NCBI RefSeq assembly: GCF_013283795.1
Contig: NZ_JABSOD010000008.1
Coordinates: forward strand, 49,063 to 113,062
DNA: 64,000 bases
Source: Rheinheimera lutimaris
GTDB lineage: Bacteria > Pseudomonadota > Gammaproteobacteria > Enterobacterales > Alteromonadaceae
Direction of reading: 5' to 3'
The translations under genes and the position numbers were made by a program. Each line of letters begins with the position of its first letter. The first letter of the stretch is position 1. The notes under the pieces are model-generated. The model did no database searches, was not told the DNA's origin, and was given only the letters and a program-made list of their open reading frames with translations. This document shows, piece after piece, positions 1-64,000 of this stretch.

Positions 1-54
1 AGCATATCGATTCCGCTCAACATACATCTGAGTAGCTTTGATGAGAGAAGTGCT

Positions 55-921
55 ATGACAACAGTATATTTAAACGGCGCCTTTGTACCGGCCAGCGAAG
101 CTAAGATATCGCCGATGGACCGCGGCTTTTTATTCGGCGACGGCATTTATGAAGTGATCCCCAGCTACGGCGGTCACTTTGTTGGTTTTGGCCCGCATAT
201 TGAGCGGATGCACAGCGGCCTGGCCCAGCTGTCAATTGACCCCAAACTAAACCAGGCTGACTGGCAGCATATTGCTGATAAACTGCTGGCTGATAACCGT
301 GCAGAGCTGGGCGACAACCTCGGCGTGTACTTTCAGGTAAGCCGTGGCACCGACACCAAACGCGGCCATGCTTTTCCGGCCAATATCAGCCCTACCGTAT
401 TCGGTTTTGCTTTTGCTATACCGCCTGAGCCGATAGCCGACAAAAGCAAAGCCACCAGCTATGCCGTAGTTACCGGTCAGGACTTACGCTGGCAGCGTTG
501 CCATATTAAATCCACCTCGCTGCTTGGCAACGTGCTGCATTACCAGCAAAGCTACAGCCAGGGCGCCCAGGAAATACTGCTGTTTGATAAAGACAACAAC
601 TTAACCGAAGGCGCCGCAGTCAATGTGTTTGTGGTAAAAGACGGCGTTATCGCCACGCCGCCGCTAAGCCATAAGCTGCTACCCGGCATTACCCGGCAAC
701 TGCTGCTGGCCATTTTGGCCAAACACAGCAGCATCAAAGTAGAAGAGCGCGATATCAGCGAAGCCGAAGTGTTGGCCGCCGATGAAATTTGGCTTACCAG
801 CTCCAGCAAAGAAATTGCTCCGGTGCTGTATGTTAATGACAAACCGGTTGGCAACGGCGAAGTTGGCGATGTCTGGCTGGCCGTGCAACAGCTGTTTAGT
901 GCGCATAAGTTCGACTATTAA
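55..921 (+). CDS. dat: D-amino-acid aminotransferase (class IV PLP enzyme)
   Basis: This 288-residue protein is a fold-type IV PLP aminotransferase, most like D-alanine/D-amino-acid transaminases, which move the amino group between D-amino acids and 2-oxo acids in the cytoplasm. The N-terminus carries the family signature PMDRGFLFGDGIYEVIP (residues 20-36). The PLP-binding lysine is in RCHIKSTSLLGNVL, the segment that in Dat enzymes reads close to IKSLNLLGNVL. The phosphate-binding part follows around EGAAVNVFVV. Length is normal for the family. AGAGAAG lies a few bases before the ATG. A branched-chain aminotransferase or 4-amino-4-deoxychorismate lyase is the main alternative; the IKS...LLGN segment favours the D-amino-acid branch. 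Confidence 0.85.
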   Translation: MTTVYLNGAFVPASEAKISPMDRGFLFGDGIYEVIPSYGGHFVGFGPHIERMHSGLAQLSIDPKLNQADWQHIADKLLADNRAELGDNLGVYFQVSRGTDTKRGHAFPANISPTVFGFAFAIPPEPIADKSKATSYAVVTGQDLRWQRCHIKSTSLLGNVLHYQQSYSQGAQEILLFDKDNNLTEGAAVNVFVVKDGVIATPPLSHKLLPGITRQLLLAILAKHSSIKVEERDISEAEVLAADEIWLTSSSKEIAPVLYVNDKPVGNGEVGDVWLAVQQLFSAHKFDY

Positions 922-1058
922 CATTACTCACTCCCGGCGCTGTCACCAGCGGCAGCGCCAATTCCCTCCGCTTTTCCACCCTACATTCATAAATAATTAA
1001 TTTACAAAATTGCATTATTTATATATCTTTTAGCAACGTCATTTCAGCTGAGCCGCAA

Positions 1059-1589
1059 ATGCAATCATCTATGTTCAGGCGAAAGCCGTTGTTGCTACTG
1101 ACAGCAGCACTGAGTTTTCTGGTATTTATTGTTTTCTCACAACAGGTTATGGCAGATATGTTTAGTTGGTTTAAAAAATACGATGTGCATTTATCACCCG
1201 CAGTACAGGGTACTATTACTCTGGATGGTAAGCCTGTTGCAGGTATTGAAGTATCACGCGAACTCACTTACGACGATGACTTTATTGATAAAACAACTAC
1301 TGCTGCGGATGGTAGTTTTATGTTCTCAGCAAAAAGTATTCGCTCCGGCAAACCCGGTAGCCTGGCGGAGATGCGCACGCGCCAGGTGATCAGCGCACGT
1401 TACGACAATAAGCAGTACCTGTTGTGGTATTTAACAACCTCAAGCATTACGCCACAACAAGCCGTAGTGAAAAAGCTTTCTGCACTGCATTGTGACCTTA
1501 GTAATGAAGAACTTGAACACGTATTCCCAAATATAGAAAAACCTGACTTTCCACACAGCACATTTAGCATTTGTCGCTGGACTGACTAA
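1059..1589 (+). CDS. Secreted DUF6795-like protein, possible partner of the following lipase
   Basis: This 176-residue protein begins with a basic stretch and a hydrophobic segment (about residues 8-28) ending in VMA, a plausible signal peptide. After it comes MFSWFKKYDVHLSP and a beta-rich domain, GTITLDGKPVAGIEVSRE, with TAADGSFMFSA further on. This resembles the DUF6795 or carboxypeptidase-regulatory (transthyretin-like) fold. An ATG at 1071 is an alternative start, and neither has a strong ribosome-binding site. It lies 35 bp upstream of the class 3 lipase and in the same direction. The pair looks lower in GC than its neighbours by eye. A secreted partner or immunity protein for the lipase is an inference; no biochemical role is known to me. 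Confidence 0.6.
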   Translation: MQSSMFRRKPLLLLTAALSFLVFIVFSQQVMADMFSWFKKYDVHLSPAVQGTITLDGKPVAGIEVSRELTYDDDFIDKTTTAADGSFMFSAKSIRSGKPGSLAEMRTRQVISARYDNKQYLLWYLTTSSITPQQAVVKKLSALHCDLSNEELEHVFPNIEKPDFPHSTFSICRWTD

Positions 1590-1624
1590 CCGCTTACTAG
1601 CGTATCCGAATAAGGAGATTAATT

Positions 1625-2797
1625 GTGTCTGCACTAACCCCTCGCGTGGCTGCCGAATTGGCAGATATCGTTTATCAGATCGAACGCCCATCTGCTTCTG
1701 GTATTTATCGCTTGAATATGGGCAATTATGAAGCCCGTAACTGCTTTAATTTTGATTTGTCGCAAGGCCCGGTTAAAGGTGTTTCCGGCGGTAGCTTATT
1801 TAGCCTGTTTAACAAAACAACCGGCTTTGCACTGGTGGGTAAAGGTATTAACCAGTTTGCTAAAGATTATGTTGTGACTATACGCGGTACTCATATTAAT
1901 CGGGATTGGCTCACCAACGGCAACATTGGCGTTACCGGCGGCGACAATGGCACTATGGTGCATGCTGGTTTTAACAAGACATTTGGTTCAATGAAGATCG
2001 CACTGGAAAAGATCTTAGCACCACTGTTATCCGGCAATGCCGGCGCAACAGTGCATTGTGTCGGCCACAGCTTAGGAGGTGCATTGGCATCTCTCACCGC
2101 TGATTGGCTAAAAAATAAGTACAAGTGCAATGTAAATTTATATACGTTCGGCGCCCCCCGGGTAGGTATGTATGCTTTTTCGAAGAAGCATACCGGTACC
2201 TTAAATGCGATTTACCGCTGCACTCATGGCGCGGATCCTGTACCAATGATCCCATTGTGGCCTTTTATTCATGCACCCTATGAAGGCACTGAATACCGTT
2301 TGGACTCTGGTTCTGGCATCAGTGTTGAAGCGCACGGTATGGCTGAAAATAAATCACCGGGTTATCTGAATACTGCTAATACGCGTAGCTGGCAAGCGCT
2401 AAATCAGCGCTCTTCAGCTAATTTGGAGCAGATACGATTAAAGTATGAGAACCGGAATCAAGCATCATTTTCCTCCTACTGGGCGGATAAAATCAGTGGT
2501 GCATTAATTACCTTGCTCAAAGATGCCGGTTACTACACGGCTGTTATGGCACAAGCGGCTATTGGCACCGGGCTGACATTTTATGACATGCTTGCGCGAT
2601 CACTGGAAAGTATTGCCAAAGCATCAGCAAAATTTGCAGAACAAGCAAAAGGCTTGTTAGGCCATATGCTGGCTTTTGCCAGACAAGCAGTAACTACCGT
2701 AACCGAATTGACCTTTAAGTTTATCCGCTGGGTATTTGAAAAAACCGTTGGTGCGCTGTATCGCAGTGCACGTGACGCTATTACCAGCGTGATGTAA
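1625..2797 (+). CDS. Class 3 lipase (alpha/beta hydrolase)
   Basis: This 390-residue protein has the lipase class 3 (fungal lipase-like) core. It contains the oxyanion segment VVTIRGTHINRDWLTN, the nucleophile elbow CVGHSLGGALAS with Ser149, the LYTFGAPRVG strand, and the acidic residue in HGADPVPMIP. It probably hydrolyses acylglycerols or phospholipids. No signal peptide is visible. The C-terminal 110 residues are helical and hydrophobic (around ISGALITLLKDAGYYTAVMA), which could insert in or bind membranes. The GTG start at 1625 has AAGGAG at 1612-1617. Class 3 lipases with a secreted neighbour include type VI secretion effectors, but no secretion gene is in this window, so a housekeeping or exported lipase remains possible. 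Confidence 0.8.
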   Translation: MSALTPRVAAELADIVYQIERPSASGIYRLNMGNYEARNCFNFDLSQGPVKGVSGGSLFSLFNKTTGFALVGKGINQFAKDYVVTIRGTHINRDWLTNGNIGVTGGDNGTMVHAGFNKTFGSMKIALEKILAPLLSGNAGATVHCVGHSLGGALASLTADWLKNKYKCNVNLYTFGAPRVGMYAFSKKHTGTLNAIYRCTHGADPVPMIPLWPFIHAPYEGTEYRLDSGSGISVEAHGMAENKSPGYLNTANTRSWQALNQRSSANLEQIRLKYENRNQASFSSYWADKISGALITLLKDAGYYTAVMAQAAIGTGLTFYDMLARSLESIAKASAKFAEQAKGLLGHMLAFARQAVTTVTELTFKFIRWVFEKTVGALYRSARDAITSVM

Positions 2798-2804
2798 TAA
2801 AGAT

Positions 2805-2827
2805 GCCCGGCTTTGCCGGGCTTTTTT
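2805..2827 (+). terminator. Rho-independent terminator after the lipase gene
   Basis: A perfect 6-bp stem (GCCCGG at 2805-2810, CCGGGC at 2816-2821) with a 5-nt loop is followed by six T. It lies 8 bp after the lipase stop codon and before the convergent PaiB-family gene. Confidence 0.9.
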
Positions 2828-2832
2828 CCCGC

Positions 2833-3408
2833 TTAATTCTGCATCATCTGCCACACTGTGGCGGGCTGTTCGGTTTGCTGCAAATAGTCGATTACCGCTT
2901 GCTGCTCTGCCGGCGCTTTATTTTGTGACAGCTTAAAGCGGCCGCTTACATTGCTCAGCCTTATCTCTATGCCCGCAATCGCCTTGACCAGCTGTTGCTG
3001 ATAGATCTCAGATTGCAGCATAGCGGGTGCGCTGTGTGCCTCCTGTTTTCTCACCAGCGCCAAAGTTTGTTCGTTATCCAGCACACGAGCTATACCTTTA
3101 AGTTCAACCATGGCGAAGTTCCAGGTTGATACGGCCGGTTGCTTGCTGTAGCAGCTGGCGGCAACAAAAGCATGCGGCCCCTGAATAATAAGGCTCACCT
3201 CTGCCCCATCCAGTTGCTTAAGCTGCGGGTTATTGCGTGCCAGATGGCAGTACGCCTTATCGCCGCTGCTGTGCCAGGCAAATAAAAACGGCAGTGGTGT
3301 ATAGCTTAAGCTGGCATTATTGCTTAGCAGCAGGCCAAAGTAATGCTGTTGTAAAAACCTCTGTAATTGCGCACGGTTTGTTGTGTGATAATACGGTGGT
3401 GGATACAC
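2833..3408 (-). CDS. PaiB-family FMN-binding split-barrel protein
   Basis: This protein of about 191 residues matches the PaiB (FMN-binding negative transcriptional regulator) family: it opens YPPPYYHTTNRAQLQRFLQQ, continues FGLLLSNN and TPLPFLF, and has WNFAMVELKG in the second half. Family members bind flavin; PaiB of Bacillus acts in transcriptional repression and polyamine response. The open frame extends upstream to 3450 inside the GNAT gene, but a GTG at 3408 preceded by AAGGAGG (3414-3420, 5-nt spacer) is clearly the better start. It sits 13 bp after the GNAT gene, in one operon. The PaiA/PaiB pair of Bacillus is likewise an acetyltransferase plus this protein, which supports the pairing. 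Confidence 0.8.
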   Translation of the reverse strand: MYPPPYYHTTNRAQLQRFLQQHYFGLLLSNNASLSYTPLPFLFAWHSSGDKAYCHLARNNPQLKQLDGAEVSLIIQGPHAFVAASCYSKQPAVSTWNFAMVELKGIARVLDNEQTLALVRKQEAHSAPAMLQSEIYQQQLVKAIAGIEIRLSNVSGRFKLSQNKAPAEQQAVIDYLQQTEQPATVWQMMQN

Positions 3409-3421
3409 TGCAGCCTCCTTA

Positions 3422-3820
3422 TCAGCACTGACGCTGAATATGAAAAGCATTATCTATCGCGGTAAAACCCACTGCCGGATAATACTGCATAGCAGACGGA
3501 GCGCTGCGTAATAGCTGCTGCACCTGCGGTCCGGTAGCCTGTTGCACCGCGGTCAGCAGCGCCTTGCCAATGCCCTGTTGCTGGTAAGCTTTATCGACTA
3601 ATAAATCACAGATATACACCACATAAGCTTTATCGTTTAAACAGCGCGCCAACCCGACTAGGTTGCCATCCAATCTGGCGCTGATCAGCAAATTGCTGCT
3701 GGCCAACATAATTGCCATGCGCGCACTGTCGTCCGTTGGCCGGTTAATGCCGGATGCGCGGTACAGCGCCAGCATTTCGTCCAGCTTAAAACTGCTTTCC
3801 TGTTGATACACTATCGTCAT
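3422..3820 (-). CDS. GNAT-family N-acetyltransferase
   Basis: This 132-residue cytoplasmic acetyltransferase has the GNAT acetyl-CoA signature: the strand YICDLLVDKAYQQQGIGKALL, with the pyrophosphate-binding QQQGIGKA loop, then a C-terminal part YYPAVGFTAIDNAFHI. The substrate is unknown. The single small domain and its partner (a PaiB-like gene downstream) suggest a small amine or amino acid. AGGAGG precedes the ATG by 7 nt. It is transcribed divergently from the MocR regulator at 3908, which probably controls it. Confidence 0.8.
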   Translation of the reverse strand: MTIVYQQESSFKLDEMLALYRASGINRPTDDSARMAIMLASSNLLISARLDGNLVGLARCLNDKAYVVYICDLLVDKAYQQQGIGKALLTAVQQATGPQVQQLLRSAPSAMQYYPAVGFTAIDNAFHIQRQC

Positions 3821-3860
3821 TGCCTGGCCTCCTGTTGTGTTGCCGTTAGCATAGCGGCTA

Positions 3861-3886
3861 AACTGGTATCATAAAAAGTACCGGTT
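3861..3886. promoter_or_regulatory. Inverted repeat in the GNAT/MocR divergent promoter region
   Basis: AACTGGTA (3861-3868) and TACCGGTT (3879-3886) form an 8-bp inverted repeat with one mismatch and a 10-bp spacer, between the two divergent starts (3820 and 3908). Sites with CTGGT half-elements are usual for MocR/PdxR regulators. The assignment is inferred from position. Confidence 0.4.
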
Positions 3887-3907
3887 TTAACAAATAAGGA
3901 GATCCAG

Positions 3908-5353
3908 TTGCGCTTAGTGACTGATGGCTTGCAACTTAGTGGCACAGGCAGTTTGCGCCAGCAGCTGTATTTGCTGTTACAACAGCAACTATTAACGGCG
4001 GTCTGGCCCAGCGGTGCTTTGTTACCATCCAGCCGGATGCTGGCCAGCGATTTAAACCTTAGCCGCAATACCGTCAATCAGGTACTGCAGCAGTTGGTCG
4101 CCGAAGGCTACATTGAAGGCCTGCCCGGCAAGGGTTACCGGGTAGCCGCCTTACCCGAGCAGCATTTTCAACCTGCAGCTGCCAGCGCCAGCCGCTTACC
4201 TGAGCTGGCTACGCAACAGTATGGCCTGGCCAATAAAACCGGGGCGGTAAATGGCTTATTGCAACCCGGCGTGTCTGCACTGCAGCAGTTTCCTTATGCG
4301 ATTTGGCAGCGCATGTTGCAACGCCATTGTCAGCGGGCGGCGCTGGGCGGTTTTGCTGATCCACAGGGTTATTTGCCGCTACGCCAGGCGCTGGTGCAGT
4401 ACCTGCGCCAGGCACGGCAGGTGGTGTGTGATGAGCAAAGCATTCTGATCACTGCCGGTGCCCAGCAGGCGCTGTTTATTGCAGCTAAGTTAGTCGCCCG
4501 CTGCGGTGAACAGGTACTGATGGAGAGTCCGGGCTACCCGCGCTTAAAACAGGCATTGCAGCTGTGCGAACTGCAAGTGCAGCATCTGGATGCCGGCGGT
4601 GCTGATGGCCTGGATATCAGCGCACTGCCCGACAACACAGCAGCAAAAGCGCTGTTTTTAACGCCGGGCCATCAATACCCGCTGGGCGGCATTATGCCAC
4701 TGCCACAGCGAATGGCTGTACTGGACTGGGCACGGCAACAAGGGGTATGGCTGGTAGAAGATGACTATGACAGCGAGTTTCAATACCGTCACCGCCCGGT
4801 TGCCAGCTTACAGGGTTTGGCTGGCGGCGAGGGCGTATTATTTGCCGGCTCGTTCAGTAAAACGCTGTTTCCGGCGCTGCGCCTCGGTTATCTGGTGGCG
4901 CCGCGGCGGGTAATAGCGCAGGCGGCGGCCATACTACAGGCACTGCATGGCGATGTGGCGTTGTTGCCACAGGCGGCACTGGCCGATTTTATCACTGAGG
5001 GCCATTTTGGCCGGCATTTGCGTAAAATGCGCCGCCACTATCAGCAAAATAAGCAGTTTGCCGTAAAGCTGTTGCAAGAGGAACTGCCACAATGTCGTTT
5101 GCATGCCTTAGATGCCGGGCTGCATTTAGTGCTGGAATTTTCACATGCAGTGGATGAGGTGGCGCTGCAACAGCTATTGGCGCAGCAGCAGTTTAAAGTT
5201 CAGCCGCTAAGCCGTTATTTGTTTGCCGGTGAGCCACGTTATGGCCTGGTGCTGGGTATTGCCAACAGCAGCCAGCCGGAATTAGCTGCTGCGCTGCAAC
5301 AGTTGGCAGTTTTATGCCGGCAGGCTCTGGCACAGGCGGCTTTACCGGCGTAG
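3908..5353 (+). CDS. MocR/PdxR-type transcriptional regulator (GntR HTH + aminotransferase domain)
   Basis: This 481-residue protein has an N-terminal GntR winged helix (GSLRQQLYLLLQQQLLTAVW, then LPSSRMLASDLNLSRNTVNQ) joined to a fold-type I aminotransferase-like domain. The PLP region is visible: ITAGAQQALFIAAKL, the VEDDYDSEF aspartate loop, and the Schiff-base lysine in GSFSKTLFPALRLGY. MocR regulators sense PLP and amino compounds rather than catalyse. The start is a TTG at 3908 with AAGGAG at 3896-3901 (6-nt spacer). It is divergent from the GNAT-PaiB operon, its likely target. The 3' end overlaps the convergent glycosylasparaginase gene by 12 bp. Confidence 0.85.
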   Translation: MRLVTDGLQLSGTGSLRQQLYLLLQQQLLTAVWPSGALLPSSRMLASDLNLSRNTVNQVLQQLVAEGYIEGLPGKGYRVAALPEQHFQPAAASASRLPELATQQYGLANKTGAVNGLLQPGVSALQQFPYAIWQRMLQRHCQRAALGGFADPQGYLPLRQALVQYLRQARQVVCDEQSILITAGAQQALFIAAKLVARCGEQVLMESPGYPRLKQALQLCELQVQHLDAGGADGLDISALPDNTAAKALFLTPGHQYPLGGIMPLPQRMAVLDWARQQGVWLVEDDYDSEFQYRHRPVASLQGLAGGEGVLFAGSFSKTLFPALRLGYLVAPRRVIAQAAAILQALHGDVALLPQAALADFITEGHFGRHLRKMRRHYQQNKQFAVKLLQEELPQCRLHALDAGLHLVLEFSHAVDEVALQQLLAQQQFKVQPLSRYLFAGEPRYGLVLGIANSSQPELAAALQQLAVLCRQALAQAALPA

Positions 5354-6328
5354 CAATGCTGCCGCAGCGTGCAGCTTGCTTTCGCCCTGATGCTGCACAG
5401 CAAAGTTAAACCCAGGTTGCAGGCAGTAGCTGCCATGCTCGCCTTGCTTATTAAGCGCAATAAAACCAATTTGGGTGTCGGCTATATTACCTTTGCGCAG
5501 TTGCAGTTTGTGATAAATACGCTGCACCGCCTGTTCGCACGCCTGTTGTGGGCTGTAGCCCTGCCGCATCAGCTCTACCACCAGAAAAGATCCCGTTACG
5601 CGGATCACTTCTTCGCCATGGCCGGTGGCGGTGGCCGCGCCCACTTCGTTATCGACATAAAGCCCCGCGCCGATAATCGGCGAATCACCGACCCGGCCGT
5701 GCAGTTTAAACGCCATGCCACTGGTGGTGCAGGCACCGGCTAAATTGCCGTGGCTGTCCAGCGCCAACATACCTATGGTGTCATGATTTTCGATATTAAC
5801 GACTGGCCGGTAGTTAGCATCTTTTAACCACTGCCGCCATTCCTGCTGTGATTCTGCGGTGAGTAAGTTTTCGGCGACAAAGCCCTGCGCCAGCGCAAAA
5901 TCGAGCGCGCCCTGGCCAACCAGCATTACATGCGGTGTCTGCTCCATTACCGCCCGCGCTACTGCCACCGGGTGTTTAATCTGCTGCAGCGCCGCCACCG
6001 CGCCGATATTGGCAAATTCATCCATAATGCAGGCGTCCAGCGTGACTTTGCCGTCACGATCCGGCCGGCCGCCATAGCCGACACTGCGCTCGGTCGGGTC
6101 GGCTTCAGTCAGCATTACGCCTTGCTGCACCGCATCGACGGCGCGCTTGCCTTGCTGCAGTAAATTAAACGCCACCTTATTCGCCTGTAAGCCAAAATCC
6201 CAGGTGCTGATCACCACAGGTTTACGTGCCGGCGCAGCCACAGCCGCACACCCCGGCAACAAGGCTGAAGCTGTTGCTCCGGCGCCAAGCATAGCGCTGA
6301 GTTTTAAAAAATACCGGCGCTTAAGCAT
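5342..6328 (-). CDS. N4-(beta-N-acetylglucosaminyl)-L-asparaginase (glycosylasparaginase)
   Basis: This 328-residue Ntn-hydrolase precursor belongs to the asparaginase 2/glycosylasparaginase family, which cleaves the GlcNAc-Asn bond left when N-glycoproteins are degraded. It carries SVGYGGRPDRDGKVTLDACIMD, VGAVA-like and HPVAVARAVME segments. The autocleavage site precedes Thr184 in ENHDTIGMLAL, and GACTTSGMAFKLHGRVGDSP follows. The leader has a twin-arginine motif (RRYFLK, residues 4-9) and a lipobox LLPGC at Cys27, so it is probably exported folded by Tat and possibly lipidated. AAGGAG precedes the ATG. It is last in an operon after cutC and a sugar kinase (8-bp overlap with cutC). An isoaspartyl peptidase is less likely given these motifs. 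Confidence 0.85.
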   Translation of the reverse strand: MLKRRYFLKLSAMLGAGATASALLPGCAAVAAPARKPVVISTWDFGLQANKVAFNLLQQGKRAVDAVQQGVMLTEADPTERSVGYGGRPDRDGKVTLDACIMDEFANIGAVAALQQIKHPVAVARAVMEQTPHVMLVGQGALDFALAQGFVAENLLTAESQQEWRQWLKDANYRPVVNIENHDTIGMLALDSHGNLAGACTTSGMAFKLHGRVGDSPIIGAGLYVDNEVGAATATGHGEEVIRVTGSFLVVELMRQGYSPQQACEQAVQRIYHKLQLRKGNIADTQIGFIALNKQGEHGSYCLQPGFNFAVQHQGESKLHAAAALLRR

Positions 6329-7079
6329 GTGGCTCTCCTTGTTGCGGGTTTGACCCAGCCTGTTCAGTCAGGCAATGTTGTAGTTGCTCCAGCTTAGCGC
6401 TATCGACTTTACCTTCGGTAAGCACCGCCGAATGCACATGCCAGCACAGCTGCGTATTGCCGTGCAGTGTTTGTTGCAGCTGTGGCAAATTAGCCAGCGT
6501 AACCCCGCCGCCGGCCACCAGCACCAGGCGCCCGGCAATATACTGCTGTAGCGTCGCTAACTGGCGTACACCCTGCGTTATGCTTTGCTGTTGCTGCCAG
6601 GGTGTGCCGTTGCTGAGTAGCCGCTGTACGCCTAATGCCAACAGTTGCTCTACCGTTTCTGCCGGACTGGCGCAGGCGTCAAAAGCGCGGTGAAAAGTGC
6701 AAGTCAGGCCCAGTTGGCGGCACTGTCGCAGCAACTGAGTTAAAAATGGCAGATCCGGCTGCGCATCTGTTGTTAATGCACCTACCACTATGCCATCAGC
6801 GCCCATTTCTGCTGCTTGCAGTAACTGCACTTGTATTTGCTGCTGCTCTGTAACCGAATAGACAAAATTACCAGCTCTGGGCCTGAGCATAACCCGCAGC
6901 TGCGTATGCGAATTACAGGCCGCACGCGCCTGACGCAGAGCGTCCGCACTGACAGATAAGCCCTGCTGCGCCATTTGACTGCACAGCTCAATGCTGTCAA
7001 TACCGGCGGCGCAAACCGTGCGGATATTCTGCGTCAGGTAACGGCTGTCGCTATCAAGACAAACTTCAATTTGCGCCAT
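6321..7079 (-). CDS. cutC: CutC-family TIM-barrel protein
   Basis: This protein of about 252 residues is a CutC homologue. It shows the N-terminal IEVCLDS, IELCSQMAQQGLSVS, VMLRPRAGNFVYS, GADGIVVGAL, TFHRAFDAC and LVAGGGV segments that line the barrel. CutC has been linked to copper tolerance, but its enzymatic role is unsettled, and it often sits beside glycan-catabolic genes as here. The open frame begins at 7124, but the ATG at 7079, giving MAQIEVCLDS, has AGGAGG (7089-7094) and matches family N-termini. It overlaps the kinase stop by 14 bp and the glycosylasparaginase start by 8 bp, so the three genes are translationally linked. Confidence 0.85.
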   Translation of the reverse strand: MAQIEVCLDSDSRYLTQNIRTVCAAGIDSIELCSQMAQQGLSVSADALRQARAACNSHTQLRVMLRPRAGNFVYSVTEQQQIQVQLLQAAEMGADGIVVGALTTDAQPDLPFLTQLLRQCRQLGLTCTFHRAFDACASPAETVEQLLALGVQRLLSNGTPWQQQQSITQGVRQLATLQQYIAGRLVLVAGGGVTLANLPQLQQTLHGNTQLCWHVHSAVLTEGKVDSAKLEQLQHCLTEQAGSNPQQGEPHA

Positions 7080-7971
7080 ACGGCTTAGCCTCCTGCGCTG
7101 CAACGGCCAGATGGCGGCGGGCATAATAAATAGCCCCTACCGTTGCTGGGGCCAGCGGCGCACTAAAGCGGCTGCGCTGCACCGGCGGCAAATAAGTTAG
7201 CAAGCGCTGGCCGACGCCACCTAGCAGGCAACAACGACCTGGCGGTAGCTGCTGGTTAAGCGTTGTTATAAAATCGAATGCCTGTTGCAGCATATTTAGC
7301 GCAACGTTATCGCCGTTGTCTGCCGCCTGAAACACCAGCGGCGCCAGCTCAGCATAGTGCTGCGGTGTAGCTTGCAGCAGTTGCTCTGCTATTTGTGCCG
7401 CACCACCATTAAAATGTTGCTGCAGTAAGGCAGTCAGCTTGGTTTTTGGTGCCAGTTCATCCAGTGCCAGCAATACTGCCTGTACCGCCTGTAAACCCAA
7501 ACCGGAACCACTGCACACCGCATTAATGGGAAAGCCGTAGCCACCAAGCAGCGTCTCGCCCTGCTCCGTCAGCCCGATCGCACTAAAGCCGGTACCAAGG
7601 ATAATGACACTGCCTGGCTCGCCACTGTGAGCTCCGTAGCAGGCGGCGTGTAAATCGGTGGTAACGTGCCAGCTGGCAAAAGGGTGCTGCCACTGCAGCG
7701 CCTTAGCTTTTAAGCCAACCAGATGGGCACCGGCAAAACCGGCCCCCACATGCAAGCGCGTGTATGCACGGTTATCCAGCCCGGCCTGCAGCAAAGCGGC
7801 ATTTAGCGCCTGCCAAACATTGGCTTCAACCTGTGCCCAGCCCAGTCCCAGGTTTGCGGCGCCGGCGTGGCCTTCGCCGAGCAGATTGCGGCTTTCATCT
7901 TCCAGCCGCACCCGGCAATGGCTGCCGCCGGCATCGATACCGGCAAACAGTGCAGAGCTTAGAGTTAACAT
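7066..7971 (-). CDS. BadF/BadG-family sugar kinase, probable N-acetylglucosamine or glucosamine kinase
   Basis: This 301-residue protein has the ASKHA kinase fold of the BadF/BadG/BcrA/BcrD-NagK group. Visible motifs are the phosphate-1 loop GIDAGGSHCRVRL (residues 11-23), VTTDLHAA, the adenosine-region VIILGTGFSAIGL, and GGYGFPI followed by a GSGLGLQA helix start. Members phosphorylate GlcNAc or GlcN in the cytoplasm. In an operon with cutC and glycosylasparaginase, GlcNAc released from GlcNAc-Asn is the natural substrate to propose. The start at 7971 has AAAGG at 7983-7987, which lies within a small hairpin (see the structure at 7983-8018). The kinase at 28063 is a distant paralogue. Confidence 0.75.
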   Translation of the reverse strand: MLTLSSALFAGIDAGGSHCRVRLEDESRNLLGEGHAGAANLGLGWAQVEANVWQALNAALLQAGLDNRAYTRLHVGAGFAGAHLVGLKAKALQWQHPFASWHVTTDLHAACYGAHSGEPGSVIILGTGFSAIGLTEQGETLLGGYGFPINAVCSGSGLGLQAVQAVLLALDELAPKTKLTALLQQHFNGGAAQIAEQLLQATPQHYAELAPLVFQAADNGDNVALNMLQQAFDFITTLNQQLPPGRCCLLGGVGQRLLTYLPPVQRSRFSAPLAPATVGAIYYARRHLAVAAQEAKPYGAN

Positions 7972-7982
7972 CGATCAGATTA

Positions 7983-8018
7983 CCTTTATGATAAAGGCGC
8001 AGACTTAGCTGCGCCTTT
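7983..8018 (-). terminator. Terminator-like hairpin overlapping a ribosome-binding-site hairpin
   Basis: On the minus strand a 10-bp perfect stem (arms 8009-8018 and 7993-8002, 6-nt loop) lies 23 bp after the discoidin-repeat lipoprotein stop and ends in TTT. A second hairpin, CCTTTAT-C-ATAAAGG (7983-7997), shares its first bases with the 3' arm of the first, and its 3' arm contains the kinase Shine-Dalgarno. The two cannot form together. Confidence 0.55.
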
Positions 8019-8040
8019 TATATAACAACAATGTTTTAGC

Positions 8041-10770
8041 TTATAGCACCGGCCCAATCAGCTCAAATTCTGCCACCTGCATTAAATTGGTATCACCTTT
8101 GTTTTTTGTGATCTCAATGCGGTAGTGGCTGAAGCTGCGGCCATTTAACAGGCTGAAGCTGCGCCGCTCAGCACGGGCGGCAAAACTTTCACCTGCCCAG
8201 CCTCCCAATAGCTGCCAGCTTTCACCATCGTTTGAACCCAGCAGACGGAAGTTCTCCGGATCGCGCTCCGGCGCATCGTTTGCACTGGTCATAGCAAAGG
8301 TATTCACGATCACCGGTTCTGGCAGGCTGATTTCCAACCAGGATGGCACTTCAACCGACGGTACACCGCCGTTATCCAGCCATTTGCTTGCCGGGTCATT
8401 ATCAAACGCCATAGTGCCCGCTTCGCCATCACTGATAGCCGCACGCTCAGTAACCTGTGCTGCACCATTATCACTGTGATCCTGCGCCTGTACCTGCGGG
8501 CCTATCAGCTCAATTTCTGCTACCTGCATTAAGGCGCTATCACCTTTGTTTTTAGTGATATTCAGCCGGTAATGGCTGTAACCCAATGCATTGGCGACCG
8601 CAAAGCTTTGCCGCCCGGCGCGCTCGCTAAAACTTATACCGGCCCATTGGCCCAGCGTTAGCCAGGATTCGCCATCATTCGAGGCTAACAGGCTGAAATT
8701 CTCCGGATCGCGATCCGGTGCATCATTAGCACTAACCAGCGCCAGCATATTCACCGCTTGCGGCTCTGCCAGAACAACACTGACCCAGGCCGGGGCCTCA
8801 ACAGTTGGCACTGCTGTGTTATCCAGCCACTTAGTCTGGCTGTCACCATCAAAGGCATAGTCGGCCGCTTCGGCTTCACTGATGGCACCGCTGGAGGTTA
8901 CCGCAGTAGCGGTTAAAGCATGATTAAGCGCTGGCATTGCCGGCCCGACAAGCTCAATTTCAGCAATTTGCATTAAGCTGCTATCACCTTTGTTCTTTGT
9001 GATATTCAGCCGGTAGTAGTTATACGCCAGGCTATTACTGGTGCTGAACAAACGGCGTTGGCCGCGACTATCAAAACTCTCACCGGCCCACTCGCCTAAT
9101 GTCAGCCAACTGACGCCATCGTTAGAGGCCTGCAGGTTAAAGTTTTCCGGGTCACGCTCGGGCGCATCATTAGCGCTGCTGATAGCAATGTTGCTAACCG
9201 CTTTTGCTTCGCTAAACTGCACCTGTACCCAGGAAGGTTGCTCAGCCGTTGGCACCGCAGTATTATCCAGCCATTTTGTGTTTAGCAAGCCATCAAATGC
9301 CATATCGGCGCTTTCTGCATCGCCAATGGCGCCACTGGCACTGATACTGCCGCCTTGCTGAATTTGGTCGGGATACACCGGGCCAAACAACTGTACTTCG
9401 GCCAGTTGCATTAAGTTAGTATCGCCTTTATTTTTAGTGATGTTGAGCCGGTAATAGCTGTACGGCAGGCTGTTGCTAAAAGCAAAATCCTGCGCGGTTA
9501 AGCGCTGCTCAAAGCTGATACCAGCCCACTGCCCCAACGTAAACCAGCTTTCACCATCGTTAGAGGCTTGCAGGTTAAAGTTTTCCGGATCGCGATCCGG
9601 TGCATCGTTAGCGCTGGTGATAGATAACACACTGATAGCTTGCGGCTGGGCATACCGCAGCGTTAGCCAAGCCGGCGCATCTGCAGTTGGCACCGCAGTA
9701 TTATCCAGCCATTTAGTATCGGCACTGCCATCAAAGGCCTGGTCACCACTTTCGCCATCGCTGATAGCACCGCGGAAACTGATTTGCGCACCGGTTAAGT
9801 AAGCCGCAGTGGTGTATTCACGGATCGGCCCGCTGCTGTTTTTAGCCACTACCAGCGGCAGTTCAACATCAATAATGCTGTCCGGGGTTAAACCCAACTC
9901 TGCCAGCACCGGATGGCCCTGCAATGCATCAAGCAACTGTTGGCGCAGTGCTGTGGCTGCTGCCTCATCACCTTCTGCGGCCAGCGCAACCTGTGCTGCT
10001 GCGGCGGCGAACGTATCGGCCAGGGTTGCCCCAGCACCAATGTAGGCAAAGGCAGCATTAACAAAGGACAACCGAATTAACTGGTTGCTGCTTTGGGCGA
10101 AGTTCTCCGCGTTGTCGGCGCTGAGCAGTGGTTGCTGCATCAGGTTTATTGCCGGCATGTCTACGCCAAGAATGCGTAGCAGCTGCGCGGAATACTCCAG
10201 TTGCGCCGGCTCCAGCGTAGCCAGTGCCGACACATTACGCCCTCCGGTAATGGCGGCCTCCAGCAACTGGCTGGCAAAAGTGGTTAGGGCATTAACCTGC
10301 ACCGTGGCATCTGCGGTGCCATCGGCAGTTGCACCAAGCGGCGTTTTTAACCAAAACAGGTTGCTTAGGGTTACCTCTCCCAGCGCGTCTGCGCCGACTG
10401 CAGCACCTAAGGCTGCTTCGCCGCACAGGTTAAGATCACACAGCATGCTGCTACCGGCGGTAGTGGTAACCACCAGCTTGTGCACTGCGCTAAAAGCATA
10501 GCCAGGTGCTGATGTCAGGGTGGTAGCGGCCATACCGCTGCTGTCAGTTTGCGTAGCAGTGCTGGTTACCGCTGTGCCGTTTAGGGCGCTCACACTAACA
10601 GCGGCGCCGGTTAAAATACCTTTTACTGCACTGGCGCTTAGATCAGCTGAGGTTGATACCGGTGTAGGTGCATTATTCACATCCGGCGTTTCACCACTGT
10701 CGCAGCCGGTTAGCACCGCTAATGCCGCTGCCATGGCACACAGCAGCTGACGTTGTTGTATTGTTTTCAT
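8041..10770 (-). CDS. Outer-membrane-type lipoprotein with four discoidin (F5/8 type C)-like repeats
   Basis: This 909-residue protein starts with a lipoprotein signal (LAVLTGC, Cys23), then an acidic linker and an alpha/beta region to about residue 320. Four tandem domains of about 147 residues follow (about 330-464, 476-610, 624-758, 772-907). Each has AFDG..TKWLDN, a SANDAPxRDPENFxL core, SNDGxSWxxLGxWAG, YRLNITKNKGD and LMQxAExxLxGP, which is the layout of F5/8 type C/CBM32-like sugar-binding modules. No catalytic domain is recognised. It lies 28 bp downstream of a TonB-dependent receptor and is presumably its surface partner, capturing a glycan or glycoprotein. The ligand is unknown. Confidence 0.75.
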   Translation of the reverse strand: MKTIQQRQLLCAMAAALAVLTGCDSGETPDVNNAPTPVSTSADLSASAVKGILTGAAVSVSALNGTAVTSTATQTDSSGMAATTLTSAPGYAFSAVHKLVVTTTAGSSMLCDLNLCGEAALGAAVGADALGEVTLSNLFWLKTPLGATADGTADATVQVNALTTFASQLLEAAITGGRNVSALATLEPAQLEYSAQLLRILGVDMPAINLMQQPLLSADNAENFAQSSNQLIRLSFVNAAFAYIGAGATLADTFAAAAAQVALAAEGDEAAATALRQQLLDALQGHPVLAELGLTPDSIIDVELPLVVAKNSSGPIREYTTAAYLTGAQISFRGAISDGESGDQAFDGSADTKWLDNTAVPTADAPAWLTLRYAQPQAISVLSITSANDAPDRDPENFNLQASNDGESWFTLGQWAGISFEQRLTAQDFAFSNSLPYSYYRLNITKNKGDTNLMQLAEVQLFGPVYPDQIQQGGSISASGAIGDAESADMAFDGLLNTKWLDNTAVPTAEQPSWVQVQFSEAKAVSNIAISSANDAPERDPENFNLQASNDGVSWLTLGEWAGESFDSRGQRRLFSTSNSLAYNYYRLNITKNKGDSSLMQIAEIELVGPAMPALNHALTATAVTSSGAISEAEAADYAFDGDSQTKWLDNTAVPTVEAPAWVSVVLAEPQAVNMLALVSANDAPDRDPENFSLLASNDGESWLTLGQWAGISFSERAGRQSFAVANALGYSHYRLNITKNKGDSALMQVAEIELIGPQVQAQDHSDNGAAQVTERAAISDGEAGTMAFDNDPASKWLDNGGVPSVEVPSWLEISLPEPVIVNTFAMTSANDAPERDPENFRLLGSNDGESWQLLGGWAGESFAARAERRSFSLLNGRSFSHYRIEITKNKGDTNLMQVAEFELIGPVL
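8050..9783 (-). repeat. Four tandem ~440-bp coding repeats
   Basis: The four discoidin-like modules are repeated in the DNA at a period of about 440 bp, with long shared stretches such as the codons for RDPENF and ITKNKGD. Copies run approximately 9379-9783, 8941-9345, 8497-8901 and 8050-8457. Such repeats can recombine and change copy number. Confidence 0.85.
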
Positions 10771-10798
10771 TATATGTTCTGCCTCTTGTCTGCCTGGT

Positions 10799-13762
10799 TC
10801 AGAAATTAAACGTAATACCCGCGTAGTAACGCCGGCCAGAGTAGCTATTGCTTAAAAAGCGCGCATCGGTGTCATTACCTAACCTGGAGGTTGACTCAGA
10901 TTTAGTCAGGTTGATTACCGAAGCACTTAGTAGCCAGCGCTCGGTCAGGGCGTAGGAGGCATTTACATCGACCTGATCGTACGGGTCCTGGTACACGTTT
11001 AAACCACTGTTAATACCCAGCACGGTTTCGCCACGCTTGTTGTAAGAGGCTCGGATGCTGTAATCGTCCGTTTCGTAAAACGCCGACAGGTTGTATTGGT
11101 ACTTAGCGCTACCTACCAGCGGCGATTCGCCAAATTTTTCGCCATCGACATTCACATCAGCCTGGTTGGTTTTGTTGTAGGTATAGTTGGCATTCAGGCC
11201 AAATCCGTTGGCAAAAGCGTGCTGAATAAACAGCTCCACGCCCTGCGACTTGGCATTAGAGCCATTACCTACAGTGCTGTACGGGCTAACAGTGATTTGG
11301 CCCGGCTCAACCACACCCGGCTCGCCGGCAAAATCGCGCACCGAATCAATGATCAGCGGCACAACAAAGTTGTCAACGTCTTTATAAAACAGCGCCATAC
11401 CCACTGCTGAGCCGGTGCCGTAGTAGTACTCGATGGACACATCGGCCTGCATCGATTCAAACGGTTTCAGGTTTTTATTACCACCACTGCCGCTAAAACC
11501 CGGTTGAGTGTTAAAAGCGGCGCGGTCATCTGCCCATTCATCTGAAACAAAGCTTATACGCTCCTGGCTACCCAAATCACCGTAGCCCGGCGGCGACATC
11601 ACTTTGGCCAGCGCACTACGTACCACCAGGTTATCACCAGCGTCCCACACCAGGTTCAGGCTGGGCAATACATAGGTTTCCTCGCTGGTTTGCGATATCA
11701 GCTGCCAATTTTCGACAAAACGGGCGTCACCGGTAACAGGTAAACCGGTTACATCGTCGGTATGATCAAGAAAGTAGGTATACAAATCAGTCGATTCGCC
11801 GGTGGTTTTGGTTTTTACTACCCGCACACCGGTGTTACCGCGAAAATCACCAAAGCTGAAATCGCCCTGCAGGTAAAATGCTTTACCTTGCTCACGGATG
11901 TTATAGACAAAATTATCTTCGATCCGGGTATAAGGCTTGTAGTTGCTTAAAATAATGTCGCGATACTTGTCCCAGTCAATAACCGGCATCAGGTTAATAT
12001 CAAAGCCACCGGCAATATTACCTTCACCTTGCTGTTTTAATACGTCTTTTGCCAGTGGCATACCACCATTCCACTGATAGCTGTCAAACTGGTCAATCCC
12101 CCGGCCACTGGCCAGCGCACCTTCAATGTCAAAATCCGGCGCCAGGAAAAAGTTATTGCCGGTTTCGCGGTGTAACTTGGCATCACGGAATTTCAGGCCG
12201 GTACGAACCAGGGTAAAAATCCCCCAATCAACATCAAAATCAAGATCAAACTGATAGTAGCGCTCTTCTAACGTGCTGCGTACAAAGCTGGAGTTAGACG
12301 AGCCGGGATCCCGACCTCCGCCGACACCACTTAACAAGTTGGTTAGCGTGCTTGGATCCATATACATCGACATACGATCGCCCAGCGCCCAGCCGGCATA
12401 TTGAGCAGCATTCTCAATAAAGGGTTGGTTTTCGCCCCAGTTTGAACTCTTATACGCCACATCCCAGCTTTCTGTAGGCCCGCCTTTAGCCTCTGTGTTA
12501 CCGGCAACCAGTTTCAGCCGGTAAGTGTCACCCTCGTAGCTGAGGTTAAAATCGAAAGTATCAGAGGTAGATTCTTCTCTGACATAGCTGCCATTCATCC
12601 ACGGAAACTGCAAGTCGTTTTCAGCACCACCGGCGCCGACGGTATAGTCCATGCCGGTAATAACGGTACCGGAATCATCCAGCGTTACGCCGGTAAGAAA
12701 ATTAGGGTTTAATGACCACTCCGGCATCGACACCCCTGAGCGGGTTCTGTCCTGACCCAGGGTAAAGCCAAAATAGTTAAACCCCAGTTCCAGCCGGTCA
12801 GTTGGCCGCCATTGTCCGGTTAACTGCAAGCCCTCACGCTCGCGCTCTTCTTTGGTAATGCCAACCCGCGCCACCTGCGGAAACCAGACACCGTTATAAA
12901 CATTGCCCTGTGCATCCGTCAGCTCTGCCCAGTTGTTATTGTTATCTACCGGGTTGCCGTTAACATCTACAGCGGTATCCGCTACGCCACTCCAGCGCCA
13001 GATACTTGAATCTGTGCCGCCAGACAGCACGCGGCTGGTACGGTTTTGCCGGGTATAGCCAACCAGCAGACCAACACTCTCAGCCTCGTTTTTCCACGAA
13101 TACACCCCGGTAAACTGCGGCTCGTATTTGTCGGTAACATCGGCGTAGGTAGATTCGATATTTAATACGCCGGAATTAGCTTCCATATCAAACGGTTTGC
13201 GCGTGTGCAGCAGTACGGTACCACCAACACCACCCGCATCTAACCGGGCTTCAGGTGATTTAAATACCTCTACCTTCTGGATCATGGCCGAGGGCAGCAG
13301 GGTGTAATCAAACGAACGCGATGGTTCGCCCGGCGACGATGCAATAAAGTTACCGTTTAATTGAGTAAACGTCAGATCAGACGACAAACCACGGATACTC
13401 ACCGTTGATCCCTCGCCGCCATCGCGCTGGATCACCACGCCCGGCACGCGCTGCAGCGAGTCAGCGATGTTTTTATCCGGAAACTTACCGATATCTTCTG
13501 CGGTAATAGCATCCACCACTGCGCTGGACAGCCGCTTAATAGCCATATTTTCGGCCATGCTGGCGCGAATGCCGCGCACCTGCACCACTTCAATTTCTAC
13601 TTCTTCTTTGTTGTCTGTTGCCGGCTCAGCTTGTTGCGCCAATGCAGTATTAGCCGCTGATAATAACAAGCTCAGGCTGACTGCCTGCGCCAGCCGGTGT
13701 TTTCGCAGCCGCGCAGGCTGCGTGGTGTTCCCCGTTTTACTGTAGCTATTGTTATAGGACAT
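10799..13762 (-). CDS. TonB-dependent outer-membrane receptor
   Basis: This 987-residue receptor has an N-terminal signal peptide (hydrophobic LAQAVSLSLLLSAANTALA) and a TonB-box-like EVVQVRGIRASM. The plug domain contains DIGKFPDKNIADSLQRVPGV, GEGSTVSIRGL and the VEVFKSPEARLDAGGVGG segment. A long beta-barrel ends in an aromatic YYAGITFNF. The plug motifs place it with the large Caulobacter/Xanthomonas/Alteromonas carbohydrate-type receptors (TIGR01782-like). It is co-transcribed with the discoidin lipoprotein and lies next to a sugar-oxidation locus, so an oligosaccharide or glycopeptide is a likely substrate. No copy of the LacI palindrome found near the adjacent genes is visible upstream of it. 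Confidence 0.92.
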   Translation of the reverse strand: MSYNNSYSKTGNTTQPARLRKHRLAQAVSLSLLLSAANTALAQQAEPATDNKEEVEIEVVQVRGIRASMAENMAIKRLSSAVVDAITAEDIGKFPDKNIADSLQRVPGVVIQRDGGEGSTVSIRGLSSDLTFTQLNGNFIASSPGEPSRSFDYTLLPSAMIQKVEVFKSPEARLDAGGVGGTVLLHTRKPFDMEANSGVLNIESTYADVTDKYEPQFTGVYSWKNEAESVGLLVGYTRQNRTSRVLSGGTDSSIWRWSGVADTAVDVNGNPVDNNNNWAELTDAQGNVYNGVWFPQVARVGITKEEREREGLQLTGQWRPTDRLELGFNYFGFTLGQDRTRSGVSMPEWSLNPNFLTGVTLDDSGTVITGMDYTVGAGGAENDLQFPWMNGSYVREESTSDTFDFNLSYEGDTYRLKLVAGNTEAKGGPTESWDVAYKSSNWGENQPFIENAAQYAGWALGDRMSMYMDPSTLTNLLSGVGGGRDPGSSNSSFVRSTLEERYYQFDLDFDVDWGIFTLVRTGLKFRDAKLHRETGNNFFLAPDFDIEGALASGRGIDQFDSYQWNGGMPLAKDVLKQQGEGNIAGGFDINLMPVIDWDKYRDIILSNYKPYTRIEDNFVYNIREQGKAFYLQGDFSFGDFRGNTGVRVVKTKTTGESTDLYTYFLDHTDDVTGLPVTGDARFVENWQLISQTSEETYVLPSLNLVWDAGDNLVVRSALAKVMSPPGYGDLGSQERISFVSDEWADDRAAFNTQPGFSGSGGNKNLKPFESMQADVSIEYYYGTGSAVGMALFYKDVDNFVVPLIIDSVRDFAGEPGVVEPGQITVSPYSTVGNGSNAKSQGVELFIQHAFANGFGLNANYTYNKTNQADVNVDGEKFGESPLVGSAKYQYNLSAFYETDDYSIRASYNKRGETVLGINSGLNVYQDPYDQVDVNASYALTERWLLSASVINLTKSESTSRLGNDTDARFLSNSYSGRRYYAGITFNF

Positions 13763-13873
13763 AGTGTGTTGCTCTCATTTTTTTAGTTTTAGCTATTGTT
13801 CTGAGCAATGAGTTTCTCTTACCGCCTAAACGCAGTCAGAACCCTGTTGTTATCACTTGTGTCAGATTGAGGT

Positions 13874-13891
13874 GCCCTCTAGCGCGAGGGC
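13874..13891 (-). other. Hairpin directly after the small-subunit stop codon
   Basis: GCCCTC (13874-13879) and GAGGGC (13886-13891) form a 6-bp stem with a 6-nt loop. It has no T-run in either direction, so it is more likely a 3'-end or RNA-stability hairpin than an intrinsic terminator. Confidence 0.4.
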
Positions 13892-13897
13892 CCTGGT

Positions 13898-14557
13898 TTA
13901 ACTTTTCAGTTTCAGCTTGCGCAGTACCTCGTCAGAGGGGCCATCAAAACTGGCTGTTGGTTTGTTGCCGATATAGCCAATGTCTGCCATGCCGGGGTCA
14001 GTGGTGTAAAACGCTGTAGCAGTTAAGTCCCGCACTTTGGCAAAGAAACGCGCACCGTGTTTCAGGTTGTCCGCCGCTTTGGGCTCATAACAGATATCGT
14101 CACAAATTTGCTGCTGTTGGTCGGCATTCAGCTCGGCAAAGGCTTTGCCGAAGCGTTTTTTTGCTTCACCGTTTAACCAAACCAAACCACCGCGCACCAG
14201 GATTAAATCAGCCTTTTGCTGCGGATAAGGCGCGCTGACCCATTCATTAATAAAGTGTTGTGCCCCCAAGCTGGCGGCAGAAGGCGACTGCGCATCTTCC
14301 GGAATAATGATGTCAGCCAGCACCGCCAAATCATCCAGCTCAGCCTGAGTCAGTGTCATAGACCACGGCACTATCGGTTTAAGCATATCCGGATCGGTGG
14401 GCCGGTAAATCAGTTCAGCGCCTTTGGTTTTCGCCGTTACCGCCGCCGCGTGGCCGGCCATGCTAATTACCGGTATCGCCACGGCAGCCGTTGCCAGCAG
14501 CTTTAGCGCATCACGGCGTTTTAAATTGGTGTTATGGTCTTGGTTGTCGTGTGCCAT
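13898..14557 (-). CDS. Gluconate 2-dehydrogenase subunit 3-like small subunit of a GMC dehydrogenase
   Basis: This protein of about 219 residues has a Tat leader (LKRRDALKLLATAAVAIPVI) and a gluconate_2-dh3 domain: TQAELDDLAVLADIIIPED, SPSAASLGAQHFINEW, and LTATAFYTTDPGMADIGYIGN. In membrane-bound sugar dehydrogenases this subunit carries the Tat signal and takes the flavoprotein subunit across the inner membrane with it. The ATG at 14557, 2 bp before the end of the GMC gene and with AAGGA upstream, is a better start than the longer frame from 14614. It follows the GMC gene directly, as in known glucoside 3-dehydrogenases. Confidence 0.85.
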   Translation of the reverse strand: MAHDNQDHNTNLKRRDALKLLATAAVAIPVISMAGHAAAVTAKTKGAELIYRPTDPDMLKPIVPWSMTLTQAELDDLAVLADIIIPEDAQSPSAASLGAQHFINEWVSAPYPQQKADLILVRGGLVWLNGEAKKRFGKAFAELNADQQQQICDDICYEPKAADNLKHGARFFAKVRDLTATAFYTTDPGMADIGYIGNKPTASFDGPSDEVLRKLKLKS

Positions 14558-14558
14558 A

Positions 14559-16355
14559 TTAAATATTCCTTTGCTTGAACTGCTCAACAATGTAATCACT
14601 GGTGCGCCAGGCAAGCGCCAGAATAGTCAGGGTTGGGTTTTTATCGGCGTTCGACGCAAAAGGCGCGCCGTCGGCGACAAACAAGTTAGGTACATCCCAC
14701 GCCTGACAATGCTGATTCAGCACGGATTTTTTGCGGTCAGCCCCCATAATGGTGCCGCCCACTTCATGGATAATAGAACCGCCACTGGCGATAGCCTTAC
14801 GGCCATCGGTTTCAATGCTGCTGGTTACCTTGCCGCCCATGCCGGTAATAATATCGGCAAAGGTTTTATGCATATGCGCGGCCTGATTTATCTCATGCTC
14901 TGACCACTGCCAGTGAAACTTCAGCACCGGTATGCCCCATTGATCTACCACCGTCGGATCCAGTTCGGCATAGCTGTTTTCATTCGGGATCATTTCACCG
15001 CGGCCGGCAAAATGGACAAAGGTACCGTAGTAGCGTCGGCACGCTTGCTTAAAGTCAGCACCGTAAGCGCCTTCGGTAAAGCTCTGCAAACCGCCAAAGG
15101 CACCGGCCCCCGGCATCCCGCGACCACCGCTCATTTCAATATGGTAACCGCGGGCGAAATTCAGCTTGCCGGCCTTTTGCTGCTTGTACAGCCACCAGGG
15201 CTGGTACAAATGCATACCGGATGCGCCGTCTTCATTCATCGGCGGCAGGCCTTCCAGCGCCGGAATTTGGCCGCTGACACCAGCGCCGACAGTGTCCATA
15301 AGGTATTTACCGACCAAACCTGAGCTGTTAGCAATGCCGTCCGGAAACAACGGGCTGCGTGAATTGAGGAAAATTCGCGCTGTTTCAGCGGCACTGGCCG
15401 CCACCACGACTGCGCGGCCTTTAACTTTCACTTCCTGGCGGCTGTTTTTATCGATGTAGATCACGCCATCGGCTTTACCGGCTTTGTTCAGCGTAACTTC
15501 GCGCACCATAGCATCGGTAATAATGGTCAGGTTGCCGGTAGCAAGCGCCGGCGGGATCAGCACCGTGGTTGACTGGAAATTGGCTTTAATAGAGCAACCA
15601 CGGCCACACGGTGTGGCCCAAAAGCAGGCCGCACGGGATTGCATAGAGTCTGCCACCACTTTTTGCCCCAAAGCACTGTGTGGAAACAGTTTCGCCGGTA
15701 ACCGGGTATGGTCCTGGCGCTGGCTTAAAATGGCCAAATGCGCCGGGATCACCGGGATTTTCAACTCATCACAGGATTTCTTTGCCAATAGCTCGTAAGC
15801 ACGCGGCTTTGGTGCCGGTTGTAAAATGCCTTCCGGCGAGTCTGGGGTGTTTTCTAACCCGTGGCCGGTTTCACCGTACACACCTATCAGCATTTCGGTT
15901 TTATCGTAGTAAGGCGCTAAATCGGCATAGCTTATCGGCCAGTCAAGCCCCAGCCCATCGCGACTATAGGGTTTAAAGTCGTACTCGCCGTTACGCAGTG
16001 AAATACGCCCCCAATGGTTGGTACGGCCGCCCAACATACGGGCCCGCCACCAGTCAAAGCGTTGCTGTGGCTCGTGGCTGGCCTGAGTATAGGGTTCACC
16101 CGGTACCTGCCAGCCACCGTCGATGGTGGCATCATAAAAGCCAAAGGGTTTGTCCGGTGTACTGGCACCGCGCAGTGGTGCATCTTTTGGCAGGTTAAAC
16201 ATCGGCGTTTCGGTTACCGGGTCATAATGCCGCCCTGCTTCGAGCATCAACACCTTTAAGCCGGCAATACTGAGTATCAGCGCCGACATACCACCGCCGG
16301 CACCGGAGCCGACCACTATTACATCATATTCCTGTTGTCCGGATGGTCCTGACAT
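14559..16355 (-). CDS. GMC-family FAD sugar dehydrogenase, large subunit (glucoside 3-dehydrogenase-like)
   Basis: This protein of about 598 residues has the FAD-binding motif YDVIVVGSGAGGGMSALIL at the N-terminus, MLGGRTNHWGRISLR in the middle and a GMC C-terminal domain, with HEVGGTIMG and the substrate/FAD segment NADKNPTLTILALAWR. This is the arrangement of gluconate, sorbitol and glucoside 3-dehydrogenases, which oxidise a sugar hydroxyl at the periplasmic face and pass electrons on. It has no signal of its own; the small subunit just downstream carries the Tat leader. The ATG at 16355, after GAGGAGAG, is preferred over the frame start at 16379. A LacI-type palindrome lies 93 bp upstream. 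I see no cytochrome c subunit nearby. Confidence 0.85.
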   Translation of the reverse strand: MSGPSGQQEYDVIVVGSGAGGGMSALILSIAGLKVLMLEAGRHYDPVTETPMFNLPKDAPLRGASTPDKPFGFYDATIDGGWQVPGEPYTQASHEPQQRFDWWRARMLGGRTNHWGRISLRNGEYDFKPYSRDGLGLDWPISYADLAPYYDKTEMLIGVYGETGHGLENTPDSPEGILQPAPKPRAYELLAKKSCDELKIPVIPAHLAILSQRQDHTRLPAKLFPHSALGQKVVADSMQSRAACFWATPCGRGCSIKANFQSTTVLIPPALATGNLTIITDAMVREVTLNKAGKADGVIYIDKNSRQEVKVKGRAVVVAASAAETARIFLNSRSPLFPDGIANSSGLVGKYLMDTVGAGVSGQIPALEGLPPMNEDGASGMHLYQPWWLYKQQKAGKLNFARGYHIEMSGGRGMPGAGAFGGLQSFTEGAYGADFKQACRRYYGTFVHFAGRGEMIPNENSYAELDPTVVDQWGIPVLKFHWQWSEHEINQAAHMHKTFADIITGMGGKVTSSIETDGRKAIASGGSIIHEVGGTIMGADRKKSVLNQHCQAWDVPNLFVADGAPFASNADKNPTLTILALAWRTSDYIVEQFKQRNI

Positions 16356-16447
16356 CTTGCACTCTCCTCGTCTGCACACTTTGTACCAGTGCGCCTTGTT
16401 ATAATATTGTTTGCCGCTATGGCATTAGTCGTGTTCTAACCGCAATT

Positions 16448-16461
16448 TGTAACCGGTTACA
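16448..16461. promoter_or_regulatory. LacI-type operator upstream of the GMC dehydrogenase
   Basis: The perfect 14-bp palindrome TGTAACCGGTTACA, with the central CCGG typical of LacI/GalR sites, lies in the 142-bp gap before the GMC gene. The same sequence recurs at 21839 and 23188, and with one change at 18444. Confidence 0.8.
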
Positions 16462-16497
16462 CTGCAACCGCAAAAATACCGGACCTCAGGCTTAGCC

Positions 16498-17391
16498 TTA
16501 ACGTCCGGCGTGGCTGGCGACGGCCAGCAGTAAATCTCTGGTAGCACGGATGCCGGCGTCTTCGTCAGCATTTGGGCCTTCGTATTCAATGCCGATATAG
16601 CCCTGATAGCCGGCGTTTTGGATCAGTTGCCACATGCGTTGATAATCGATACTGCGCTCGGCGCCGCTGTCATCAAAAGCATAACTTTTGGCACTGACCC
16701 CTTTGGCATAAGGCAGCAGCAATTGCATGCCCTGATATTTATCACCACTAAAGTTACCAAAATCGGGCAGGCTGCCAACATTACCGGCCTGCTGCAGTAC
16801 TGTAGCCAACCAGTTGGCATCCATTGAGTGGCCCATGTGATTTTCGACGATAATGTTGATACCAAAGGGCGCAGCAAAAGCTGCCAATTGTTGCAGGCCG
16901 GACACTGCTGCTTGTTGCATCTGCAGAGCATCGGTTTTGGCATGGTCTGCGATACTGACGCGGATAGCATGGCAGCCTAAAAAGGCAGCGGCTTCAACCC
17001 ATTTATAGTGATTTTCCACCGCCTGCAGGCGTTGCTTTGCATCCACTGCGGCCAGATCGCCTTCAGCGTCAACCATGATCAATAAGCTGCGGACACCGCT
17101 GTCATCGGCGCGCTGTTTTAACTGACGTAAAAACAGCTGGTCTTGCGCTTTGTCGGCAAAAAACTGATTCACGTATTCGACTGCGTCGAGCTGAAAATCA
17201 CGCTGGGTTTTCACAGCAAAATCCAGCACTTTAAGCTGACCGGAACGCAGCTGGCGATGCAAGGACCACTGCGCCAGCGAAATTTTCGGTTGTACCGGGC
17301 CGGCGGCAAACAACGACCAGCTTAGCGGTAACTGACTGGCCAGCCCGGCAACGGCAGCAGCGGAAAGAAACCGACGGCGGTTAAGGCTCAT
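16498..17391 (-). CDS. Tat-exported TIM-barrel sugar isomerase/epimerase-like protein
   Basis: This 297-residue protein begins MSLNRRRFLSAAAVAGLAS, a twin-arginine leader, followed by an AP-endonuclease-2/xylose-isomerase-like TIM barrel. Metal-ligand-type residues appear in VEYVNQFF, NIIVENHMGHSMD, LPDFGNF and IGIEYEG. Members of this family include hydroxypyruvate isomerases and, in keto-sugar pathways, enzymes acting on 3-keto-glycosides or their lyase products. The Tat leader places this one in the periplasm, the same compartment as the dehydrogenase. It overlaps the upstream tatA gene by 11 bp. Its exact reaction cannot be read from the sequence. Confidence 0.75.
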   Translation of the reverse strand: MSLNRRRFLSAAAVAGLASQLPLSWSLFAAGPVQPKISLAQWSLHRQLRSGQLKVLDFAVKTQRDFQLDAVEYVNQFFADKAQDQLFLRQLKQRADDSGVRSLLIMVDAEGDLAAVDAKQRLQAVENHYKWVEAAAFLGCHAIRVSIADHAKTDALQMQQAAVSGLQQLAAFAAPFGINIIVENHMGHSMDANWLATVLQQAGNVGSLPDFGNFSGDKYQGMQLLLPYAKGVSAKSYAFDDSGAERSIDYQRMWQLIQNAGYQGYIGIEYEGPNADEDAGIRATRDLLLAVASHAGR

Positions 17392-17578
17392 GGCGTTGCT
17401 CCTGCACTGTTGTTGGCTGCGATTGTTGTTCCGGTTCTGCCGTTAAACCACGGCGTAAACCGGACACAGCGGCACCTAAATCGGCGCCCAGATGGCGCAG
17501 TTTTTTACTGCCAAACACTAACAATATAATCAGCAGTACTATCGTCAGCTGCCAGATCCCAATACCACTGAATCCCAT
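17381..17578 (-). CDS. TatA/TatE-family twin-arginine translocase protein
   Basis: This 65-residue protein has the TatA layout: a short N-terminus, a membrane helix (IWQLTIVLLIILLVFG), the FGSKKLRHLGADLG hinge and amphipathic helix, and a charged tail. TatA proteins form the pore that moves folded proteins. It is alone here, without tatB or tatC, and is translationally coupled to a Tat substrate (the TIM-barrel gene, 11-bp overlap). Two further Tat-exported products of the region lie nearby. It is presumably an extra, locus-specific TatA working with the genomic TatBC, which is outside this window. Confidence 0.85.
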   Translation of the reverse strand: MGFSGIGIWQLTIVLLIILLVFGSKKLRHLGADLGAAVSGLRRGLTAEPEQQSQPTTVQEQRHEP

Positions 17579-17590
17579 AACATGCTCCTG

Positions 17591-18337
17591 TTATAACGCA
17601 CGGATACGGATCTGACGAAAGGCTACCTTATCACCATGGTCTTGCAGCGCAATATGGCCGCGCTCGGTTTTGGCAAAGGCGTCCATGCTGGCAAACTTGC
17701 TGTTGGCAGTGCGCTGTTGCCAGTCGGCTGAACCCAGCTCAAACTGCAGTACCAGCTTGCCGTTGAGCCAGTGCTCTACTTGCGGGTGGCGCACTACTAT
17801 GCGGGTCGTATTCCAGCTACCTGCTGGCAAATGGGCATCAACTTGCGGCGCGTAAATATCAAATAATGAGGCGCTGAAGTGAATAGGTTTATCGTGGCCC
17901 GGGTAGTTGTCATCGTCTAACAGCTGATATTCCAGACCACTGGACCAAACTGCGCCGTCGGCACCGGCAACCTTATAGAAGATACCACTGTTGCCGGACG
18001 CGGCAATTTGCCATTCCAGTTCCAGTTCAAAATTGGTAAAGCTTTGTTTGCTGACGATATCACCACCACCGCCGCTGGTAAGTACCAGGGCATTGTCGAT
18101 AATTTGCCACTGTTCGCCCGGTGCTTTACCGCCGTTGCCGGTCCAGGCGTCGACAGATTCACCATTAAACAGCCACTGCCAGTTATCAGATGATGCTGCA
18201 GTAGTTTCAGTGGTAGCAGCAACATTCGCTGCGACTTCGGTGGTGGTTGCTGCAGGTTTACAGCCGGTAATAGTGGCTAACAGCAGCATGGCTGCCGCGG
18301 CTGTACGGAAATACGTACCCGAGTTAACTCTGTTCAC
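17591..18337 (-). CDS. DUF1080 lipoprotein (3-keto-disaccharide hydrolase/lyase family)
   Basis: This 248-residue lipoprotein (lipobox ATITGC, Cys26) has a DUF1080 concanavalin-like domain from about residue 53. It contains WQWLFNGESVDAWTG, a YKVAGADG segment, GLEYQLLDDDNYPGHD, LFDIYAP, SWNTTRIVV, VEHWLNGKLV and the closing GHIALQDHGDKVAFRQIRIR. DUF1080 members cleave glycosidic bonds of 3-keto sugars by elimination or hydrolysis. Next to a GMC dehydrogenase of the 3-oxidising type, this is the best functional marker of the locus. It is the first gene of the DUF1080-tatA-TIM-barrel operon, 13 bp before tatA, and has a LacI-type operator 107 bp upstream. Confidence 0.85.
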   Translation of the reverse strand: MNRVNSGTYFRTAAAAMLLLATITGCKPAATTTEVAANVAATTETTAASSDNWQWLFNGESVDAWTGNGGKAPGEQWQIIDNALVLTSGGGGDIVSKQSFTNFELELEWQIAASGNSGIFYKVAGADGAVWSSGLEYQLLDDDNYPGHDKPIHFSASLFDIYAPQVDAHLPAGSWNTTRIVVRHPQVEHWLNGKLVLQFELGSADWQQRTANSKFASMDAFAKTERGHIALQDHGDKVAFRQIRIRAL

Positions 18338-18443
18338 ACTTACTCTCCCCTTGTTGATGCCGGCACTGTTGCCGGCTGGTACCGCTTGTTATATTTATTG
18401 CGCTATCTTGAGCGTATTGGCGCAATTCTTTGATCACTGCCAA

Positions 18444-18457
18444 TGAAACCGGTTACA
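18444..18457. promoter_or_regulatory. LacI-type operator upstream of the DUF1080-tatA operon
   Basis: TGAAACCGGTTACA differs at one base from the perfect palindrome at 16448, 21839 and 23188. It lies in the gap between the LacI stop codon and the DUF1080 start. Confidence 0.7.
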
Positions 18458-18502
18458 TCACTAAACTTAAATCCCGCTCAGAATTTTGTCAAGCCGGATT
18501 GG

Positions 18503-19516
18503 TTATTTTTTGTCTGTTATTGCCGCGGTGCTGTCGCGCACCACCAGCCGGTATGGCAGCATCATATGTTGTTGTGCCAAAGGCGTGCCTTGCATCAGCT
18601 GGTACAGCGCACGCATAGCCTGACGTCCCAGCTGCTCTGCCGGTTGATCAATCGTTGTCAGGCCGGGTTCGGTAAAGCCGGCGTATTCAATATTATCAAA
18701 ACCGGCGATAGCAATATCTTGCGGAATACGTAAGCCGTGCTTACGAATACAGCTCATGGCACCGATGGCCATTTCGTCATTCATACAAAAAATGGCCTGC
18801 GGCCGCTCTGGCTGCTGCAATAGCTGCGCCGCCGCATCATGACCGGATTGCATACTGAAATCACCTGCAACCACCGCGGCGGGGTTTAACGTTAAACCGG
18901 CACCGAGCAGCGCATCTTGGGTGCCGGCCAGCCGGTCGCGTACTATCGGGCTGCGGGCCGGGCCGGTAATCACAGCCAGCCGCTTCAGGTTTAAATCAAG
19001 CAGATGTTGCGTCAACGCCCGCGCAGCGCCCCTGTTATCCAGTTCCACTACCGGATAACCGGCAGGCTCAGTGATGCGTTCACAAGCATTTACAAAGGGC
19101 ACTGTGCTGGCCAGTTGACTGTCTTCATCTGAAAACGGGTAGCGGCTGTCGAGCTGAATTAAACCATCAGCCTGACTGGTTAAGCCCATGCGGGCGTATT
19201 CTTGCTCACGGCTGACACTGCCCTGGGTATCGCCCAGCAGCACGGCATAGCCGCAGGCCTGGGCTTCCTGCTCGATACCGCGAATAACGCGGGAAAAAAA
19301 CGGGTTAGCCACGTTAGGCACCAGTACCACCACGGCATAGGCCTTGCCCGAGCTGAAATTACGCGCTAACTGGTTTGGCCGGTAGCCGGCAGTTTGTACC
19401 GCCTGCATTACCCGCAGTCGCGTATCAGGCGATACCAGCTGAGGATTTTTCAGCGTGCGCGACACGGTCGCTGTAGACACGCCGGCGAGTTTGGAAACAA
19501 TCCTGATGGTGGTCAT
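18503..19516 (-). CDS. LacI-family transcriptional repressor of the sugar locus
   Basis: This 337-residue regulator has an N-terminal LacI helix-turn-helix (IRIVSKLAGVSTATVSRTLK) and the hinge-helix region YRPNQLARNFSSGKAY. A periplasmic-binding-protein-like sensor domain follows (VVVLVPNVANPFFS, GLIQLDSR, AIFCMNDEMAIGAM, IAIAGFDNIEY, LTTIDQP). It is the only LacI protein in the window. It is co-oriented 63 bp downstream of the epimerase gene, so it is probably in the Gfo/Idh-epimerase-LacI operon and autoregulated through the operator at 21839. The inducer is presumably a sugar or keto-sugar from the pathway. Confidence 0.92.
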   Translation of the reverse strand: MTTIRIVSKLAGVSTATVSRTLKNPQLVSPDTRLRVMQAVQTAGYRPNQLARNFSSGKAYAVVVLVPNVANPFFSRVIRGIEQEAQACGYAVLLGDTQGSVSREQEYARMGLTSQADGLIQLDSRYPFSDEDSQLASTVPFVNACERITEPAGYPVVELDNRGAARALTQHLLDLNLKRLAVITGPARSPIVRDRLAGTQDALLGAGLTLNPAAVVAGDFSMQSGHDAAAQLLQQPERPQAIFCMNDEMAIGAMSCIRKHGLRIPQDIAIAGFDNIEYAGFTEPGLTTIDQPAEQLGRQAMRALYQLMQGTPLAQQHMMLPYRLVVRDSTAAITDKK

Positions 19517-19579
19517 GTTACTGTCGTCTTATCCTGTGTTAGTGGTACCTTAATCTGCACTGAGATAAATTGCCAGATC

Positions 19580-20641
19580 TCAGTCGCTTAAACCAAGAAT
19601 GCGCCGGTTACGACCGGCATCGCTGCTGCCACCGGCAAAGTCGTCAAAAGGCCGCTCTGCTACGCAGATTAAATGCTTGCTGATAAAAGGCGCACCTTCT
19701 GCCGCCCCTTGCTGCGGATGTTTTAAACAACATTCCCACTCCAACACAGCCCAGCCGCTGTAGCCGTACTGCGTGAGCTTACTGAAAATAGCCGTAAAAT
19801 CGATCTGGCCATCGCCCAAGGAGCGAAACCGGCCCGGCCGCTCCAGCCAACTGCTGTAACCACCATAAACTCCGGCTTTACCCGACGGCCGGAACTCAGC
19901 ATCTTTAACATGAAAAGCACGGATACGTTGATGATAAAAATCAATAAACTGCAGGTAATCCATCTGCTGCAGCAAAAAGTGGCTCGGGTCATACAAAATG
20001 CAGGCGCGCGGATGCTGGTTGGCAGCGTTAAGAAAACGCTCAAACGACAAACCATCGTGTAAATCTTCACCCGGATGCAGCTCAAAGCAAACATCAATGC
20101 CCACCGCATCAAAAGCATCCAGCACCGGCAGCCAACGCCGCGCCAGTTCAGCAAAGCCCTGCTCTACCAGCCCGGCCGGACGCTGCGGCCAGGGATATAC
20201 CGTATGCCACAGCAAAGCGCCGGAGAAGGTAACATGGCTGTTCAGGCCCAGCCGCTTTGATGCCTGAGCCGCCAGTAATAACTGCTCTGTCGCCCACTGC
20301 TGTTTCTGTGCTTCAGTTTGCAGCTCAGCCGGGGCAAAGCCCTGATACAGCTCATTATAAGCCGGATGCACCGCCATTAACTGGCCCTGCAAATGGGTAG
20401 ATAACTCGGTGATTTGTAACTGATAGCGCTGACATAATGCCAGCAACTGGTCGCAGTATTGCTGGCTCTGCGCCGCCTGCTGCAGATCGAAAATGCGTTT
20501 ATCCCAGGTCGGCAGTTGCACGCCTTTATAGCCCAGCTCTGCCGCCCAGCGTAATAAAGCCTCCACCGAACATGCCTCAGTAGCAGGTGGCAGGTACTGC
20601 GCCAGAAATATAGCCGGCCCGTTAATTTTGCTTGTCAGCAT
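19580..20641 (-). CDS. Cytoplasmic sugar phosphate isomerase/epimerase-family TIM barrel
   Basis: This 353-residue AP-endonuclease-2-like TIM-barrel enzyme has no signal peptide. Metal-ligand motifs are in order: DVCFELHPGEDLHDG (Glu, His), ILYDPSHF (Asp, His), AFHVKDAEF (His) and AVLEWECC (Glu). Homologues with this full set act as sugar epimerases or isomerases, and in keto-sugar pathways they sit with Gfo/Idh dehydrogenases as here. The gap to the upstream Gfo/Idh gene is 4 bp, so the two are co-translated. I infer that it processes an imported keto-sugar together with its neighbour; the exact substrate is open. Confidence 0.8.
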   Translation of the reverse strand: MLTSKINGPAIFLAQYLPPATEACSVEALLRWAAELGYKGVQLPTWDKRIFDLQQAAQSQQYCDQLLALCQRYQLQITELSTHLQGQLMAVHPAYNELYQGFAPAELQTEAQKQQWATEQLLLAAQASKRLGLNSHVTFSGALLWHTVYPWPQRPAGLVEQGFAELARRWLPVLDAFDAVGIDVCFELHPGEDLHDGLSFERFLNAANQHPRACILYDPSHFLLQQMDYLQFIDFYHQRIRAFHVKDAEFRPSGKAGVYGGYSSWLERPGRFRSLGDGQIDFTAIFSKLTQYGYSGWAVLEWECCLKHPQQGAAEGAPFISKHLICVAERPFDDFAGGSSDAGRNRRILGLSD

Positions 20642-20645
20642 CGGT

Positions 20646-21812
20646 TTATTGTCCTGTAAAAGTGTGTTGCTCTGCTATCGCTACCCAGGCCGCATTTTGC
20701 TTGCTGCTTTCTACAGCCGCCTGCAAAAAGGCCATGCCACGCACCGCCTCTGTAATGCCTGCGGCCAGGCTGCCGGCACCGGGTTGGCGTAACGCCAGCG
20801 CAAAGTCACGATAAATATTAGCGAAAGCTTCCAGATAACCCTCGGGGTGTCCCGCCGGAGTGCGGCACCAGGTCCGTACCTGTTCAGCCAGATAGGCATT
20901 GTCGCTGCCGGCCTGCCAGATTTGCTGCGGCTGGTCGCGTAATTGCAGTGACAGCTGATTCGGCTGCTCCTGTTGCCAACTGAGTGAGCCCAGCTCGCCA
21001 TAAACACTAATTTGTAAGGCATTTCCCATGCCGGCACAGACCTGGCTGGCCAGCAGCGTACCGCGCGCACCGTTATTAAAACGTAGCAAGGCGCTGCCAT
21101 CATCATCCAACAGCCGGCCTTCTACCACCGTCGCCAAATCCGCACACAACTCAGTTACCTGTAAATCACTGATAAACTCCGCCAGTTGAAACGCATGGCT
21201 GCCAATATCAGCAAAACAGCCACTACTGCCGGCGCGGGCGGGGTCGAGCCGCCACTGTGCCTGAGCACTGCCATCGCTGTCGGCTTTATCCGCCAGCCAG
21301 CCCTGCGGATAGCTGACCGCAACCCGACGCACCGTACCTAACCTGCCCTGTTGCACCAATAATCTTGCCTGTTGCACCATAGGGTAAGCCGCATAAGTAT
21401 GAGTTAAGCCATAACGCAAACCGCTTTGCTGCACCAATGCCTGTAATTGCTGTGCTTCGGCCAGCGATAAGGTAGCAGGCTTGTCTGACAACACATGAAA
21501 GCCGGCCTGCAATGCCGCTTTAGCCACCGGGAAATGCAGATGATTTGGTGTAACAATAGCGACAAACTCTATGCGCTGCTGTGGCGGTAGCTGTGCTTCT
21601 GCAGCAAACAGCTGTTGATAAGAATCGTAGCAACGCGCGGCACTGATGCCCAACTGTGCCGCCATCGCTTTGCTACGCTCAACCTTACTGCTGAAGCAGC
21701 CGGCGACCAGCTCAATCTGATTATCCAACCTGGCGGCTATGCGATGGATGGCGCCGATAAAGGCCCCTTCACCACCGCCTACCATTGCCATTCTGACTTT
21801 TGTTTGTGCCAT
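20646..21812 (-). CDS. Gfo/Idh/MocA-family NAD(P)-dependent oxidoreductase
   Basis: This protein of about 388 residues has an N-terminal Rossmann fold, RMAMVGGGEGAFIGAIHRIA, then VAIVTPNHLHFPVAKAAL and the catalytic-type region VLSDKPATLSLAEAQ with its EKP-like lysine. SDxGSHAFQLAEFI-like residues (CFADIGSHAFQLAEF) follow in the C-terminal domain. Family members oxidise or reduce sugar hydroxyl/keto groups; reduction of a 3-keto-sugar back to the sugar fits this locus. The ATG at 21812 has AGAGGT just before it, so I prefer it to the GTG at 21818. It is the first gene of the Gfo-epimerase-LacI operon and has the LacI palindrome 26 bp upstream. Confidence 0.85.
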   Translation of the reverse strand: MAQTKVRMAMVGGGEGAFIGAIHRIAARLDNQIELVAGCFSSKVERSKAMAAQLGISAARCYDSYQQLFAAEAQLPPQQRIEFVAIVTPNHLHFPVAKAALQAGFHVLSDKPATLSLAEAQQLQALVQQSGLRYGLTHTYAAYPMVQQARLLVQQGRLGTVRRVAVSYPQGWLADKADSDGSAQAQWRLDPARAGSSGCFADIGSHAFQLAEFISDLQVTELCADLATVVEGRLLDDDGSALLRFNNGARGTLLASQVCAGMGNALQISVYGELGSLSWQQEQPNQLSLQLRDQPQQIWQAGSDNAYLAEQVRTWCRTPAGHPEGYLEAFANIYRDFALALRQPGAGSLAAGITEAVRGMAFLQAAVESSKQNAAWVAIAEQHTFTGQ

Positions 21813-21838
21813 CAGCACCTCTTAACCCTACTTGTGGC

Positions 21839-21852
21839 TGTAACCGGTTACA
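21839..21852. promoter_or_regulatory. LacI-type operator upstream of the Gfo/Idh-epimerase-LacI operon
   Basis: The perfect palindrome TGTAACCGGTTACA lies 26 bp before the start codon. A TATATT element is found a few bases further upstream on the minus strand, so binding would fall around the transcription start. Confidence 0.8.
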
Positions 21853-21898
21853 ACACCGAAAAAAAATATAGCTCTGTCTTACTGTAGCTGCGCTGCTG

Positions 21899-23101
21899 TT
21901 AAACCTGCACCCGGCGCTGCTTTGGAAAGCTTAATACAAATACCACTAAGACCAGCGCCGCTATTCCAGCCGGAATCAACCAGATTTGCCACCATTGATA
22001 AGCGCTGTCGCTGTGATGCACATCGGTGATATAACCGGCCAGCCGGAATCCCAGCAACATACCTACGCCATAAGTCGCCAGGGTGATCAGGCCCTGGGCT
22101 GCGGCTTTTATTTCACGGCCGGCTTTTTGTTCGGTGTAAATCTGACCGCTGACAAAGAAAAAATCATAACAAATACCGTGCAGCAAAATACCAAAAAACA
22201 GCATCCACAACTGTTCGCCGCTGTTGCCGTAAGCAAACAATACATAGCGTAGCACCCAGGCCAGCATACCCACTAACAAGGTAGCTTTAATGCCGTAGCG
22301 ACGCAGAAACAATGGCAACAGCAGCATAAAGGCAATTTCAGACATCTGCCCCAGCGACATTTTTGCTGCGGCGCCGCTGATGCCCAAATCATTCAGGTAC
22401 AGGTTGGCGTTCTGATAATAAAATGCCAACGGAATACAAATAAGCACCGAGGCCAGAAAAAACACCAGATAAGCCCGATCTTTCAGCAACGCCAGTGCAT
22501 CCAGGCCTAATAGTTGCCGCAAAGTTGGCCGCGGCTGTGACGCCTGCGGCGGAGTGTCCGGCAGCGCCAGGCTAAATACACCCAGAGCAAAAGACGCAGC
22601 AGCAGCCAGTACAAAGGTAAACTGTAACTGCTGGCTGCCTTCCCAACCAAACCAGCCAATTAACAAGCCAGCCGTGATCCAGCCAACGGTACCTAACACG
22701 CGGATATGGGCAAATTGCGCGGTTTTTTCTGCCAACTGACGAAAACTAATCGCATTAACCAGCGCCAGCGTCGGCATATACACCACCATATACAACAAAA
22801 TATACGGGTAAAAACTGCTGAAGGCGCCGCTGTAAGCTGCGCTGAATAACAAGGCTGCACCCGCCAAATGCAACAACGCCAGAATTTTCTGCGCAGCAAA
22901 GTAGCGGTCGGCAATCAGGCCGATAATAAAGGGCGCAATAATGGCACCGATAGACTGCGTTTCATACGCCATGCCCATTTGGGCACCGGAGGCGGAAAAA
23001 CGCTGCGACAGATAGGTGCCCATAGTGACAAACCAGGCACCCCAGATAAAAAACTGCAGAAACATCATTAGCGACAGCTTAAGCCGGATACTGATAAGCA
23101 T
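21899..23101 (-). CDS. MFS transporter of the nucleoside/sugar:H+ symporter (NupG-like) family
   Basis: This 400-residue inner-membrane protein has about 12 predicted helices. It carries the NupG/LacY-like features FLQFFIWGAWFVTMGTYLS, a PFIIGLIADRYFAAQKIL loop and VRVLGTVGWI-type residues (HIRVLGTVGWITAGLL). Related transporters in sugar loci import mono- or disaccharides by proton symport. Its own LacI operator (23188) ties it to the keto-glycoside locus rather than to nucleoside use. It is followed by the Gfo operon region and preceded by a 147-bp gap. Confidence 0.8.
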   Translation of the reverse strand: MLISIRLKLSLMMFLQFFIWGAWFVTMGTYLSQRFSASGAQMGMAYETQSIGAIIAPFIIGLIADRYFAAQKILALLHLAGAALLFSAAYSGAFSSFYPYILLYMVVYMPTLALVNAISFRQLAEKTAQFAHIRVLGTVGWITAGLLIGWFGWEGSQQLQFTFVLAAAASFALGVFSLALPDTPPQASQPRPTLRQLLGLDALALLKDRAYLVFFLASVLICIPLAFYYQNANLYLNDLGISGAAAKMSLGQMSEIAFMLLLPLFLRRYGIKATLLVGMLAWVLRYVLFAYGNSGEQLWMLFFGILLHGICYDFFFVSGQIYTEQKAGREIKAAAQGLITLATYGVGMLLGFRLAGYITDVHHSDSAYQWWQIWLIPAGIAALVLVVFVLSFPKQRRVQV

Positions 23102-23187
23102 GGCGGTGTTTTTCCTGTTGATTTTATTGTCATTAGTGGCAGCTAACTCTGATGGTTAGCATACTTTTTATCCACAACAGAAATAAC

Positions 23188-23201
23188 TGTAACCGGTTAC
23201 A
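23188..23201. promoter_or_regulatory. LacI-type operator upstream of the MFS transporter
   Basis: The perfect palindrome TGTAACCGGTTACA is in the 147-bp gap between the DUF5009 gene end and the MFS start, 86 bp before the start codon. Confidence 0.8.
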
Positions 23202-23248
23202 CCGGAAATTACAAGCCGACGCAGAACAGAAAATCCTGCGCCGTAAAC

Positions 23249-24442
23249 TCAGACTTTAAAAATATAACCGCGCTTATAGCACCAGTGCATCAGCAGGTAA
23301 GACAGCAGTAAAAAGCTTAAGGCAAACGCCAGTGAGCCGTTGTAGTCGCCAAACAGCGGCTGATACAGCGCGCTGAACAACCAGCTGTGCAGCGAAGTAT
23401 CACCGACCGACAGCATCATCAGCGCGCGGGCGGCCAGCCCGGCAAACATAAAAAATAAAATGGCGTTGGCGCCGAAAACAACAAAGGGCGCACTCCAGCG
23501 CCGCCAGCGTTTTACATCGCACAGCCACAAGCAGGCAGCCAGCGCAATGGCGCAGTAACCACTGCTTAGCAGCACAAAAGATGGCGTCCACAGGCTTTTA
23601 TTAATCGGTAAACTAAAATGCCACAGCTCGGCCAACCACACGGCGATGACGCCGCACAGCAGCAAACCGCGGATTTTCTGCACCAGGCTGCGCTCAGTTT
23701 GCAGCCACTGCGCTATTAATACACCACTTAAGCAACTGGCTATCGCCGGCAAGGTAGACCACAGGCCTTCCGGGTCAAAGGCAAACGGCGTAGCACTGCG
23801 GTAGTACACATGGCTGGCCCCCAACACGCTATGATCCAGCCAGGCAGCGAAGCTGTTGCCAAACAGCAACAAGCCGCTGAACTGATTAGCCTGCGCATCG
23901 GCGTACGGTAAATACCACATAGCCGCCAGATACAGTGCACACAGCCCCACCAGCCAGCCGATACGACCGCGTGTGCCGCAGTACAACACGATAAGCACGC
24001 TGAAAAAGTATACTAAACCAATGCGTTGCAACACGCCCAACCAGCGCAGCGTCAGCAATTTTTGCTCAATATAACTGTAGGCCGGGTCACGGAAATTGTA
24101 GTAAAACAGCGCTAAAAATACCCCCAGCGCAAACAGTTTAATACTGCGAATTGCGGCCTGCTTTATCACCACCGCGTTGGCGACAGCACTTTGCCGCTGC
24201 AGGCTAAGCTGCAATGACATGCCGACAATAACGATAAAAAACGGGAAAATAAGGTCGGTTAGTGTCCAGCCATGCCAGTCAGCATGACGTAACGGGCCAT
24301 ACACATAGCTCCAACTGCCCGGGTTATTCACCAGGATCATCGCTGTGATGGTTAAACCACGCAGTGCATCCAGCGCCAGCAAGCGGTTGCCGGGTAATAC
24401 CGCTAAGATGGCATCGGCATAGCGCCGGTACAGGCTTAGCAT
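23249..24442 (-). CDS. DUF5009/HGSNAT-like multi-pass membrane acyltransferase family protein
   Basis: This 397-residue membrane protein belongs to the YeiB/HGSNAT-like (DUF1624/DUF5009) group. It starts RLLALDALRGLTITAMILVN and contains HADWHGWTLTDLIFPFFIVIVG, the histidine-rich motif that in human HGSNAT surrounds the acetyl-accepting site, and about ten membrane segments. HGSNAT acetylates glucosamine ends of heparan sulfate across a membrane; the bacterial reaction is not settled. The start overlaps the GH3 stop (TAATG), so it is translationally coupled to a NagZ-type glycosidase. A role in GlcN/GlcNAc handling is a fair inference. Confidence 0.75.
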   Translation of the reverse strand: MLSLYRRYADAILAVLPGNRLLALDALRGLTITAMILVNNPGSWSYVYGPLRHADWHGWTLTDLIFPFFIVIVGMSLQLSLQRQSAVANAVVIKQAAIRSIKLFALGVFLALFYYNFRDPAYSYIEQKLLTLRWLGVLQRIGLVYFFSVLIVLYCGTRGRIGWLVGLCALYLAAMWYLPYADAQANQFSGLLLFGNSFAAWLDHSVLGASHVYYRSATPFAFDPEGLWSTLPAIASCLSGVLIAQWLQTERSLVQKIRGLLLCGVIAVWLAELWHFSLPINKSLWTPSFVLLSSGYCAIALAACLWLCDVKRWRRWSAPFVVFGANAILFFMFAGLAARALMMLSVGDTSLHSWLFSALYQPLFGDYNGSLAFALSFLLLSYLLMHWCYKRGYIFKV

Positions 24443-26322
24443 TAGTCGTTATAGCCGGCAACGGTTACCGGCAATTTACCGCTTAAGCGGTACTGCCCCA
24501 ACAGGGCCTGCGCCAGCGCTTCGTAAACCGCGTTACCGGCCGCCATCGCGGCCGGGTCCTCTGCCGTGTTATAGCCATACGCTGCCAGCACAACATCGGC
24601 ATCTTGGCCATAACGGCTGATATCGTACGGAGCACGCAAGCTTAAAAATACATGCGGTTTTTGCTGTGCGTTAATTTGCGGCAGTAAGGCTTCGTACTGC
24701 AGCATTTGCCGCTGGTAGGCGGCCGCAATATTGGTTACGCCGGTTAAATCATCCATACCGCCGATATCAGCCAGGCTTTGCATCGGTGATATAAAGCCAC
24801 TGATCACCACATCTGCCGCTGTAATTTGCGCTGCGGCCTGAGTTAAATCGGTTTGTTGCAGGCTTATACTGTCAATAACAAAATGGTTGTTACTATAATG
24901 CTGCAAGGCTGCCGCCAGCGCCTGCACTTTCATTTGATCCGGCATAATCAACAGCAGCTTTTTGCTGTCGCGAAGTTTAAACGGCCAGCCCGGCGTAGCG
25001 GGTTTTACCTGAGTTATTGCCGCTTTGGCCAATGCCAGTTCAGTTTGACGATGCGCGGCATTGCCCAGTGTCTGCTGCGCCTGCTGTATCTGTTTGGCCA
25101 TCGACGTCTGTGCCGGCAACAGCGGATATTGCTGTTTCAATGCCACTATGCGTTGATAAGAATCTCTCAGTTCCGCTTTAGCGATCGCGCCGTTGTTTAC
25201 TACTGTTTCCAGTGCATTGAGTAATGATGCCAGCGCACTCAACTCACCCGGGTGTTGCAGTTTCACCGGCATTAAGGCTATATCAGCCCCGGCGGCAAAG
25301 GTTTGCACTACCGCTTCGGTATGCGTAAAAAATTTACTGATACCGGCCATATCCAATGCATCGGTTACTATTACACCGCTGTAGCCCAGCTCTTCACGCA
25401 GCACGCCATGCAGAATTTTGCGTGACAGCGTGGCCGGTTTCAGCATGGTTTCCCCCGCTTTAGATACAAAGGTACTGCTGTCCAGCGCCGGATACTGAAT
25501 ATGCGCTGTCATGATCATGCCGGGCTGATGCTGCTTAATGATCTGTGCAAACGGCAGTAAATCGACATTGCGGATTTGCTCAATGCTGTGCTCTACCCGT
25601 GGCAAGCCTAAATGGCTGTCGACCTCAGTGTCGCCGTGGCCCGGAAAATGTTTCAGTGCCGCTATCATACCGCGCTGCTGCATTGCGGCGGTCATGGCAC
25701 CGCCCAGCTCAGCGACCTGCTGTGCTGACTCGCCAAAAGCACGCACATTAATTACCGGGTTTTGCGGGTTTACGTTCACATCAATGGTAGGGGCAAAATT
25801 CAAATTTATGCCAAGGCTTAATAATTCATCTGCCAACACTTTGCCCACTTCGCCGGCAAAGGCAGTGCCGTGTTCCGCATAGGTGGCGCCTATGGCCATA
25901 TTGCCGGCAAAAGAGGTGGCTAAACCACGCGGCAAACGGGCCACACGGCCGCCTTCCTGGTCAATACTGATAAACAACGGTAACTTAAGCGGGGCCGCAG
26001 CGGCGGCAGCTTGTAAATCACGGTTCAACTGCACAATTTGCGCAACGCTGTGCAGGTTTTCAGCAAACAGGATCACACCACCGATATCGTAATCGCGGAT
26101 CAGCGCGGCCAGTTGCGGCGGCAGTTGCGTCATCGGTGTGCGACACTGGCCGTTAACCGGGGCCTGTTCGCAGTAATAGCGCAGGTCCAGCATCAGCTTT
26201 TGCCCCAACATCTGCCGTACGTTGGGTTCTTTTACCGCCGGGTTAACTGCCATAGCTACCGCCGGTAACGATAAAGCAAACACCGCCAACAGCACTGAGC
26301 AAGCACGGGTTATACATAACAT
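24442..26322 (-). CDS. Secreted GH3 beta-N-acetylhexosaminidase (NagZ-type)
   Basis: This protein of about 626 residues is a family 3 glycoside hydrolase of the NagZ branch with a signal peptide (CSVLLAVFALSLPAVAMA). It carries ISIDQEGGRVARLP, ALKHFPGHGDTEVDSHLGLP with the catalytic His-Asp dyad, and the nucleophile Asp in VTDALDMAGI. A C-terminal GH3_C-type extension of about 250 residues follows, which cytoplasmic E. coli NagZ lacks. It removes terminal GlcNAc, for example from GlcNAc-MurNAc. The ATG at 26322 with AGGA upstream gives the signal peptide directly, and I prefer it to the GTG at 26349. It is divergent from the transporter-kinase-murQ-namZ operon. Confidence 0.88.
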   Translation of the reverse strand: MLCITRACSVLLAVFALSLPAVAMAVNPAVKEPNVRQMLGQKLMLDLRYYCEQAPVNGQCRTPMTQLPPQLAALIRDYDIGGVILFAENLHSVAQIVQLNRDLQAAAAAAPLKLPLFISIDQEGGRVARLPRGLATSFAGNMAIGATYAEHGTAFAGEVGKVLADELLSLGINLNFAPTIDVNVNPQNPVINVRAFGESAQQVAELGGAMTAAMQQRGMIAALKHFPGHGDTEVDSHLGLPRVEHSIEQIRNVDLLPFAQIIKQHQPGMIMTAHIQYPALDSSTFVSKAGETMLKPATLSRKILHGVLREELGYSGVIVTDALDMAGISKFFTHTEAVVQTFAAGADIALMPVKLQHPGELSALASLLNALETVVNNGAIAKAELRDSYQRIVALKQQYPLLPAQTSMAKQIQQAQQTLGNAAHRQTELALAKAAITQVKPATPGWPFKLRDSKKLLLIMPDQMKVQALAAALQHYSNNHFVIDSISLQQTDLTQAAAQITAADVVISGFISPMQSLADIGGMDDLTGVTNIAAAYQRQMLQYEALLPQINAQQKPHVFLSLRAPYDISRYGQDADVVLAAYGYNTAEDPAAMAAGNAVYEALAQALLGQYRLSGKLPVTVAGYND

Positions 26323-26494
26323 ACTGATCCTGAATTTTAGCAAGGCCACAGCGGCATCCTGTTATTTTGAGCTAAGCAGGCCTCAGTACAACAAAAATAA
26401 TTTATTCGTTCAACATTTTTTTATATGTATAATTTACTCAGAAGGCTAAACTCTGTGTTATGTTAAGTTATTATTTTCTTGCGGGAAGCCAACA

Positions 26495-28060
26495 ATGCAG
26501 TTAACCCTTGCCGATTGGAGCGTATTCTGCGGTTACTTTATCGTGCTGACATTTGCCGGTTGGTACTTTAACCAACGCAAAGCCGGCAGCAGCAACGACT
26601 ATTTTCTTGCTGCTAACAGTATGCCGGTGTGGGTTGTGGCGATATCCGTACTGGCGACATCGCAATCTGCTGCCACCTTTCTCGGCGGGCCGGACATGGG
26701 CTTTCGCGGCAATTTAAGCTACCTGGCAACCAATATCGGTGCCTTAATCGCTACCTTTATTGTGATTAAATTTCTGCTGCCACGCTATTACCAGTTAAAA
26801 GTTACCACGGTATATGAACTGTTGGAACAGCGCTTTGGTGCCAGCGCCAAAGACCATGCCGGCAAAATGTATTTGTTCGGCCGCGTATTTGCCAGCGGCG
26901 CCAGGCTATATATGGCCGCGCTGGCTGTCGCCATGTTGCTGTTTAACAATATTGAGGCCGGCAGTGTGGTAACAGCGGTGATATTGCTGGCCTTAGTCGG
27001 GTTAGCCTGTACCGTCATGGGCGGCATCCGTTCGGTAATTTACACCGACGCCCTGCAATGCGCGGTGTACGTATTGGCTGCGTTATTAGTGCTGGGGTAC
27101 CTGTATAACAGCCTGGGGCTGGATTTTGCCACTATACAACAGGCGCTGAGCAATCCGCTGCAGGGAGAATCAAAGCTGCTGCTGTTCGACTGGCGTTTAG
27201 ATATCAGCTCCGGCGGCGTGTTTAATATGTGGTCGGCGTTAACCGGTTTTGTGCTGTTAAATATCGCCGCCTTTGGCTTAGACCAGGACATGACACAACG
27301 GGTGCTAACCTGCAAAGACAGCAAAGCCGGCGCCCGCGCCTTATTAAGCTCTGCACTGCTGGTTATTCCGGTAATGCTGGTGTTTATTTTAATTGGCTTT
27401 TTACTGCATATCTTTTATCAGCGTCCCGATTTGTATCAACCGCTGCAGGGTTTTGCTGACAGTGTCAGCGGGGAAAAAGTTACCGTATTTATGTATTACG
27501 TGCTGCAGGAAATGCCCTCCGGCCTGCGTGGTTTAGTGGTGGTAGGCGTGATAGCGGCGGCCTTATCCACTATTACCTCCGGCTTAAATTCTATGTCATC
27601 GGTGCTGGTAGCCGATATGTACAAGCCGTGGAAAATGCGCCGCGCCCCTGCCACCTCAGAGCTGCATTTTGTCCGCGCCGGCCAGGCCGGTATGCTGTTG
27701 ACGGCCGTGGTCCTGTCAGCCATGGCTATTCTGTGTTTTTACTGGCAACAATATTCTGCCATGCCGCTACTGGCCTTTGCGCTTAGTGTAATGGTGTTTT
27801 CCTACAGTGGTTTATTAGGGGTATTTTTTACCGCCCTGTTCAGCCGCCGCGGTAACCGCTATTCCGTTACTGCCGCCTTGTTAAGTGGCTTTGCCGTGAC
27901 ACTGTGCATGCAACCCTATATTCTGCAGCAATTCAGCCCGACACTGGCCGCGATAGATTTAGGCTTTACCTGGCAACTTTGCCTGGGTTGCCTCGTCGCT
28001 ACCCTGGTATGCCTTAGCGGCCGTCCGGCACAACTCAGCCCTGCGACAAGGGAGCAGTAA
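26495..28060 (+). CDS. Sodium/solute symporter (SSS family), probable amino-sugar/MurNAc importer
   Basis: This 521-residue inner-membrane protein has about 13-14 hydrophobic segments. SSS features include DYFLAANSMPVWVVAISVLATSQSAATFLG, TTVYELLEQRFG, GGIRSVIYTDALQ, and GLDQDMTQRVL with the STITSGLNSMSSVLVADMY region. It is the first gene of a tight operon (2 bp to the kinase) that continues with MurQ and a NamZ-type protein. In Tannerella forsythia a symporter gene of this kind (murT) precedes murK and murQ and imports MurNAc, so MurNAc is the best prediction here. GGGAAG precedes the ATG. Confidence 0.85.
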   Translation: MQLTLADWSVFCGYFIVLTFAGWYFNQRKAGSSNDYFLAANSMPVWVVAISVLATSQSAATFLGGPDMGFRGNLSYLATNIGALIATFIVIKFLLPRYYQLKVTTVYELLEQRFGASAKDHAGKMYLFGRVFASGARLYMAALAVAMLLFNNIEAGSVVTAVILLALVGLACTVMGGIRSVIYTDALQCAVYVLAALLVLGYLYNSLGLDFATIQQALSNPLQGESKLLLFDWRLDISSGGVFNMWSALTGFVLLNIAAFGLDQDMTQRVLTCKDSKAGARALLSSALLVIPVMLVFILIGFLLHIFYQRPDLYQPLQGFADSVSGEKVTVFMYYVLQEMPSGLRGLVVVGVIAAALSTITSGLNSMSSVLVADMYKPWKMRRAPATSELHFVRAGQAGMLLTAVVLSAMAILCFYWQQYSAMPLLAFALSVMVFSYSGLLGVFFTALFSRRGNRYSVTAALLSGFAVTLCMQPYILQQFSPTLAAIDLGFTWQLCLGCLVATLVCLSGRPAQLSPATREQ

Positions 28061-28062
28061 TT

Positions 28063-28947
28063 ATGTGGATCCTCACCGTTGATGGCGGCGGCAGTAAAAC
28101 CGCAGCACGGCTTACCGATACCAGCACCGGCAAGCAATGGCAACAGCAGGCCGGGCCGGCATCATTAACCAATGATTTTGCCCTGGCATTGCAAAATATT
28201 ATGCAATTAAGCAGCGCACTGTGCCGCGAGGCCGGTGTCGACAGCAAACAACTGCGGGTCGTCATGGGACTGGCCGGCGCCGGCAACCCGCAACAACAGC
28301 AACAGGCGCATGCGCAACTGGCGCCGCTATACCACAGCTTATTTGTTACCACCGACGCCCATACGTCGCTGTATGGCGCTAACCTCGGCCAGCCGGTACT
28401 GGTCGTCGCTCTGGGCACCGGCTCAGTTGCAATGCGTCTATTACCGGATGGCACGGAACAACAGATCGGCGGCTGGGGCTTTAATATCGGTGACGAAGCC
28501 GGTGGTGCCTGGTTGGGCAAGCTGGCGGTACGGCAATTGCTGTGGCAGGTGGATAGCCTGGACGGGATACAAAGCCCGCTGCTGCAAGCGATTGCCGGTA
28601 AAATCGGCAGCACTGCGGCACAGTTATTACCCTGGCTGAAAAGCGCGGAACCCAATGATTTCGCAGCCTTAGCGCCGCTGGTATTTCAATACCGCCGGCA
28701 ATGCGCTGTGGCCGCTGAGCTGCTGCAACAACAAATCGCTGCTGTAACACAGCTTATTACACAAGGCCTGGCACATTACCGCTTACCGGTGGTATTGCTC
28801 GGCGGTCTGGCCGGCGACACTATGCCGCTGTTACCGGACGCCCTGCGGGCACAGCTGCAACCGGCACGCGGCAGTGCGCTGGACGGAGCCTTTATTCTGG
28901 CAACACAACACCACTTAACACCACACAACTGCGGAAACACGCTATGA
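28063..28947 (+). CDS. MurK-like amino-sugar kinase (BadF/NagK family)
   Basis: This 294-residue cytoplasmic kinase has DGGGSKTAARLTD (phosphate-1 loop), VMGLAGAG, VTTDAHTSLYGAN, VVALGTGSVAMRLL and GGWGFNIGDEAGGAWLG, all typical of GlcNAc/MurNAc kinases of the BadF-NagK group. Here it stands between a transporter and MurQ, the etherase that needs MurNAc 6-phosphate. Phosphorylation of imported MurNAc (as by MurK) is therefore the expected role, replacing the PTS route of E. coli. The stop overlaps the murQ start by 4 bp (ATGA). AGGGAG precedes its ATG. Confidence 0.82.
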   Translation: MWILTVDGGGSKTAARLTDTSTGKQWQQQAGPASLTNDFALALQNIMQLSSALCREAGVDSKQLRVVMGLAGAGNPQQQQQAHAQLAPLYHSLFVTTDAHTSLYGANLGQPVLVVALGTGSVAMRLLPDGTEQQIGGWGFNIGDEAGGAWLGKLAVRQLLWQVDSLDGIQSPLLQAIAGKIGSTAAQLLPWLKSAEPNDFAALAPLVFQYRRQCAVAAELLQQQIAAVTQLITQGLAHYRLPVVLLGGLAGDTMPLLPDALRAQLQPARGSALDGAFILATQHHLTPHNCGNTL

Positions 28948-29867
28948 CGGATAAACAACGCGACAACCTGCTGCAGCAACTGGATAACATGAGCTCTGAA
29001 GCACGCAGCCCGGACAGTATGGACATAGATTTGCTACCCGCACTGGAAATAGTAAAGCGCATTAATGCCGCCGACCAAACCGTAGCGCACAGCGTAGCAA
29101 ACTGTCTGGAGCAAGTGGCAACTGTAGCAGAACATATTGTTACCGCCTTCGCTGCCGGTGGCCGTTTGGTGTATTTAGGCGCCGGCACCAGTGGCCGGCT
29201 GGGGATTCTGGATGCGGTAGAATGCCCGCCCACTTTTAGCGTGCCATCCTCACAGGTTGTGGCACTGATAGCCGGTGGCGACGGTGCTGTGTATAAGGCA
29301 GTAGAAGGTGCCGAAGACAACCCGCAACTGGCCGTGGATGATTTACAACGCATCAGTTTAAACGCCAAAGATATTCTGGTAGGTATTGCCGCCAGCGGCC
29401 GCACGCCCTACGTATTGGGCGGCCTGGCGTATGCCCGCAGTATCGGCTGCGTAACCGCGGCTATCAGCTGCAACGCTAATGCGCCTATTCTCAGTGCTGC
29501 CGATATCGGTATCTGTGCTGAAGTAGGCCCGGAAGTACTTACCGGTTCAACGCGCATGAAAGCCGGCAGCGCACAAAAACTGATTTTAAATATGCTGACC
29601 ACCACGGCCATGATCAGAAGTGGCAAGGTATACCAGAACCTGATGGTCGATTTACACGCCAGCAATGAAAAACTGGTCGCCCGCGCCGTGCGCATTGTGA
29701 TGCAAGCCACCGATTGCGATGCCGACAGTGCACAGCAGGCACTGCATGCCGCCGGCATGAATGCCAAACTGGCGATTTTGCATTTACTCAGCGGCCAGAG
29801 CATCGCGCACTGCAAGCAGCAGTTGGCGCAGCAGCAGGGCTTTATCCGCAAAGTATTGGAAGCCTGA
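28944..29867 (+). CDS. murQ: N-acetylmuramic acid 6-phosphate etherase
   Basis: This 307-residue SIS-domain enzyme splits MurNAc 6-phosphate into GlcNAc 6-phosphate and D-lactate in the cytoplasm. The family is plain: SPDSMDIDLLPALEIVKRIN, LVYLGAGTSGRLGILDAVECPPTF with the catalytic Glu, LIAGGDGAVYKAVEGAED, VGIAASGRTPYV, and the C-terminal GPEVLTGSTRMKAGSAQKLILNM and LIMVDLHASN-like segments (LMVDLHASNEKL). Length is normal. It is joined to the kinase by a 4-bp overlap and followed 4 bp later by the NamZ-type gene. Confidence 0.95.
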   Translation: MTDKQRDNLLQQLDNMSSEARSPDSMDIDLLPALEIVKRINAADQTVAHSVANCLEQVATVAEHIVTAFAAGGRLVYLGAGTSGRLGILDAVECPPTFSVPSSQVVALIAGGDGAVYKAVEGAEDNPQLAVDDLQRISLNAKDILVGIAASGRTPYVLGGLAYARSIGCVTAAISCNANAPILSAADIGICAEVGPEVLTGSTRMKAGSAQKLILNMLTTTAMIRSGKVYQNLMVDLHASNEKLVARAVRIVMQATDCDADSAQQALHAAGMNAKLAILHLLSGQSIAHCKQQLAQQQGFIRKVLEA

Positions 29868-29871
29868 CACT

Positions 29872-31035
29872 ATGCGTTACATATTGTTATGCTGCATTTA
29901 CCTGGCGTTGCTGTCGGGCTGCCAACAGCCTGCTACTACGCCGGCGCTGCAAACCGGCGCAGAGCAAACTGCCCTGTACCTGCCGCTGTTAGCCGGTAAG
30001 CGGGTAGGCTTGCTGGTAAATCAAACGTCGATGGTGGGTGAGCAACATCTGGTAGATCTGTTGCTGGCCAACGGCGTTAATGTGGTGAGTATTTTTGCGC
30101 CCGAGCATGGCTTTCGCGGCGATCATGACGCCGGTGCCAGCGTAAAATCAGGCATCGACAGCAAAACCGGCCTGCCGCTCTGGTCATTGTATGGCGCCAA
30201 TAAGCAGCCTGCCGCAGAGCAAATGCAGCAACTGGATGTGGTTATTTTTGATATTCAGGATGTAGGCGTACGTTACTACACCTACATCAGCTCCATGCAC
30301 TATATGATGCAGGCTGCTGCAACTCACGGCGTCAGCATGCTGGTACTGGACCGCCCTAACCCGAACGGTGCCTATGTCGACGGCCCGGTACTGGATATGA
30401 AATTCCAATCTTTTGTTGGCATGCATCCTATTCCGCTGCTGCACGGCATGACAGTAGGCGAGCTGGCGCAAATGATTAAAGGCGAAGGCTGGATAAACAA
30501 TGCTGAGCAACTGCAGCTGAGTGTAGTGCCGCTAAGCGGTTATCAGCGCAGCCAGCCGTATTCACTGCCGGTAAAACCCAGCCCTAACTTACCCAATGCT
30601 CAGGCGGTGGCACTGTATCCGTCACTGGGCTTTTTTGAAGCCACGCCGCTTAGTGTCGGCCGTGGTACAACTTTTCCGTTTCAGGTTATCGGCTATGACA
30701 AGTTCAGCACGGGTAATTTTCAGTTTATGCCGGTATCGACACCGGGCGCCGCCTTAACGCCGCCGTTAATGGATAAAGTGCTGCTGGGTGAAGATTTACG
30801 CCAGGTAAAAGCACAGGGGCTGAGCCTGCAATACCTGCTGCGTTGGCAGGTGTTATTTAAGGCGCAGGGCGAGACATTGTTTAGTTCAGCCGGTTTTATG
30901 GATAAATTGGCCGGCACCGACCGGTTGCGCCTGCAGATAGAGCAAGGGTTAAGCGAAAGTGAGATCCGTGCCGGCTGGCAGGCAGAACTGAAACAGTTCC
31001 GCCGCCAACGTCAACCTTATTTGCTTTATCCCTGA
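29872..31035 (+). CDS. namZ: NamZ-type exo-beta-N-acetylmuramidase lipoprotein (DUF1343, GH171)
   Basis: This protein of about 387 residues has a lipoprotein signal (IYLALLSGC) and then the DUF1343 fold: KRVGLLVNQTSMVG, FAPEHGFRGDHDAGASV with the conserved Glu, DVVIFDIQDVGVRYYTYIS, VLDRPNPNGAYVDGPVL and LSVGRGTTFPFQ. NamZ of Bacillus subtilis releases MurNAc from the non-reducing end of peptidoglycan fragments. As a periplasmic or surface lipoprotein it would supply MurNAc to the symporter encoded upstream. The frame is open further upstream inside murQ, but the ATG at 29872, which begins the signal peptide, is clearly right. It ends convergent with the NlpE-like gene (10-bp overlap). Confidence 0.9.
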   Translation: MRYILLCCIYLALLSGCQQPATTPALQTGAEQTALYLPLLAGKRVGLLVNQTSMVGEQHLVDLLLANGVNVVSIFAPEHGFRGDHDAGASVKSGIDSKTGLPLWSLYGANKQPAAEQMQQLDVVIFDIQDVGVRYYTYISSMHYMMQAAATHGVSMLVLDRPNPNGAYVDGPVLDMKFQSFVGMHPIPLLHGMTVGELAQMIKGEGWINNAEQLQLSVVPLSGYQRSQPYSLPVKPSPNLPNAQAVALYPSLGFFEATPLSVGRGTTFPFQVIGYDKFSTGNFQFMPVSTPGAALTPPLMDKVLLGEDLRQVKAQGLSLQYLLRWQVLFKAQGETLFSSAGFMDKLAGTDRLRLQIEQGLSESEIRAGWQAELKQFRRQRQPYLLYP

Positions 31036-31523
31036 TTAGCTGCAGGTACCGATGGTTCCTGCTTGCTCAGGCTATAGCGCGCTGCCAACTCACCTGCTAT
31101 GCGTTTGCCTTGTTGATCCAACATAAACAGCCGGTTTTCCCCAACAAAGAACTGCACCGGCTGATCCGCCTCCAGCAATACCGTATTACCGGCTTCATTC
31201 CAGTTAAACTTACCGCTGCTGTTAAACTGTTGATCTGACTTACCGATATACACCTGGCTCAGCTGATAACTGCCATCGCCACTTAACACCACAGTGGTAC
31301 TGATACCCTCGCAGTCGGCACAGGGCAACATGCCCTGGTACGTACCGGCCCAATCCAGGCTGATACGCGCATTGTGTTCACTATCGGCCATAGCGCCGCC
31401 GGTATTTGCCGGTGCAGCATCAGCAGTCGGGGTGTTAGCCGGCACTTTGCCTGGCGTAGTGTTGTCACAAGCGGCCAACAGCAGTAATGCGGTTACGGCC
31501 ATAATACTTAAACGGGTGTTCAT
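31026..31523 (-). CDS. NlpE-like N-terminal-domain lipoprotein
   Basis: This 165-residue lipoprotein (lipobox LLLLAAC) carries the NlpE N-terminal domain: SLDWAGTYQGMLPCADCEGISTTVVL with the CxxC pair, then YQLSQVYIGK and NRLFMLDQQGKRIAG. E. coli NlpE senses surface contact, copper and lipoprotein-sorting stress and signals to Cpx; this one is shorter and lacks a C-terminal domain. It stands alone between convergent and co-directional neighbours. AAGGAG precedes the ATG. Confidence 0.8.
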   Translation of the reverse strand: MNTRLSIMAVTALLLLAACDNTTPGKVPANTPTADAAPANTGGAMADSEHNARISLDWAGTYQGMLPCADCEGISTTVVLSGDGSYQLSQVYIGKSDQQFNSSGKFNWNEAGNTVLLEADQPVQFFVGENRLFMLDQQGKRIAGELAARYSLSKQEPSVPAANQG

Positions 31524-31666
31524 GTTTTGTCTCCTTAGCGCAATTTACCGCCGGTAAGGCTGCAGTTGCAGCGCCAGCCGGCAGTATCTGATTGCTATAC
31601 TGGTGTGCAGTGGCTTTATAGCAGCTGAATAACAGCGGCCACGGCTTAGCAGCAAGACAACTGCCG

Positions 31667-32356
31667 TTATGGCAAATCAAAAATCAACGCTTTGGCCGCC
31701 GTGCCGGCTGTTAATGTCAGCGCGGTTTCATTGCTGATTTTTATGCCATCACCCGGCTGCAATTGATTGCCGGCTACGTCCAGCTCACCGCTGATCAAGT
31801 GAATATACAGTTTACGACCGGCTGCAATGCTATATGTCTGTTGCTGTGCCTGTGGCAGCAGCAACTGATACAGCAACGCATCCTGGCGCAGCGTTAAACT
31901 GCCGTCGCGGCCATCCGGCGACAATATCAAGGTTAAGCCGTCGCGCTGGCCAAAGTCTTTTTGCTGATAACCCGGCTCGCCACCCTGTTGGTTCGGCTGC
32001 AGCCAAATTTGCAAAAAGGTCAGCTCATCCTGCTCACTGGCATTAAACTCGCTGTGGTAAATACCGCGACCGGCACTCATTAACTGAAACTCACCCGCAG
32101 GTAATATCTCGGTATTGCCGGCTGAGTCTTTATGGGCAATTTTGCCGCTCAGCACCAGGCTTAAAATTTCCATATCTTTATGGCCGTGGGTATCAAAGCC
32201 GGCACCCGGCGCGACTCTGTCATCGTTAATCACCCGCAGCGCCGAAAAGCCCATTTGCGCCGGATCATAGTAGCTGGCAAAGGAAAAAGTATGGCGGCTT
32301 TGTAACCAACCAAAATCGGCTTTACCGCGATCTGCTGCATATCTGATATCAAACAT
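31667..32356 (-). CDS. Pirin-family cupin protein
   Basis: This 229-residue protein is a YhaK/pirin homologue with two cupin halves. The N-terminal half carries the metal-ligand set in GFDTHGHKDMEIL and the glutamate region ending SAGRGIYHSEFN. Bacterial pirins bind Fe or Ni, and some have quercetinase activity; their physiological role is usually redox or stress related. AGGAG precedes the ATG. It is divergent from the FMN reductase at 32525, a common pairing for pirins. Confidence 0.9.
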   Translation of the reverse strand: MFDIRYAADRGKADFGWLQSRHTFSFASYYDPAQMGFSALRVINDDRVAPGAGFDTHGHKDMEILSLVLSGKIAHKDSAGNTEILPAGEFQLMSAGRGIYHSEFNASEQDELTFLQIWLQPNQQGGEPGYQQKDFGQRDGLTLILSPDGRDGSLTLRQDALLYQLLLPQAQQQTYSIAAGRKLYIHLISGELDVAGNQLQPGDGIKISNETALTLTAGTAAKALIFDLP

Positions 32357-32524
32357 CTGGTTGCTCCTGAATTAAGTTCACATTACGCAGGCAGCATAGC
32401 GCCGGCGTTACAGCAGAAAAAGCGGAATAATTTGCGCTCAATATTCAAATAATTTGAACCAATGATAAATGCCACGACCTCAACTACACTGAACAGTCTT
32501 TTCAAGCAAACCACGGAGCAAACA

Positions 32525-33070
32525 ATGAGCATTAATGTACTGGCCATCTGCGGCAGCTTACGCGCTAAATCGACCAACCGCGGCCTGCTGCGCTATGCGC
32601 AGGCCCATGCGCCGGATGGCATGAAAATTCACCAGGCTGATCTGTTAGAAGTGCCGTTTTATAATGCCGATTTGGCCGAAAAGCCGGCGGCGGTAAAGCA
32701 ATTGCTGAAGCAAATGGCAGAAGCCGATGCGCTGATATTCGGCTGTCCGGAATATAACTACTCGCTGGCACCGGCACTGAAAAACGCCCTGGACTGGGCT
32801 TCGCGTGAACCCGACAACCACCTGCTTACCGGCAAACCGGTAGCCATTATGGGTGCCGGCGGCGGCATGGGTACCAGCCGTGCCCAGTATCATCTGCGCC
32901 AGGTATGTGTATTTTTAAACCTGCACCCGCTAAACCAGCCGGAAGTGTTTGCCAATGCCTTTACCGGCAGCTTTGACACCGACGGCAATTTAATTGACGA
33001 GAAAATCCAAGGCATGGTGCGCAAGCAGCTGGATGCACTGGCAAAGTGGCAACAACAACTGAGCCGTTAG
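32525..33070 (+). CDS. NAD(P)H-dependent FMN reductase
   Basis: This protein of about 181 residues has the flavodoxin-like NADPH-dependent FMN reductase fold: VLAICGSLRAKSTNRGLLRYA (FMN phosphate loop), FGCPEYNYSLAPALKNALDWASR and VAIMGAGGGMGTSRAQYHLR. Members reduce FMN, quinones, azo dyes or chromate. The frame is open from 32462, but the ATG at 32525 with GGAG upstream starts at the family N-terminus. It is divergent from the pirin gene. Confidence 0.9.
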   Translation: MSINVLAICGSLRAKSTNRGLLRYAQAHAPDGMKIHQADLLEVPFYNADLAEKPAAVKQLLKQMAEADALIFGCPEYNYSLAPALKNALDWASREPDNHLLTGKPVAIMGAGGGMGTSRAQYHLRQVCVFLNLHPLNQPEVFANAFTGSFDTDGNLIDEKIQGMVRKQLDALAKWQQQLSR

Positions 33071-33138
33071 CCTGCGACCAAACCGCCAAGGCTGCATGGA
33101 TATAAAGACGTTCCTGCCAGTTGTCATGCAGCTGAAAT

Positions 33139-33176
33139 CAATGCGCATCAAGCATTGCATAATGCGCAATGCGCAT
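33139..33176. promoter_or_regulatory. Palindrome cluster upstream of the toxin-antitoxin-like pair
   Basis: ATGCGCAT occurs twice (33141-33148 and 33169-33176), with a further ATGCGCA at 33162 and an inverted repeat GCATT-GCAT-AATGC between them. The cluster lies 77-112 bp before the first gene and is a candidate operator for the HTH protein. Confidence 0.5.
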
Positions 33177-33252
33177 ATACACTAACCATCAATAAACCGG
33201 ATATCCGTTAACCAAGAGCTCCGGTTGACTTAACAGCCAAAGGCGTAGCGCA

Positions 33253-33522
33253 ATGGATCTATTCATTGATGACTCTTTTGAGGGTGTACTGTTTAGCTTA
33301 CCTACTCCTGCGGTGGAATCAGTTTTACGGATTTTGGAACAGATCGAGAATTATCCGACCATGTCCAGTCTGATGAAATCGTTGGACGGTGACTTGGAAG
33401 CAGCAACAGCAGAGGGGTTCACCTTTTTAATCCGTGATAATTTTCAGGCAGTTCTTGGTTGTTTGAAAGTTAGTCTGGATGACGATGGTGACATCCATGC
33501 TGAAATAACACTATTCAGCTAA
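33253..33522 (+). CDS. Small unknown protein paired with an HTH antitoxin-like gene
   Basis: This 89-residue acidic protein has no family I can name. It has no signal peptide or membrane helix. The C-terminal half reads as alternating strands (FTFLIRDNFQAVLGCLKVSL). The size, the order (small protein first, XRE/HigA-type gene 49 bp later) and the AT-richer composition suggest a HigBA-like toxin-antitoxin pair. Classical HigB/RelE motifs are not seen, though, and the protein is acidic whereas RelE toxins are usually basic. The start has only a weak AAAGGCG upstream. The function is unknown. Confidence 0.55.
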   Translation: MDLFIDDSFEGVLFSLPTPAVESVLRILEQIENYPTMSSLMKSLDGDLEAATAEGFTFLIRDNFQAVLGCLKVSLDDDGDIHAEITLFS

Positions 33523-33571
33523 ATGTAACGATAGTTTGATGCCTGCAAACGCAACAATAACGGAGGAAAAT

Positions 33572-33868
33572 ATGAAACATAAACTCAACCTGACGTCGCT
33601 GATGGATAAAGCAGGAATAGAGCCGTTATCAGCAGGCGCTTATCTGGCAAAACATCTGGAGAAGCTCGAATTGTCAGCCAGTAAAGCAGCAGCGAAAATG
33701 GATTGTTCACAATCTACTGTTTCAAGATTAATTAAAGGTGATTCTGATTTAACAGTGGATATGGCTGTTCGTATCAGCAGAACTTTTGACATCCCGGTAG
33801 ATGCGTTATTTAACTATGATGCGCATTATAAAACATGGATTGCTAAGAAACGGTTGCAAGCTGCGTAA
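33572..33868 (+). CDS. HigA/XRE-like helix-turn-helix protein (putative antitoxin)
   Basis: This protein of about 98 residues has an XRE/HigA helix-turn-helix: AGAYLAKHLEKLELSASKAAAKM, then DCSQSTVSRLIKGDSDLTVDMAVRISRTFDIPVDALFNYDAHY. This order, including the closing aromatic segment, is typical of HigA antitoxins, which bind their own promoter. The frame is open from 33536, but the ATG at 33572 has GGAGG at 33562-33566. It probably represses through the palindromes at 33141-33176 and may neutralise the upstream protein. Confidence 0.75.
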   Translation: MKHKLNLTSLMDKAGIEPLSAGAYLAKHLEKLELSASKAAAKMDCSQSTVSRLIKGDSDLTVDMAVRISRTFDIPVDALFNYDAHYKTWIAKKRLQAA

Positions 33869-34032
33869 AAGCAATAGCCAAAGTCAGATTGTGCGGATTA
33901 GCAAAAGATGTCACAGGTAAAGATGATTTTCTGCCCTGCTGTGCGTTTTTGTTTGTTTCTTGCCACCGCACTTGAGCAGCATGCCGGCTTTGCCTACAAT
34001 GATGCACGTTTTATTTATTACAGAGCTAAGCC

Positions 34033-34296
34033 ATGAACGACACAACAAAAAACGACACTGCCGCACGCCCGGCGTTACCGGATCGCCTTTCTGTTAACCC
34101 GCGCAGCCCGCACTATGTGGCAGAAATTTTCGAACACGATATTGGTATTAAACTAAACGGCAAAGAGCGGTTTGATGTGGAAGAATATTGCATCAGCGAA
34201 GGTTGGGTGAAAGCGGCCGCGCCTAAAGCGCTGGACCGCCGTGGCCAGCCATTGTTAATGACCGTAAAAGGTACTGTTGAAGCGTTTTACCGTTAA
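34033..34296 (+). CDS. DUF3297 family protein
   Basis: This 87-residue soluble protein matches the conserved DUF3297 family: LPDRLSVNPRSPHY, IGIKLNGKERFDVEEYCISEGWVK and the ending LMTVKGTVEAFY. No function is established for the family; a glutathione-peroxidase label seen for some members is not supported by any motif here. It stands alone between the toxin-antitoxin-like pair and a convergent secreted protein. Confidence 0.85.
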   Translation: MNDTTKNDTAARPALPDRLSVNPRSPHYVAEIFEHDIGIKLNGKERFDVEEYCISEGWVKAAAPKALDRRGQPLLMTVKGTVEAFYR

Positions 34297-34335
34297 AACG
34301 CTTTGATGCAGCCGCCGCGGTAAGCTGACAGCCGC

Positions 34336-34668
34336 TTAGTTCTGCGGCTGCTCTTCTGCCTCAGGCTGCTCTATCTCATCAGCTTGAGCTTTCCCGGCAG
34401 TGGCAACACATTGCCAACCCCAGCCACGCTGTTTTTCGGCAAACTGTGCCGCTTTATCTTCACAGTAACCGGCTTCTGTGCTGGCGCGCCACAATACCCG
34501 GGTTTCACCGTCTTTGGTGTACTGTACTTCGCACGGTAGTTCTGTACCTTGCGGATAAGCGACTTCGATTACCCGTACCGCTTCGCCTGATTGGCAATGT
34601 ATTACCTGGTTGCCCGCTGCCAGCAGCGAAAATGGCAGTACCGTTAGCAACAATGCAGCAAATTTCAT
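34336..34668 (-). CDS. Small secreted protein with four cysteines, function unknown
   Basis: This protein of about 110 residues has a signal peptide (MKFAALLLTVLPFSLLAAG) and a mature part with four cysteines (in VIHCQSGE, ELPCEVQY, AGYCEDKA and WQCVATA) that could make two disulfide bonds in the periplasm. The tail is acidic. I do not recognise a named family. The ATG at 34668 with GGAG upstream is preferred to the frame start at 34716. It follows the carboxypeptidase gene on the same strand, 53 bp from its stop. Confidence 0.7.
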   Translation of the reverse strand: MKFAALLLTVLPFSLLAAGNQVIHCQSGEAVRVIEVAYPQGTELPCEVQYTKDGETRVLWRASTEAGYCEDKAAQFAEKQRGWGWQCVATAGKAQADEIEQPEAEEQPQN

Positions 34669-34721
34669 GTTGTTCTCCAAAGTGTTAGTGTAAAGCTTGC
34701 TCAGTATAGCAAACATTTTTG

Positions 34722-36131
34722 CTACTGCAGCTTACCGCTGCTGAGCGCCAGCAGTTGGCCGTTTAATACCGCTATTTGCACACCTTTGTCGTTCACCAGT
34801 AAAAAGGTGGCGGCGCGGTGTCTGGCCGGTGTTGCTCCGGCTAATCCTTGCGGATTAACCAGCAGCGGCAAATCGCTGTGGTTGGTTAATAAGCTTTTGT
34901 CACCACTGAAGTGGCTGTAGCCTTCGCGCAGCAGTGCCAGGTAGCCGGCGTTATCCAGCGTTAACGGCTTGCTTAGCGGGTAGGCTTTGGGTGCGCGGTA
35001 TTCAAGGCCTGTAGCGTCGAACTGATGGTAACTGCCGTATATAGACAAATCACCGATATCACGGATACGTGCATGGCGGCTGCCGTCGATATCCAGATCC
35101 AGCGCCAGGTCAATCAGTGCATTATGGCCATTTACTTTCAGCGTAATGTTGTCGATAAGCACATCTTTAATACCGCCGTCACGGTTAAAGGGTATGGTCT
35201 GATAGGCGCTGAGTGGCTGCTGCTGATAAGCGCCACTGCCAATACTTTCAATGCTCATCAGCAGTAACTGCGTATTGAGCTGCCGTGCGACCTGGCGGGT
35301 ATCATCAACCGGGTAGCCGCCGGATTCAATCAGCACGGTGCTGATCCCCATACCGGCGAAGGTGTCGCCAAAGGAGCGCCAGGAGAAGGTATCATCGTAT
35401 TTGGCCAGATGGCCCGGCAGTTCGCGGGCCAGCAAATCAGCCATATCACCAATCAACTGCATGGCTTTTTTGCGCGCGGCATCGATATCTTTTGCGTCAT
35501 TAAATGCCGGCGCCAGCAGTGAAATAGTCGCCGGCTTGTTGCTGTCCCCCACCGCGTAGAACCTGTTTTGGTCGTGCAGGTTTAAGCCAAAATCCGGTTT
35601 AAATGCTTTGGCCACCTGCATCAGCACACGGCCTTCCGGCGTCTGCAAGGCTTTGGCGTCGCGGTTAATATCAATACCCATGCTGTTAAAACGTGAGCCG
35701 GCCAAGGCGCCATCGGGGTTTACCATTGGCAGCAGCCGCAGCGTTACCTTGCTTAACCACTGTGCGCGCCAGTTGCTGTTTTGCTCTGCGGCAATAAAGT
35801 TCAGTAAGTCCATCAGCGCAGCGGTTGCGGTAGACTCATCGCCGTGCATCTGCGACCAGGCCAGTATTTTTACCGGTCCGCTACCAATATCAATTTGCCA
35901 TATAGGCGTGCCCTGCGCCGACTCACCGGCTTGCGCAAAGCGGAATAGCGGATTTTGCTGATGCTGTGCCAGCAGCGGTGCAATATCGCTATGCACCAGT
36001 TGTTGTTTATCCAGCCCCGCTTGTTTGAACTCATTGTACTGCTGTGCTGATAAACTGCTGAATGTCATTGCTTGTACCACCGTGGTTAAACTGAATAACG
36101 CGGCCAGAAGCCAGATTACTATGCGCGGCAT
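34722..36131 (-). CDS. Secreted M14-family zinc carboxypeptidase
   Basis: This protein of about 469 residues has a signal peptide (VIWLLAALFSLTTVVQA) and an M14 catalytic domain. The zinc ligands are in SQMHGDESTATAAL (His, Glu) and GLNLHDQ (His), with MVNPDG, GIDINRDA, and the catalytic Glu in TVLIESGGYP. M14 enzymes remove C-terminal residues from peptides; some bacterial ones act on peptidoglycan stem peptides. The C-terminal 150 residues are not recognised. The ATG at 36131, after AGGTG, is chosen over the frame start at 36152. It is divergent from the NhaC-VanX operon. Confidence 0.85.
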   Translation of the reverse strand: MPRIVIWLLAALFSLTTVVQAMTFSSLSAQQYNEFKQAGLDKQQLVHSDIAPLLAQHQQNPLFRFAQAGESAQGTPIWQIDIGSGPVKILAWSQMHGDESTATAALMDLLNFIAAEQNSNWRAQWLSKVTLRLLPMVNPDGALAGSRFNSMGIDINRDAKALQTPEGRVLMQVAKAFKPDFGLNLHDQNRFYAVGDSNKPATISLLAPAFNDAKDIDAARKKAMQLIGDMADLLARELPGHLAKYDDTFSWRSFGDTFAGMGISTVLIESGGYPVDDTRQVARQLNTQLLLMSIESIGSGAYQQQPLSAYQTIPFNRDGGIKDVLIDNITLKVNGHNALIDLALDLDIDGSRHARIRDIGDLSIYGSYHQFDATGLEYRAPKAYPLSKPLTLDNAGYLALLREGYSHFSGDKSLLTNHSDLPLLVNPQGLAGATPARHRAATFLLVNDKGVQIAVLNGQLLALSSGKLQ

Positions 36132-36348
36132 ATTACACCTGTAACGTAACATCTTGTGTGGCTAAGCATGGCGCAGTTTTGTTAACAAAAGCAAGTTATC
36201 TGCCAACGGTCAAACCTATTGCAAGCCACATCCGCCGCAAGCACCGTTTTATCGCAAAAGCCACAGCAAGGCTTGCGGGCCAACCGGACAACCGGTATAA
36301 ATTATTCAGCAGCAACGCAAATCACAATAATAATAACAGGAGGCCATT

Positions 36349-37737
36349 TTGGCTGATTGGTTAACTTTAGTTCCGGCGCTGGTCGCCATTATCGTTGTAC
36401 TGTGGCGTAAAGAAGTGATCCTCGCGCTGTTGCTATCATTGTGCAGTGCCGAATTACTGATTTTTATGCAGGCCGGTGGCGCAGGCCCCGGGTTATTGCT
36501 CGATGGCAGTATTCAGACGCTGGAACGTATTGTCGCGGTAACCAAAGATGGCGATAACGCCCGCATTTTAATGTTCTCTTTGTTGGTCGGTGGCTTGCTG
36601 GCTTATATGCGTGACTCCGGTGGCGTGTCGGCTACAGTGAAAATGCTGGTAGAAAAAGGCATTGCCAAAACGCCGCGTCAGGCCGGCTTACTCACCTTCT
36701 TTATCAGTTCGGTGACCTTTATCGAGTCTAACCTCAGCTCACTTACCGCCGGTATCAGCTCGCGTGGCTTGTTCGACAAGTTTAAGATGAGCCGTGCACG
36801 GCTGGCTTACATTATCGACAGTACCAGTGCGCCGATTTGTATTATTATTCTGCTAAACGGCTGGGGTGCTTATATCCTCGGCCTGCTCAGCACCTATTCG
36901 CTGGGCGATAACGCGGTAAGCGTGTTAATTGGCACTATACCACTGAATTTTTATGCGCTGTTTACCCTGACAGTGGTGCTGTACACCATTATTACCGGCA
37001 AGGTGTATGGCCCGATGCGTAAATCCGAGCAAGAGCTGCACACACTGGCAGCGCATAGCGAAATTGATGTTAAACCCAGCCACCCGTCTTTTATGCTGGT
37101 ACCGCTGCTTACGCTGGTGGCGTCGATGCTGGGCTTTATGCTGATGACCGGTAACGGCCGGCTGGTGTCGGGCTCTGGCTCTCAGTCGGTACTGTACGCC
37201 ACTACGCTGGCCTGTTTGGTGGCTTATTGCATGATGTTGTTCAGCAAACGCTTTAAGCATCAGCAATTGGTGGATATCGGCTTTAAAGGCATGAGCGAGC
37301 TGCTGCCATTGGTTACCATAGTGTTGTTGTCGCTGGCACTGGGCAGCAGTTTAAAACTACTGGGCACCGGTACTTTTATTGCGTCTATTGTTAACGACAG
37401 TCTGCCGCTGGTACTGATCCCATGTCTGCTGTTTCTGGCCGGCGGGTTAATTTCGTTTACCACCGGCACCAGTTGGGGCACCTTTGCCATTTTAATCCCC
37501 ATCGGCATGCCGATGGTAGAGCTGCTCGGCCTGCCGCCATCGCTGGTGCTGGCGGCCATTTTAAGCGGCGGGGTGTTTGGCGATCACTGCTCACCCATCT
37601 CCGACAGCACAGCGGTAAGCTCGGTAGCCTCCGGCTGCGACTTACTCGAACACGTGAAAACCCAGCTGCCGTATGCACTGTTTTGCGGTGTACTGGCATT
37701 GTTAGCCTTCTTACTGGCCGGAGTGGTTATGATATGA
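36349..37737 (+). CDS. NhaC-family Na+/H+ antiporter
   Basis: This 462-residue inner-membrane protein has about 11-12 helices and the NhaC-type segments MFSLLVGGLLAYMRDSGG, TFFISSVTFIESNLSSLTAG and ISFTTGTSWGTFAILIPIGMPM, ending with FGDHCSPISDSTAVSS. Family members exchange Na+ for H+ or co-transport organic acids. The start is a TTG at 36349 with CAGGAGG five bases upstream. The stop overlaps the start of a D-Ala-D-Ala dipeptidase (ATGA), so an amino-acid or dipeptide link is possible. Confidence 0.85.
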   Translation: MADWLTLVPALVAIIVVLWRKEVILALLLSLCSAELLIFMQAGGAGPGLLLDGSIQTLERIVAVTKDGDNARILMFSLLVGGLLAYMRDSGGVSATVKMLVEKGIAKTPRQAGLLTFFISSVTFIESNLSSLTAGISSRGLFDKFKMSRARLAYIIDSTSAPICIIILLNGWGAYILGLLSTYSLGDNAVSVLIGTIPLNFYALFTLTVVLYTIITGKVYGPMRKSEQELHTLAAHSEIDVKPSHPSFMLVPLLTLVASMLGFMLMTGNGRLVSGSGSQSVLYATTLACLVAYCMMLFSKRFKHQQLVDIGFKGMSELLPLVTIVLLSLALGSSLKLLGTGTFIASIVNDSLPLVLIPCLLFLAGGLISFTTGTSWGTFAILIPIGMPMVELLGLPPSLVLAAILSGGVFGDHCSPISDSTAVSSVASGCDLLEHVKTQLPYALFCGVLALLAFLLAGVVMI

Positions 37738-38432
37738 AAACACTCTCGCTCACTGCGTTACTGCTAACCGGCTGCGCCACAATCTTGCCGACACCGGTGA
37801 CACAACCACAATCTGAAGTACCGGCCGACTTTCTTGATATTGCCACCCTGGTGCCGCAGGCACAGGTACGTATGGCCTACCTTGGCAGCAATAACTTTGT
37901 TGGTACTAAGGTAGACGGCTACGAAGCCAATAAATGCTACCTGCAGCAATCGGCCGCGCAGGCACTGGTGCAGGTGCAGCAAGCCGCTGAGGCTAAAGGC
38001 TACACACTGTGGATATTTGACTGCTACCGGCCACAACGGGCGGTAAACCACTTTATGCGCTGGGCCGGTGACTTAAACGATACCGCCACTAAAGCGCGGT
38101 ATTACCCCAATCTGGATAAAGATAAACTGGTGGGTGAATATATTGCTGAAAAATCCGGCCACAGCCGTGGCAGCACCATAGATTTAACCCTGGCAGCGAA
38201 AGATAACAGCGGCAACTGGCGGCCAATTGATATGGGCTCAGCCTTTGATATGTTTGACCCGATATCTAATGTGGGGGCAGCGGGCATCAGCGCTGCGCAG
38301 CAGGCCAACCGGCAATTGCTGGAAGACCTGATGCAGGCGGCGGGATTTAAAGTATATAGCATGGAGTGGTGGCACTTTACCCACCAGCCGCCGGTATACA
38401 CCGACCGCTATTTTGATTTTATTGTGCAATAA
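37734..38432 (+). CDS. VanX/DdpX-type D-alanyl-D-alanine dipeptidase lipoprotein
   Basis: This protein of about 232 residues has a lipobox (LTALLLTGC) and the M15D zinc-dipeptidase motifs: the WIFDCYRPQRAV region, SGHSRGSTIDLTL with the His and Asp zinc ligands, and MEWWHFTH with the catalytic Glu and last zinc His. It cleaves D-Ala-D-Ala in the periplasm, giving free D-alanine. The true start is the ATG at 37734 overlapping the NhaC stop; the frame reads open much further upstream by chance. Nothing indicates a vancomycin-resistance cluster (no vanH, vanA or vanS), so D-Ala-D-Ala use as nutrient is the likely role. Confidence 0.88.
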   Translation: MKTLSLTALLLTGCATILPTPVTQPQSEVPADFLDIATLVPQAQVRMAYLGSNNFVGTKVDGYEANKCYLQQSAAQALVQVQQAAEAKGYTLWIFDCYRPQRAVNHFMRWAGDLNDTATKARYYPNLDKDKLVGEYIAEKSGHSRGSTIDLTLAAKDNSGNWRPIDMGSAFDMFDPISNVGAAGISAAQQANRQLLEDLMQAAGFKVYSMEWWHFTHQPPVYTDRYFDFIVQ

Positions 38433-38449
38433 CCGCCGACAGCGGCTAA

Positions 38450-38477
38450 AGCAAAGCCACCCGCAGGTGGCTTTGCT
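38450..38477. terminator. Strong hairpin between convergent genes
   Basis: A perfect 12-bp stem (38450-38461 and 38466-38477) with a 4-nt loop lies midway between the dipeptidase stop and the RND pump stop. No long T-run follows on either strand, but the position suggests a bidirectional terminator. Confidence 0.65.
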
Positions 38478-38499
38478 ATGTTAGCGGGTCTGGCTGTTA

Positions 38500-41400
38500 T
38501 TACTGGCTGCGAATACGGAACACTATCGCATAAAGCAGCGGTACCGCCACCAGCGTCAGTATGGTGGCAAACGCCAGACCGCCCATAATGGTAACAGCCA
38601 TACTATTAAAGAACGCATCCCACAGCAGTGGCAGCATACCTAAAATAGTGGTCAGTGCCGCCAGAATTACCGGCCGGATCCGGCTCATGCTGGCCTGCAC
38701 TATGGCCTGAATTTTATCCGGCACTTGTTGTATTTGCAGGTCAATTTCATCTACCAGCACGATAGCGTTTTTCATCAACATACCCGACAAGCTTAAAAAG
38801 CCCAGTAACGACGTAAAACCAAATGGCAAGCCAGACAACATTAAGCCAGCCGTAACACCACAAATAGACATCGGTACAATTAACCAGATCACCAACGGTT
38901 GCTTTAACGAGCCAAACAACAAAATACTGATAATTAGCATCACAATAAAGCTGAGCGGTAATTGCCCGGCCAACGAAGCCTGCGCCTCGGCTGAGCTTTC
39001 ATATTCGCCGCCCCAGCTTAGTTTATATCCTGCGGGCAACGGCAATTGCTCTATACTGGCCCGAACTTGCTTTAACGCTTGATCGGCAGTTACGCCTGTT
39101 ACCGGTTCAGCTTCGACCGTAAGGGTCCGCACCCGGTTGCGGCGCTGGATCTTTGCTTCTTCGGTTTGCGTAATCAGGCCATCTATCACCTGGGTGATCG
39201 GGACATAAGTATTGTCTGCGGCGCTCCAGATCATCCGGTCATTTAAACGGTCTACATCAAAACGCTCGCTGGCAGGTGGCCGCACCACTATCGGGATCTG
39301 CCGGTCGTTTTCACGGTACACACCACTTTGCATGCCGCTGCTGGCAAATTGTAACGCTTGCGCCAGATCTGTACGGCTAACCCCGGCAACTCTGGCCCGC
39401 TCTTCGTTGAAATCGGGCGCTATCACCACCTCGCGCTGGCGCCAGTTCTGCCTGACATCTGTAATATTGCTGTTTTCACGCATAATGTTAGCAATTTGCC
39501 GGCCCAACTGCCGCAGTACTGCTTCGTCGGCACCCGACACTCTGGCTTGCAACTTGGCACCAGAGCCCGGACCAAACATCAATTGCTCAGTATAAATTTC
39601 AGCGTCCGGCAGTTGTGCCGGTAAATGTTGTCTTAAGCGTTGCATCAGCAACGGAATATCGTCGCGCTGTTGGGTGCGGATAATCATCTGGCCATAAGCC
39701 GCACTTGGCTGCTCCGGCGCGTAAGTCAGCATAAAACGGCTGGCGCCACCGCCGATAAAACTGCTCACCGACACTACTTCAGGCTGCTGCTGCACAAATT
39801 GTTCAATTTGCGCGATATCACGCGATGTCGCATTAATATCCGAGCCCTGCGGTAAATGATAATTTAAATAGAAAATGGGCGTATTCGAAGCAGGAAAAAA
39901 TACCTGCTTAAGCTGACCAAAACCAATAACACTACTGACAGTAAACGCCACCAACAGACTTAATGTTAGTAGCCGGTGTTTTAACACCAACCGGAGCAAG
40001 TCGGCATAACGCTGATAAAAGCCGGCGGCATAAGGGTCGGTATCAGCGTTTGTCGCGTTAACTTTAAACAAATAATGGCCAAACAGCGGTGTGACCGTAA
40101 TGGCCAATACCCAACTTAACAACAGCGATATGCCGATCACCGCAAACAGCGAGAATAAAAACTCACCGGTGGCATCCGGCGACAAACCTATACCGGCAAA
40201 GGCCATAATACCAATCACGGTAGCACCTAACAGCGGAATTTGTGTCCGCGCCGCAGCCTCACCGGCTGCCTGGCGTGAACGCATTCCACGCTGCATATTG
40301 ATCAACATAGTTTCTGCCACAACAATGGCGTTATCGACCAGCATACCCATGGCAATAATTAGCGCACCAAGTGAAATCCGCTCCATTTCAATTTGCCACA
40401 GCCGCATAAAGAACACAGTACCCAGTACTGTGAGTAATAAGGTAACACCAACGACAATACCAACCCGCCAACCCATTGCCACACATAGTACGGCAATCAC
40501 GATAACCACCGATAACAGCAGATTGACAATAAAATCATTAATCGACTGATCAACCACAATATGCTGCTGATACACCGGATGCAGGGTGACACCAAGCGGG
40601 ATCTGCTGCTGCAAACCGGCAAGATGTTTATCTACCGCATTGCCCACGTCAACAATATTGGCATCGCTCTGGCCTGCCACCGCCAGCGTAAATGCCGGTT
40701 CGCCGTTAAAGCGGATCAACATGGATGGCGTTTCTGCTCTTTCACGACTGACAGTAGCAACATCAAAGATACTCAGTTGCTCGGTAGATCCCGGGTTACC
40801 AATACGGACATTTTCAATCGCCTTTACGGAATCGAGGCCGGGCCGGCTCACCAGCCGTATTCTTTTGTCATCAACCTGCAGCGAGCCTGCGGCTGTTACA
40901 GTATTTTCTGATTGCAGAGTGTCAACGATTGACTGCGGCGATAAGCCAAGGCCAAGCATGCGCTGATGCGAAATTTCAACATAGATAGCTTCTTCCGGCT
41001 CACCGGCGGTTTGCACTTTCGCTACGCCAGGTACAGTAAGCATTTCGCGGCGCAAAAACGTCGCTAATTCCAATAGCTCCCGGTCGCTGTATCCCCCGGC
41101 CGTGACGGCATAAAAAATACCGAAAACATCGCCAAAATCATCATTCACCACAGATTGTTGTGCACCTGATGGCAAACTTGTCCGGGCATCGTTAACTTTA
41201 CGGCGCAATTCATCCCAAATTTGCGGCATGGCGCTACCGTCGTATCTGTCTTGTATCTCTACCCGAATTTCCGACATGCCCGGCATCGATTTAGACGTAA
41301 CACGCTTTAACTGCGGTAACTGCTGGATAGCCGACTCCAGCTTTTCAGTGACTTCAGTTTCCACCTCAGCAGCAGTCGCGCCGGGGTAAGCTGTCATAAC

Positions 41401-41538
41401 GATGGCTTCTTTTAACGTAAAGGATGGGTCTTCCAAACGGCCAATAGTGATTAACGCCCATAAACCACCAAGCAAACACAACATGATCAGCAGCCAGGTA
41501 TTTACCTGTTTATCAATCGCATAACTGGCAATTCGCAT
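38500..41538 (-). CDS. RND efflux transporter, inner-membrane pump
   Basis: This 1012-residue protein is an AcrB-type HAE RND permease with twelve membrane segments and two large periplasmic loops. Recognisable parts are the N-terminal TWLLIMLCLLGG, MTAYPGATAAEVETEVTEKLE, the proton-relay Asp in GMLVDNAIVVAETM, and GMLMKNAIVLVDEIDLQIQ near the C-terminus. It expels drugs, dyes or other toxic compounds with proton uptake. It follows the membrane fusion protein gene by 14 bp in a TetR-controlled operon. No outer-membrane channel gene is present, so a TolC encoded elsewhere is presumably used. Confidence 0.93.
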   Translation of the reverse strand: MRIASYAIDKQVNTWLLIMLCLLGGLWALITIGRLEDPSFTLKEAIVMTAYPGATAAEVETEVTEKLESAIQQLPQLKRVTSKSMPGMSEIRVEIQDRYDGSAMPQIWDELRRKVNDARTSLPSGAQQSVVNDDFGDVFGIFYAVTAGGYSDRELLELATFLRREMLTVPGVAKVQTAGEPEEAIYVEISHQRMLGLGLSPQSIVDTLQSENTVTAAGSLQVDDKRIRLVSRPGLDSVKAIENVRIGNPGSTEQLSIFDVATVSRERAETPSMLIRFNGEPAFTLAVAGQSDANIVDVGNAVDKHLAGLQQQIPLGVTLHPVYQQHIVVDQSINDFIVNLLLSVVIVIAVLCVAMGWRVGIVVGVTLLLTVLGTVFFMRLWQIEMERISLGALIIAMGMLVDNAIVVAETMLINMQRGMRSRQAAGEAAARTQIPLLGATVIGIMAFAGIGLSPDATGEFLFSLFAVIGISLLLSWVLAITVTPLFGHYLFKVNATNADTDPYAAGFYQRYADLLRLVLKHRLLTLSLLVAFTVSSVIGFGQLKQVFFPASNTPIFYLNYHLPQGSDINATSRDIAQIEQFVQQQPEVVSVSSFIGGGASRFMLTYAPEQPSAAYGQMIIRTQQRDDIPLLMQRLRQHLPAQLPDAEIYTEQLMFGPGSGAKLQARVSGADEAVLRQLGRQIANIMRENSNITDVRQNWRQREVVIAPDFNEERARVAGVSRTDLAQALQFASSGMQSGVYRENDRQIPIVVRPPASERFDVDRLNDRMIWSAADNTYVPITQVIDGLITQTEEAKIQRRNRVRTLTVEAEPVTGVTADQALKQVRASIEQLPLPAGYKLSWGGEYESSAEAQASLAGQLPLSFIVMLIISILLFGSLKQPLVIWLIVPMSICGVTAGLMLSGLPFGFTSLLGFLSLSGMLMKNAIVLVDEIDLQIQQVPDKIQAIVQASMSRIRPVILAALTTILGMLPLLWDAFFNSMAVTIMGGLAFATILTLVAVPLLYAIVFRIRSQ

Positions 41539-41552
41539 AGCACAGCTCCTGC

Positions 41553-42611
41553 TTAGTAAGCGCTAAAGGGCCGCACCAGCTGGCCATTTTGCAATTGATA
41601 GATACCGGCAGAGACAACCTGCGCGCCCTGATTCAGGCCGCTTAAAATCTCAACCTGTTGCTCGTGCACAGTGCCTACCTGCACCGGTATGCGCTGCACC
41701 CTCTGGCTATCTGTATCGTATTGCCAGACAAAAAACTGCTCAGGTGTAGATGTATCCAGTGCAGAAACCGGCACCGACACCTTGCCCGACGCCTGCTGCT
41801 TTTGTGTGACGACATTGACTGTCATACCGGGTAATAAATTGACATCAGGCATCCGGGGCAAGGCAAAAGACACTTGGTAAGTTTGCGTAAACGGATCTGC
41901 CTCTGTGGCGTGTTCACGATATACCAGCGGATAACGCTCTGTGGCTTTGTCAGATAGCCGCACATACACCTGATAATCGTTGCTGTCGCTCACCAGCCGC
42001 ATAATTTGCTCCGGCACATTAATATGCACCCGCAGCTCACTGATATTCTGCACCCGGAGTACCGGGGTTCCGCCAGCTACTGTGGCATAACGTTCAATCA
42101 ACCGTCGGGTAACCAGCGCATCAAAAGGCGCGTTAAGCCGGGTGTAACCGGCATTACGTTTGGCATTTTCCTGCGCCACTTTGGCTATATCGTAACTGGT
42201 TTGCAGTTGGTCAAAATCAGACGGCGTTAAAATACCCTGTTCACGCAGTGGCAGGCCTCTTGCCAAATCACGTTTGGCTTGCTCTAACTGCACAGTAGTC
42301 TGCTGTAATGCCAGCTGATAGTCGGTCGGGTCCAACGCGACCAATAGCTCTCCGGCAGGCACTATCTGGCCTTGTTGCACGGCTAAGTCGGTTACCCGGC
42401 CACCCACCTGAAAAGCCAGGTCAACGGTACTGACTGCATCAACCCGGCCAACAAAATGCCGGCTGTTTAGCTGCTCATCATCAGTAACAGTGTAAAGCTT
42501 CACCGTAGCAGGCGTTACCGCTTGCGCTTCAGTGGGCGCTTCGGTACAGGACGTTAACGTCAGCAGTATCGCCAAGCTTGGCAGTAAATATCTGACAGGC
42601 GTAAGGTTCAT
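41553..42611 (-). CDS. RND efflux periplasmic adaptor (membrane fusion lipoprotein)
   Basis: This 352-residue protein has a lipobox (LAILLTLTSC) and the membrane-fusion layout: VDLAFQVGGRVTDLAVQQGQIVPAGELLVALDP (first lipoyl half), a helical hairpin, TRLNAPFDALVTRRLIE (second half), a beta-barrel domain, and a C-terminal GAQVVSAGIYQLQNGQLVRP segment. It joins the RND pump to an outer-membrane channel. The start overlaps the TetR stop by 4 bp (ATGA). Confidence 0.92.
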   Translation of the reverse strand: MNLTPVRYLLPSLAILLTLTSCTEAPTEAQAVTPATVKLYTVTDDEQLNSRHFVGRVDAVSTVDLAFQVGGRVTDLAVQQGQIVPAGELLVALDPTDYQLALQQTTVQLEQAKRDLARGLPLREQGILTPSDFDQLQTSYDIAKVAQENAKRNAGYTRLNAPFDALVTRRLIERYATVAGGTPVLRVQNISELRVHINVPEQIMRLVSDSNDYQVYVRLSDKATERYPLVYREHATEADPFTQTYQVSFALPRMPDVNLLPGMTVNVVTQKQQASGKVSVPVSALDTSTPEQFFVWQYDTDSQRVQRIPVQVGTVHEQQVEILSGLNQGAQVVSAGIYQLQNGQLVRPFSAY

Positions 42612-43150
42612 TTCATCAGCTCCTGTGCACGGCCAAGCATATAGTGCTCCAAATTGGCTTTTTGCTCGCTACTGAGCGGGGATATGTGCAGTAACTCTTG
42701 AAAAATCATCGCCTCACTGGCTAACAGCAACATTAGCGCTTCAGCGTTGTCGCCACTGGCCTCAGCAATTTCATGCATAACTTTACGGCTAACCTGTTGC
42801 ACGGGGCCTAATAATGCCGGCTGTTCTGCCGCTGCAGCCAGTATCGCCATGGCGGTATTGCCTTTGACCTGAGAACTGAAATTAGCATGTGCCTTTATCA
42901 CCGCGGCTAATACATTGTCCCCTTGCAGTATCAGCGCCTGGCGGCTTGTCTCTGTCTCATCTATCAGCTGTTGTACCATGGCGGTGATCAGCGCTTCTTT
43001 AGTAGGAAAGTGATACAACAAACCCCCTTTGCTCAGGCCGCTGACTTTAGCTACCGCATCAAGCGTGACCTTACCGGCGCCTTGATCAGCGGCGACATTC
43101 AATGCGGCAGAGAGGATCTGCGCTGTGGTGATCTGAGATTTTTTGCTCAA
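42608..43150 (-). CDS. TetR-family repressor of the RND operon
   Basis: This 180-residue regulator has the TetR helix-turn-helix ILSAALNVAADQGAGKVTLDAVAKVSGLSKGGLLYHFPTKEALI in residues 12-55, then an alpha-helical ligand domain. It is the first gene of the tetR-adaptor-pump operon. Two 21-bp repeats at 43197 and 43230 in its promoter are its likely operators, giving autorepression relieved by a pump substrate. Confidence 0.92.
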   Translation of the reverse strand: MSKKSQITTAQILSAALNVAADQGAGKVTLDAVAKVSGLSKGGLLYHFPTKEALITAMVQQLIDETETSRQALILQGDNVLAAVIKAHANFSSQVKGNTAMAILAAAAEQPALLGPVQQVSRKVMHEIAEASGDNAEALMLLLASEAMIFQELLHISPLSSEQKANLEHYMLGRAQELMK

Positions 43151-43196
43151 TTTAAGTCTCTCCGTTCTGCTTTTATCGCTTTACGCCAACAACAAA

Positions 43197-43250
43197 CCGT
43201 CTGGTTGGTACAGTAAAATAAATTGTATACCGTCCAGTTGGTACAGTAAA
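43197..43250 (-). promoter_or_regulatory. tetR promoter with two operator repeats
   Basis: Two 21-bp direct repeats, 43197-43217 and 43230-43250, differ only at two adjacent bases; each contains TTGGTACAGTAAA. On the minus strand TTTACT (43250-43245) and TACAAT (43227-43222) are spaced by 17 bp and read as -35 and -10. One repeat covers the promoter core and the other the start region, a standard repressor layout. Confidence 0.75.
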
Positions 43251-43314
43251 GTTATAAAACGTACCGTAGTAAAATAAAAGTCGCGGTAAAAATGCTCAAT
43301 ATGGGGAGGGAGGC

Positions 43315-43336
43315 AAAAATAAGCCGCAATGCGGCT
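43315..43336 (-). terminator. Terminator of the fliEFGHIJ operon
   Basis: AGCCGC-ATT-GCGGCT (43336-43322 on the minus strand) is followed by TATTTTTG. It lies 41 bp after the fliJ stop. Confidence 0.75.
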
Positions 43337-43376
43337 ATATAATAGTGGGGGACTAAATTTTATCGTGAAGCAAGCC

Positions 43377-43796
43377 TTAGCCAGACATCCGCTGGCGCTG
43401 GTACATTTGCATCGCCAGTTCATCCTGCTGCTTTTGTTCACGCCGCTGCTGCTGCAGTTGCTGACGCTGCTGCCGTTGTTGCAGCAACTGCTCTATGGCT
43501 AAATTGTACGCCGCCTGCTTATTACAGGCTTGCTGCTGCGTGGCGGCTTCCTGCTCGGCCAGCGCGCTGCGCTGCTGCTGCTCTGCTGCCAGGTCATGCA
43601 TAATGTGCTTTAAGCCGGATAAATTCTGCAGGCTTAAACTGCAGAGCATTTGCTGATTATTTTCCAGGCTGCCGATATGTTGCGCCAGCAAATTACCGCG
43701 CTGTTGTTCCTGGCCGGCCAGCTGTTGCAGCCGGCTGTGGCGGCTGCGCATCGCATCGAAGTTATCTTGTTGTGTTTGCAGATATTTTTTAAGCAT
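43377..43796 (-). CDS. fliJ: Flagellar export chaperone FliJ-like (lateral system)
   Basis: This 139-residue protein is glutamine-rich and predicted to be one long coiled coil. It overlaps the fliI stop by 8 bp, which is the usual place for fliJ. FliJ sits in the export ATPase as a stalk-like subunit and handles chaperones. Sequence similarity in this family is weak, so the call rests on size, coiled-coil character and position. Confidence 0.75.
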   Translation of the reverse strand: MLKKYLQTQQDNFDAMRSRHSRLQQLAGQEQQRGNLLAQHIGSLENNQQMLCSLSLQNLSGLKHIMHDLAAEQQQRSALAEQEAATQQQACNKQAAYNLAIEQLLQQRQQRQQLQQQRREQKQQDELAMQMYQRQRMSG

Positions 43797-45117
43797 GCTG
43801 CGTCACCAAAGTTGCTAGCTGTTGTTCGGTTTCGGCAAAATCAACTTGTTGATTTAAGCCCTGACAGAGAAATTGTTCAATTTTAGGGTACAGCGCTACC
43901 GCCCTGTCCAGCTCGGTATCACGGCCGGCCTGATAAGCGCCCAGCGGGATCAGCTCCTGCACCTGCTGATAGCGGCTGTACAAGCGCTTTAAGCTGTAAC
44001 AGCTTTTCAGTTGTTGCTCCGACACAATATTCGGCATAACGCGGCTGATAGAAGCACCGATATCAATGGCCGGATAATGGCCACGCTCGGCCAGCTCGCG
44101 GCTTAATACCACGTGGCCGTCTAAAATAGCGCGTGCCGCGTCGGCTATTGGATCTTGTTGATCGTCACCTTCGGCCAACACGGTATAAATGGCTGTCATG
44201 CTACCGGTGCTGTCACTGCTGTTACCGGCACGCTCTACCAATTGGGTCAGCTTGCTGAACACCGACGGCGGATAACCGCGGGTGGCCGGCGGCTCCCCCA
44301 CCGACAACGCAATTTCACGTTGTGCCTGGGCATAGCGGGTTAACGAATCGACTAACAACAAGACATGCAGGCCCTGGTCACGAAACCAGGCGGCTAAACG
44401 GTGTGCCAGCTCGGCACTGCGCATACGCAGTAACGGCGATTGGTCGGCCGGGGCTGCCACCACTATGGCTTTTTTCATGCCATCGGCACCCAGGCTGTGT
44501 TCAATAAAATCTTTTACTTCCCAGCCACGCTCGCCCACCAAACCGACAATCACCACGTCTGCTGCGGTAAAGCGTGTCATCATGCCAAGCAATTTACTTT
44601 TACCCACGCCGGAGCCGGCAAACAGCCCCAAGCGCTGGCCCTGGCCTACGGTAAACAAGCCATTAATGGCTTTAATGCCGACATCCAGCGGCGTAGTAAC
44701 GCCTTTTTTCTGCATCGGGTTTACTGCCGCCAGCTGGCTGCTGATATGCTCGCCTTTGGTTAGCGCGGGGCCACCGTCCAGCGGCTGCATTAAGCCATCT
44801 ACCACGCGGCCAAGTAAGGCATGGCTCACTGTTAATGCCTGATCATGTGTTAGCGGCCGCACTCTGGCGCCGGTGGTTAACGCGCTGGCGTCGGTTAACG
44901 GCATTAAAAATGCCTGATCGCGGTCGAAGCCGACCACTTCGGCTTCAATCCACCGGCCGTGCTGGCCTTCTACCTGATAACGCTGGCCCAGCGTATACTG
45001 GCCGCCGGCCACGGTAAGGATCATGCCGTTTACCCGCACCAGGGTACCAAAACTCTGATGCAGCGGGCCGGGCTCCAGCTCTTGCGTGGCGTGTTGCAAA
45101 CGCTTAAGCAGTGACAT
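43789..45117 (-). CDS. fliI: Flagellar export ATPase FliI
   Basis: This 442-residue ATPase has the F1-beta-like core with Walker A in LGLFAGSGVGKSKLLGMM, VVIVGLVGERGWEVKDFIE, the Walker B region HVLLLVDSLTRYAQAQREIALS, and the FliI/SctN signature GEPPATRGYPPSVFS. It energises export of flagellar axial proteins at the base of the export gate. It overlaps fliH upstream and fliJ downstream. Confidence 0.95.
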   Translation of the reverse strand: MSLLKRLQHATQELEPGPLHQSFGTLVRVNGMILTVAGGQYTLGQRYQVEGQHGRWIEAEVVGFDRDQAFLMPLTDASALTTGARVRPLTHDQALTVSHALLGRVVDGLMQPLDGGPALTKGEHISSQLAAVNPMQKKGVTTPLDVGIKAINGLFTVGQGQRLGLFAGSGVGKSKLLGMMTRFTAADVVIVGLVGERGWEVKDFIEHSLGADGMKKAIVVAAPADQSPLLRMRSAELAHRLAAWFRDQGLHVLLLVDSLTRYAQAQREIALSVGEPPATRGYPPSVFSKLTQLVERAGNSSDSTGSMTAIYTVLAEGDDQQDPIADAARAILDGHVVLSRELAERGHYPAIDIGASISRVMPNIVSEQQLKSCYSLKRLYSRYQQVQELIPLGAYQAGRDTELDRAVALYPKIEQFLCQGLNQQVDFAETEQQLATLVTQHA

Positions 45118-45742
45118 CGTCTGCAGCCTGTAATTGTTGTTGCACCTGCGGCAACATGGCGGCTAAACGCTGGCGAAAATCCACCAGATGCAATTGCGCC
45201 GTGCCGACAAAGGCGGCGCTGCCGGGTGCCAGACTGTGATCGGCCTGCAGTAATACCGGCCCCAGCGCGCTGACATCCAACTGTTGCCATATGGCTAAAT
45301 CTTGCGGCGCTAAGCGCACTGCGCTGATGTGCTCATTAACCTGCAGCAATGGTAACAAGCTATGCACCGCTTGCTGCAAATGCGCCGGTTGTAAGCTTAA
45401 TTCAGCCTCCAGTGTACTTTCAGCCAGTTTGCTTACCAGTTCAAATATGCCAAGGGCTAACTGCTGTTCGTGTTGCTGCTGTTGGCCGGCCAGTTGTTGC
45501 TCTAACTGCGCCAGCTGCTGTTCAAACTGCTGACGTAGCGCGCGCACGGCCTGCTTTAACTGTTCGCCGGCTTCAGCCTGCGCTTGCTGCTGTGCCAGTT
45601 GTTGTGCCTGTTGTTTGCCCTCTTCTGCACCCAGCCGCTTACCTTCTGTCAGGCCACGTTCATAGGCCAACTGCAGTTGCTGCTCAATGCTCTGTTGCGA
45701 CATATCACGCTGTACACCGGGAAAACGATACACGTCAGCCAT
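45104..45742 (-). CDS. fliH: Flagellar assembly protein FliH
   Basis: This 212-residue protein has an N-terminal MADVYRFPGVQR segment, a glutamine/alanine-rich coiled coil (residues 20-95) and a FliH/V-ATPase-E-like C-terminal domain (LGIFELVSKLAESTLEAEL). FliH forms the peripheral stalk that holds FliI at the export gate. It lies 3 bp after fliG and overlaps fliI by 14 bp. Confidence 0.85.
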   Translation of the reverse strand: MADVYRFPGVQRDMSQQSIEQQLQLAYERGLTEGKRLGAEEGKQQAQQLAQQQAQAEAGEQLKQAVRALRQQFEQQLAQLEQQLAGQQQQHEQQLALGIFELVSKLAESTLEAELSLQPAHLQQAVHSLLPLLQVNEHISAVRLAPQDLAIWQQLDVSALGPVLLQADHSLAPGSAAFVGTAQLHLVDFRQRLAAMLPQVQQQLQAADDVTA

Positions 45743-45745
45743 AAC

Positions 45746-46765
45746 TTACCCCAGGGTCGCCTCTTCGTATAAGCGGTAGTCCACTTCACCTTTGGCCATC
45801 ATCTGACGGATCATCTGCATAATCTCTGCACGTGACGCTTCCACTTTGGTCACTGTTTGTGCTTTGGTGCCTTCAATTTGCTGGCGGTAGACCTGGGCTA
45901 AACGTTTTGGTAATGCCGCCATAATATTGTTCAGCAGTTCCGGCTCGCAGCCTTTTAATGCCACTACCCACAGCTCGTCCGGAATTTCGTTCAGCAAGTA
46001 CGCCAATACATCTTCGCTTTGCCGTGCCAGTGAGCCAAAATCGTACATTTTGTCCTGTACCGCTTCGGCCGTTACCGCATTGTGCTGCTTTAATAAATCC
46101 ATGATCTCGGCTTTATTGCCGCTGTAACGGTTCATTATTTCCGCCACTTTTTCCACGCCGTTAACCCGCGCGCCTACCTGTTCACCAACAAAGGCAATAC
46201 AGGCTTCCAACGTGTGGCGTAAATCGTCCATCACGTGTTCGCTAACTTCGCGCAGGCTGGCAATACGGTACAAAATGTCGTCATGCTTTTGCTTCGGGAA
46301 CAGCGAAATAACCGCTGATGCCTGCTCGGCCGGTAAAAATGCCAGCAGCAGCGCCTGCATTTGCATATGCTCCTGCTCTAAAAAGCGCGCCAACAGTTCA
46401 GCCGGCACCCATTCCAGCCGGCGGATATCATCGGCCAGGGCACCGCCGTAGATGTCGTCCAGCATGCCGCGGGCTAACTTGCGGCCTACGGCTCTGTCTA
46501 AGGCCCGCTCCAGATACACCCTTGAAGCGCCGCTAACGCCGCTTTCGTTGCGGTAGCAGTCAAAAAAGTCCTGCAGGATCAGCGCAACATCGTCTTGGGT
46601 AACATTGGCAATTTTTGCCATCCGCTCAGACAAGGCTTGCACTTCATGCCGGTTCAGTTTTTTGATAATGCCGGCGGCGTTTTCTTCGCCCATGCTCAGC
46701 AATAAAATGGCCGCCCGATCCAAGTCGGTAATGGTGCGGCCGGCTTCAGATCTTAGTTGATTCAA
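45746..46765 (-). CDS. fliG: Flagellar motor switch protein FliG
   Basis: This 339-residue rotor protein has all three FliG domains: the N-terminal RAAILLLSMGEENAAGIIKKL, the middle EQASAVISLFPKQKHDDILYRIA with the EHxM-type turn, and the C-terminal charged torque helix region (VVALKGCEPELLNNIMAALPKRLAQV). It binds FliF and meets the MotA-type stator. The start overlaps fliF by 20 bp. Confidence 0.95.
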   Translation of the reverse strand: MNQLRSEAGRTITDLDRAAILLLSMGEENAAGIIKKLNRHEVQALSERMAKIANVTQDDVALILQDFFDCYRNESGVSGASRVYLERALDRAVGRKLARGMLDDIYGGALADDIRRLEWVPAELLARFLEQEHMQMQALLLAFLPAEQASAVISLFPKQKHDDILYRIASLREVSEHVMDDLRHTLEACIAFVGEQVGARVNGVEKVAEIMNRYSGNKAEIMDLLKQHNAVTAEAVQDKMYDFGSLARQSEDVLAYLLNEIPDELWVVALKGCEPELLNNIMAALPKRLAQVYRQQIEGTKAQTVTKVEASRAEIMQMIRQMMAKGEVDYRLYEEATLG

Positions 46766-48479
46766 TGCTGACTCCCCGCTCTACCCAATATTTGATCACA
46801 GCCGTTACCCGCTCAGACTCTTTGCTGGCCAACAGCTGCATATGTGTAATTTGTTCAGCAAACTCAGACCCTACCTGCGGCAGACTGATGGCATTAAAGC
46901 CCGGTTGCGGCATATCGCTGTTGTCGGCGGCCATGCTGTCATCAGTGTCGCTGTTGCGCTTGGCACTGCTCTGCGCCGATAAGGCCGCTATAGCGTTGTC
47001 GTCTGCTTCGCCATACAGGGCATCCGGCTCTGTGGTACGCTGTTTTTTACCGCTGATAAGATGATTAACCAATGGCCGCACGCCAAACAGGATCAGTGCC
47101 AATGCAATTAAACTGGCGAACAAATACCGTGCATATTCTTTTATTTCAGGTAGTTGCCACCAGGGTAAGCCAGCCAGCGGCGCACTTACCGGGGCAGCGG
47201 CAACAAAGCCAAAACTGGTAATATTAAACTGATCGCCACGCTCGGCCTGAAAGCCGGTAGCGGTTTTTACCATCTCGCCCAATTGTTGCAGTTGTGCTTG
47301 TGTCCAGCCGGCATCTGCGGCAGCAGCATCATTAACCAATACCGATACGCTCATAGACTTTAACCTGCCTACTTCAAACCGTGTATGGGTGACGGCGCGG
47401 CCGTTATCGAACTGGCGGCTGCTTTCATTGCGCTCTGAAGTACGCTGGTTATTGTCTTCGGCTTGTTGATCTGCCGGTAACGGCGGCTGGTTTGCCAGTG
47501 AGCCCGGAATGCCCATCGCCAGTTGGTCCAGCATAGTGTCGGTTTTTACCGATTCAGACCGCACCACAGAAGCCGGGTCTATTGCTTCGCGGGTTTCTTC
47601 TACCACACTGAAATCGACATCTGACGATACCTGAATACGGTAGTTACCATCACCCAGAATCGGCAACAACATAATAGAGGCACGCTGTTCAATATTGCGC
47701 TCCAGCTTTTGTACAAAAGCCAGTTTTTTATCGGTTTCTTTACCTACCGGGGTTTCGTCGTACAACTCACCGGTCAGTAGCTTACCGCGTTGATCCACCA
47801 CCGATATTTTGCGCGGATCCAGCCCGGGCACACTACCGGCGATCAGGCTGACAATGGCTTCAACCTGGTTTGACTTTAACTCGTAACCCGGCGCTAAATC
47901 GACCATTACCGACGCAGCCGATTTTTCTTCCTGGCGGCCGACGAATAAATTGCGCTTAGGCACAGCTAAATGCACGCGGCTGTTGCGAATGCCGTCCATA
48001 GTAATAATGGTACGGGCCAGCTCGCCTTCCAACGCATGCTGATACTGCATCGATTCCATAAACTGGCTGGTACCCATAGTGACTTTTTCACCTATGGTTG
48101 ACAGCCCTTCCGGCATCGCCGCTTTAATGCCGCGTGCTGCCAGCGTAATACGCGCATCCGCTAAACGGTCTTGCGGCACCATAATATTGCCGCTGTCGGT
48201 GTCGATACGAAACGCCACCTTTTCTTTATCGAGGATTTCCAGAATACCGGCTTTATCGTAATGCTCCTGATTACCATACAGCGGTACATAATTTTTTGCC
48301 GAGGTCCATAAAATCAGCACTATCGTCGCCGCCACCAGGGTCGCCAGCAGTGCAATAGACGCTATACTGCGGTCACCACCCGGTAACCAACTGAACCGGT
48401 TGGACAAATTAATGACTTTCTCACGAAAGTTGCCCTCAATACTGACCGGGGGCATAGTTTTAACAACTTCACCTTTCAT
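46746..48479 (-). CDS. fliF: Flagellar MS-ring protein FliF
   Basis: This 577-residue protein has a membrane segment near the N-terminus (SIALLATLVAATIVLILW), a second one at about 440-460 (YLFASLIALALILFGV), and YscJ/FliF ring domains between them, including VPQDRLADARITLAARGIK and VHLAVPKRNLFVGRQEEKSAASVMVDL. The C-terminal tail binds FliG. It forms the base ring of the flagellum in the inner membrane. It is 10 bp after fliE. Confidence 0.95.
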   Translation of the reverse strand: MKGEVVKTMPPVSIEGNFREKVINLSNRFSWLPGGDRSIASIALLATLVAATIVLILWTSAKNYVPLYGNQEHYDKAGILEILDKEKVAFRIDTDSGNIMVPQDRLADARITLAARGIKAAMPEGLSTIGEKVTMGTSQFMESMQYQHALEGELARTIITMDGIRNSRVHLAVPKRNLFVGRQEEKSAASVMVDLAPGYELKSNQVEAIVSLIAGSVPGLDPRKISVVDQRGKLLTGELYDETPVGKETDKKLAFVQKLERNIEQRASIMLLPILGDGNYRIQVSSDVDFSVVEETREAIDPASVVRSESVKTDTMLDQLAMGIPGSLANQPPLPADQQAEDNNQRTSERNESSRQFDNGRAVTHTRFEVGRLKSMSVSVLVNDAAAADAGWTQAQLQQLGEMVKTATGFQAERGDQFNITSFGFVAAAPVSAPLAGLPWWQLPEIKEYARYLFASLIALALILFGVRPLVNHLISGKKQRTTEPDALYGEADDNAIAALSAQSSAKRNSDTDDSMAADNSDMPQPGFNAISLPQVGSEFAEQITHMQLLASKESERVTAVIKYWVERGVSIESTKI

Positions 48480-48489
48480 TACATTGTCC

Positions 48490-48807
48490 TTACAGTGACA
48501 TTCGCATCACGTCATCAATGCCGCTCAGTACTTTATTACGTACCTGTAACAGCATCGAAAAACTTAAATCGGCTTTTTGGCTGGCAACCATAGCGCCAAC
48601 CACGTCGTCACTACGGCCGGTGTCGACTGCAGTCATCAGATCGGCAGAAATATTCTGCTGTTGGTTTACCGCACGAATAACCTGCGTAAAATCAGTACTG
48701 ATGCCGCTGTCGTTACTGGCCGGGGCAATGTTTTCGCTGCCGGCAACCTGTTGCATCCGGGTCATCATTTGCAGCATCTGGCTTTGACTGTCTATCGGTG
48801 AAATCAT
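48490..48807 (-). CDS. fliE: Flagellar hook-basal body protein FliE
   Basis: This 105-residue protein ends with the conserved FliE region KADLSFSMLLQVRNKVLSGIDDVMRMSL and joins the MS ring to the proximal rod. It follows the lafK-type regulator by 11 bp, in the order lafK-fliE-fliF-fliG-fliH-fliI-fliJ seen in Vibrio lateral flagella. Confidence 0.92.
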   Translation of the reverse strand: MISPIDSQSQMLQMMTRMQQVAGSENIAPASNDSGISTDFTQVIRAVNQQQNISADLMTAVDTGRSDDVVGAMVASQKADLSFSMLLQVRNKVLSGIDDVMRMSL

Positions 48808-48818
48808 CCTGGGTATCC

Positions 48819-50135
48819 TTAAGAAGCTAATGCGTCTATGTCGACACCATGCTCGCGCATGGCAGCTATTTTGTAGCGCAGGGCACGAGTGCTGACACCC
48901 AACGCCTGCGCCGTACGGGTACGGTGGCCGTTAAACTTATTCAGTACATTTAAAATGTAATCAAATTCGGCGTCTTTCTTACTTTGTTTCAGCAAGCTGG
49001 CACAGATAGCAGCCGCTTGCGGGTGACATTGCGGTAAATTCAAATCAGCAATTTGCAGCTCGATACCCCGTGCCATTACTAAGGCGCGCTGCATAATGTT
49101 TTCCAGCTCGCGCACATTGCCCGGCCAGTTGTATTGCAGCATCACATCGGCCGCGCCACGGCTTAAACGGTATTTACCGTTGCCGTATTTATTAATAAAG
49201 AACTCTGCCAAGGGTAAAATATCATCACGCCGTTCGCGCAGTGCCGGCCAGCTCAGTGGCAACACATCCAGCCGGTAAAATAAATCTTCACGAAACAGGC
49301 CTTGCTCTACCTGGCTGCGCAGGTTTTTGTTACTGGCGGCAATAACACGAATATCCAGCTTAATGCGGCTGTTACTGCCCAGGCGCTCTACTTCGCGCTC
49401 CTGCAATACACGCAGCAACTTGGCCTGCAGCGCCAGTGGCAGCTCTGATATTTCATCCAGCAAAATAGTGCCGCCGTTGGCCGCTTCAAACTTACCAATT
49501 TGCTGGTTTACCGCACCGGTAAAGGCACCTTTGTTGTAACCGAATAACATGGCCTCCAGCATATGCTCCGGAATCGCAGCACAGTTCACCGCAATAAACG
49601 GTTTGTCGGCACGGTCTGATGCCTGATGAATAAATTGCGCCAGGCGTTCTTTACCGGTACCGGACTCACCCAGTATCAACACACTGGCTTCGGTTTGTGC
49701 CGCGCGGTTTGCCAATTGCAAGATCTGCCGGCTGGCATGCGATACCGCCACCAGATCCTTTAAGCCACGGCTCATAGCCGTCGCGTTGCGGATGGATGTT
49801 TTTAACTGCGAACAGAAAAAAGGCTTTAGTAAATAATCAATTGCGCCGCTTTGTAAGGTATCGGACGCTAACTCGCTTTGATCGTTACCGACCATACTGA
49901 TGATTTGCGCTGCCGGCAGCTTGCGACACACCAGGCTTACCAGATCCGGCAAGGCCATTTGTGGCAAGTCACAATCAATAAACGCCAGTGCGGGTTGATA
50001 GTCCTGGCACAGGCCAACAATTTCAGTAACCTCAGCCGTATGCAGCAGTTGGTAACCCTCGCTACGGATACATTGCTGTACTTCAGCATCCGGTTGCTGC
50101 TGTGCTATCCACAGCACATAATTCGCCTGGCTCAT
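48819..50135 (-). CDS. lafK: LafK-type sigma-54-dependent activator of lateral flagella
   Basis: This 438-residue activator has an N-terminal receiver-like domain (1-115), an AAA+ core with Walker A LILGESGTGKE, the sigma-54 contact loop GAFTGA and Walker B GGTILLDEIS, and a Fis-type HTH (HRTRTAQALGVSTRALRYKI). In the receiver, Asp54 and Lys104 are present, but the acidic pair that should end strand 1 is replaced by WIAQQQP, so normal Mg2+-dependent phosphorylation is doubtful. It is placed between motY and fliE as in Vibrio parahaemolyticus, where LafK switches on lateral genes. The likely target here is the sigma-54 promoter at 62875. The frame overlaps motY by 4 bp. Confidence 0.88.
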   Translation of the reverse strand: MSQANYVLWIAQQQPDAEVQQCIRSEGYQLLHTAEVTEIVGLCQDYQPALAFIDCDLPQMALPDLVSLVCRKLPAAQIISMVGNDQSELASDTLQSGAIDYLLKPFFCSQLKTSIRNATAMSRGLKDLVAVSHASRQILQLANRAAQTEASVLILGESGTGKERLAQFIHQASDRADKPFIAVNCAAIPEHMLEAMLFGYNKGAFTGAVNQQIGKFEAANGGTILLDEISELPLALQAKLLRVLQEREVERLGSNSRIKLDIRVIAASNKNLRSQVEQGLFREDLFYRLDVLPLSWPALRERRDDILPLAEFFINKYGNGKYRLSRGAADVMLQYNWPGNVRELENIMQRALVMARGIELQIADLNLPQCHPQAAAICASLLKQSKKDAEFDYILNVLNKFNGHRTRTAQALGVSTRALRYKIAAMREHGVDIDALAS

Positions 50136-51007
50136 TCTCCGGCCTCCTGTTGTGCAGCCGCCGGGCGTATCAGCCGTACCGTAACACGACGATTAGCCTG
50201 CTCTGCCTTGCCGTGGCTGTTCAGCTGCGGATAACGGTTGCCATGCGCCCGAATTTCCAACTTCGATGCCGCTACACCCAACTCAATGAGCTGCGCCGCC
50301 ACTTCATCAGCCCTTTCTTGTGATAACACGCGGTTAGCCAACACCGAGCCCACATCGTCGGTGTGACCGTCAATCAGAATTTTGTTAACAGAACGGTCCA
50401 GCTGCAGGTAGCGGGCCAGCTTTTGCAGTGCCGGCAGTTGTTGCCGGGTCAAAGTACGCTGACCGTCAGCAAACTGAATTTCAGTATCGCGGGCCTGCTG
50501 CCAGGATAACGGTGACATTTGCGCTACACAGCCACGAAACTGCTCAACCGCATCAGCACCGCTGACACTGGTTAACAGTATTTGCTGTTTATGCTGTGGG
50601 TCGCTCAGTTCAAACTGCAGCCAGTTACCAAACTGAATTTGCTGTAACAATGGTAAGGCGCCGGCGATAAAACTAACCCGCGCATCATGATATAACTCGG
50701 CCTGATAGGGTAAAGGTAGGGTCGCTGCTGTGGTGTTCTGCCAATCAGCCGGCCGCGCCACCACACTGGCTTGGGCCAACGCATAGTAAGGTTGAGCTAA
50801 TGCCAGATCCAGCCGCAGTGAGTGGCCGGGTTCTGCCAGAAAGCTGACATCACCTACGCCGTTAACTACTTGCTGTAACCGACAATGAAAAGCGCTGCTG
50901 TGCAACTGCCAGTCTGCCTGTTCTGCCGGTTGCACCAGTAACGCAGCCGCTAATGCACCGCCGGTGGCAGAGGCACTAAGCCAGAGACTCAGAGATAACA
51001 ATGACAC
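50132..51007 (-). CDS. motY: MotY-type flagellar OmpA-domain protein
   Basis: This 291-residue secreted protein has a signal peptide (LSLSLWLSASATGGALA), a MotY N-terminal domain (RLDLALAQPYYALAQASVVARP) and a C-terminal OmpA-like peptidoglycan-binding domain, ILIDGHTDDVGSVLANRVLSQERAD. MotY forms the T-ring that fixes stators; lateral systems of Vibrio have their own copy upstream of lafK. The start is a GTG at 51007 with AAGGA upstream, about 145 bp after a c-di-GMP riboswitch. Confidence 0.88.
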   Translation of the reverse strand: MSLLSLSLWLSASATGGALAAALLVQPAEQADWQLHSSAFHCRLQQVVNGVGDVSFLAEPGHSLRLDLALAQPYYALAQASVVARPADWQNTTAATLPLPYQAELYHDARVSFIAGALPLLQQIQFGNWLQFELSDPQHKQQILLTSVSGADAVEQFRGCVAQMSPLSWQQARDTEIQFADGQRTLTRQQLPALQKLARYLQLDRSVNKILIDGHTDDVGSVLANRVLSQERADEVAAQLIELGVAASKLEIRAHGNRYPQLNSHGKAEQANRRVTVRLIRPAAAQQEAGE

Positions 51008-51108
51008 ATTAATATCCTTTTAATTAACCACAACCGTTACCGCAAGGCAGCAACACCAAAAGTTGAAGAAAATAAAAGGAAAACCGCATAGAAAGCGCTC
51101 TGTTCTGT

Positions 51109-51149
51109 CACGGGCAGCCGTGCAGCCAGAGGCATACCCGAAGGATGCC
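51109..51149 (-). other. Two hairpins between the aptamer and motY (possible expression platform)
   Basis: GGCAT/ATGCC with an inner CC/GG pair (51131-51149) and CACGG-CTGC-CCGTG (51122-51109) follow the aptamer in the motY leader. Neither is followed at once by a T-run; a U-rich stretch comes about 25-45 nt later. How ligand binding would be turned into an effect is not clear. Confidence 0.45.
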
Positions 51150-51151
51150 GC

Positions 51152-51256
51152 TAAGCTAATGCAACCCCGCTATCGTAGCGTTTTTTATCAAAACGTCGTA
51201 GACCGGAGGCTTTGCGTCCTGCCCTTTCGGTGCAGTTTGCCTTTTAATTGTCTTAA
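51152..51256 (-). ncRNA. c-di-GMP-I (GEMM) riboswitch
   Basis: The minus strand carries the GEMM core in order. First comes AAGGCAAAC, then a stem CTGC(A)CC-GAAA-GGGCAG with the GNRA tetraloop. The hallmark GACGCAAAGCCTCCGG and CTACG follow, then a second stem and TAGCGGGGTTGC. This closely parallels the Vibrio cholerae Vc2 aptamer, which has GGGCAAACC, a GAAA loop, GACGCAAAGCCTCCGG and TAGCGGGGTT. TAAG at the 5' side and CTTA at the 3' side may close P1. It lies in the leader of motY-lafK-fliEFGHIJ, about 145 nt before the motY start. Cyclic di-GMP therefore probably sets expression of the lateral flagellar regulator. Confidence 0.9.
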
Positions 51257-51349
51257 CTGGTTCACAAAAAGCTATGCTATTTATGAACTAAAACTGAATA
51301 AATTAAAAGATAACTAATTTAGCACTGCAAGGCAAGCATCTTTTTTCAC

Positions 51350-51374
51350 AAGATCTTATTAGATCTTTAGGATC
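51350..51374. promoter_or_regulatory. GATC-rich palindrome upstream of the motY-lafK leader
   Basis: AAGATCT-TATT-AGATCTT (51350-51367) is a perfect inverted repeat with 7-bp arms. With the next GATC it gives three GATC sites at 51352, 51362 and 51371, spaced 10 and 9 bp. It lies about 100 bp upstream of the riboswitch and could be an operator or a Dam-methylation-sensitive site. Confidence 0.45.
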
Positions 51375-51589
51375 ATGTATTTGTGTCAGTATGTTTTTTC
51401 GCCAATTGTTACATTAGGCTTACAACTACTCTGACCAGCAGGGTCGGTTTTTGACTAACTATGTGCGAATAACTGCACAACTATCTAAACAGAGCCCCGT
51501 ATATCAGCGGTATATTAGCTGCCACTTATTACACCAACATGACAGCCGGAACAGGATCCGCTAACACTCAGCCAGGCCGTCAGCTGCCG

Positions 51590-53662
51590 TTAGCCAAGCG
51601 CACCTATCACATTAACCCGCACCGTTTCCGGAATTTCGTTATAAGACAACACCGCCAGCGAGTTCTGGGTAAACGTGCGGGCATAGCGTGCCAGCAGCGG
51701 CCGCAGTTGCGGCACTACCACCAATGCCGGAGTTAAACCCTGTTGCTGCATCTGGCTGCTGATCAGCGGCATATTGCGTTGGAATTGGCTTAGCAAGTTC
51801 GGCGCCACCGGGAAACTGTCCAGTGCAACTTTACCGGCTTGCATCGCCTGGTTCAGCGCACTTTGTAAGGTTTGCTCCAGCTTCTCATCCAGCGTAAAAG
51901 CACTCAACTCGTCTTTATCGCCACTGATTTGCCGTACCAGGGCCCGTTGCAGCGCACAGCGCACATCAGAGGTGAGTAAAATAGGATCCTTGGTAACTTC
52001 ACTGCTGTCGAGCAAGGTGCTGGCAATGCTGAGAATATCGCCCAGGCTAACCTGTTCACGCAGCAACAAGCGGTACACTTTCAGCTGTATTGTCGCCGTA
52101 AGCGCTTTATCCAGGGCTTCAGCCAATACCGGCGCCACTGCTGCCAAGCGCTTGTTCAGCTGTTTTACATCTTCATAAACAAACAGCTCAGATAAATTCT
52201 CTTTAATCACTTTACCGGCATGGGTAGCAATCACCGTGGCCAGATCCACCACCGAATAACCTAAATTTAATGCTTTAGCGCGGGTGTTGTTATCTATCCA
52301 CACCGCCTCCAGGCCGTACGCCGGATCGCGGGTGATCTCACCGTCCAACTGACCATAAATATCGCCGGTATTCAGCGCCAACAATTGCTGCGGGTTTAAC
52401 CGGCCGGTCGCCAGCGGCACCCCGGCTAACTTAATGCGGTATTCTTGCGGGTTAAGCTGCAAATTATCGCGCACCCGCACTTCCGGTAATAAAAAGCCAC
52501 TTTGCTCTGACAAGGTTTTACGAATACCGCGCAAGGTTTGCACCAGCTCTTCACCTTTGTCTTTATCAGCCAGATACACCAGCCGGAAACCCAGCTCGAT
52601 AGAAATACGGTCAACGTGCGGAATGTCTTCCCAGCGCAGCGCCGACGGCGTTTGCACTATGCTTTCCGTCAATAACTCCGCTTCGGCTAAATCGCCTTTG
52701 TCTACCCGCTGCTGCAGGCGCCAGGCGACATAAATCAGTGGTAAACCAAAGCCGATAAACGCCAGTGCCGGCATGCCCGGCACCACGCCGAGGATCAGCA
52801 TAATACCACCGGTAGTCAGCAGCACCCTGGGCGAGGCCAGTAACTGCCGGCCTACTTCATCCGACATCTCGCCTTCGTCGTTCATGCGCGTCACGATAAT
52901 GGCGGCAGCTACAGCCAGCAGCAGCGACGGAATTTGCGCTACCAGGCCATCACCTATGGTTAGCAACGCAAAACGCTGAAAAGCTTCGCCCATGCTCAGG
53001 CCGTGTTGGAACACGCCGATGCTGATACCACCGAGTAAGTTAATTACCAGAATAATTAACCCGGCAATGGCATCACCACGCACAAATTTCGAGGCACCAT
53101 CCATCGAACCATAAAAGTCGGCTTCCCGCGCCACCTCGTTACGGCGATCTTTTGCCTGTTCCGGGCCAATTAAGCCGGCATTTAAATCGGCATCGATTGC
53201 CATCTGTTTGCCGGGCAAAGCATCCAACGTAAACCGGGCAGCTACTTCAGAAATACGTTCGCCACCTTTGGTGATCACCACAAAGTTGATAACCATCAGA
53301 ATAACAAACACCACCATACCGACCACATAGTTGCCGCCGATGACCACTTCACCGAAGGCCTGGATCACACGTCCGGCTACGTCTGAGCCTTCATGACCGT
53401 GCAACAACACCACCCGGGTAGAGGCAATATTCAGTGTTAAGCGCATTAAGGTGGCTACCAGCAACACCGTAGGAAACACCGAGAAGTCCAATGGCTTTTT
53501 ACTCGATACCGCCACCAGCAGCACAATCACCGACAGTACTATGTTAAAAGTAAACAACGCATCCAGCATCCAGGCCGGCAGCGGCAATACCACCATCGCC
53601 AAAATGGCCAGCAGTAATACGGGTATAGCGGTATAAGGTTGGGTAAGAGTACGCCAGTTCAC
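51590..53662 (-). CDS. flhA: Flagellar export gate protein FlhA
   Basis: This 690-residue protein has about eight N-terminal membrane helices and a large cytoplasmic domain. Family signatures include LDALFTFNIVLSVIVLLVAV, LRLTLNIASTRVVLLHGHEG, FVVITKGGERISEVAARFTLDALPGKQMAIDADLNAG and RRNEVAREADFYGSMDGASKFVRGDA. FlhA is the proton-linked core of the flagellar export gate. It ends the long fliT-to-flhA unit. No obvious terminator follows. Confidence 0.96.
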   Translation of the reverse strand: MNWRTLTQPYTAIPVLLLAILAMVVLPLPAWMLDALFTFNIVLSVIVLLVAVSSKKPLDFSVFPTVLLVATLMRLTLNIASTRVVLLHGHEGSDVAGRVIQAFGEVVIGGNYVVGMVVFVILMVINFVVITKGGERISEVAARFTLDALPGKQMAIDADLNAGLIGPEQAKDRRNEVAREADFYGSMDGASKFVRGDAIAGLIILVINLLGGISIGVFQHGLSMGEAFQRFALLTIGDGLVAQIPSLLLAVAAAIIVTRMNDEGEMSDEVGRQLLASPRVLLTTGGIMLILGVVPGMPALAFIGFGLPLIYVAWRLQQRVDKGDLAEAELLTESIVQTPSALRWEDIPHVDRISIELGFRLVYLADKDKGEELVQTLRGIRKTLSEQSGFLLPEVRVRDNLQLNPQEYRIKLAGVPLATGRLNPQQLLALNTGDIYGQLDGEITRDPAYGLEAVWIDNNTRAKALNLGYSVVDLATVIATHAGKVIKENLSELFVYEDVKQLNKRLAAVAPVLAEALDKALTATIQLKVYRLLLREQVSLGDILSIASTLLDSSEVTKDPILLTSDVRCALQRALVRQISGDKDELSAFTLDEKLEQTLQSALNQAMQAGKVALDSFPVAPNLLSQFQRNMPLISSQMQQQGLTPALVVVPQLRPLLARYARTFTQNSLAVLSYNEIPETVRVNVIGALG

Positions 53663-53665
53663 TGT

Positions 53666-54817
53666 TTAACTACCTCGGACATTAGCTTGGTCTAATAAAT
53701 TTTTCGGAATTTCCAACGCCGGCAAAGGTGCCGGTTGCTGGCCACGGCCATTTTTGTAAGCTTTCAGCTGCATAACATAAGTCAGCACGTACGCTACCGC
53801 CGTATACAACCCTTTGGGTACTTCCTGATCAACACGGGTGGAGTAATAAATAGCCCGCGCCAGTACCGGTACTTCCAGTATTTCTATCTGATGGCGCTGG
53901 CCTACGGCTTTAATGCGTAGCGCCATTTCATCGATGCCTTTTGCCACGATATAGGGTGCTCTGGCGTCTTTTTCACTGTAACGAATAGCCACCGCATAGT
54001 GCGTCGGGTTCATCACAATGACATCGGCTTTCGGTACCCGCTCTTCAATTTTGCGGTTTGCCATCTGAAACTGAATTTGACGAATGCGGCCTTTGATTTC
54101 AGGGCTGCCGTCAGACGATTTACGTTCTTCTTTTACTTCCTGTTTGGTCATCTTTACTTTCGAGGAAATCGTATATTGCTGATACGGCACATCTATCGCC
54201 GCCACTAACAACAACAAGGTCACGGTGATCATCAAACTCAGTGCCAGCAGGGCAAAACCTTCCTGCAGTGCAGTGGCTAAATCCAGCCGCTGCAAAAACA
54301 GCATCCGCGTCCAGAGCTGGCTGAGAAAGCCGTACAAACAACCACCGAGCAGCAGCACTTTAATAATCGACTTAACCAACTCGACCAGGGCATTGGCACT
54401 GAACATCCGCGCCAGTCCGGTTAACGGGTTTAACTTATTAAACTTCGGCGCAGCCAAAGAGGCTGAGAAGGTAAAGCCACCGGGCAAAGTGCCGACAATC
54501 CACATCGCTACAAACAACAACAGCAGAAACGGCATCATGGCGCCAAGCATATCGAGAAACGCCTGGCCGATAGCCAGTGGCATCAACTTATTGTTTGCCA
54601 GCATTTCTTTATTCAGCTGCATGCTGCTTTGCATCAGTTGCATAAACAAGGTGAACAGCAATTGGGCAAACCACAGCAAACCGCCGACGCCCAACATTAA
54701 CAACACCGCCGTATTAAGCTCTTTCGAGCGGGCTACCTGGCCATCTTTACGGGCTTTTTTCAGCCGTTTCTCGGTGGGCTGTTCGGTTTTTTCCTGCGAA
54801 CTGTTCTGCTCTGACAT
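53666..54817 (-). CDS. flhB: Flagellar export switch protein FlhB
   Basis: This 383-residue inner-membrane protein starts with the conserved EKTEQPTEKRLKKARKDGQVARSKEL and has four membrane helices, then KMTKQEVKEERKSSDGSPEIK. The NPTH autocleavage site is in VIVMNPTHYAVAIRY, the substrate-specificity switch from rod/hook to filament export. It lies 3 bp after fliR and 3 bp before flhA. Confidence 0.96.
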   Translation of the reverse strand: MSEQNSSQEKTEQPTEKRLKKARKDGQVARSKELNTAVLLMLGVGGLLWFAQLLFTLFMQLMQSSMQLNKEMLANNKLMPLAIGQAFLDMLGAMMPFLLLLFVAMWIVGTLPGGFTFSASLAAPKFNKLNPLTGLARMFSANALVELVKSIIKVLLLGGCLYGFLSQLWTRMLFLQRLDLATALQEGFALLALSLMITVTLLLLVAAIDVPYQQYTISSKVKMTKQEVKEERKSSDGSPEIKGRIRQIQFQMANRKIEERVPKADVIVMNPTHYAVAIRYSEKDARAPYIVAKGIDEMALRIKAVGQRHQIEILEVPVLARAIYYSTRVDQEVPKGLYTAVAYVLTYVMQLKAYKNGRGQQPAPLPALEIPKNLLDQANVRGS

Positions 54818-54820
54818 GGT

Positions 54821-55600
54821 TTACTCCATTACCAGACGCATATTGTCCAGCACATGGCTGGCCAACGAAGCAAACTGCAAGCCGGTTTGGCTTAAGGTTA
54901 AAAATACACAGACAAAGCCCAGCAATAACGTCATCGGAAAACCCAATACAAACAGGTTTAACGAGGGTGCCGAGCGTGTGGCCACACCAAACGTCAGGTT
55001 AACCAGCAGCATGGCAATCACCGCCGGCAACGCTACTAACAGAGCGGCACCAAACATCCAGCCAAACAATTGCAGCAACACAGTAATATTCAGCTGATAC
55101 AGGCCACTGCCTACCGGCCACAGCGTAAAGCTGTCGACCAGAATCGCCAGCGTGATCAGATGACCGTTAAGTGAGAAAAACAACAACGCCGACATAATCC
55201 AGAACAGATGGCCCAGCAAGGAGGTAGAATCACCGCTGCCGGGGTCCATCATCATCGCCATCGACAAGCCCATCTGCATTGACAAAATAAGCCCCGTCAG
55301 TGCCAGCACTTCAAACAAAATACGCACCGCCAGCCCCATCATAATGCCAAAGCCGATTTGTTCGAAGGTGATGACGATGGCATCGAGTGAGAACGGGTCT
55401 ACCTGTGGCATGGCCGGCAACGTCGGGCCCACCAGAAAGCTTAAAAACATCGCCAGAATAATGCGCGAGCGCGGTGTTACTGCAGGGTTATCAAATACCG
55501 GCATCGCCCACAGCAGCGCCGACAGCCGCACGAAAGGCCACCACACGGTGCCTATCCAGCTCATCAGTTCACCACTGCTTAGCGATATCAGCGAATTCAC
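54821..55600 (-). CDS. fliR: Flagellar export gate protein FliR
   Basis: This 259-residue membrane protein has six hydrophobic segments and the FliR pattern PVFDNPAVTPRSRIILAMFLSFLVGPTLP, with LFEVLALTGLILSMQMGLSMAMMMDP in the middle. It builds the FliPQR export channel. The start overlaps fliQ by 4 bp. Confidence 0.94.
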   Translation of the reverse strand: MNSLISLSSGELMSWIGTVWWPFVRLSALLWAMPVFDNPAVTPRSRIILAMFLSFLVGPTLPAMPQVDPFSLDAIVITFEQIGFGIMMGLAVRILFEVLALTGLILSMQMGLSMAMMMDPGSGDSTSLLGHLFWIMSALLFFSLNGHLITLAILVDSFTLWPVGSGLYQLNITVLLQLFGWMFGAALLVALPAVIAMLLVNLTFGVATRSAPSLNLFVLGFPMTLLLGFVCVFLTLSQTGLQFASLASHVLDNMRLVME

Positions 55601-55866
55601 CCGAAAACTCCCGGGATAATCTGCGCCAGGTTGGCAAACCAGGTCAGCAGCGTTTTAATTAACCAATGGCCGGCAAATACCACCATTAACAGTGTCAGCA
55701 ACATACGCGGTAAAAACGTCAGCGTTTGTTCCTGAATAGACGTCGCCGCCTGAAACACTGCAACCACTATGCCCAGAATTAAGCCCGGCACAATCAGCAC
55801 CAGCAGCATTTGAATAATGGTATATACCGCCTGAGCGATAAGCTCTGTTGCCTGTTCCGGACTCAT
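55597..55866 (-). CDS. fliQ: Flagellar export gate protein FliQ
   Basis: This 89-residue protein has two membrane helices and the FliQ motif VVAVFQAATSIQEQTLTFLPRMLLTLL. It is part of the export gate. It overlaps both fliP (upstream) and fliR (downstream) by 4 bp. Confidence 0.95.
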   Translation of the reverse strand: MSPEQATELIAQAVYTIIQMLLVLIVPGLILGIVVAVFQAATSIQEQTLTFLPRMLLTLLMVVFAGHWLIKTLLTWFANLAQIIPGVFG

Positions 55867-56621
55867 GGTGCAGCTCCGAACGTGGCCGCCAGGGTGCCGG
55901 CCACCATAGACCAGCCGTCGGCCAGTACAAAAATCATTAACTTAAACGGTAAACTGATGATCAGTGGGGATAGCATCATCATACCCATCGACATCAGCAC
56001 ACTGGCCACCACCAGATCGATAATTAAAAACGGAATAAACAACATAAAGCCAATTTGAAAGGCGGTGGTCAGCTCGCTTAACACAAAAGCCGGCATTAAC
56101 ACTTCCAGCGGCACATCTGCTGCTGCCATAGTGGTCGGCTCTTTGGCAATCAGCAGCACCTGATGCAGTTCGTTTTCGCGCGTTTGCGCTAACATAAACT
56201 GCCGTATCGGCTGCTCTGCCCGCGCTAAAGCTTGCTCCAGCGTCATTTCTTCAGCCTGGTAAGGCTTAAACGCATTTTGGTACACGTCCTGCCATACCGG
56301 TCGCATAATTAATAAGGTCAACATCAGTGAGATACCAATTAATACGCGGTTTGGCGGGCTTTGTTGCAAACCCAGCGCCTGGCGCAATATCGCCAGTACA
56401 ATAATGATACGGGTAAAAGAGGTCAGCACCATCAGCATGCCCGGGATCAAACTCAGTGCCGTCATCAGCAGCAAAATTTGCAGCTTAACGCTGTAATCCT
56501 GGCCGCCGTCGGCATCGCGCACCGACAGCAAGGTCAGGTCATCGCCAAACGCCAGTGCCGGCATCAGCAGCGCACATAACGGCAACAGCCATTTCAGCCC
56601 GCGCAGCAGGGTGTTACTCAT
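55863..56621 (-). CDS. fliP: Flagellar export gate protein FliP
   Basis: This 252-residue protein has a cleavable signal-like N-terminus (LLPLCALLMPALAFG) and four membrane helices. FliP signatures are LTSFTRIIIVLAILRQALGLQQSPPNRVLIGI, FVLSELTTAFQIGFMLFIPFLIIDLVVASVLMSMGMMMLSP and SLPFKLMIFVLADGW. It nucleates the export gate. The start overlaps the fliN stop by 8 bp. Confidence 0.96.
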   Translation of the reverse strand: MSNTLLRGLKWLLPLCALLMPALAFGDDLTLLSVRDADGGQDYSVKLQILLLMTALSLIPGMLMVLTSFTRIIIVLAILRQALGLQQSPPNRVLIGISLMLTLLIMRPVWQDVYQNAFKPYQAEEMTLEQALARAEQPIRQFMLAQTRENELHQVLLIAKEPTTMAAADVPLEVLMPAFVLSELTTAFQIGFMLFIPFLIIDLVVASVLMSMGMMMLSPLIISLPFKLMIFVLADGWSMVAGTLAATFGAAP

Positions 56622-56982
56622 GATGCTCCGCCGTCACTTTCCGGTTTACAAACTTCAGGCCGTACTTGCCGTCCATCATTACCACTTCGGCTTTAGCAAA
56701 CAGTACACCGTTTACTTTCACATCCAGCGGCTCACCGACAGCTTTTTCCAGCGGCAACACATCGCCTACGCTGGCGCGGCTCAACTCACCCAGCGTCACC
56801 TCAGCACTGGCCACTTCCAACGTCACGGTAAGCGGCACATCGCGAAACATCGATAAACCATCGGCTTTGGTGGCTGCCGCCTGGCCTTCCTGCTCAAAAA
56901 TATCGTCCATATCCATCATATCAAGCCCGGCCAGGGCTGCATCCAGGCCATTTGTGTTGTTCAGGTTGTCGCTCATTGTCAT
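56614..56982 (-). CDS. fliN: Flagellar motor switch protein FliN
   Basis: This 122-residue C-ring protein ends in a SpoA domain: DVPLTVTLEVASAEVTLGELSRASVGDVLPLEKAVGEPLDVKVNGVLFAKAEVVMMDGKYGLKFV. It works with FliM and FliG in torque switching and export docking. The start overlaps the fliM stop by 1 bp. Confidence 0.94.
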   Translation of the reverse strand: MTMSDNLNNTNGLDAALAGLDMMDMDDIFEQEGQAAATKADGLSMFRDVPLTVTLEVASAEVTLGELSRASVGDVLPLEKAVGEPLDVKVNGVLFAKAEVVMMDGKYGLKFVNRKVTAEHHE

Positions 56983-57860
56983 TACTCCCGGGTGACGATA
57001 TCAGTGATTTGGAAAACCAGGCTGTTGGCTTCTTCTGCTACTTTGCCGAAAAACAGCCGTTCTTTATTCAGTTGCAGCGACATGGCGCTGTGTAATTCAA
57101 TCGGCAGCACGGCACCGTTCAGGCATTCCCGTAACTGACGCAGGCTCACCTTTTTGCGGGCCATTTCAATGCGGCACAGCACCGGTACCTGCGGCCATTG
57201 CGCCACATTGGCAGCCGGCACAGCCACACTGCTGTTGCTGTCATCCTGGTCGACAAAAAAGCTCAGCGGCAACCACAGATACCAGCTGATCGCGTCGCTA
57301 TCGAGTAACATCCGTACCTTTACAGGCAGGTACTGAAACTGTGCGGGTTCCAGCTGTTGCTTCACCGCCGAGGCCGGCAATACCGATTGTTCTTTAAACA
57401 ACAATTGCTGCATCGCCAGCAACTGCCGCTGTGCCACCCGGCTGCACACCCGCAACTCAGATGCACTGAGCTCGGTTTTATCTTCCAACTGCACTACCTT
57501 GCTCAGCTGACCGCCCAGCGCCAGATCAGCCAGGTGATGCACACCGGTGAAGTCCAGCGCGAAAAAGCAGTAACTGTCGGTGGGTACCAGTACCGGGCAT
57601 TGCAGTAACAAACGACCGGGTTCTGCCAGCCAGCTGTCCAGCCCGGTGCCGTGGCATAAGTTCATGTCAATACTGAACTCGACATCGTGCAGCAGCCGGC
57701 CCAGCTCAATTTCTACTGCCTGAGCCAACTCCGGCAACCGCTGCTTTGCCACCAGCAGGGCTTTGCTAAAACGGCGTTGGTCCAGCGTCAGCGCAAACGG
57801 CTGACACGCTGAGGCTAACGCCGCAGGGATAATGCTTGAACATGTCGTCATATTATTCAT
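56982..57860 (-). CDS. fliM: Flagellar motor switch protein FliM (lateral type)
   Basis: This 292-residue protein has a middle FliM domain and a C-terminal SpoA-like region (VPVLCRIEMARKKVSLRQLRECLNGAVLPIEL). It is shorter and more diverged than polar FliM, and the N-terminal CheY-binding helix (consensus LSQxEIDALL) is not seen at its start. The lateral motor may therefore not respond to CheY-P, as in lateral systems that do not switch. It overlaps the PilZ gene by 8 bp; an ATG at 57851 is an alternative start. Confidence 0.85.
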   Translation of the reverse strand: MNNMTTCSSIIPAALASACQPFALTLDQRRFSKALLVAKQRLPELAQAVEIELGRLLHDVEFSIDMNLCHGTGLDSWLAEPGRLLLQCPVLVPTDSYCFFALDFTGVHHLADLALGGQLSKVVQLEDKTELSASELRVCSRVAQRQLLAMQQLLFKEQSVLPASAVKQQLEPAQFQYLPVKVRMLLDSDAISWYLWLPLSFFVDQDDSNSSVAVPAANVAQWPQVPVLCRIEMARKKVSLRQLRECLNGAVLPIELHSAMSLQLNKERLFFGKVAEEANSLVFQITDIVTRE

Positions 57861-58272
57861 CTGCTGTTGCTTGCTCTGTCGTACCGCTGTCTCTCGACAC
57901 GCGGTAAGCTTTTTTACTTAAACGGCGAAGTAAATTCAGCCGCAGCTCGCGCTTGGCGTCTAACCAGCTCAGGCCGAGAAACACCAGCTTGTCGCTAACC
58001 TGACGCCGGTAAACCACCTCGGCTTTAATCCGCGTTTGACCGTCGTATTGCACCACGATCAGATCCGGCACCGTTTTGCTAACCGGAGCCAGCAGGCCGG
58101 CGCCGCCCAAACTCATATCCTTTACCACCGCCAGACAAATCTGGCTGCCAAACAAACCGCTTTGCAGCAGCTTTACCGGCACGCCTTTGGTTTGGCTTTC
58201 ATGTGGCTCATTGGCGGTACAGAAATACCAACGCAAATACTTGCGCGAAATCTCCGGCTTAGTTAACGGCAT
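57853..58272 (-). CDS. PilZ-domain c-di-GMP receptor within the motor operon
   Basis: This 139-residue soluble protein carries a PilZ domain. RKYLR at residues 10-14 fits the RxxxR arm, and DMSLGGAGLL fits D/NxSxxG. A beta-barrel core follows (VVQYDGQTRIKAEVVYRR, then KLVFLGLSWLD). PilZ proteins bind c-di-GMP; YcgR-type ones act on the flagellar motor. Its place between motB and fliM, overlapping both (14 bp and 8 bp), suggests a brake or tuner of this motor. The spacing between the two motifs is a little longer than usual, so ligand binding is likely but not certain. Confidence 0.8.
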   Translation of the reverse strand: MPLTKPEISRKYLRWYFCTANEPHESQTKGVPVKLLQSGLFGSQICLAVVKDMSLGGAGLLAPVSKTVPDLIVVQYDGQTRIKAEVVYRRQVSDKLVFLGLSWLDAKRELRLNLLRRLSKKAYRVSRDSGTTEQATADE

Positions 58273-59260
58273 CTTGCACCTGTACGCCTGAACGACCGAC
58301 CGGTTGATTGCGTTGTGCTTCGCGGGCGGCCTGCTGTACGGCGTTATTATTATTGTCGGGAGAAAACAGTTGGTTTAATTCTGCTTCGGCAGCACTGGTT
58401 AAAATCAGCAATTCAATGCGGCGATTTTCACTGCTGCCCTGGTCAGCTTCGTTCAGTGGCCGGGTAGCAGAAAACGCTGCCACCTGAGCGACGCGCTGCA
58501 CCGGCATACCACCTGCCGCCAGCACCTGACGCGCTTGCAGCGCACGGTCACCGGACAACTCCCAGTTACTGTATTGGCTGCCGCTAAAGGCGGTAATATC
58601 GGTATGGCCGGAAATAATCAGTTTATTTTGCACTTTAACGAATACCGGCCCCAGGCTTAGCAACAAGTCTTCAAAAAACGGTGTCATGCGGATTTGGCCA
58701 CGCACAAACATTTGCCGGTCTTTACTGTCACGGATAATAACCCTTAAGCCGGACGGCACTATGTCCAGCTGAATATGGCCCTGCGCCATCTGTTCCGCTG
58801 CCAGTTGTTCAAACGCCTGCAGCAACAAACTCAGTTGCTCCGGCGTATCAAACTGGCCATCAACTAACGAATTCAGCTTATCGCCTTTACCGGCCAGCGG
58901 CCGCTCATCGCCGGACGGCACCCGCAGATATTCCGACATGCCGGGCAAGGGGTTATCCGGCGGCAACATATTGGCCGAGTTTTTATCCACTACTGACGGC
59001 GTACCACCTAAGTTAACCGGAAACGGGCTGTTTTCCGGGTCAAACGGATGCGGGCTGCCATCAAAAATAGAATGGGTGCGCATATAGTTGGCAATTTCGG
59101 TGCGCTCTTTTACGTTGGAGACTTCTAAAATCCATAGCACCATAAAAAATGCCATCATCGCCAGAGTAAAATCGGCAAAGGCAACTTTCCAGGCACCACC
59201 GGCTTTGGTTTTGCCGGCAGCGCGCCGGCCGCGCTTAACTATTATCGGCATGCTGTTCAT
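58259..59260 (-). CDS. motB: Flagellar stator protein MotB (LafU-type)
   Basis: This 333-residue stator subunit has a basic N-terminus, one membrane helix (VAFADFTLAMMAFFMVLWILEV) with the ion-binding Asp30, a plug/linker region, and a C-terminal OmpA domain including ISGHTDITAFSGSQYSNWELSGDRALQARQ. The Asp context matches proton-type MotB, as expected for lateral motors. It anchors the stator to peptidoglycan. The start abuts motA with a 1-bp overlap. Confidence 0.93.
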   Translation of the reverse strand: MNSMPIIVKRGRRAAGKTKAGGAWKVAFADFTLAMMAFFMVLWILEVSNVKERTEIANYMRTHSIFDGSPHPFDPENSPFPVNLGGTPSVVDKNSANMLPPDNPLPGMSEYLRVPSGDERPLAGKGDKLNSLVDGQFDTPEQLSLLLQAFEQLAAEQMAQGHIQLDIVPSGLRVIIRDSKDRQMFVRGQIRMTPFFEDLLLSLGPVFVKVQNKLIISGHTDITAFSGSQYSNWELSGDRALQARQVLAAGGMPVQRVAQVAAFSATRPLNEADQGSSENRRIELLILTSAAEAELNQLFSPDNNNNAVQQAAREAQRNQPVGRSGVQVQDAVN

Positions 59261-60117
59261 CAGGCGGCCCTGTCGTTAATCCACTGTTCCATCGTGGTAA
59301 AAGATGGCTTTTGTTCTTCATTGATCACGCGCCGGCCTGAGTCGGTTGCCACTATGGCAACATGACCTTTGGCGTGTGCCACCAAAATAGCGCGTACACA
59401 TTCCAACAAGGCAACCTGCTTTTTCACATACTGTTCCATCGCCGAACTCAGCGGTGCCATAAAGCAATAACAACCAAAGATACCGATAAAAGTACCTACT
59501 AAGGCGGCTGCCACGTGGTAACCGATATTGCTCAGCGGCCCGTCTAAATGCTGCATGGTAATAATAATGCCGCCTACCGCTGCCAAAATACCAAAACCGG
59601 GCATAGCTTCGGCGATTACTGCCATGGCAGACGACGGCTTCAGCTTTTGCTGCTCGATAGTGTAAATTTCCTGCTCCAGCAAGCTGTCAAAATCGTGCGC
59701 ACTGAGCTTGCCCATGCTCATCAAACGCAGGTTATCGCAAACAAATACCACCAGCGCTTCATGCTCCAGCACCAGCGGATAAGCCAGAAACACCGAACTG
59801 GTATGCGGGTTTTCCACATGATCGTCCAACTCGCGCAGGCCTTTGCTTTTGGCAAGATCCAGCAAGGTGTGCATTAGCAACAACAACTCGCGGTACAGCT
59901 CTGTGCTGTCTTTTTGCTTCACAAACTGTGACCGCACCTGGGCCCACATTTCTTTTAATACATAGCCGGAGTTACCCACTATCAGGGCACCGAAACCGGC
60001 GCCGAAAATAATCAAAAACTCAGCCGGTTGCCATAAAGTAGCGGGATTACCGCCGGCAAACATATAACCGCCAACCACTGCGCCCAGCACTATGGCGAAA
60101 CCTAAAATTCTCTGCAT
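59260..60117 (-). CDS. motA: Flagellar stator protein MotA (LafT-type)
   Basis: This 285-residue protein has four membrane helices and the proton-type MotA layout: GFAIVLGAVVGGYMFAGG, EFLIIFGAGFGALIVGN, a cytoplasmic loop with the charged residues that meet FliG, and PGFGILAAVGGIIITM with HVAAALVGTFIGIFGCY. Its length resembles E. coli MotA (about 295) more than PomA (about 255), which points to proton drive. Confidence 0.93.
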   Translation of the reverse strand: MQRILGFAIVLGAVVGGYMFAGGNPATLWQPAEFLIIFGAGFGALIVGNSGYVLKEMWAQVRSQFVKQKDSTELYRELLLLMHTLLDLAKSKGLRELDDHVENPHTSSVFLAYPLVLEHEALVVFVCDNLRLMSMGKLSAHDFDSLLEQEIYTIEQQKLKPSSAMAVIAEAMPGFGILAAVGGIIITMQHLDGPLSNIGYHVAAALVGTFIGIFGCYCFMAPLSSAMEQYVKKQVALLECVRAILVAHAKGHVAIVATDSGRRVINEEQKPSFTTMEQWINDRAA

Positions 60118-60136
60118 TATTCTGCTTCCTGTACCG

Positions 60137-60862
60137 TTACCATTGCGCCAGCTTTTTGCTGAGCATTTCCACCGATTGTTTATGCAACTGGCACACTCTG
60201 GACTCAGTCAGCTCCAGTACCAGTGCAATTTCCTTCATATTCAGCTCATGGCTGTAATACAACTGCAGCAACAATTTGTTGCGATCCGGCAGTGTCGACA
60301 TGGCCTTTTTCAGTGACAATTTCAGTTCAAACTGGCTCAGGTTACTGCTGCCCAGTTGCGCCTCGGACTGCTGCTCCATAATCAGATCCAGGCTTTCCAT
60401 CGCCTCAGCCTGGCCAACATATTGCAGCTCCAGCAGGGTTTTCAGATCGATATCCAGCGCTTCACATAACTCGTCATCAGTAGGAATACGCCCCAGCTGC
60501 CGCGTAAGCTCGCGGGTTTTATCACGCAACTGATGCGATTGTTGACGTAATTGACGCGGGCGCCAGTCGGTGCGGCGAAACTCATCCAGCATGGCACCGC
60601 GAATCCGTTTAAAGGCATAAGACTCAAACTGCTCATCGGCTTCGCGGCCGTAACGGCGTAGCGCACTTAACAAGCCCATCAGGCCTATTTGCTGCAAATC
60701 GTCTTTATCTACCATACTGCCGACCAGGCTGCGTAAATGCGCTGCAGCGCGTTTTACCAAATGGCTGTAGCGATTTAGCGCAGCGGTCTCCTGCGCAGGG
60801 GTCAGCTTAAAGCTGCCTGGTTGTTCCGGGTCTGCCCACTGTTTGGTTGCCAGCATCATCAA
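60137..60862 (-). CDS. fliA: Sigma-28 factor FliA (LafS-type)
   Basis: This 241-residue sigma factor shows region 2 (MVDKDDLQQIGLMGLLSALRRY, EQFESYAFKRIRGAMLDEFRR), region 3 (RELTRQLGRIPTDDELCEALDI) and region 4 (TLPDRNKLLLQLYYSHELNMKEIALVLELTESRVCQLH). It directs late lateral flagellar genes such as flagellin. It is encoded upstream of motA in the same unit, in the laf order S-T-U. Confidence 0.94.
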   Translation of the reverse strand: MMMLATKQWADPEQPGSFKLTPAQETAALNRYSHLVKRAAAHLRSLVGSMVDKDDLQQIGLMGLLSALRRYGREADEQFESYAFKRIRGAMLDEFRRTDWRPRQLRQQSHQLRDKTRELTRQLGRIPTDDELCEALDIDLKTLLELQYVGQAEAMESLDLIMEQQSEAQLGSSNLSQFELKLSLKKAMSTLPDRNKLLLQLYYSHELNMKEIALVLELTESRVCQLHKQSVEMLSKKLAQW

Positions 60863-60866
60863 GGTC

Positions 60867-61289
60867 CTACTGAATAAACACGTTAGTCACCAGCACCTGC
60901 TCAATCTGATGACTGAACTTATGCTGGCGTAAAGTAAGATTAAATTTCTCCAGCAACTGCTCTTGCACCTGCGGAATATCTTTAAAGCCGGTTTTCACAT
61001 CAACATGGTTGCTGTTGGAAAAATGCTGCACCAGGGTATTACGCAACAAAGGCGCGGCATCCTGCAACATCGCCAACACCATCTGATCATGACTGACCAG
61101 GGTCAGCTCTAATACCAGATAGCGTGAATGCTGCGGGCTGTCTACGCTGATAACAAAACGATCTAACGGATAAAACAGTGGCTTGGCTTGCTCCACTACC
61201 GGTGGGTTTTTCTGGCCGTACCAATAACTACCCCCAACACCGGCAGCAACTAACAACGCAGCTATTACTATTATTACTATGGCTTTCAT
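60867..61289 (-). CDS. fliL: Flagellar basal-body-associated protein FliL (LafF-type)
   Basis: This 140-residue single-pass inner-membrane protein has an N-terminal helix (IVIIVIAALLVAAGVGGSYWYG) and a periplasmic FliL domain (RYLVLELTLVSHDQMVLAMLQDAAPLLRNTLVQHF). FliL rings surround the stators and raise torque, which matters most in swarming. It lies 4 bp before fliA. Confidence 0.88.
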   Translation of the reverse strand: MKAIVIIVIAALLVAAGVGGSYWYGQKNPPVVEQAKPLFYPLDRFVISVDSPQHSRYLVLELTLVSHDQMVLAMLQDAAPLLRNTLVQHFSNSNHVDVKTGFKDIPQVQEQLLEKFNLTLRQHKFSHQIEQVLVTNVFIQ

Positions 61290-61303
61290 CTGTACTGTTT
61301 CTC

Positions 61304-62500
61304 CTATACCAGCCGGTCAAGCCAGCCTGTTGTCTGCTGCATTGCAGCAGCGCTGCTTAATTCAGCTGCATCATCGGCATATTGCGCAGCAATATGCTGC
61401 GTAACTGCACCTTGTTGTTTACTTTGTTGCTGTGTCTGGTCGCGTACGTCCAGCTGCAGGCTTTGCTCTGAACCGAGACGCTGGGCCAATTGCTGGCGCA
61501 GCTGATCAAGGTTTTGCTGCATTGCTTCACGTACCTGGCTGTTGGCGGCATATAACTGCACAGTAGTGCGATCGCCATCAACGCTGACACTCAGTTCAAT
61601 AACACCCAGTTGCGGCGGATCAAGGCGGATTTGTGCACGTTGAATTTGTTGCCCCAGCTGTAAGTTGATTTTATCTGACAATAAATGCACCAACTTCTGG
61701 CCCCATTGGCTGCTTTGCAGCCCGGCTAAATCAGCTTTAAAACTCAGTGCGGCTTCAGTACCGCTGGCCGTGCCAGCCGGGGTTGCAGCGGCAGTGTTGC
61801 TGACGGCTGCGCTGCTATCCTGCTGCTGCACTGCCCCCTGCGCCTGGCGGATAAATTGCTGCAAACTGGTACCTTGCAGCGGTAATGCAGTTTGCTGGCT
61901 TAAGCCGGTTTGCTGTGCGGCGCTGTTTTGCTGCGCCTGTTGCGTCAACAACGTTTGTTCTGTTGCCGCCTGACGTTGTGCTTCTGTTGCAGTAGCCGCA
62001 GCAGCAGAAGCCGCAAGCGCCGCCATAGCTGCGGTTTGTCCGGTCGCCACTGCACTGTTATTTTGCGCCACGCCATTCAGGTTGGTGGCGGTGTCCGTTT
62101 GCATATTGCTGTAAAACACACTGCGCTCTGCCGCAAAGCTATAAGACAGATTCAATGCGGCGACAGTACTGGTTTGGCTGTCACTGCGGCTTTGCTGCGC
62201 TGTGGCGCTGTCCGCTAACTGCATTGGCGACGTCACAGTAGCGAGGTCAGCGTCAACGATGCCGTTTAGTACGGTTTCGGTTAGTGCGATTTCAATTGCA
62301 GCTGTCTCTGCCGGCAATGTGGTATCTACTGCGGCCGACTGTTCATTTTGTTGCTCACTTTGCTGCGTGACGCCGGCCAGCAAATCGGCATAGCTATCGG
62401 CGGCCGCATCCTGATTGGGCGTGGCGGCGTAATTACTTTGTACAGCGGCTGTTTTTGTCTGTGGCTGCGCTTTGTTAAGAGCCGGCAATGCTTGCGTCAC
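61304..62500 (-). CDS. fliK: Flagellar hook-length control protein FliK (LafE-type)
   Basis: This 398-residue protein is low-complexity, rich in Gln, Ala, Thr and Ser over the first 250 residues, as expected for the FliK ruler. A C-terminal Flg_hook domain follows: LGQQIQRAQIRLDPPQLGVIELSVSVDGDRTTVQLYAANSQVREAM. It is exported to measure the hook and then switches FlhB specificity. It overlaps the fliT-like gene by 4 bp. Confidence 0.9.
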   Translation of the reverse strand: MTQALPALNKAQPQTKTAAVQSNYAATPNQDAAADSYADLLAGVTQQSEQQNEQSAAVDTTLPAETAAIEIALTETVLNGIVDADLATVTSPMQLADSATAQQSRSDSQTSTVAALNLSYSFAAERSVFYSNMQTDTATNLNGVAQNNSAVATGQTAAMAALAASAAAATATEAQRQAATEQTLLTQQAQQNSAAQQTGLSQQTALPLQGTSLQQFIRQAQGAVQQQDSSAAVSNTAAATPAGTASGTEAALSFKADLAGLQSSQWGQKLVHLLSDKINLQLGQQIQRAQIRLDPPQLGVIELSVSVDGDRTTVQLYAANSQVREAMQQNLDQLRQQLAQRLGSEQSLQLDVRDQTQQQSKQQGAVTQHIAAQYADDAAELSSAAAMQQTTGWLDRLV

Positions 62501-62823
62501 AGTGTTTTTCCTTCTGTGGTTTGCCGGTATGCCACTGCACCCTCACGTTTCTGATTAAACTGTTTCATCTGTATTTCAGTCCGGTTTAGCTCACTTTTAG
62601 CCAGCTTTAACACGTGCTGATAATTCTGCCGCAACGCATTAAGCTGTGAGGCAAATTGCTCCTTCGCGCCGGCTTGCTCCAGTTGCTGCACCAGAGCCAA
62701 CAGTTGCCGGTCCAGGCCACGCAGCTGCTGCCAATCCTGAGCCCGCGCCGTCAGCAATAAGTTGTGCTGCAACAGCGATAACTGTTTTGCGATATCTGTT
62801 GCCTGTAGATGGTTTAATGCCAC
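62497..62823 (-). CDS. fliT: FliT-like flagellar chaperone (LafD-type), first gene of the long unit
   Basis: This 108-residue all-helical protein is without a strong motif. Size, helical content and place between fliS and fliK fit FliT/LafD, the chaperone for the cap protein FliD. The call rests mostly on position. A sigma-54 promoter lies about 50 bp upstream. Confidence 0.65.
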   Translation of the reverse strand: MALNHLQATDIAKQLSLLQHNLLLTARAQDWQQLRGLDRQLLALVQQLEQAGAKEQFASQLNALRQNYQHVLKLAKSELNRTEIQMKQFNQKREGAVAYRQTTEGKTL

Positions 62824-62874
62824 ATTCAGCCCCGGTTCAATTTTGTTGATTAACGTTGTTCACTAATATGATTT

Positions 62875-62890
62875 AGCAAATCGCGGGCCA
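62875..62890 (-). promoter_or_regulatory. Sigma-54 promoter of the fliT-to-flhA unit
   Basis: On the minus strand TGGCCCG-CGAT-TTGCT matches the -24/-12 consensus TGGCACG-N4-TTGCW at every fixed position but one. The spacing is exact. The start of transcription would fall near 62863, about 40 nt before the fliT-like ATG. Confidence 0.8.
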
Positions 62891-62940
62891 CATATTATAC
62901 TTATGATTTATAAGGATTTTTAATGATGTGGAAGTAAAAT

Positions 62941-62959
62941 GCGGAAGTGTTACTTCCGC
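62941..62959. promoter_or_regulatory. Palindrome at enhancer distance from the sigma-54 promoter
   Basis: GCGGAAGT-GTT-ACTTCCGC is a perfect 8-bp inverted repeat centred about 87 bp upstream of the expected start. GGAAG occurs again on each side (62929-62935 and 62965-62969). It is a candidate binding site for the LafK-type activator. Confidence 0.55.
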
Positions 62960-63032
62960 AGATCGGAAGCGATAGCCGTGCCGCTTGCCGCTGCCCGCAA
63001 CGCCGGGCCGGCCAACAGGTACCGGGAGGTTA

Positions 63033-63061
63033 AATAAAAAAGCCGCTGCAAAAGCAGCGGC
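63033..63061 (-). terminator. Terminator after fliS
   Basis: A perfect 8-bp stem (63042-63049 and 63054-63061) with a 4-nt loop is followed on the minus strand by TTTTTTATTTAA. It lies about 60 bp after the fliS stop and separates fliDS from the next unit. Confidence 0.88.
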
Positions 63062-63119
63062 AAAAGGTCACATCAGGGTACAAATGCAACATTGCAGGAA
63101 CATGTTTAACTCAACTGAC

Positions 63120-63512
63120 TCAGGCGGCGTGTTGCGCCAGGCCCTGCCAGCCTTCTTGTAAATTGGTCATAATTACGCGAACGGTGTCCAGTTCGCTTAA
63201 ATCATTTTTCAGGCTGGCATTAAGTAATGCCTGGCCGCAGTGCTGATACAGCTTTTGCATGTTAGCTGCCACTTCGCCGCCATTTTGCTGGTCCAGCGAG
63301 GCATCTAAGCCTCCAAGGATCTTTAGCATACGTTCAATACCGGCGGCTTTCTTATCAAAACGTTTCGCCTGAATATGGCCTTCCACCCGGGCCAATTCAT
63401 CAAGAAAACCGTCGAACAACATCAGCACCAGTTTATGAATATCGGCACCGGCGGCTTTGCCTTCCACTGACGTATTCTGGTATGCCTGGTAACCGTTGGC
63501 AAAATCTAACAT
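63120..63512 (-). CDS. fliS: Flagellin export chaperone FliS
   Basis: This 130-residue helical protein has the FliS pattern: YQAYQNTSVEGKAAGADIHKLVLMLFDGFLDELARVEGHI near the N-terminus and LGGLDASLDQQNGGEVAANMQKLY in the middle. It binds the flagellin C-terminus and prevents early polymerisation. It follows fliD by 17 bp. Confidence 0.92.
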   Translation of the reverse strand: MLDFANGYQAYQNTSVEGKAAGADIHKLVLMLFDGFLDELARVEGHIQAKRFDKKAAGIERMLKILGGLDASLDQQNGGEVAANMQKLYQHCGQALLNASLKNDLSELDTVRVIMTNLQEGWQGLAQHAA

Positions 63513-63529
63513 AAGCTGTCTCTCACTAA

Positions 63530-64000
63530 TTAAAACTGACCCATAGAACTTTCAAGCTGCGCTATCGTAACCTGCATCTGGGTAAATTGGCCCAGATAAC
63601 GTTTGTAGGTTAATTCCATGGAATAATCGTGCCGCTTTTGCTTTTCGGTGACTAAATCCAGGCTGGCCTGAATGGTTTTTTGCTTATCGCCCAATAAACC
63701 AAAGTTTTTGCTGTAAGGTTCTATAGTCGTTTCCAGCTTAGCCAGCATACCGGCATCGCCTGATAACATCGCTTCGAGTTTGGCAGGGTCTTCCGCTAAC
63801 GCCTGCTCAAAACGTTTGTCGTTAATGCTCAGTACGCCGTTACGGTCGAATTCTATACCCACGCTATACAGGGTGCTGCCTTCAAAGGTACCCTGAAACA
63901 CAGCACGGAACTGATTTTGCACACTGCGCGCCATGCTGTCGTTTTTCAGGTTGGCATCTTTACTGATGCTGCCCACCACACTGTTATAGCCATCAATAAA
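63530..64000 (-). CDS. fliD: Flagellar cap protein FliD (C-terminal part, cut by the window edge)
   Basis: Only the last 156 or so codons are in the window; the frame is open through base 64000. The visible part has FIDGYNSVVGSISKD, a GIEFDRNGVLSINDKRFEQAL segment and the C-terminal helical end of FliD (LDLVTEKQKRHDYSMELTYKRYLGQFTQMQVTIAQLESSMGQF). FliD caps the growing filament. Position before fliS is normal (lafB-lafC order). Confidence 0.92.
   Translation of the reverse strand, partial: FIDGYNSVVGSISKDANLKNDSMARSVQNQFRAVFQGTFEGSTLYSVGIEFDRNGVLSINDKRFEQALAEDPAKLEAMLSGDAGMLAKLETTIEPYSKNFGLLGDKQKTIQASLDLVTEKQKRHDYSMELTYKRYLGQFTQMQVTIAQLESSMGQF

Follow-up and report, generated by a model that had tools for sequence, protein, structure and literature searches.

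A c-di-GMP-I riboswitch before motY and lafK

The window, the whole 64-kb stretch of Rheinheimera DNA that we analysed, carries on its minus strand a run of flagellar genes that opens with motY and lafK, and the 582-nt gap between motY and the next gene upstream, flhA, contains a complete riboswitch aptamer. From upstream to downstream, the features of the locus are as follows.

51590..53662, minus: flhA, the next upstream gene, on the same strand (FHIPEP PF00771, TIGR01398)
51252..51257, minus: 5' strand of P1 (GTTAAG), predicted from sequence and alignment to pair with 51155-51150 (CTTAGC)
51157..51251, minus: complete c-di-GMP-I riboswitch aptamer (RF01051 covariance model)
51150..51155, minus: 3' strand of P1 (CTTAGC), pairing predicted on the same basis
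50132..51007, minus: motY, which opens the operon and starts with GTG (MotY_N PF18393 and OmpA PF00691)
48819..50135, minus: lafK, sigma-54-dependent activator of lateral flagella (Response_reg, Sigma54_activat and HTH_8, a Fis HTH)
43377..48807, minus: fliE, fliF, fliG, fliH, fliI and fliJ, the same run further downstream (domains and ORF list)

The motY and lafK reading frames overlap by 4 nt, and the gene order motY-lafK-fliE is present. FliE and FliF were named from domain matches and fliG to fliJ from reading the ORF list; the naming of the run as motY-lafK-fliEFGHIJ in an earlier, sequence-only reading of this DNA agrees with the domains of MotY, LafK, FliE and FliF, the remainder following from the ORF list. 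The lafK product is one of 42 LafK-level matches (at least 479 bits) in the order. Because a second FlhA, 49% identical, lies on another contig of the same genome and further sigma-54 activators are found elsewhere in it, the locus is one of two flagellar systems. Two other features of the window touch this region: a terminator-like hairpin on the opposite strand (51428-51447, plus) between flhA and the riboswitch, and a gene for a PilZ-domain protein beside motB (57853-58272, minus), in the position described for FilZ in Pseudoalteromonas lateral clusters in the accessible part of PMC10304486. It is possible that this PilZ-domain protein is a second c-di-GMP input to the same lateral system.

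A cmscan of the 64-kb window matched RF01051, the c-di-GMP-I (GEMM-I) family, at minus 51251-51157 with 69.3 bits (cut-off 35, E 1.7e-11), aligned over model positions 1-87 of 87. RF01051 was the sole Rfam family above cut-off in the window, cmscan having left out one overlapping match of lower score from the same clan, and a whole-genome search placed the aptamer at the same site (E 2.5e-13), with a match in 0/14 control genomes. Of 22 Rfam consensus base pairs, which form the P2 and P3 helices, 21 are standard in the window sequence. The aptamer has G at position 20 and A at position 47 in Vc2 numbering, and a C that we took by eye for C92 is present in the alignment; G20, A47 and C92 are the ligand-contact residues. 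It lies on the same strand as motY and ends 149 nt before its GTG. The sequence-only reading had recognized here, from four GEMM core blocks in order on the minus strand, a c-di-GMP-I riboswitch spanning 51152-51256; all four blocks are present, the covariance-model score bears out the class at full length, and the span equals the aptamer plus 5 nt on either side. The close likeness to Vibrio cholerae Vc2 that it drew is apt by the sequence blocks. Covariance model, synteny and conservation together show that the leader of the master operon for lateral flagella carries a c-di-GMP-I riboswitch.

The genome has three further RF01051 copies, which precede genes for a DUF3718 protein (L004), an ShlB/FhaC-type two-partner secretion transporter and a 441-residue lipoprotein-like protein without a Pfam match (the latter two being L002 and L003), so the organism probably uses the c-di-GMP-I class for several surface functions. 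Across 31 Rheinheimera genomes we inspected 61 of 62 RF01051 matches, the one omitted (G009:C39:349-444) lying near a contig end. The commonest setting, in 31 of these 61, is before a gene for a small exported protein (L004, L024-L028, L030-L033 and 21 of the 38 loci L159-L196), identified as DUF3718 by Pfam in L004 and by sequence similarity, judged by eye, in the others.

Conservation of the riboswitch at LafK loci

The riboswitch stands before motY in all eight of the closest relatives (seven Rheinheimera and one gammaproteobacterial metagenome-assembled genome). In one of these, L034, the element was matched by RF03167, a sister family of the same clan, at 59.4 bits (cut-off 59), and the same place scored 68.9 bits against RF01051. 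The riboswitch also precedes motY in Aestuariibacter (L042) and Colwellia (L043), and no riboswitch was found at four MotY loci outside lateral systems (L044-L047); this search among MotY relatives covered loci other than the 40 numbered L048-L087. LafK is present in 10 of the 31 Rheinheimera genomes, and the riboswitch lies before motY in exactly those 10; the other 21 genomes gave no LafK-level match. Conservation before lafK across genera and this co-occurrence with LafK within Rheinheimera (10/10) support the view that the element controls the lafK operon, as the sequence-only reading had proposed with no direction of switching given.

We then surveyed 394 genomes of the order, separating LafK from FlrC by score (at least 479 bits versus at most 437 bits), which gave 42 genomes with a LafK-level match. 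One locus first scored as FlrC, L142, sits in the Vibrio/Shewanella/Ferrimonas clade and has no riboswitch, so a few divergent LafK may have been missed by this split. L123, on a contig ending at lafK, was left out of the counts, leaving 41 testable loci, and 28 of these have RF01051 or RF03167 above cut-off upstream of lafK: 3/3 in Rheinheimera, 1/1 in another genus of its family, 4/4 in Gallaecimonas, 11/12 in Aeromonas, 5/5 in a sister genus of the Aeromonas family, 3/3 in Moritella and 1/6 in Shewanella. None was above cut-off in Ferrimonas (0/2) or Vibrio (0/5). When the 13 negatives and Vibrio campbellii were searched permissively, the family gave a single sub-threshold match, of 28.3 bits, in the lafK leader of the twelfth Aeromonas (L116:1180-1270), where the aptamer is possibly a decaying riboswitch. 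The Aeromonas and Moritella loci were assigned from close LafK sequences (92% and 94%). One family (f2), considered as E. coli Flag-2, was matched by none of 20,395 E. coli records and belongs to Moritella, with LafK 94% identical. In Aeromonas the riboswitch lies just before lafK with no motY between, and the distance from aptamer to start codon was 78-307 nt in the 36 leaders measured, a set that omits the riboswitch-bearing Aeromonas leader L125, whose start codon is unclear, as does the analysis of Shine-Dalgarno (SD) opening below.

In a phylogeny of 47 LafK and FlrC rows, two changes suffice to account for the riboswitch label, against a shuffle mean of 11.2; near-copies among the rows favour such a low count. 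All negatives except one Aeromonas form a single clade (96/93), L142 included. Read with FlrC as outgroup, this pattern fits an ancestral riboswitch that would have been lost once before the divergence of Vibrio, Shewanella and Ferrimonas, the root resting insecurely on long outgroup branches (93/85). The one Shewanella LafK with a riboswitch (L102) groups with Aestuariibacter, as if it had been acquired. The same position of the riboswitch in Aeromonas, Gallaecimonas and Moritella implies old, shared control. In precomputed Pfam annotation, LafK of Shewanella and Ferrimonas (L136 and relatives) mostly has no receiver domain (PF00072), and that domain is listed for LafK of Aeromonas, Moritella, Rheinheimera and many Vibrio.

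A candidate translational switch and its rivals

Four elements lie between the aptamer and motY.

51071..51096, minus: conserved anti-aptamer strand, GCTTTCTATGC[AGC]GTTTnCnTTTTATT, a near-complement of the aptamer 5' half
51069..51079, minus: the end of that strand (CCTTTTATTTT) that can pair with the motY SD region, its anti-Shine-Dalgarno part
51035..51055, minus: hairpin immediately upstream of the SD, with a 9-pair stem
51016..51022, minus: motY SD region (TAAAAGG), from sequence, invariant in 10 leaders

In the 10 Rheinheimera leaders, 23 of the 26 positions of the anti-aptamer strand are invariant and the rest of the spacer is variable; the strand is longer by one base in L019 and L041. 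It is complementary to the aptamer 5' half at 16.5-17 of 20 positions in each leader, which none of 60 shuffles equalled. Its 3' end, CCUUUUAUUU, complements the ribosome site of motY, where the window has a repeat of the UUAAAAGG found in the aptamer itself. The anti-SD end matches the SD at 10-11 of 11 positions in eight relatives, with 0-1 of 200 shuffles as good; the match is 9/11 in the window (equalled by 11/200 shuffles) and in L034 (12/200). In L019 both sides have changed together (CCTTTTATTGC with GCAATAAAAGG), a covariation, and L041 preserves the match with a different sequence (CTTTTTATTTT with AAAATAAAAGG). Two G-U pairs of the SD-upstream hairpin in the window are A-U/U-A in L034, as read from the alignment. 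A 21-codon leader peptide (ATGCGGTTTTCC..., from 51089) was considered and rejected: by eye, the frames past codon 8 differ among relatives, so the conservation looks like that of RNA rather than protein.

Riboswitches before other genes were compared in the same way. Nine of 19 paralogues have an anti-aptamer complement above all 60 shuffles, and in the four DUF3718 paralogues the complement did not exceed all 60. Seven copies have AAAGGG for AAAAGG; five of these (L173, L181, L184, L191 and L195) have an extra C in the strand, and L002 and L169 have none. Among 11 Aeromonas leaders, the complement exceeded 60/60 shuffles in two (L124 and L126) and 59/60 in L117. When the aptamer 3' end was tested by duplex energy against the whole downstream region, shuffles scored alike in most leaders.

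The anti-strand, SD complement and folding pattern of the lateral leaders lead us to propose, with somewhat better than even confidence, that the Rheinheimera element switches OFF the translation of motY and also, because the two genes overlap by 4 nt, that of lafK. The conserved downstream strand, CUUUCUAUGC(A/G)GUUUUCCUUUUAUUU, would have two partners, the aptamer 5' half (UUAAAAGGCAAACUGCACCGAAAG) and the motY ribosome-binding site. Without c-di-GMP, the strand would unfold the aptamer and the ribosome site could stay open; with c-di-GMP, the aptamer would hold, and the released strand would mask the ribosome site of motY. High c-di-GMP, as in the biofilm state, would then block LafK and with it the entire lateral-flagella programme. 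A strand shared between the aptamer and SD masking is found in the Rheinheimera leaders, more weakly in the window itself.

We folded the 10 leaders with four flank lengths each. With the aptamer imposed, the SD was buried (mean unpaired 0.00-0.08) in 40/40 runs; with the aptamer free, it was more open by at least 0.1 in 30/40 runs, mostly those with short flanks, and in three of the four window runs. At flank lengths of 30-60 nt, the SD remained closed without ligand in 10/20 runs, so the predicted switch is context-dependent. When the site was instead taken as -14 to -4, an interval that leaves out some of the SD, openness fell by 0.1 or more in only 4/10 Rheinheimera and 6/26 other leaders, and it rose slightly in some, such as L043. 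We infer that support for an SD-masking platform is confined to the Rheinheimera leaders. With the transcript cut at the U-tract, the unconstrained minimum, an anti-aptamer fold wherever the structure was printed, was in 10/10 leaders more stable by 9.5-14.5 kcal/mol than a terminator fold that retains P2. The prediction of an OFF switch comes from free energies, a calculation in which tertiary contacts and kinetics lie outside.

These energies bear on the main rival, an ON switch by termination, which was our first mechanism and was demoted after the SD-strand comparisons, the SD folding and the terminator energies. In that mechanism the 3' end of the ligand-free aptamer (GGGGUUGCAUUAG), paired with CUAUGC(A/G)GUUUUCC of the same conserved strand, would form a terminator before UUUUAUUUU; ligand would keep the aptamer closed and the operon read, and surface contact that raises c-di-GMP would turn lateral flagella on. 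In a scan retaining the best three hairpins per leader, 8/9 Rheinheimera leaders scanned had one that runs up to the U-tract, at -27.6 to -38.4 kcal/mol; the exception was L036, from R. pacifica DSM 17616, whose leader closely resembles that of the window. Similar folds occur in 3/4 Gallaecimonas (L103, L104 and L106), and weak aptamer-end hairpins (-5 to -8) with a U-run in 3/11 Aeromonas (L108, L115 and L125). Further CAAGGC/GCCUUG hairpins were seen by eye, and the paralogues L160 and L162 have a compensatory G-C to A-U change between ACATTAG and CTATGTAG. The terminator fold is nevertheless the costlier one in every leader, termination leaves the SD complementarity and its covariation unexplained, and its direction is opposite to the Aeromonas swarming phenotypes described below. 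We therefore regard the ON mechanism as unlikely, if still worth weighing.

The two other alternatives concern the ligand and the transcript. The aptamer may be real and its ligand another cyclic dinucleotide, or switching may have been lost. Colwellia L043 (7732-7829) and Shewanella L102 (3787-3876) have A for G at position 20 in Vc2 numbering, a position that bears on cGAMP recognition; this A may alter their choice of ligand, and some relatives (L034, L111 and L113) are listed under the RF03167 variant. The window, however, keeps G20 and A47 and scores well against RF01051, and the element is kept in every LafK-bearing Rheinheimera genome, which makes this alternative highly improbable. The riboswitch transcript could instead be minor for lafK, for example LafK-driven or ending before motY, with the operon controlled mostly elsewhere. 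A scan of 50950-51650 found no promoter-like site on the minus strand, and a passage of PMC6963403 places motY-lafK-fliE of V. parahaemolyticus among the LafK-activated class II genes. Against this stand the riboswitches kept just before lafK where no motY intervenes, in Aeromonas, and the 78-307 nt to the start codon in the leaders measured; we consider a minor transcript highly improbable. The translational OFF switch remains the reading that we prefer.

Known c-di-GMP systems and the meaning of the element

The riboswitch class is known, and its conserved place before motY/lafK is apparently undescribed. A literature search whose scope lay largely outside subscription journals found no riboswitch before lafK or motY, in agreement with the sequence-only reading, to which the motY-lafK case was unfamiliar; the element is possibly listed elsewhere, for example in Rfam member lists or the original GEMM papers. 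Vc2 (GEMM-I), before Vibrio genes of the tfoX/tfoY type, has the same aptamer class but another target gene (Vibrio targets are given in the accessible part of PMC6366702), whereas the Rheinheimera element precedes the operon of a flagellar master regulator. Cd1, before the flgB operon of Clostridioides difficile, is likewise a class I riboswitch over early flagellar genes that is OFF with c-di-GMP, according to passages of PMC6366702 and PMC9262584; it acts through a transcription terminator in a Gram-positive, peritrichous organism, whereas the Rheinheimera element would act on translation in a sigma-54 lateral system. In the pilM riboswitch of Geobacter metallireducens, aptamer and expression platform are mutually exclusive, as proposed here, but its ligand is cGAMP, and it turns expression ON through a termination mechanism (PMC9262584, in part). 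Aeromonas hydrophila, of the same genus as 12 of our LafK loci, has c-di-GMP riboswitches of this class before fimbrial and chitinase genes, and the PMC6366702 passage that describes them includes no lafK copy.

The same signal reaches swarming or lateral flagella through FlrA2 and MotL in Shewanella putrefaciens and FilZ in Pseudoalteromonas (passages of PMC9061725 and PMC10304486). These are protein effectors, unlike the RNA element, and FilZ favours swarming through its action on the polar flagellum; in Shewanella the riboswitch is absent from 5/6 LafK loci. Swarming of Aeromonas is inhibited when GGDEF domains are overexpressed and promoted when EAL domains are (PMC5247445, in part). In A. 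veronii, loss of function of arrS raises c-di-GMP, and the mutant's swarming is 5.7-fold below wild type (PMC11841396, in part). A phosphodiesterase promotes lateral flagella in S. putrefaciens, as its authors think via FlrA2 and MotL (PMC9061725, in part). These Aeromonas and S. putrefaciens phenotypes fit OFF control, although protein brakes, such as PilZ proteins, could explain them alone.

Taken together, we tentatively suggest, at slightly less than even confidence, that the riboswitch is ancestral in LafK lateral flagella and is the missing direct c-di-GMP shut-off of swarming in Aeromonas, Rheinheimera, Moritella and their kin, that it was lost once in the Vibrio/Shewanella/Ferrimonas lineage, and that in Rheinheimera it works through an SD that copies the aptamer 5' strand. 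If this is true, Vibrio, Shewanella and Ferrimonas rely on protein effectors, so the riboswitch would have gone unseen in the model organism. The block of Aeromonas swarming by c-di-GMP is described in the accessible text of PMC5247445 only as an overall effect, which a riboswitch before lafK would explain directly, in a single step. Such an element would also mean that the Vibrio lateral system, the starting point of most of the literature consulted, is without a control common to its relatives, and it would tie the decision for biofilm or swarming to a single RNA.
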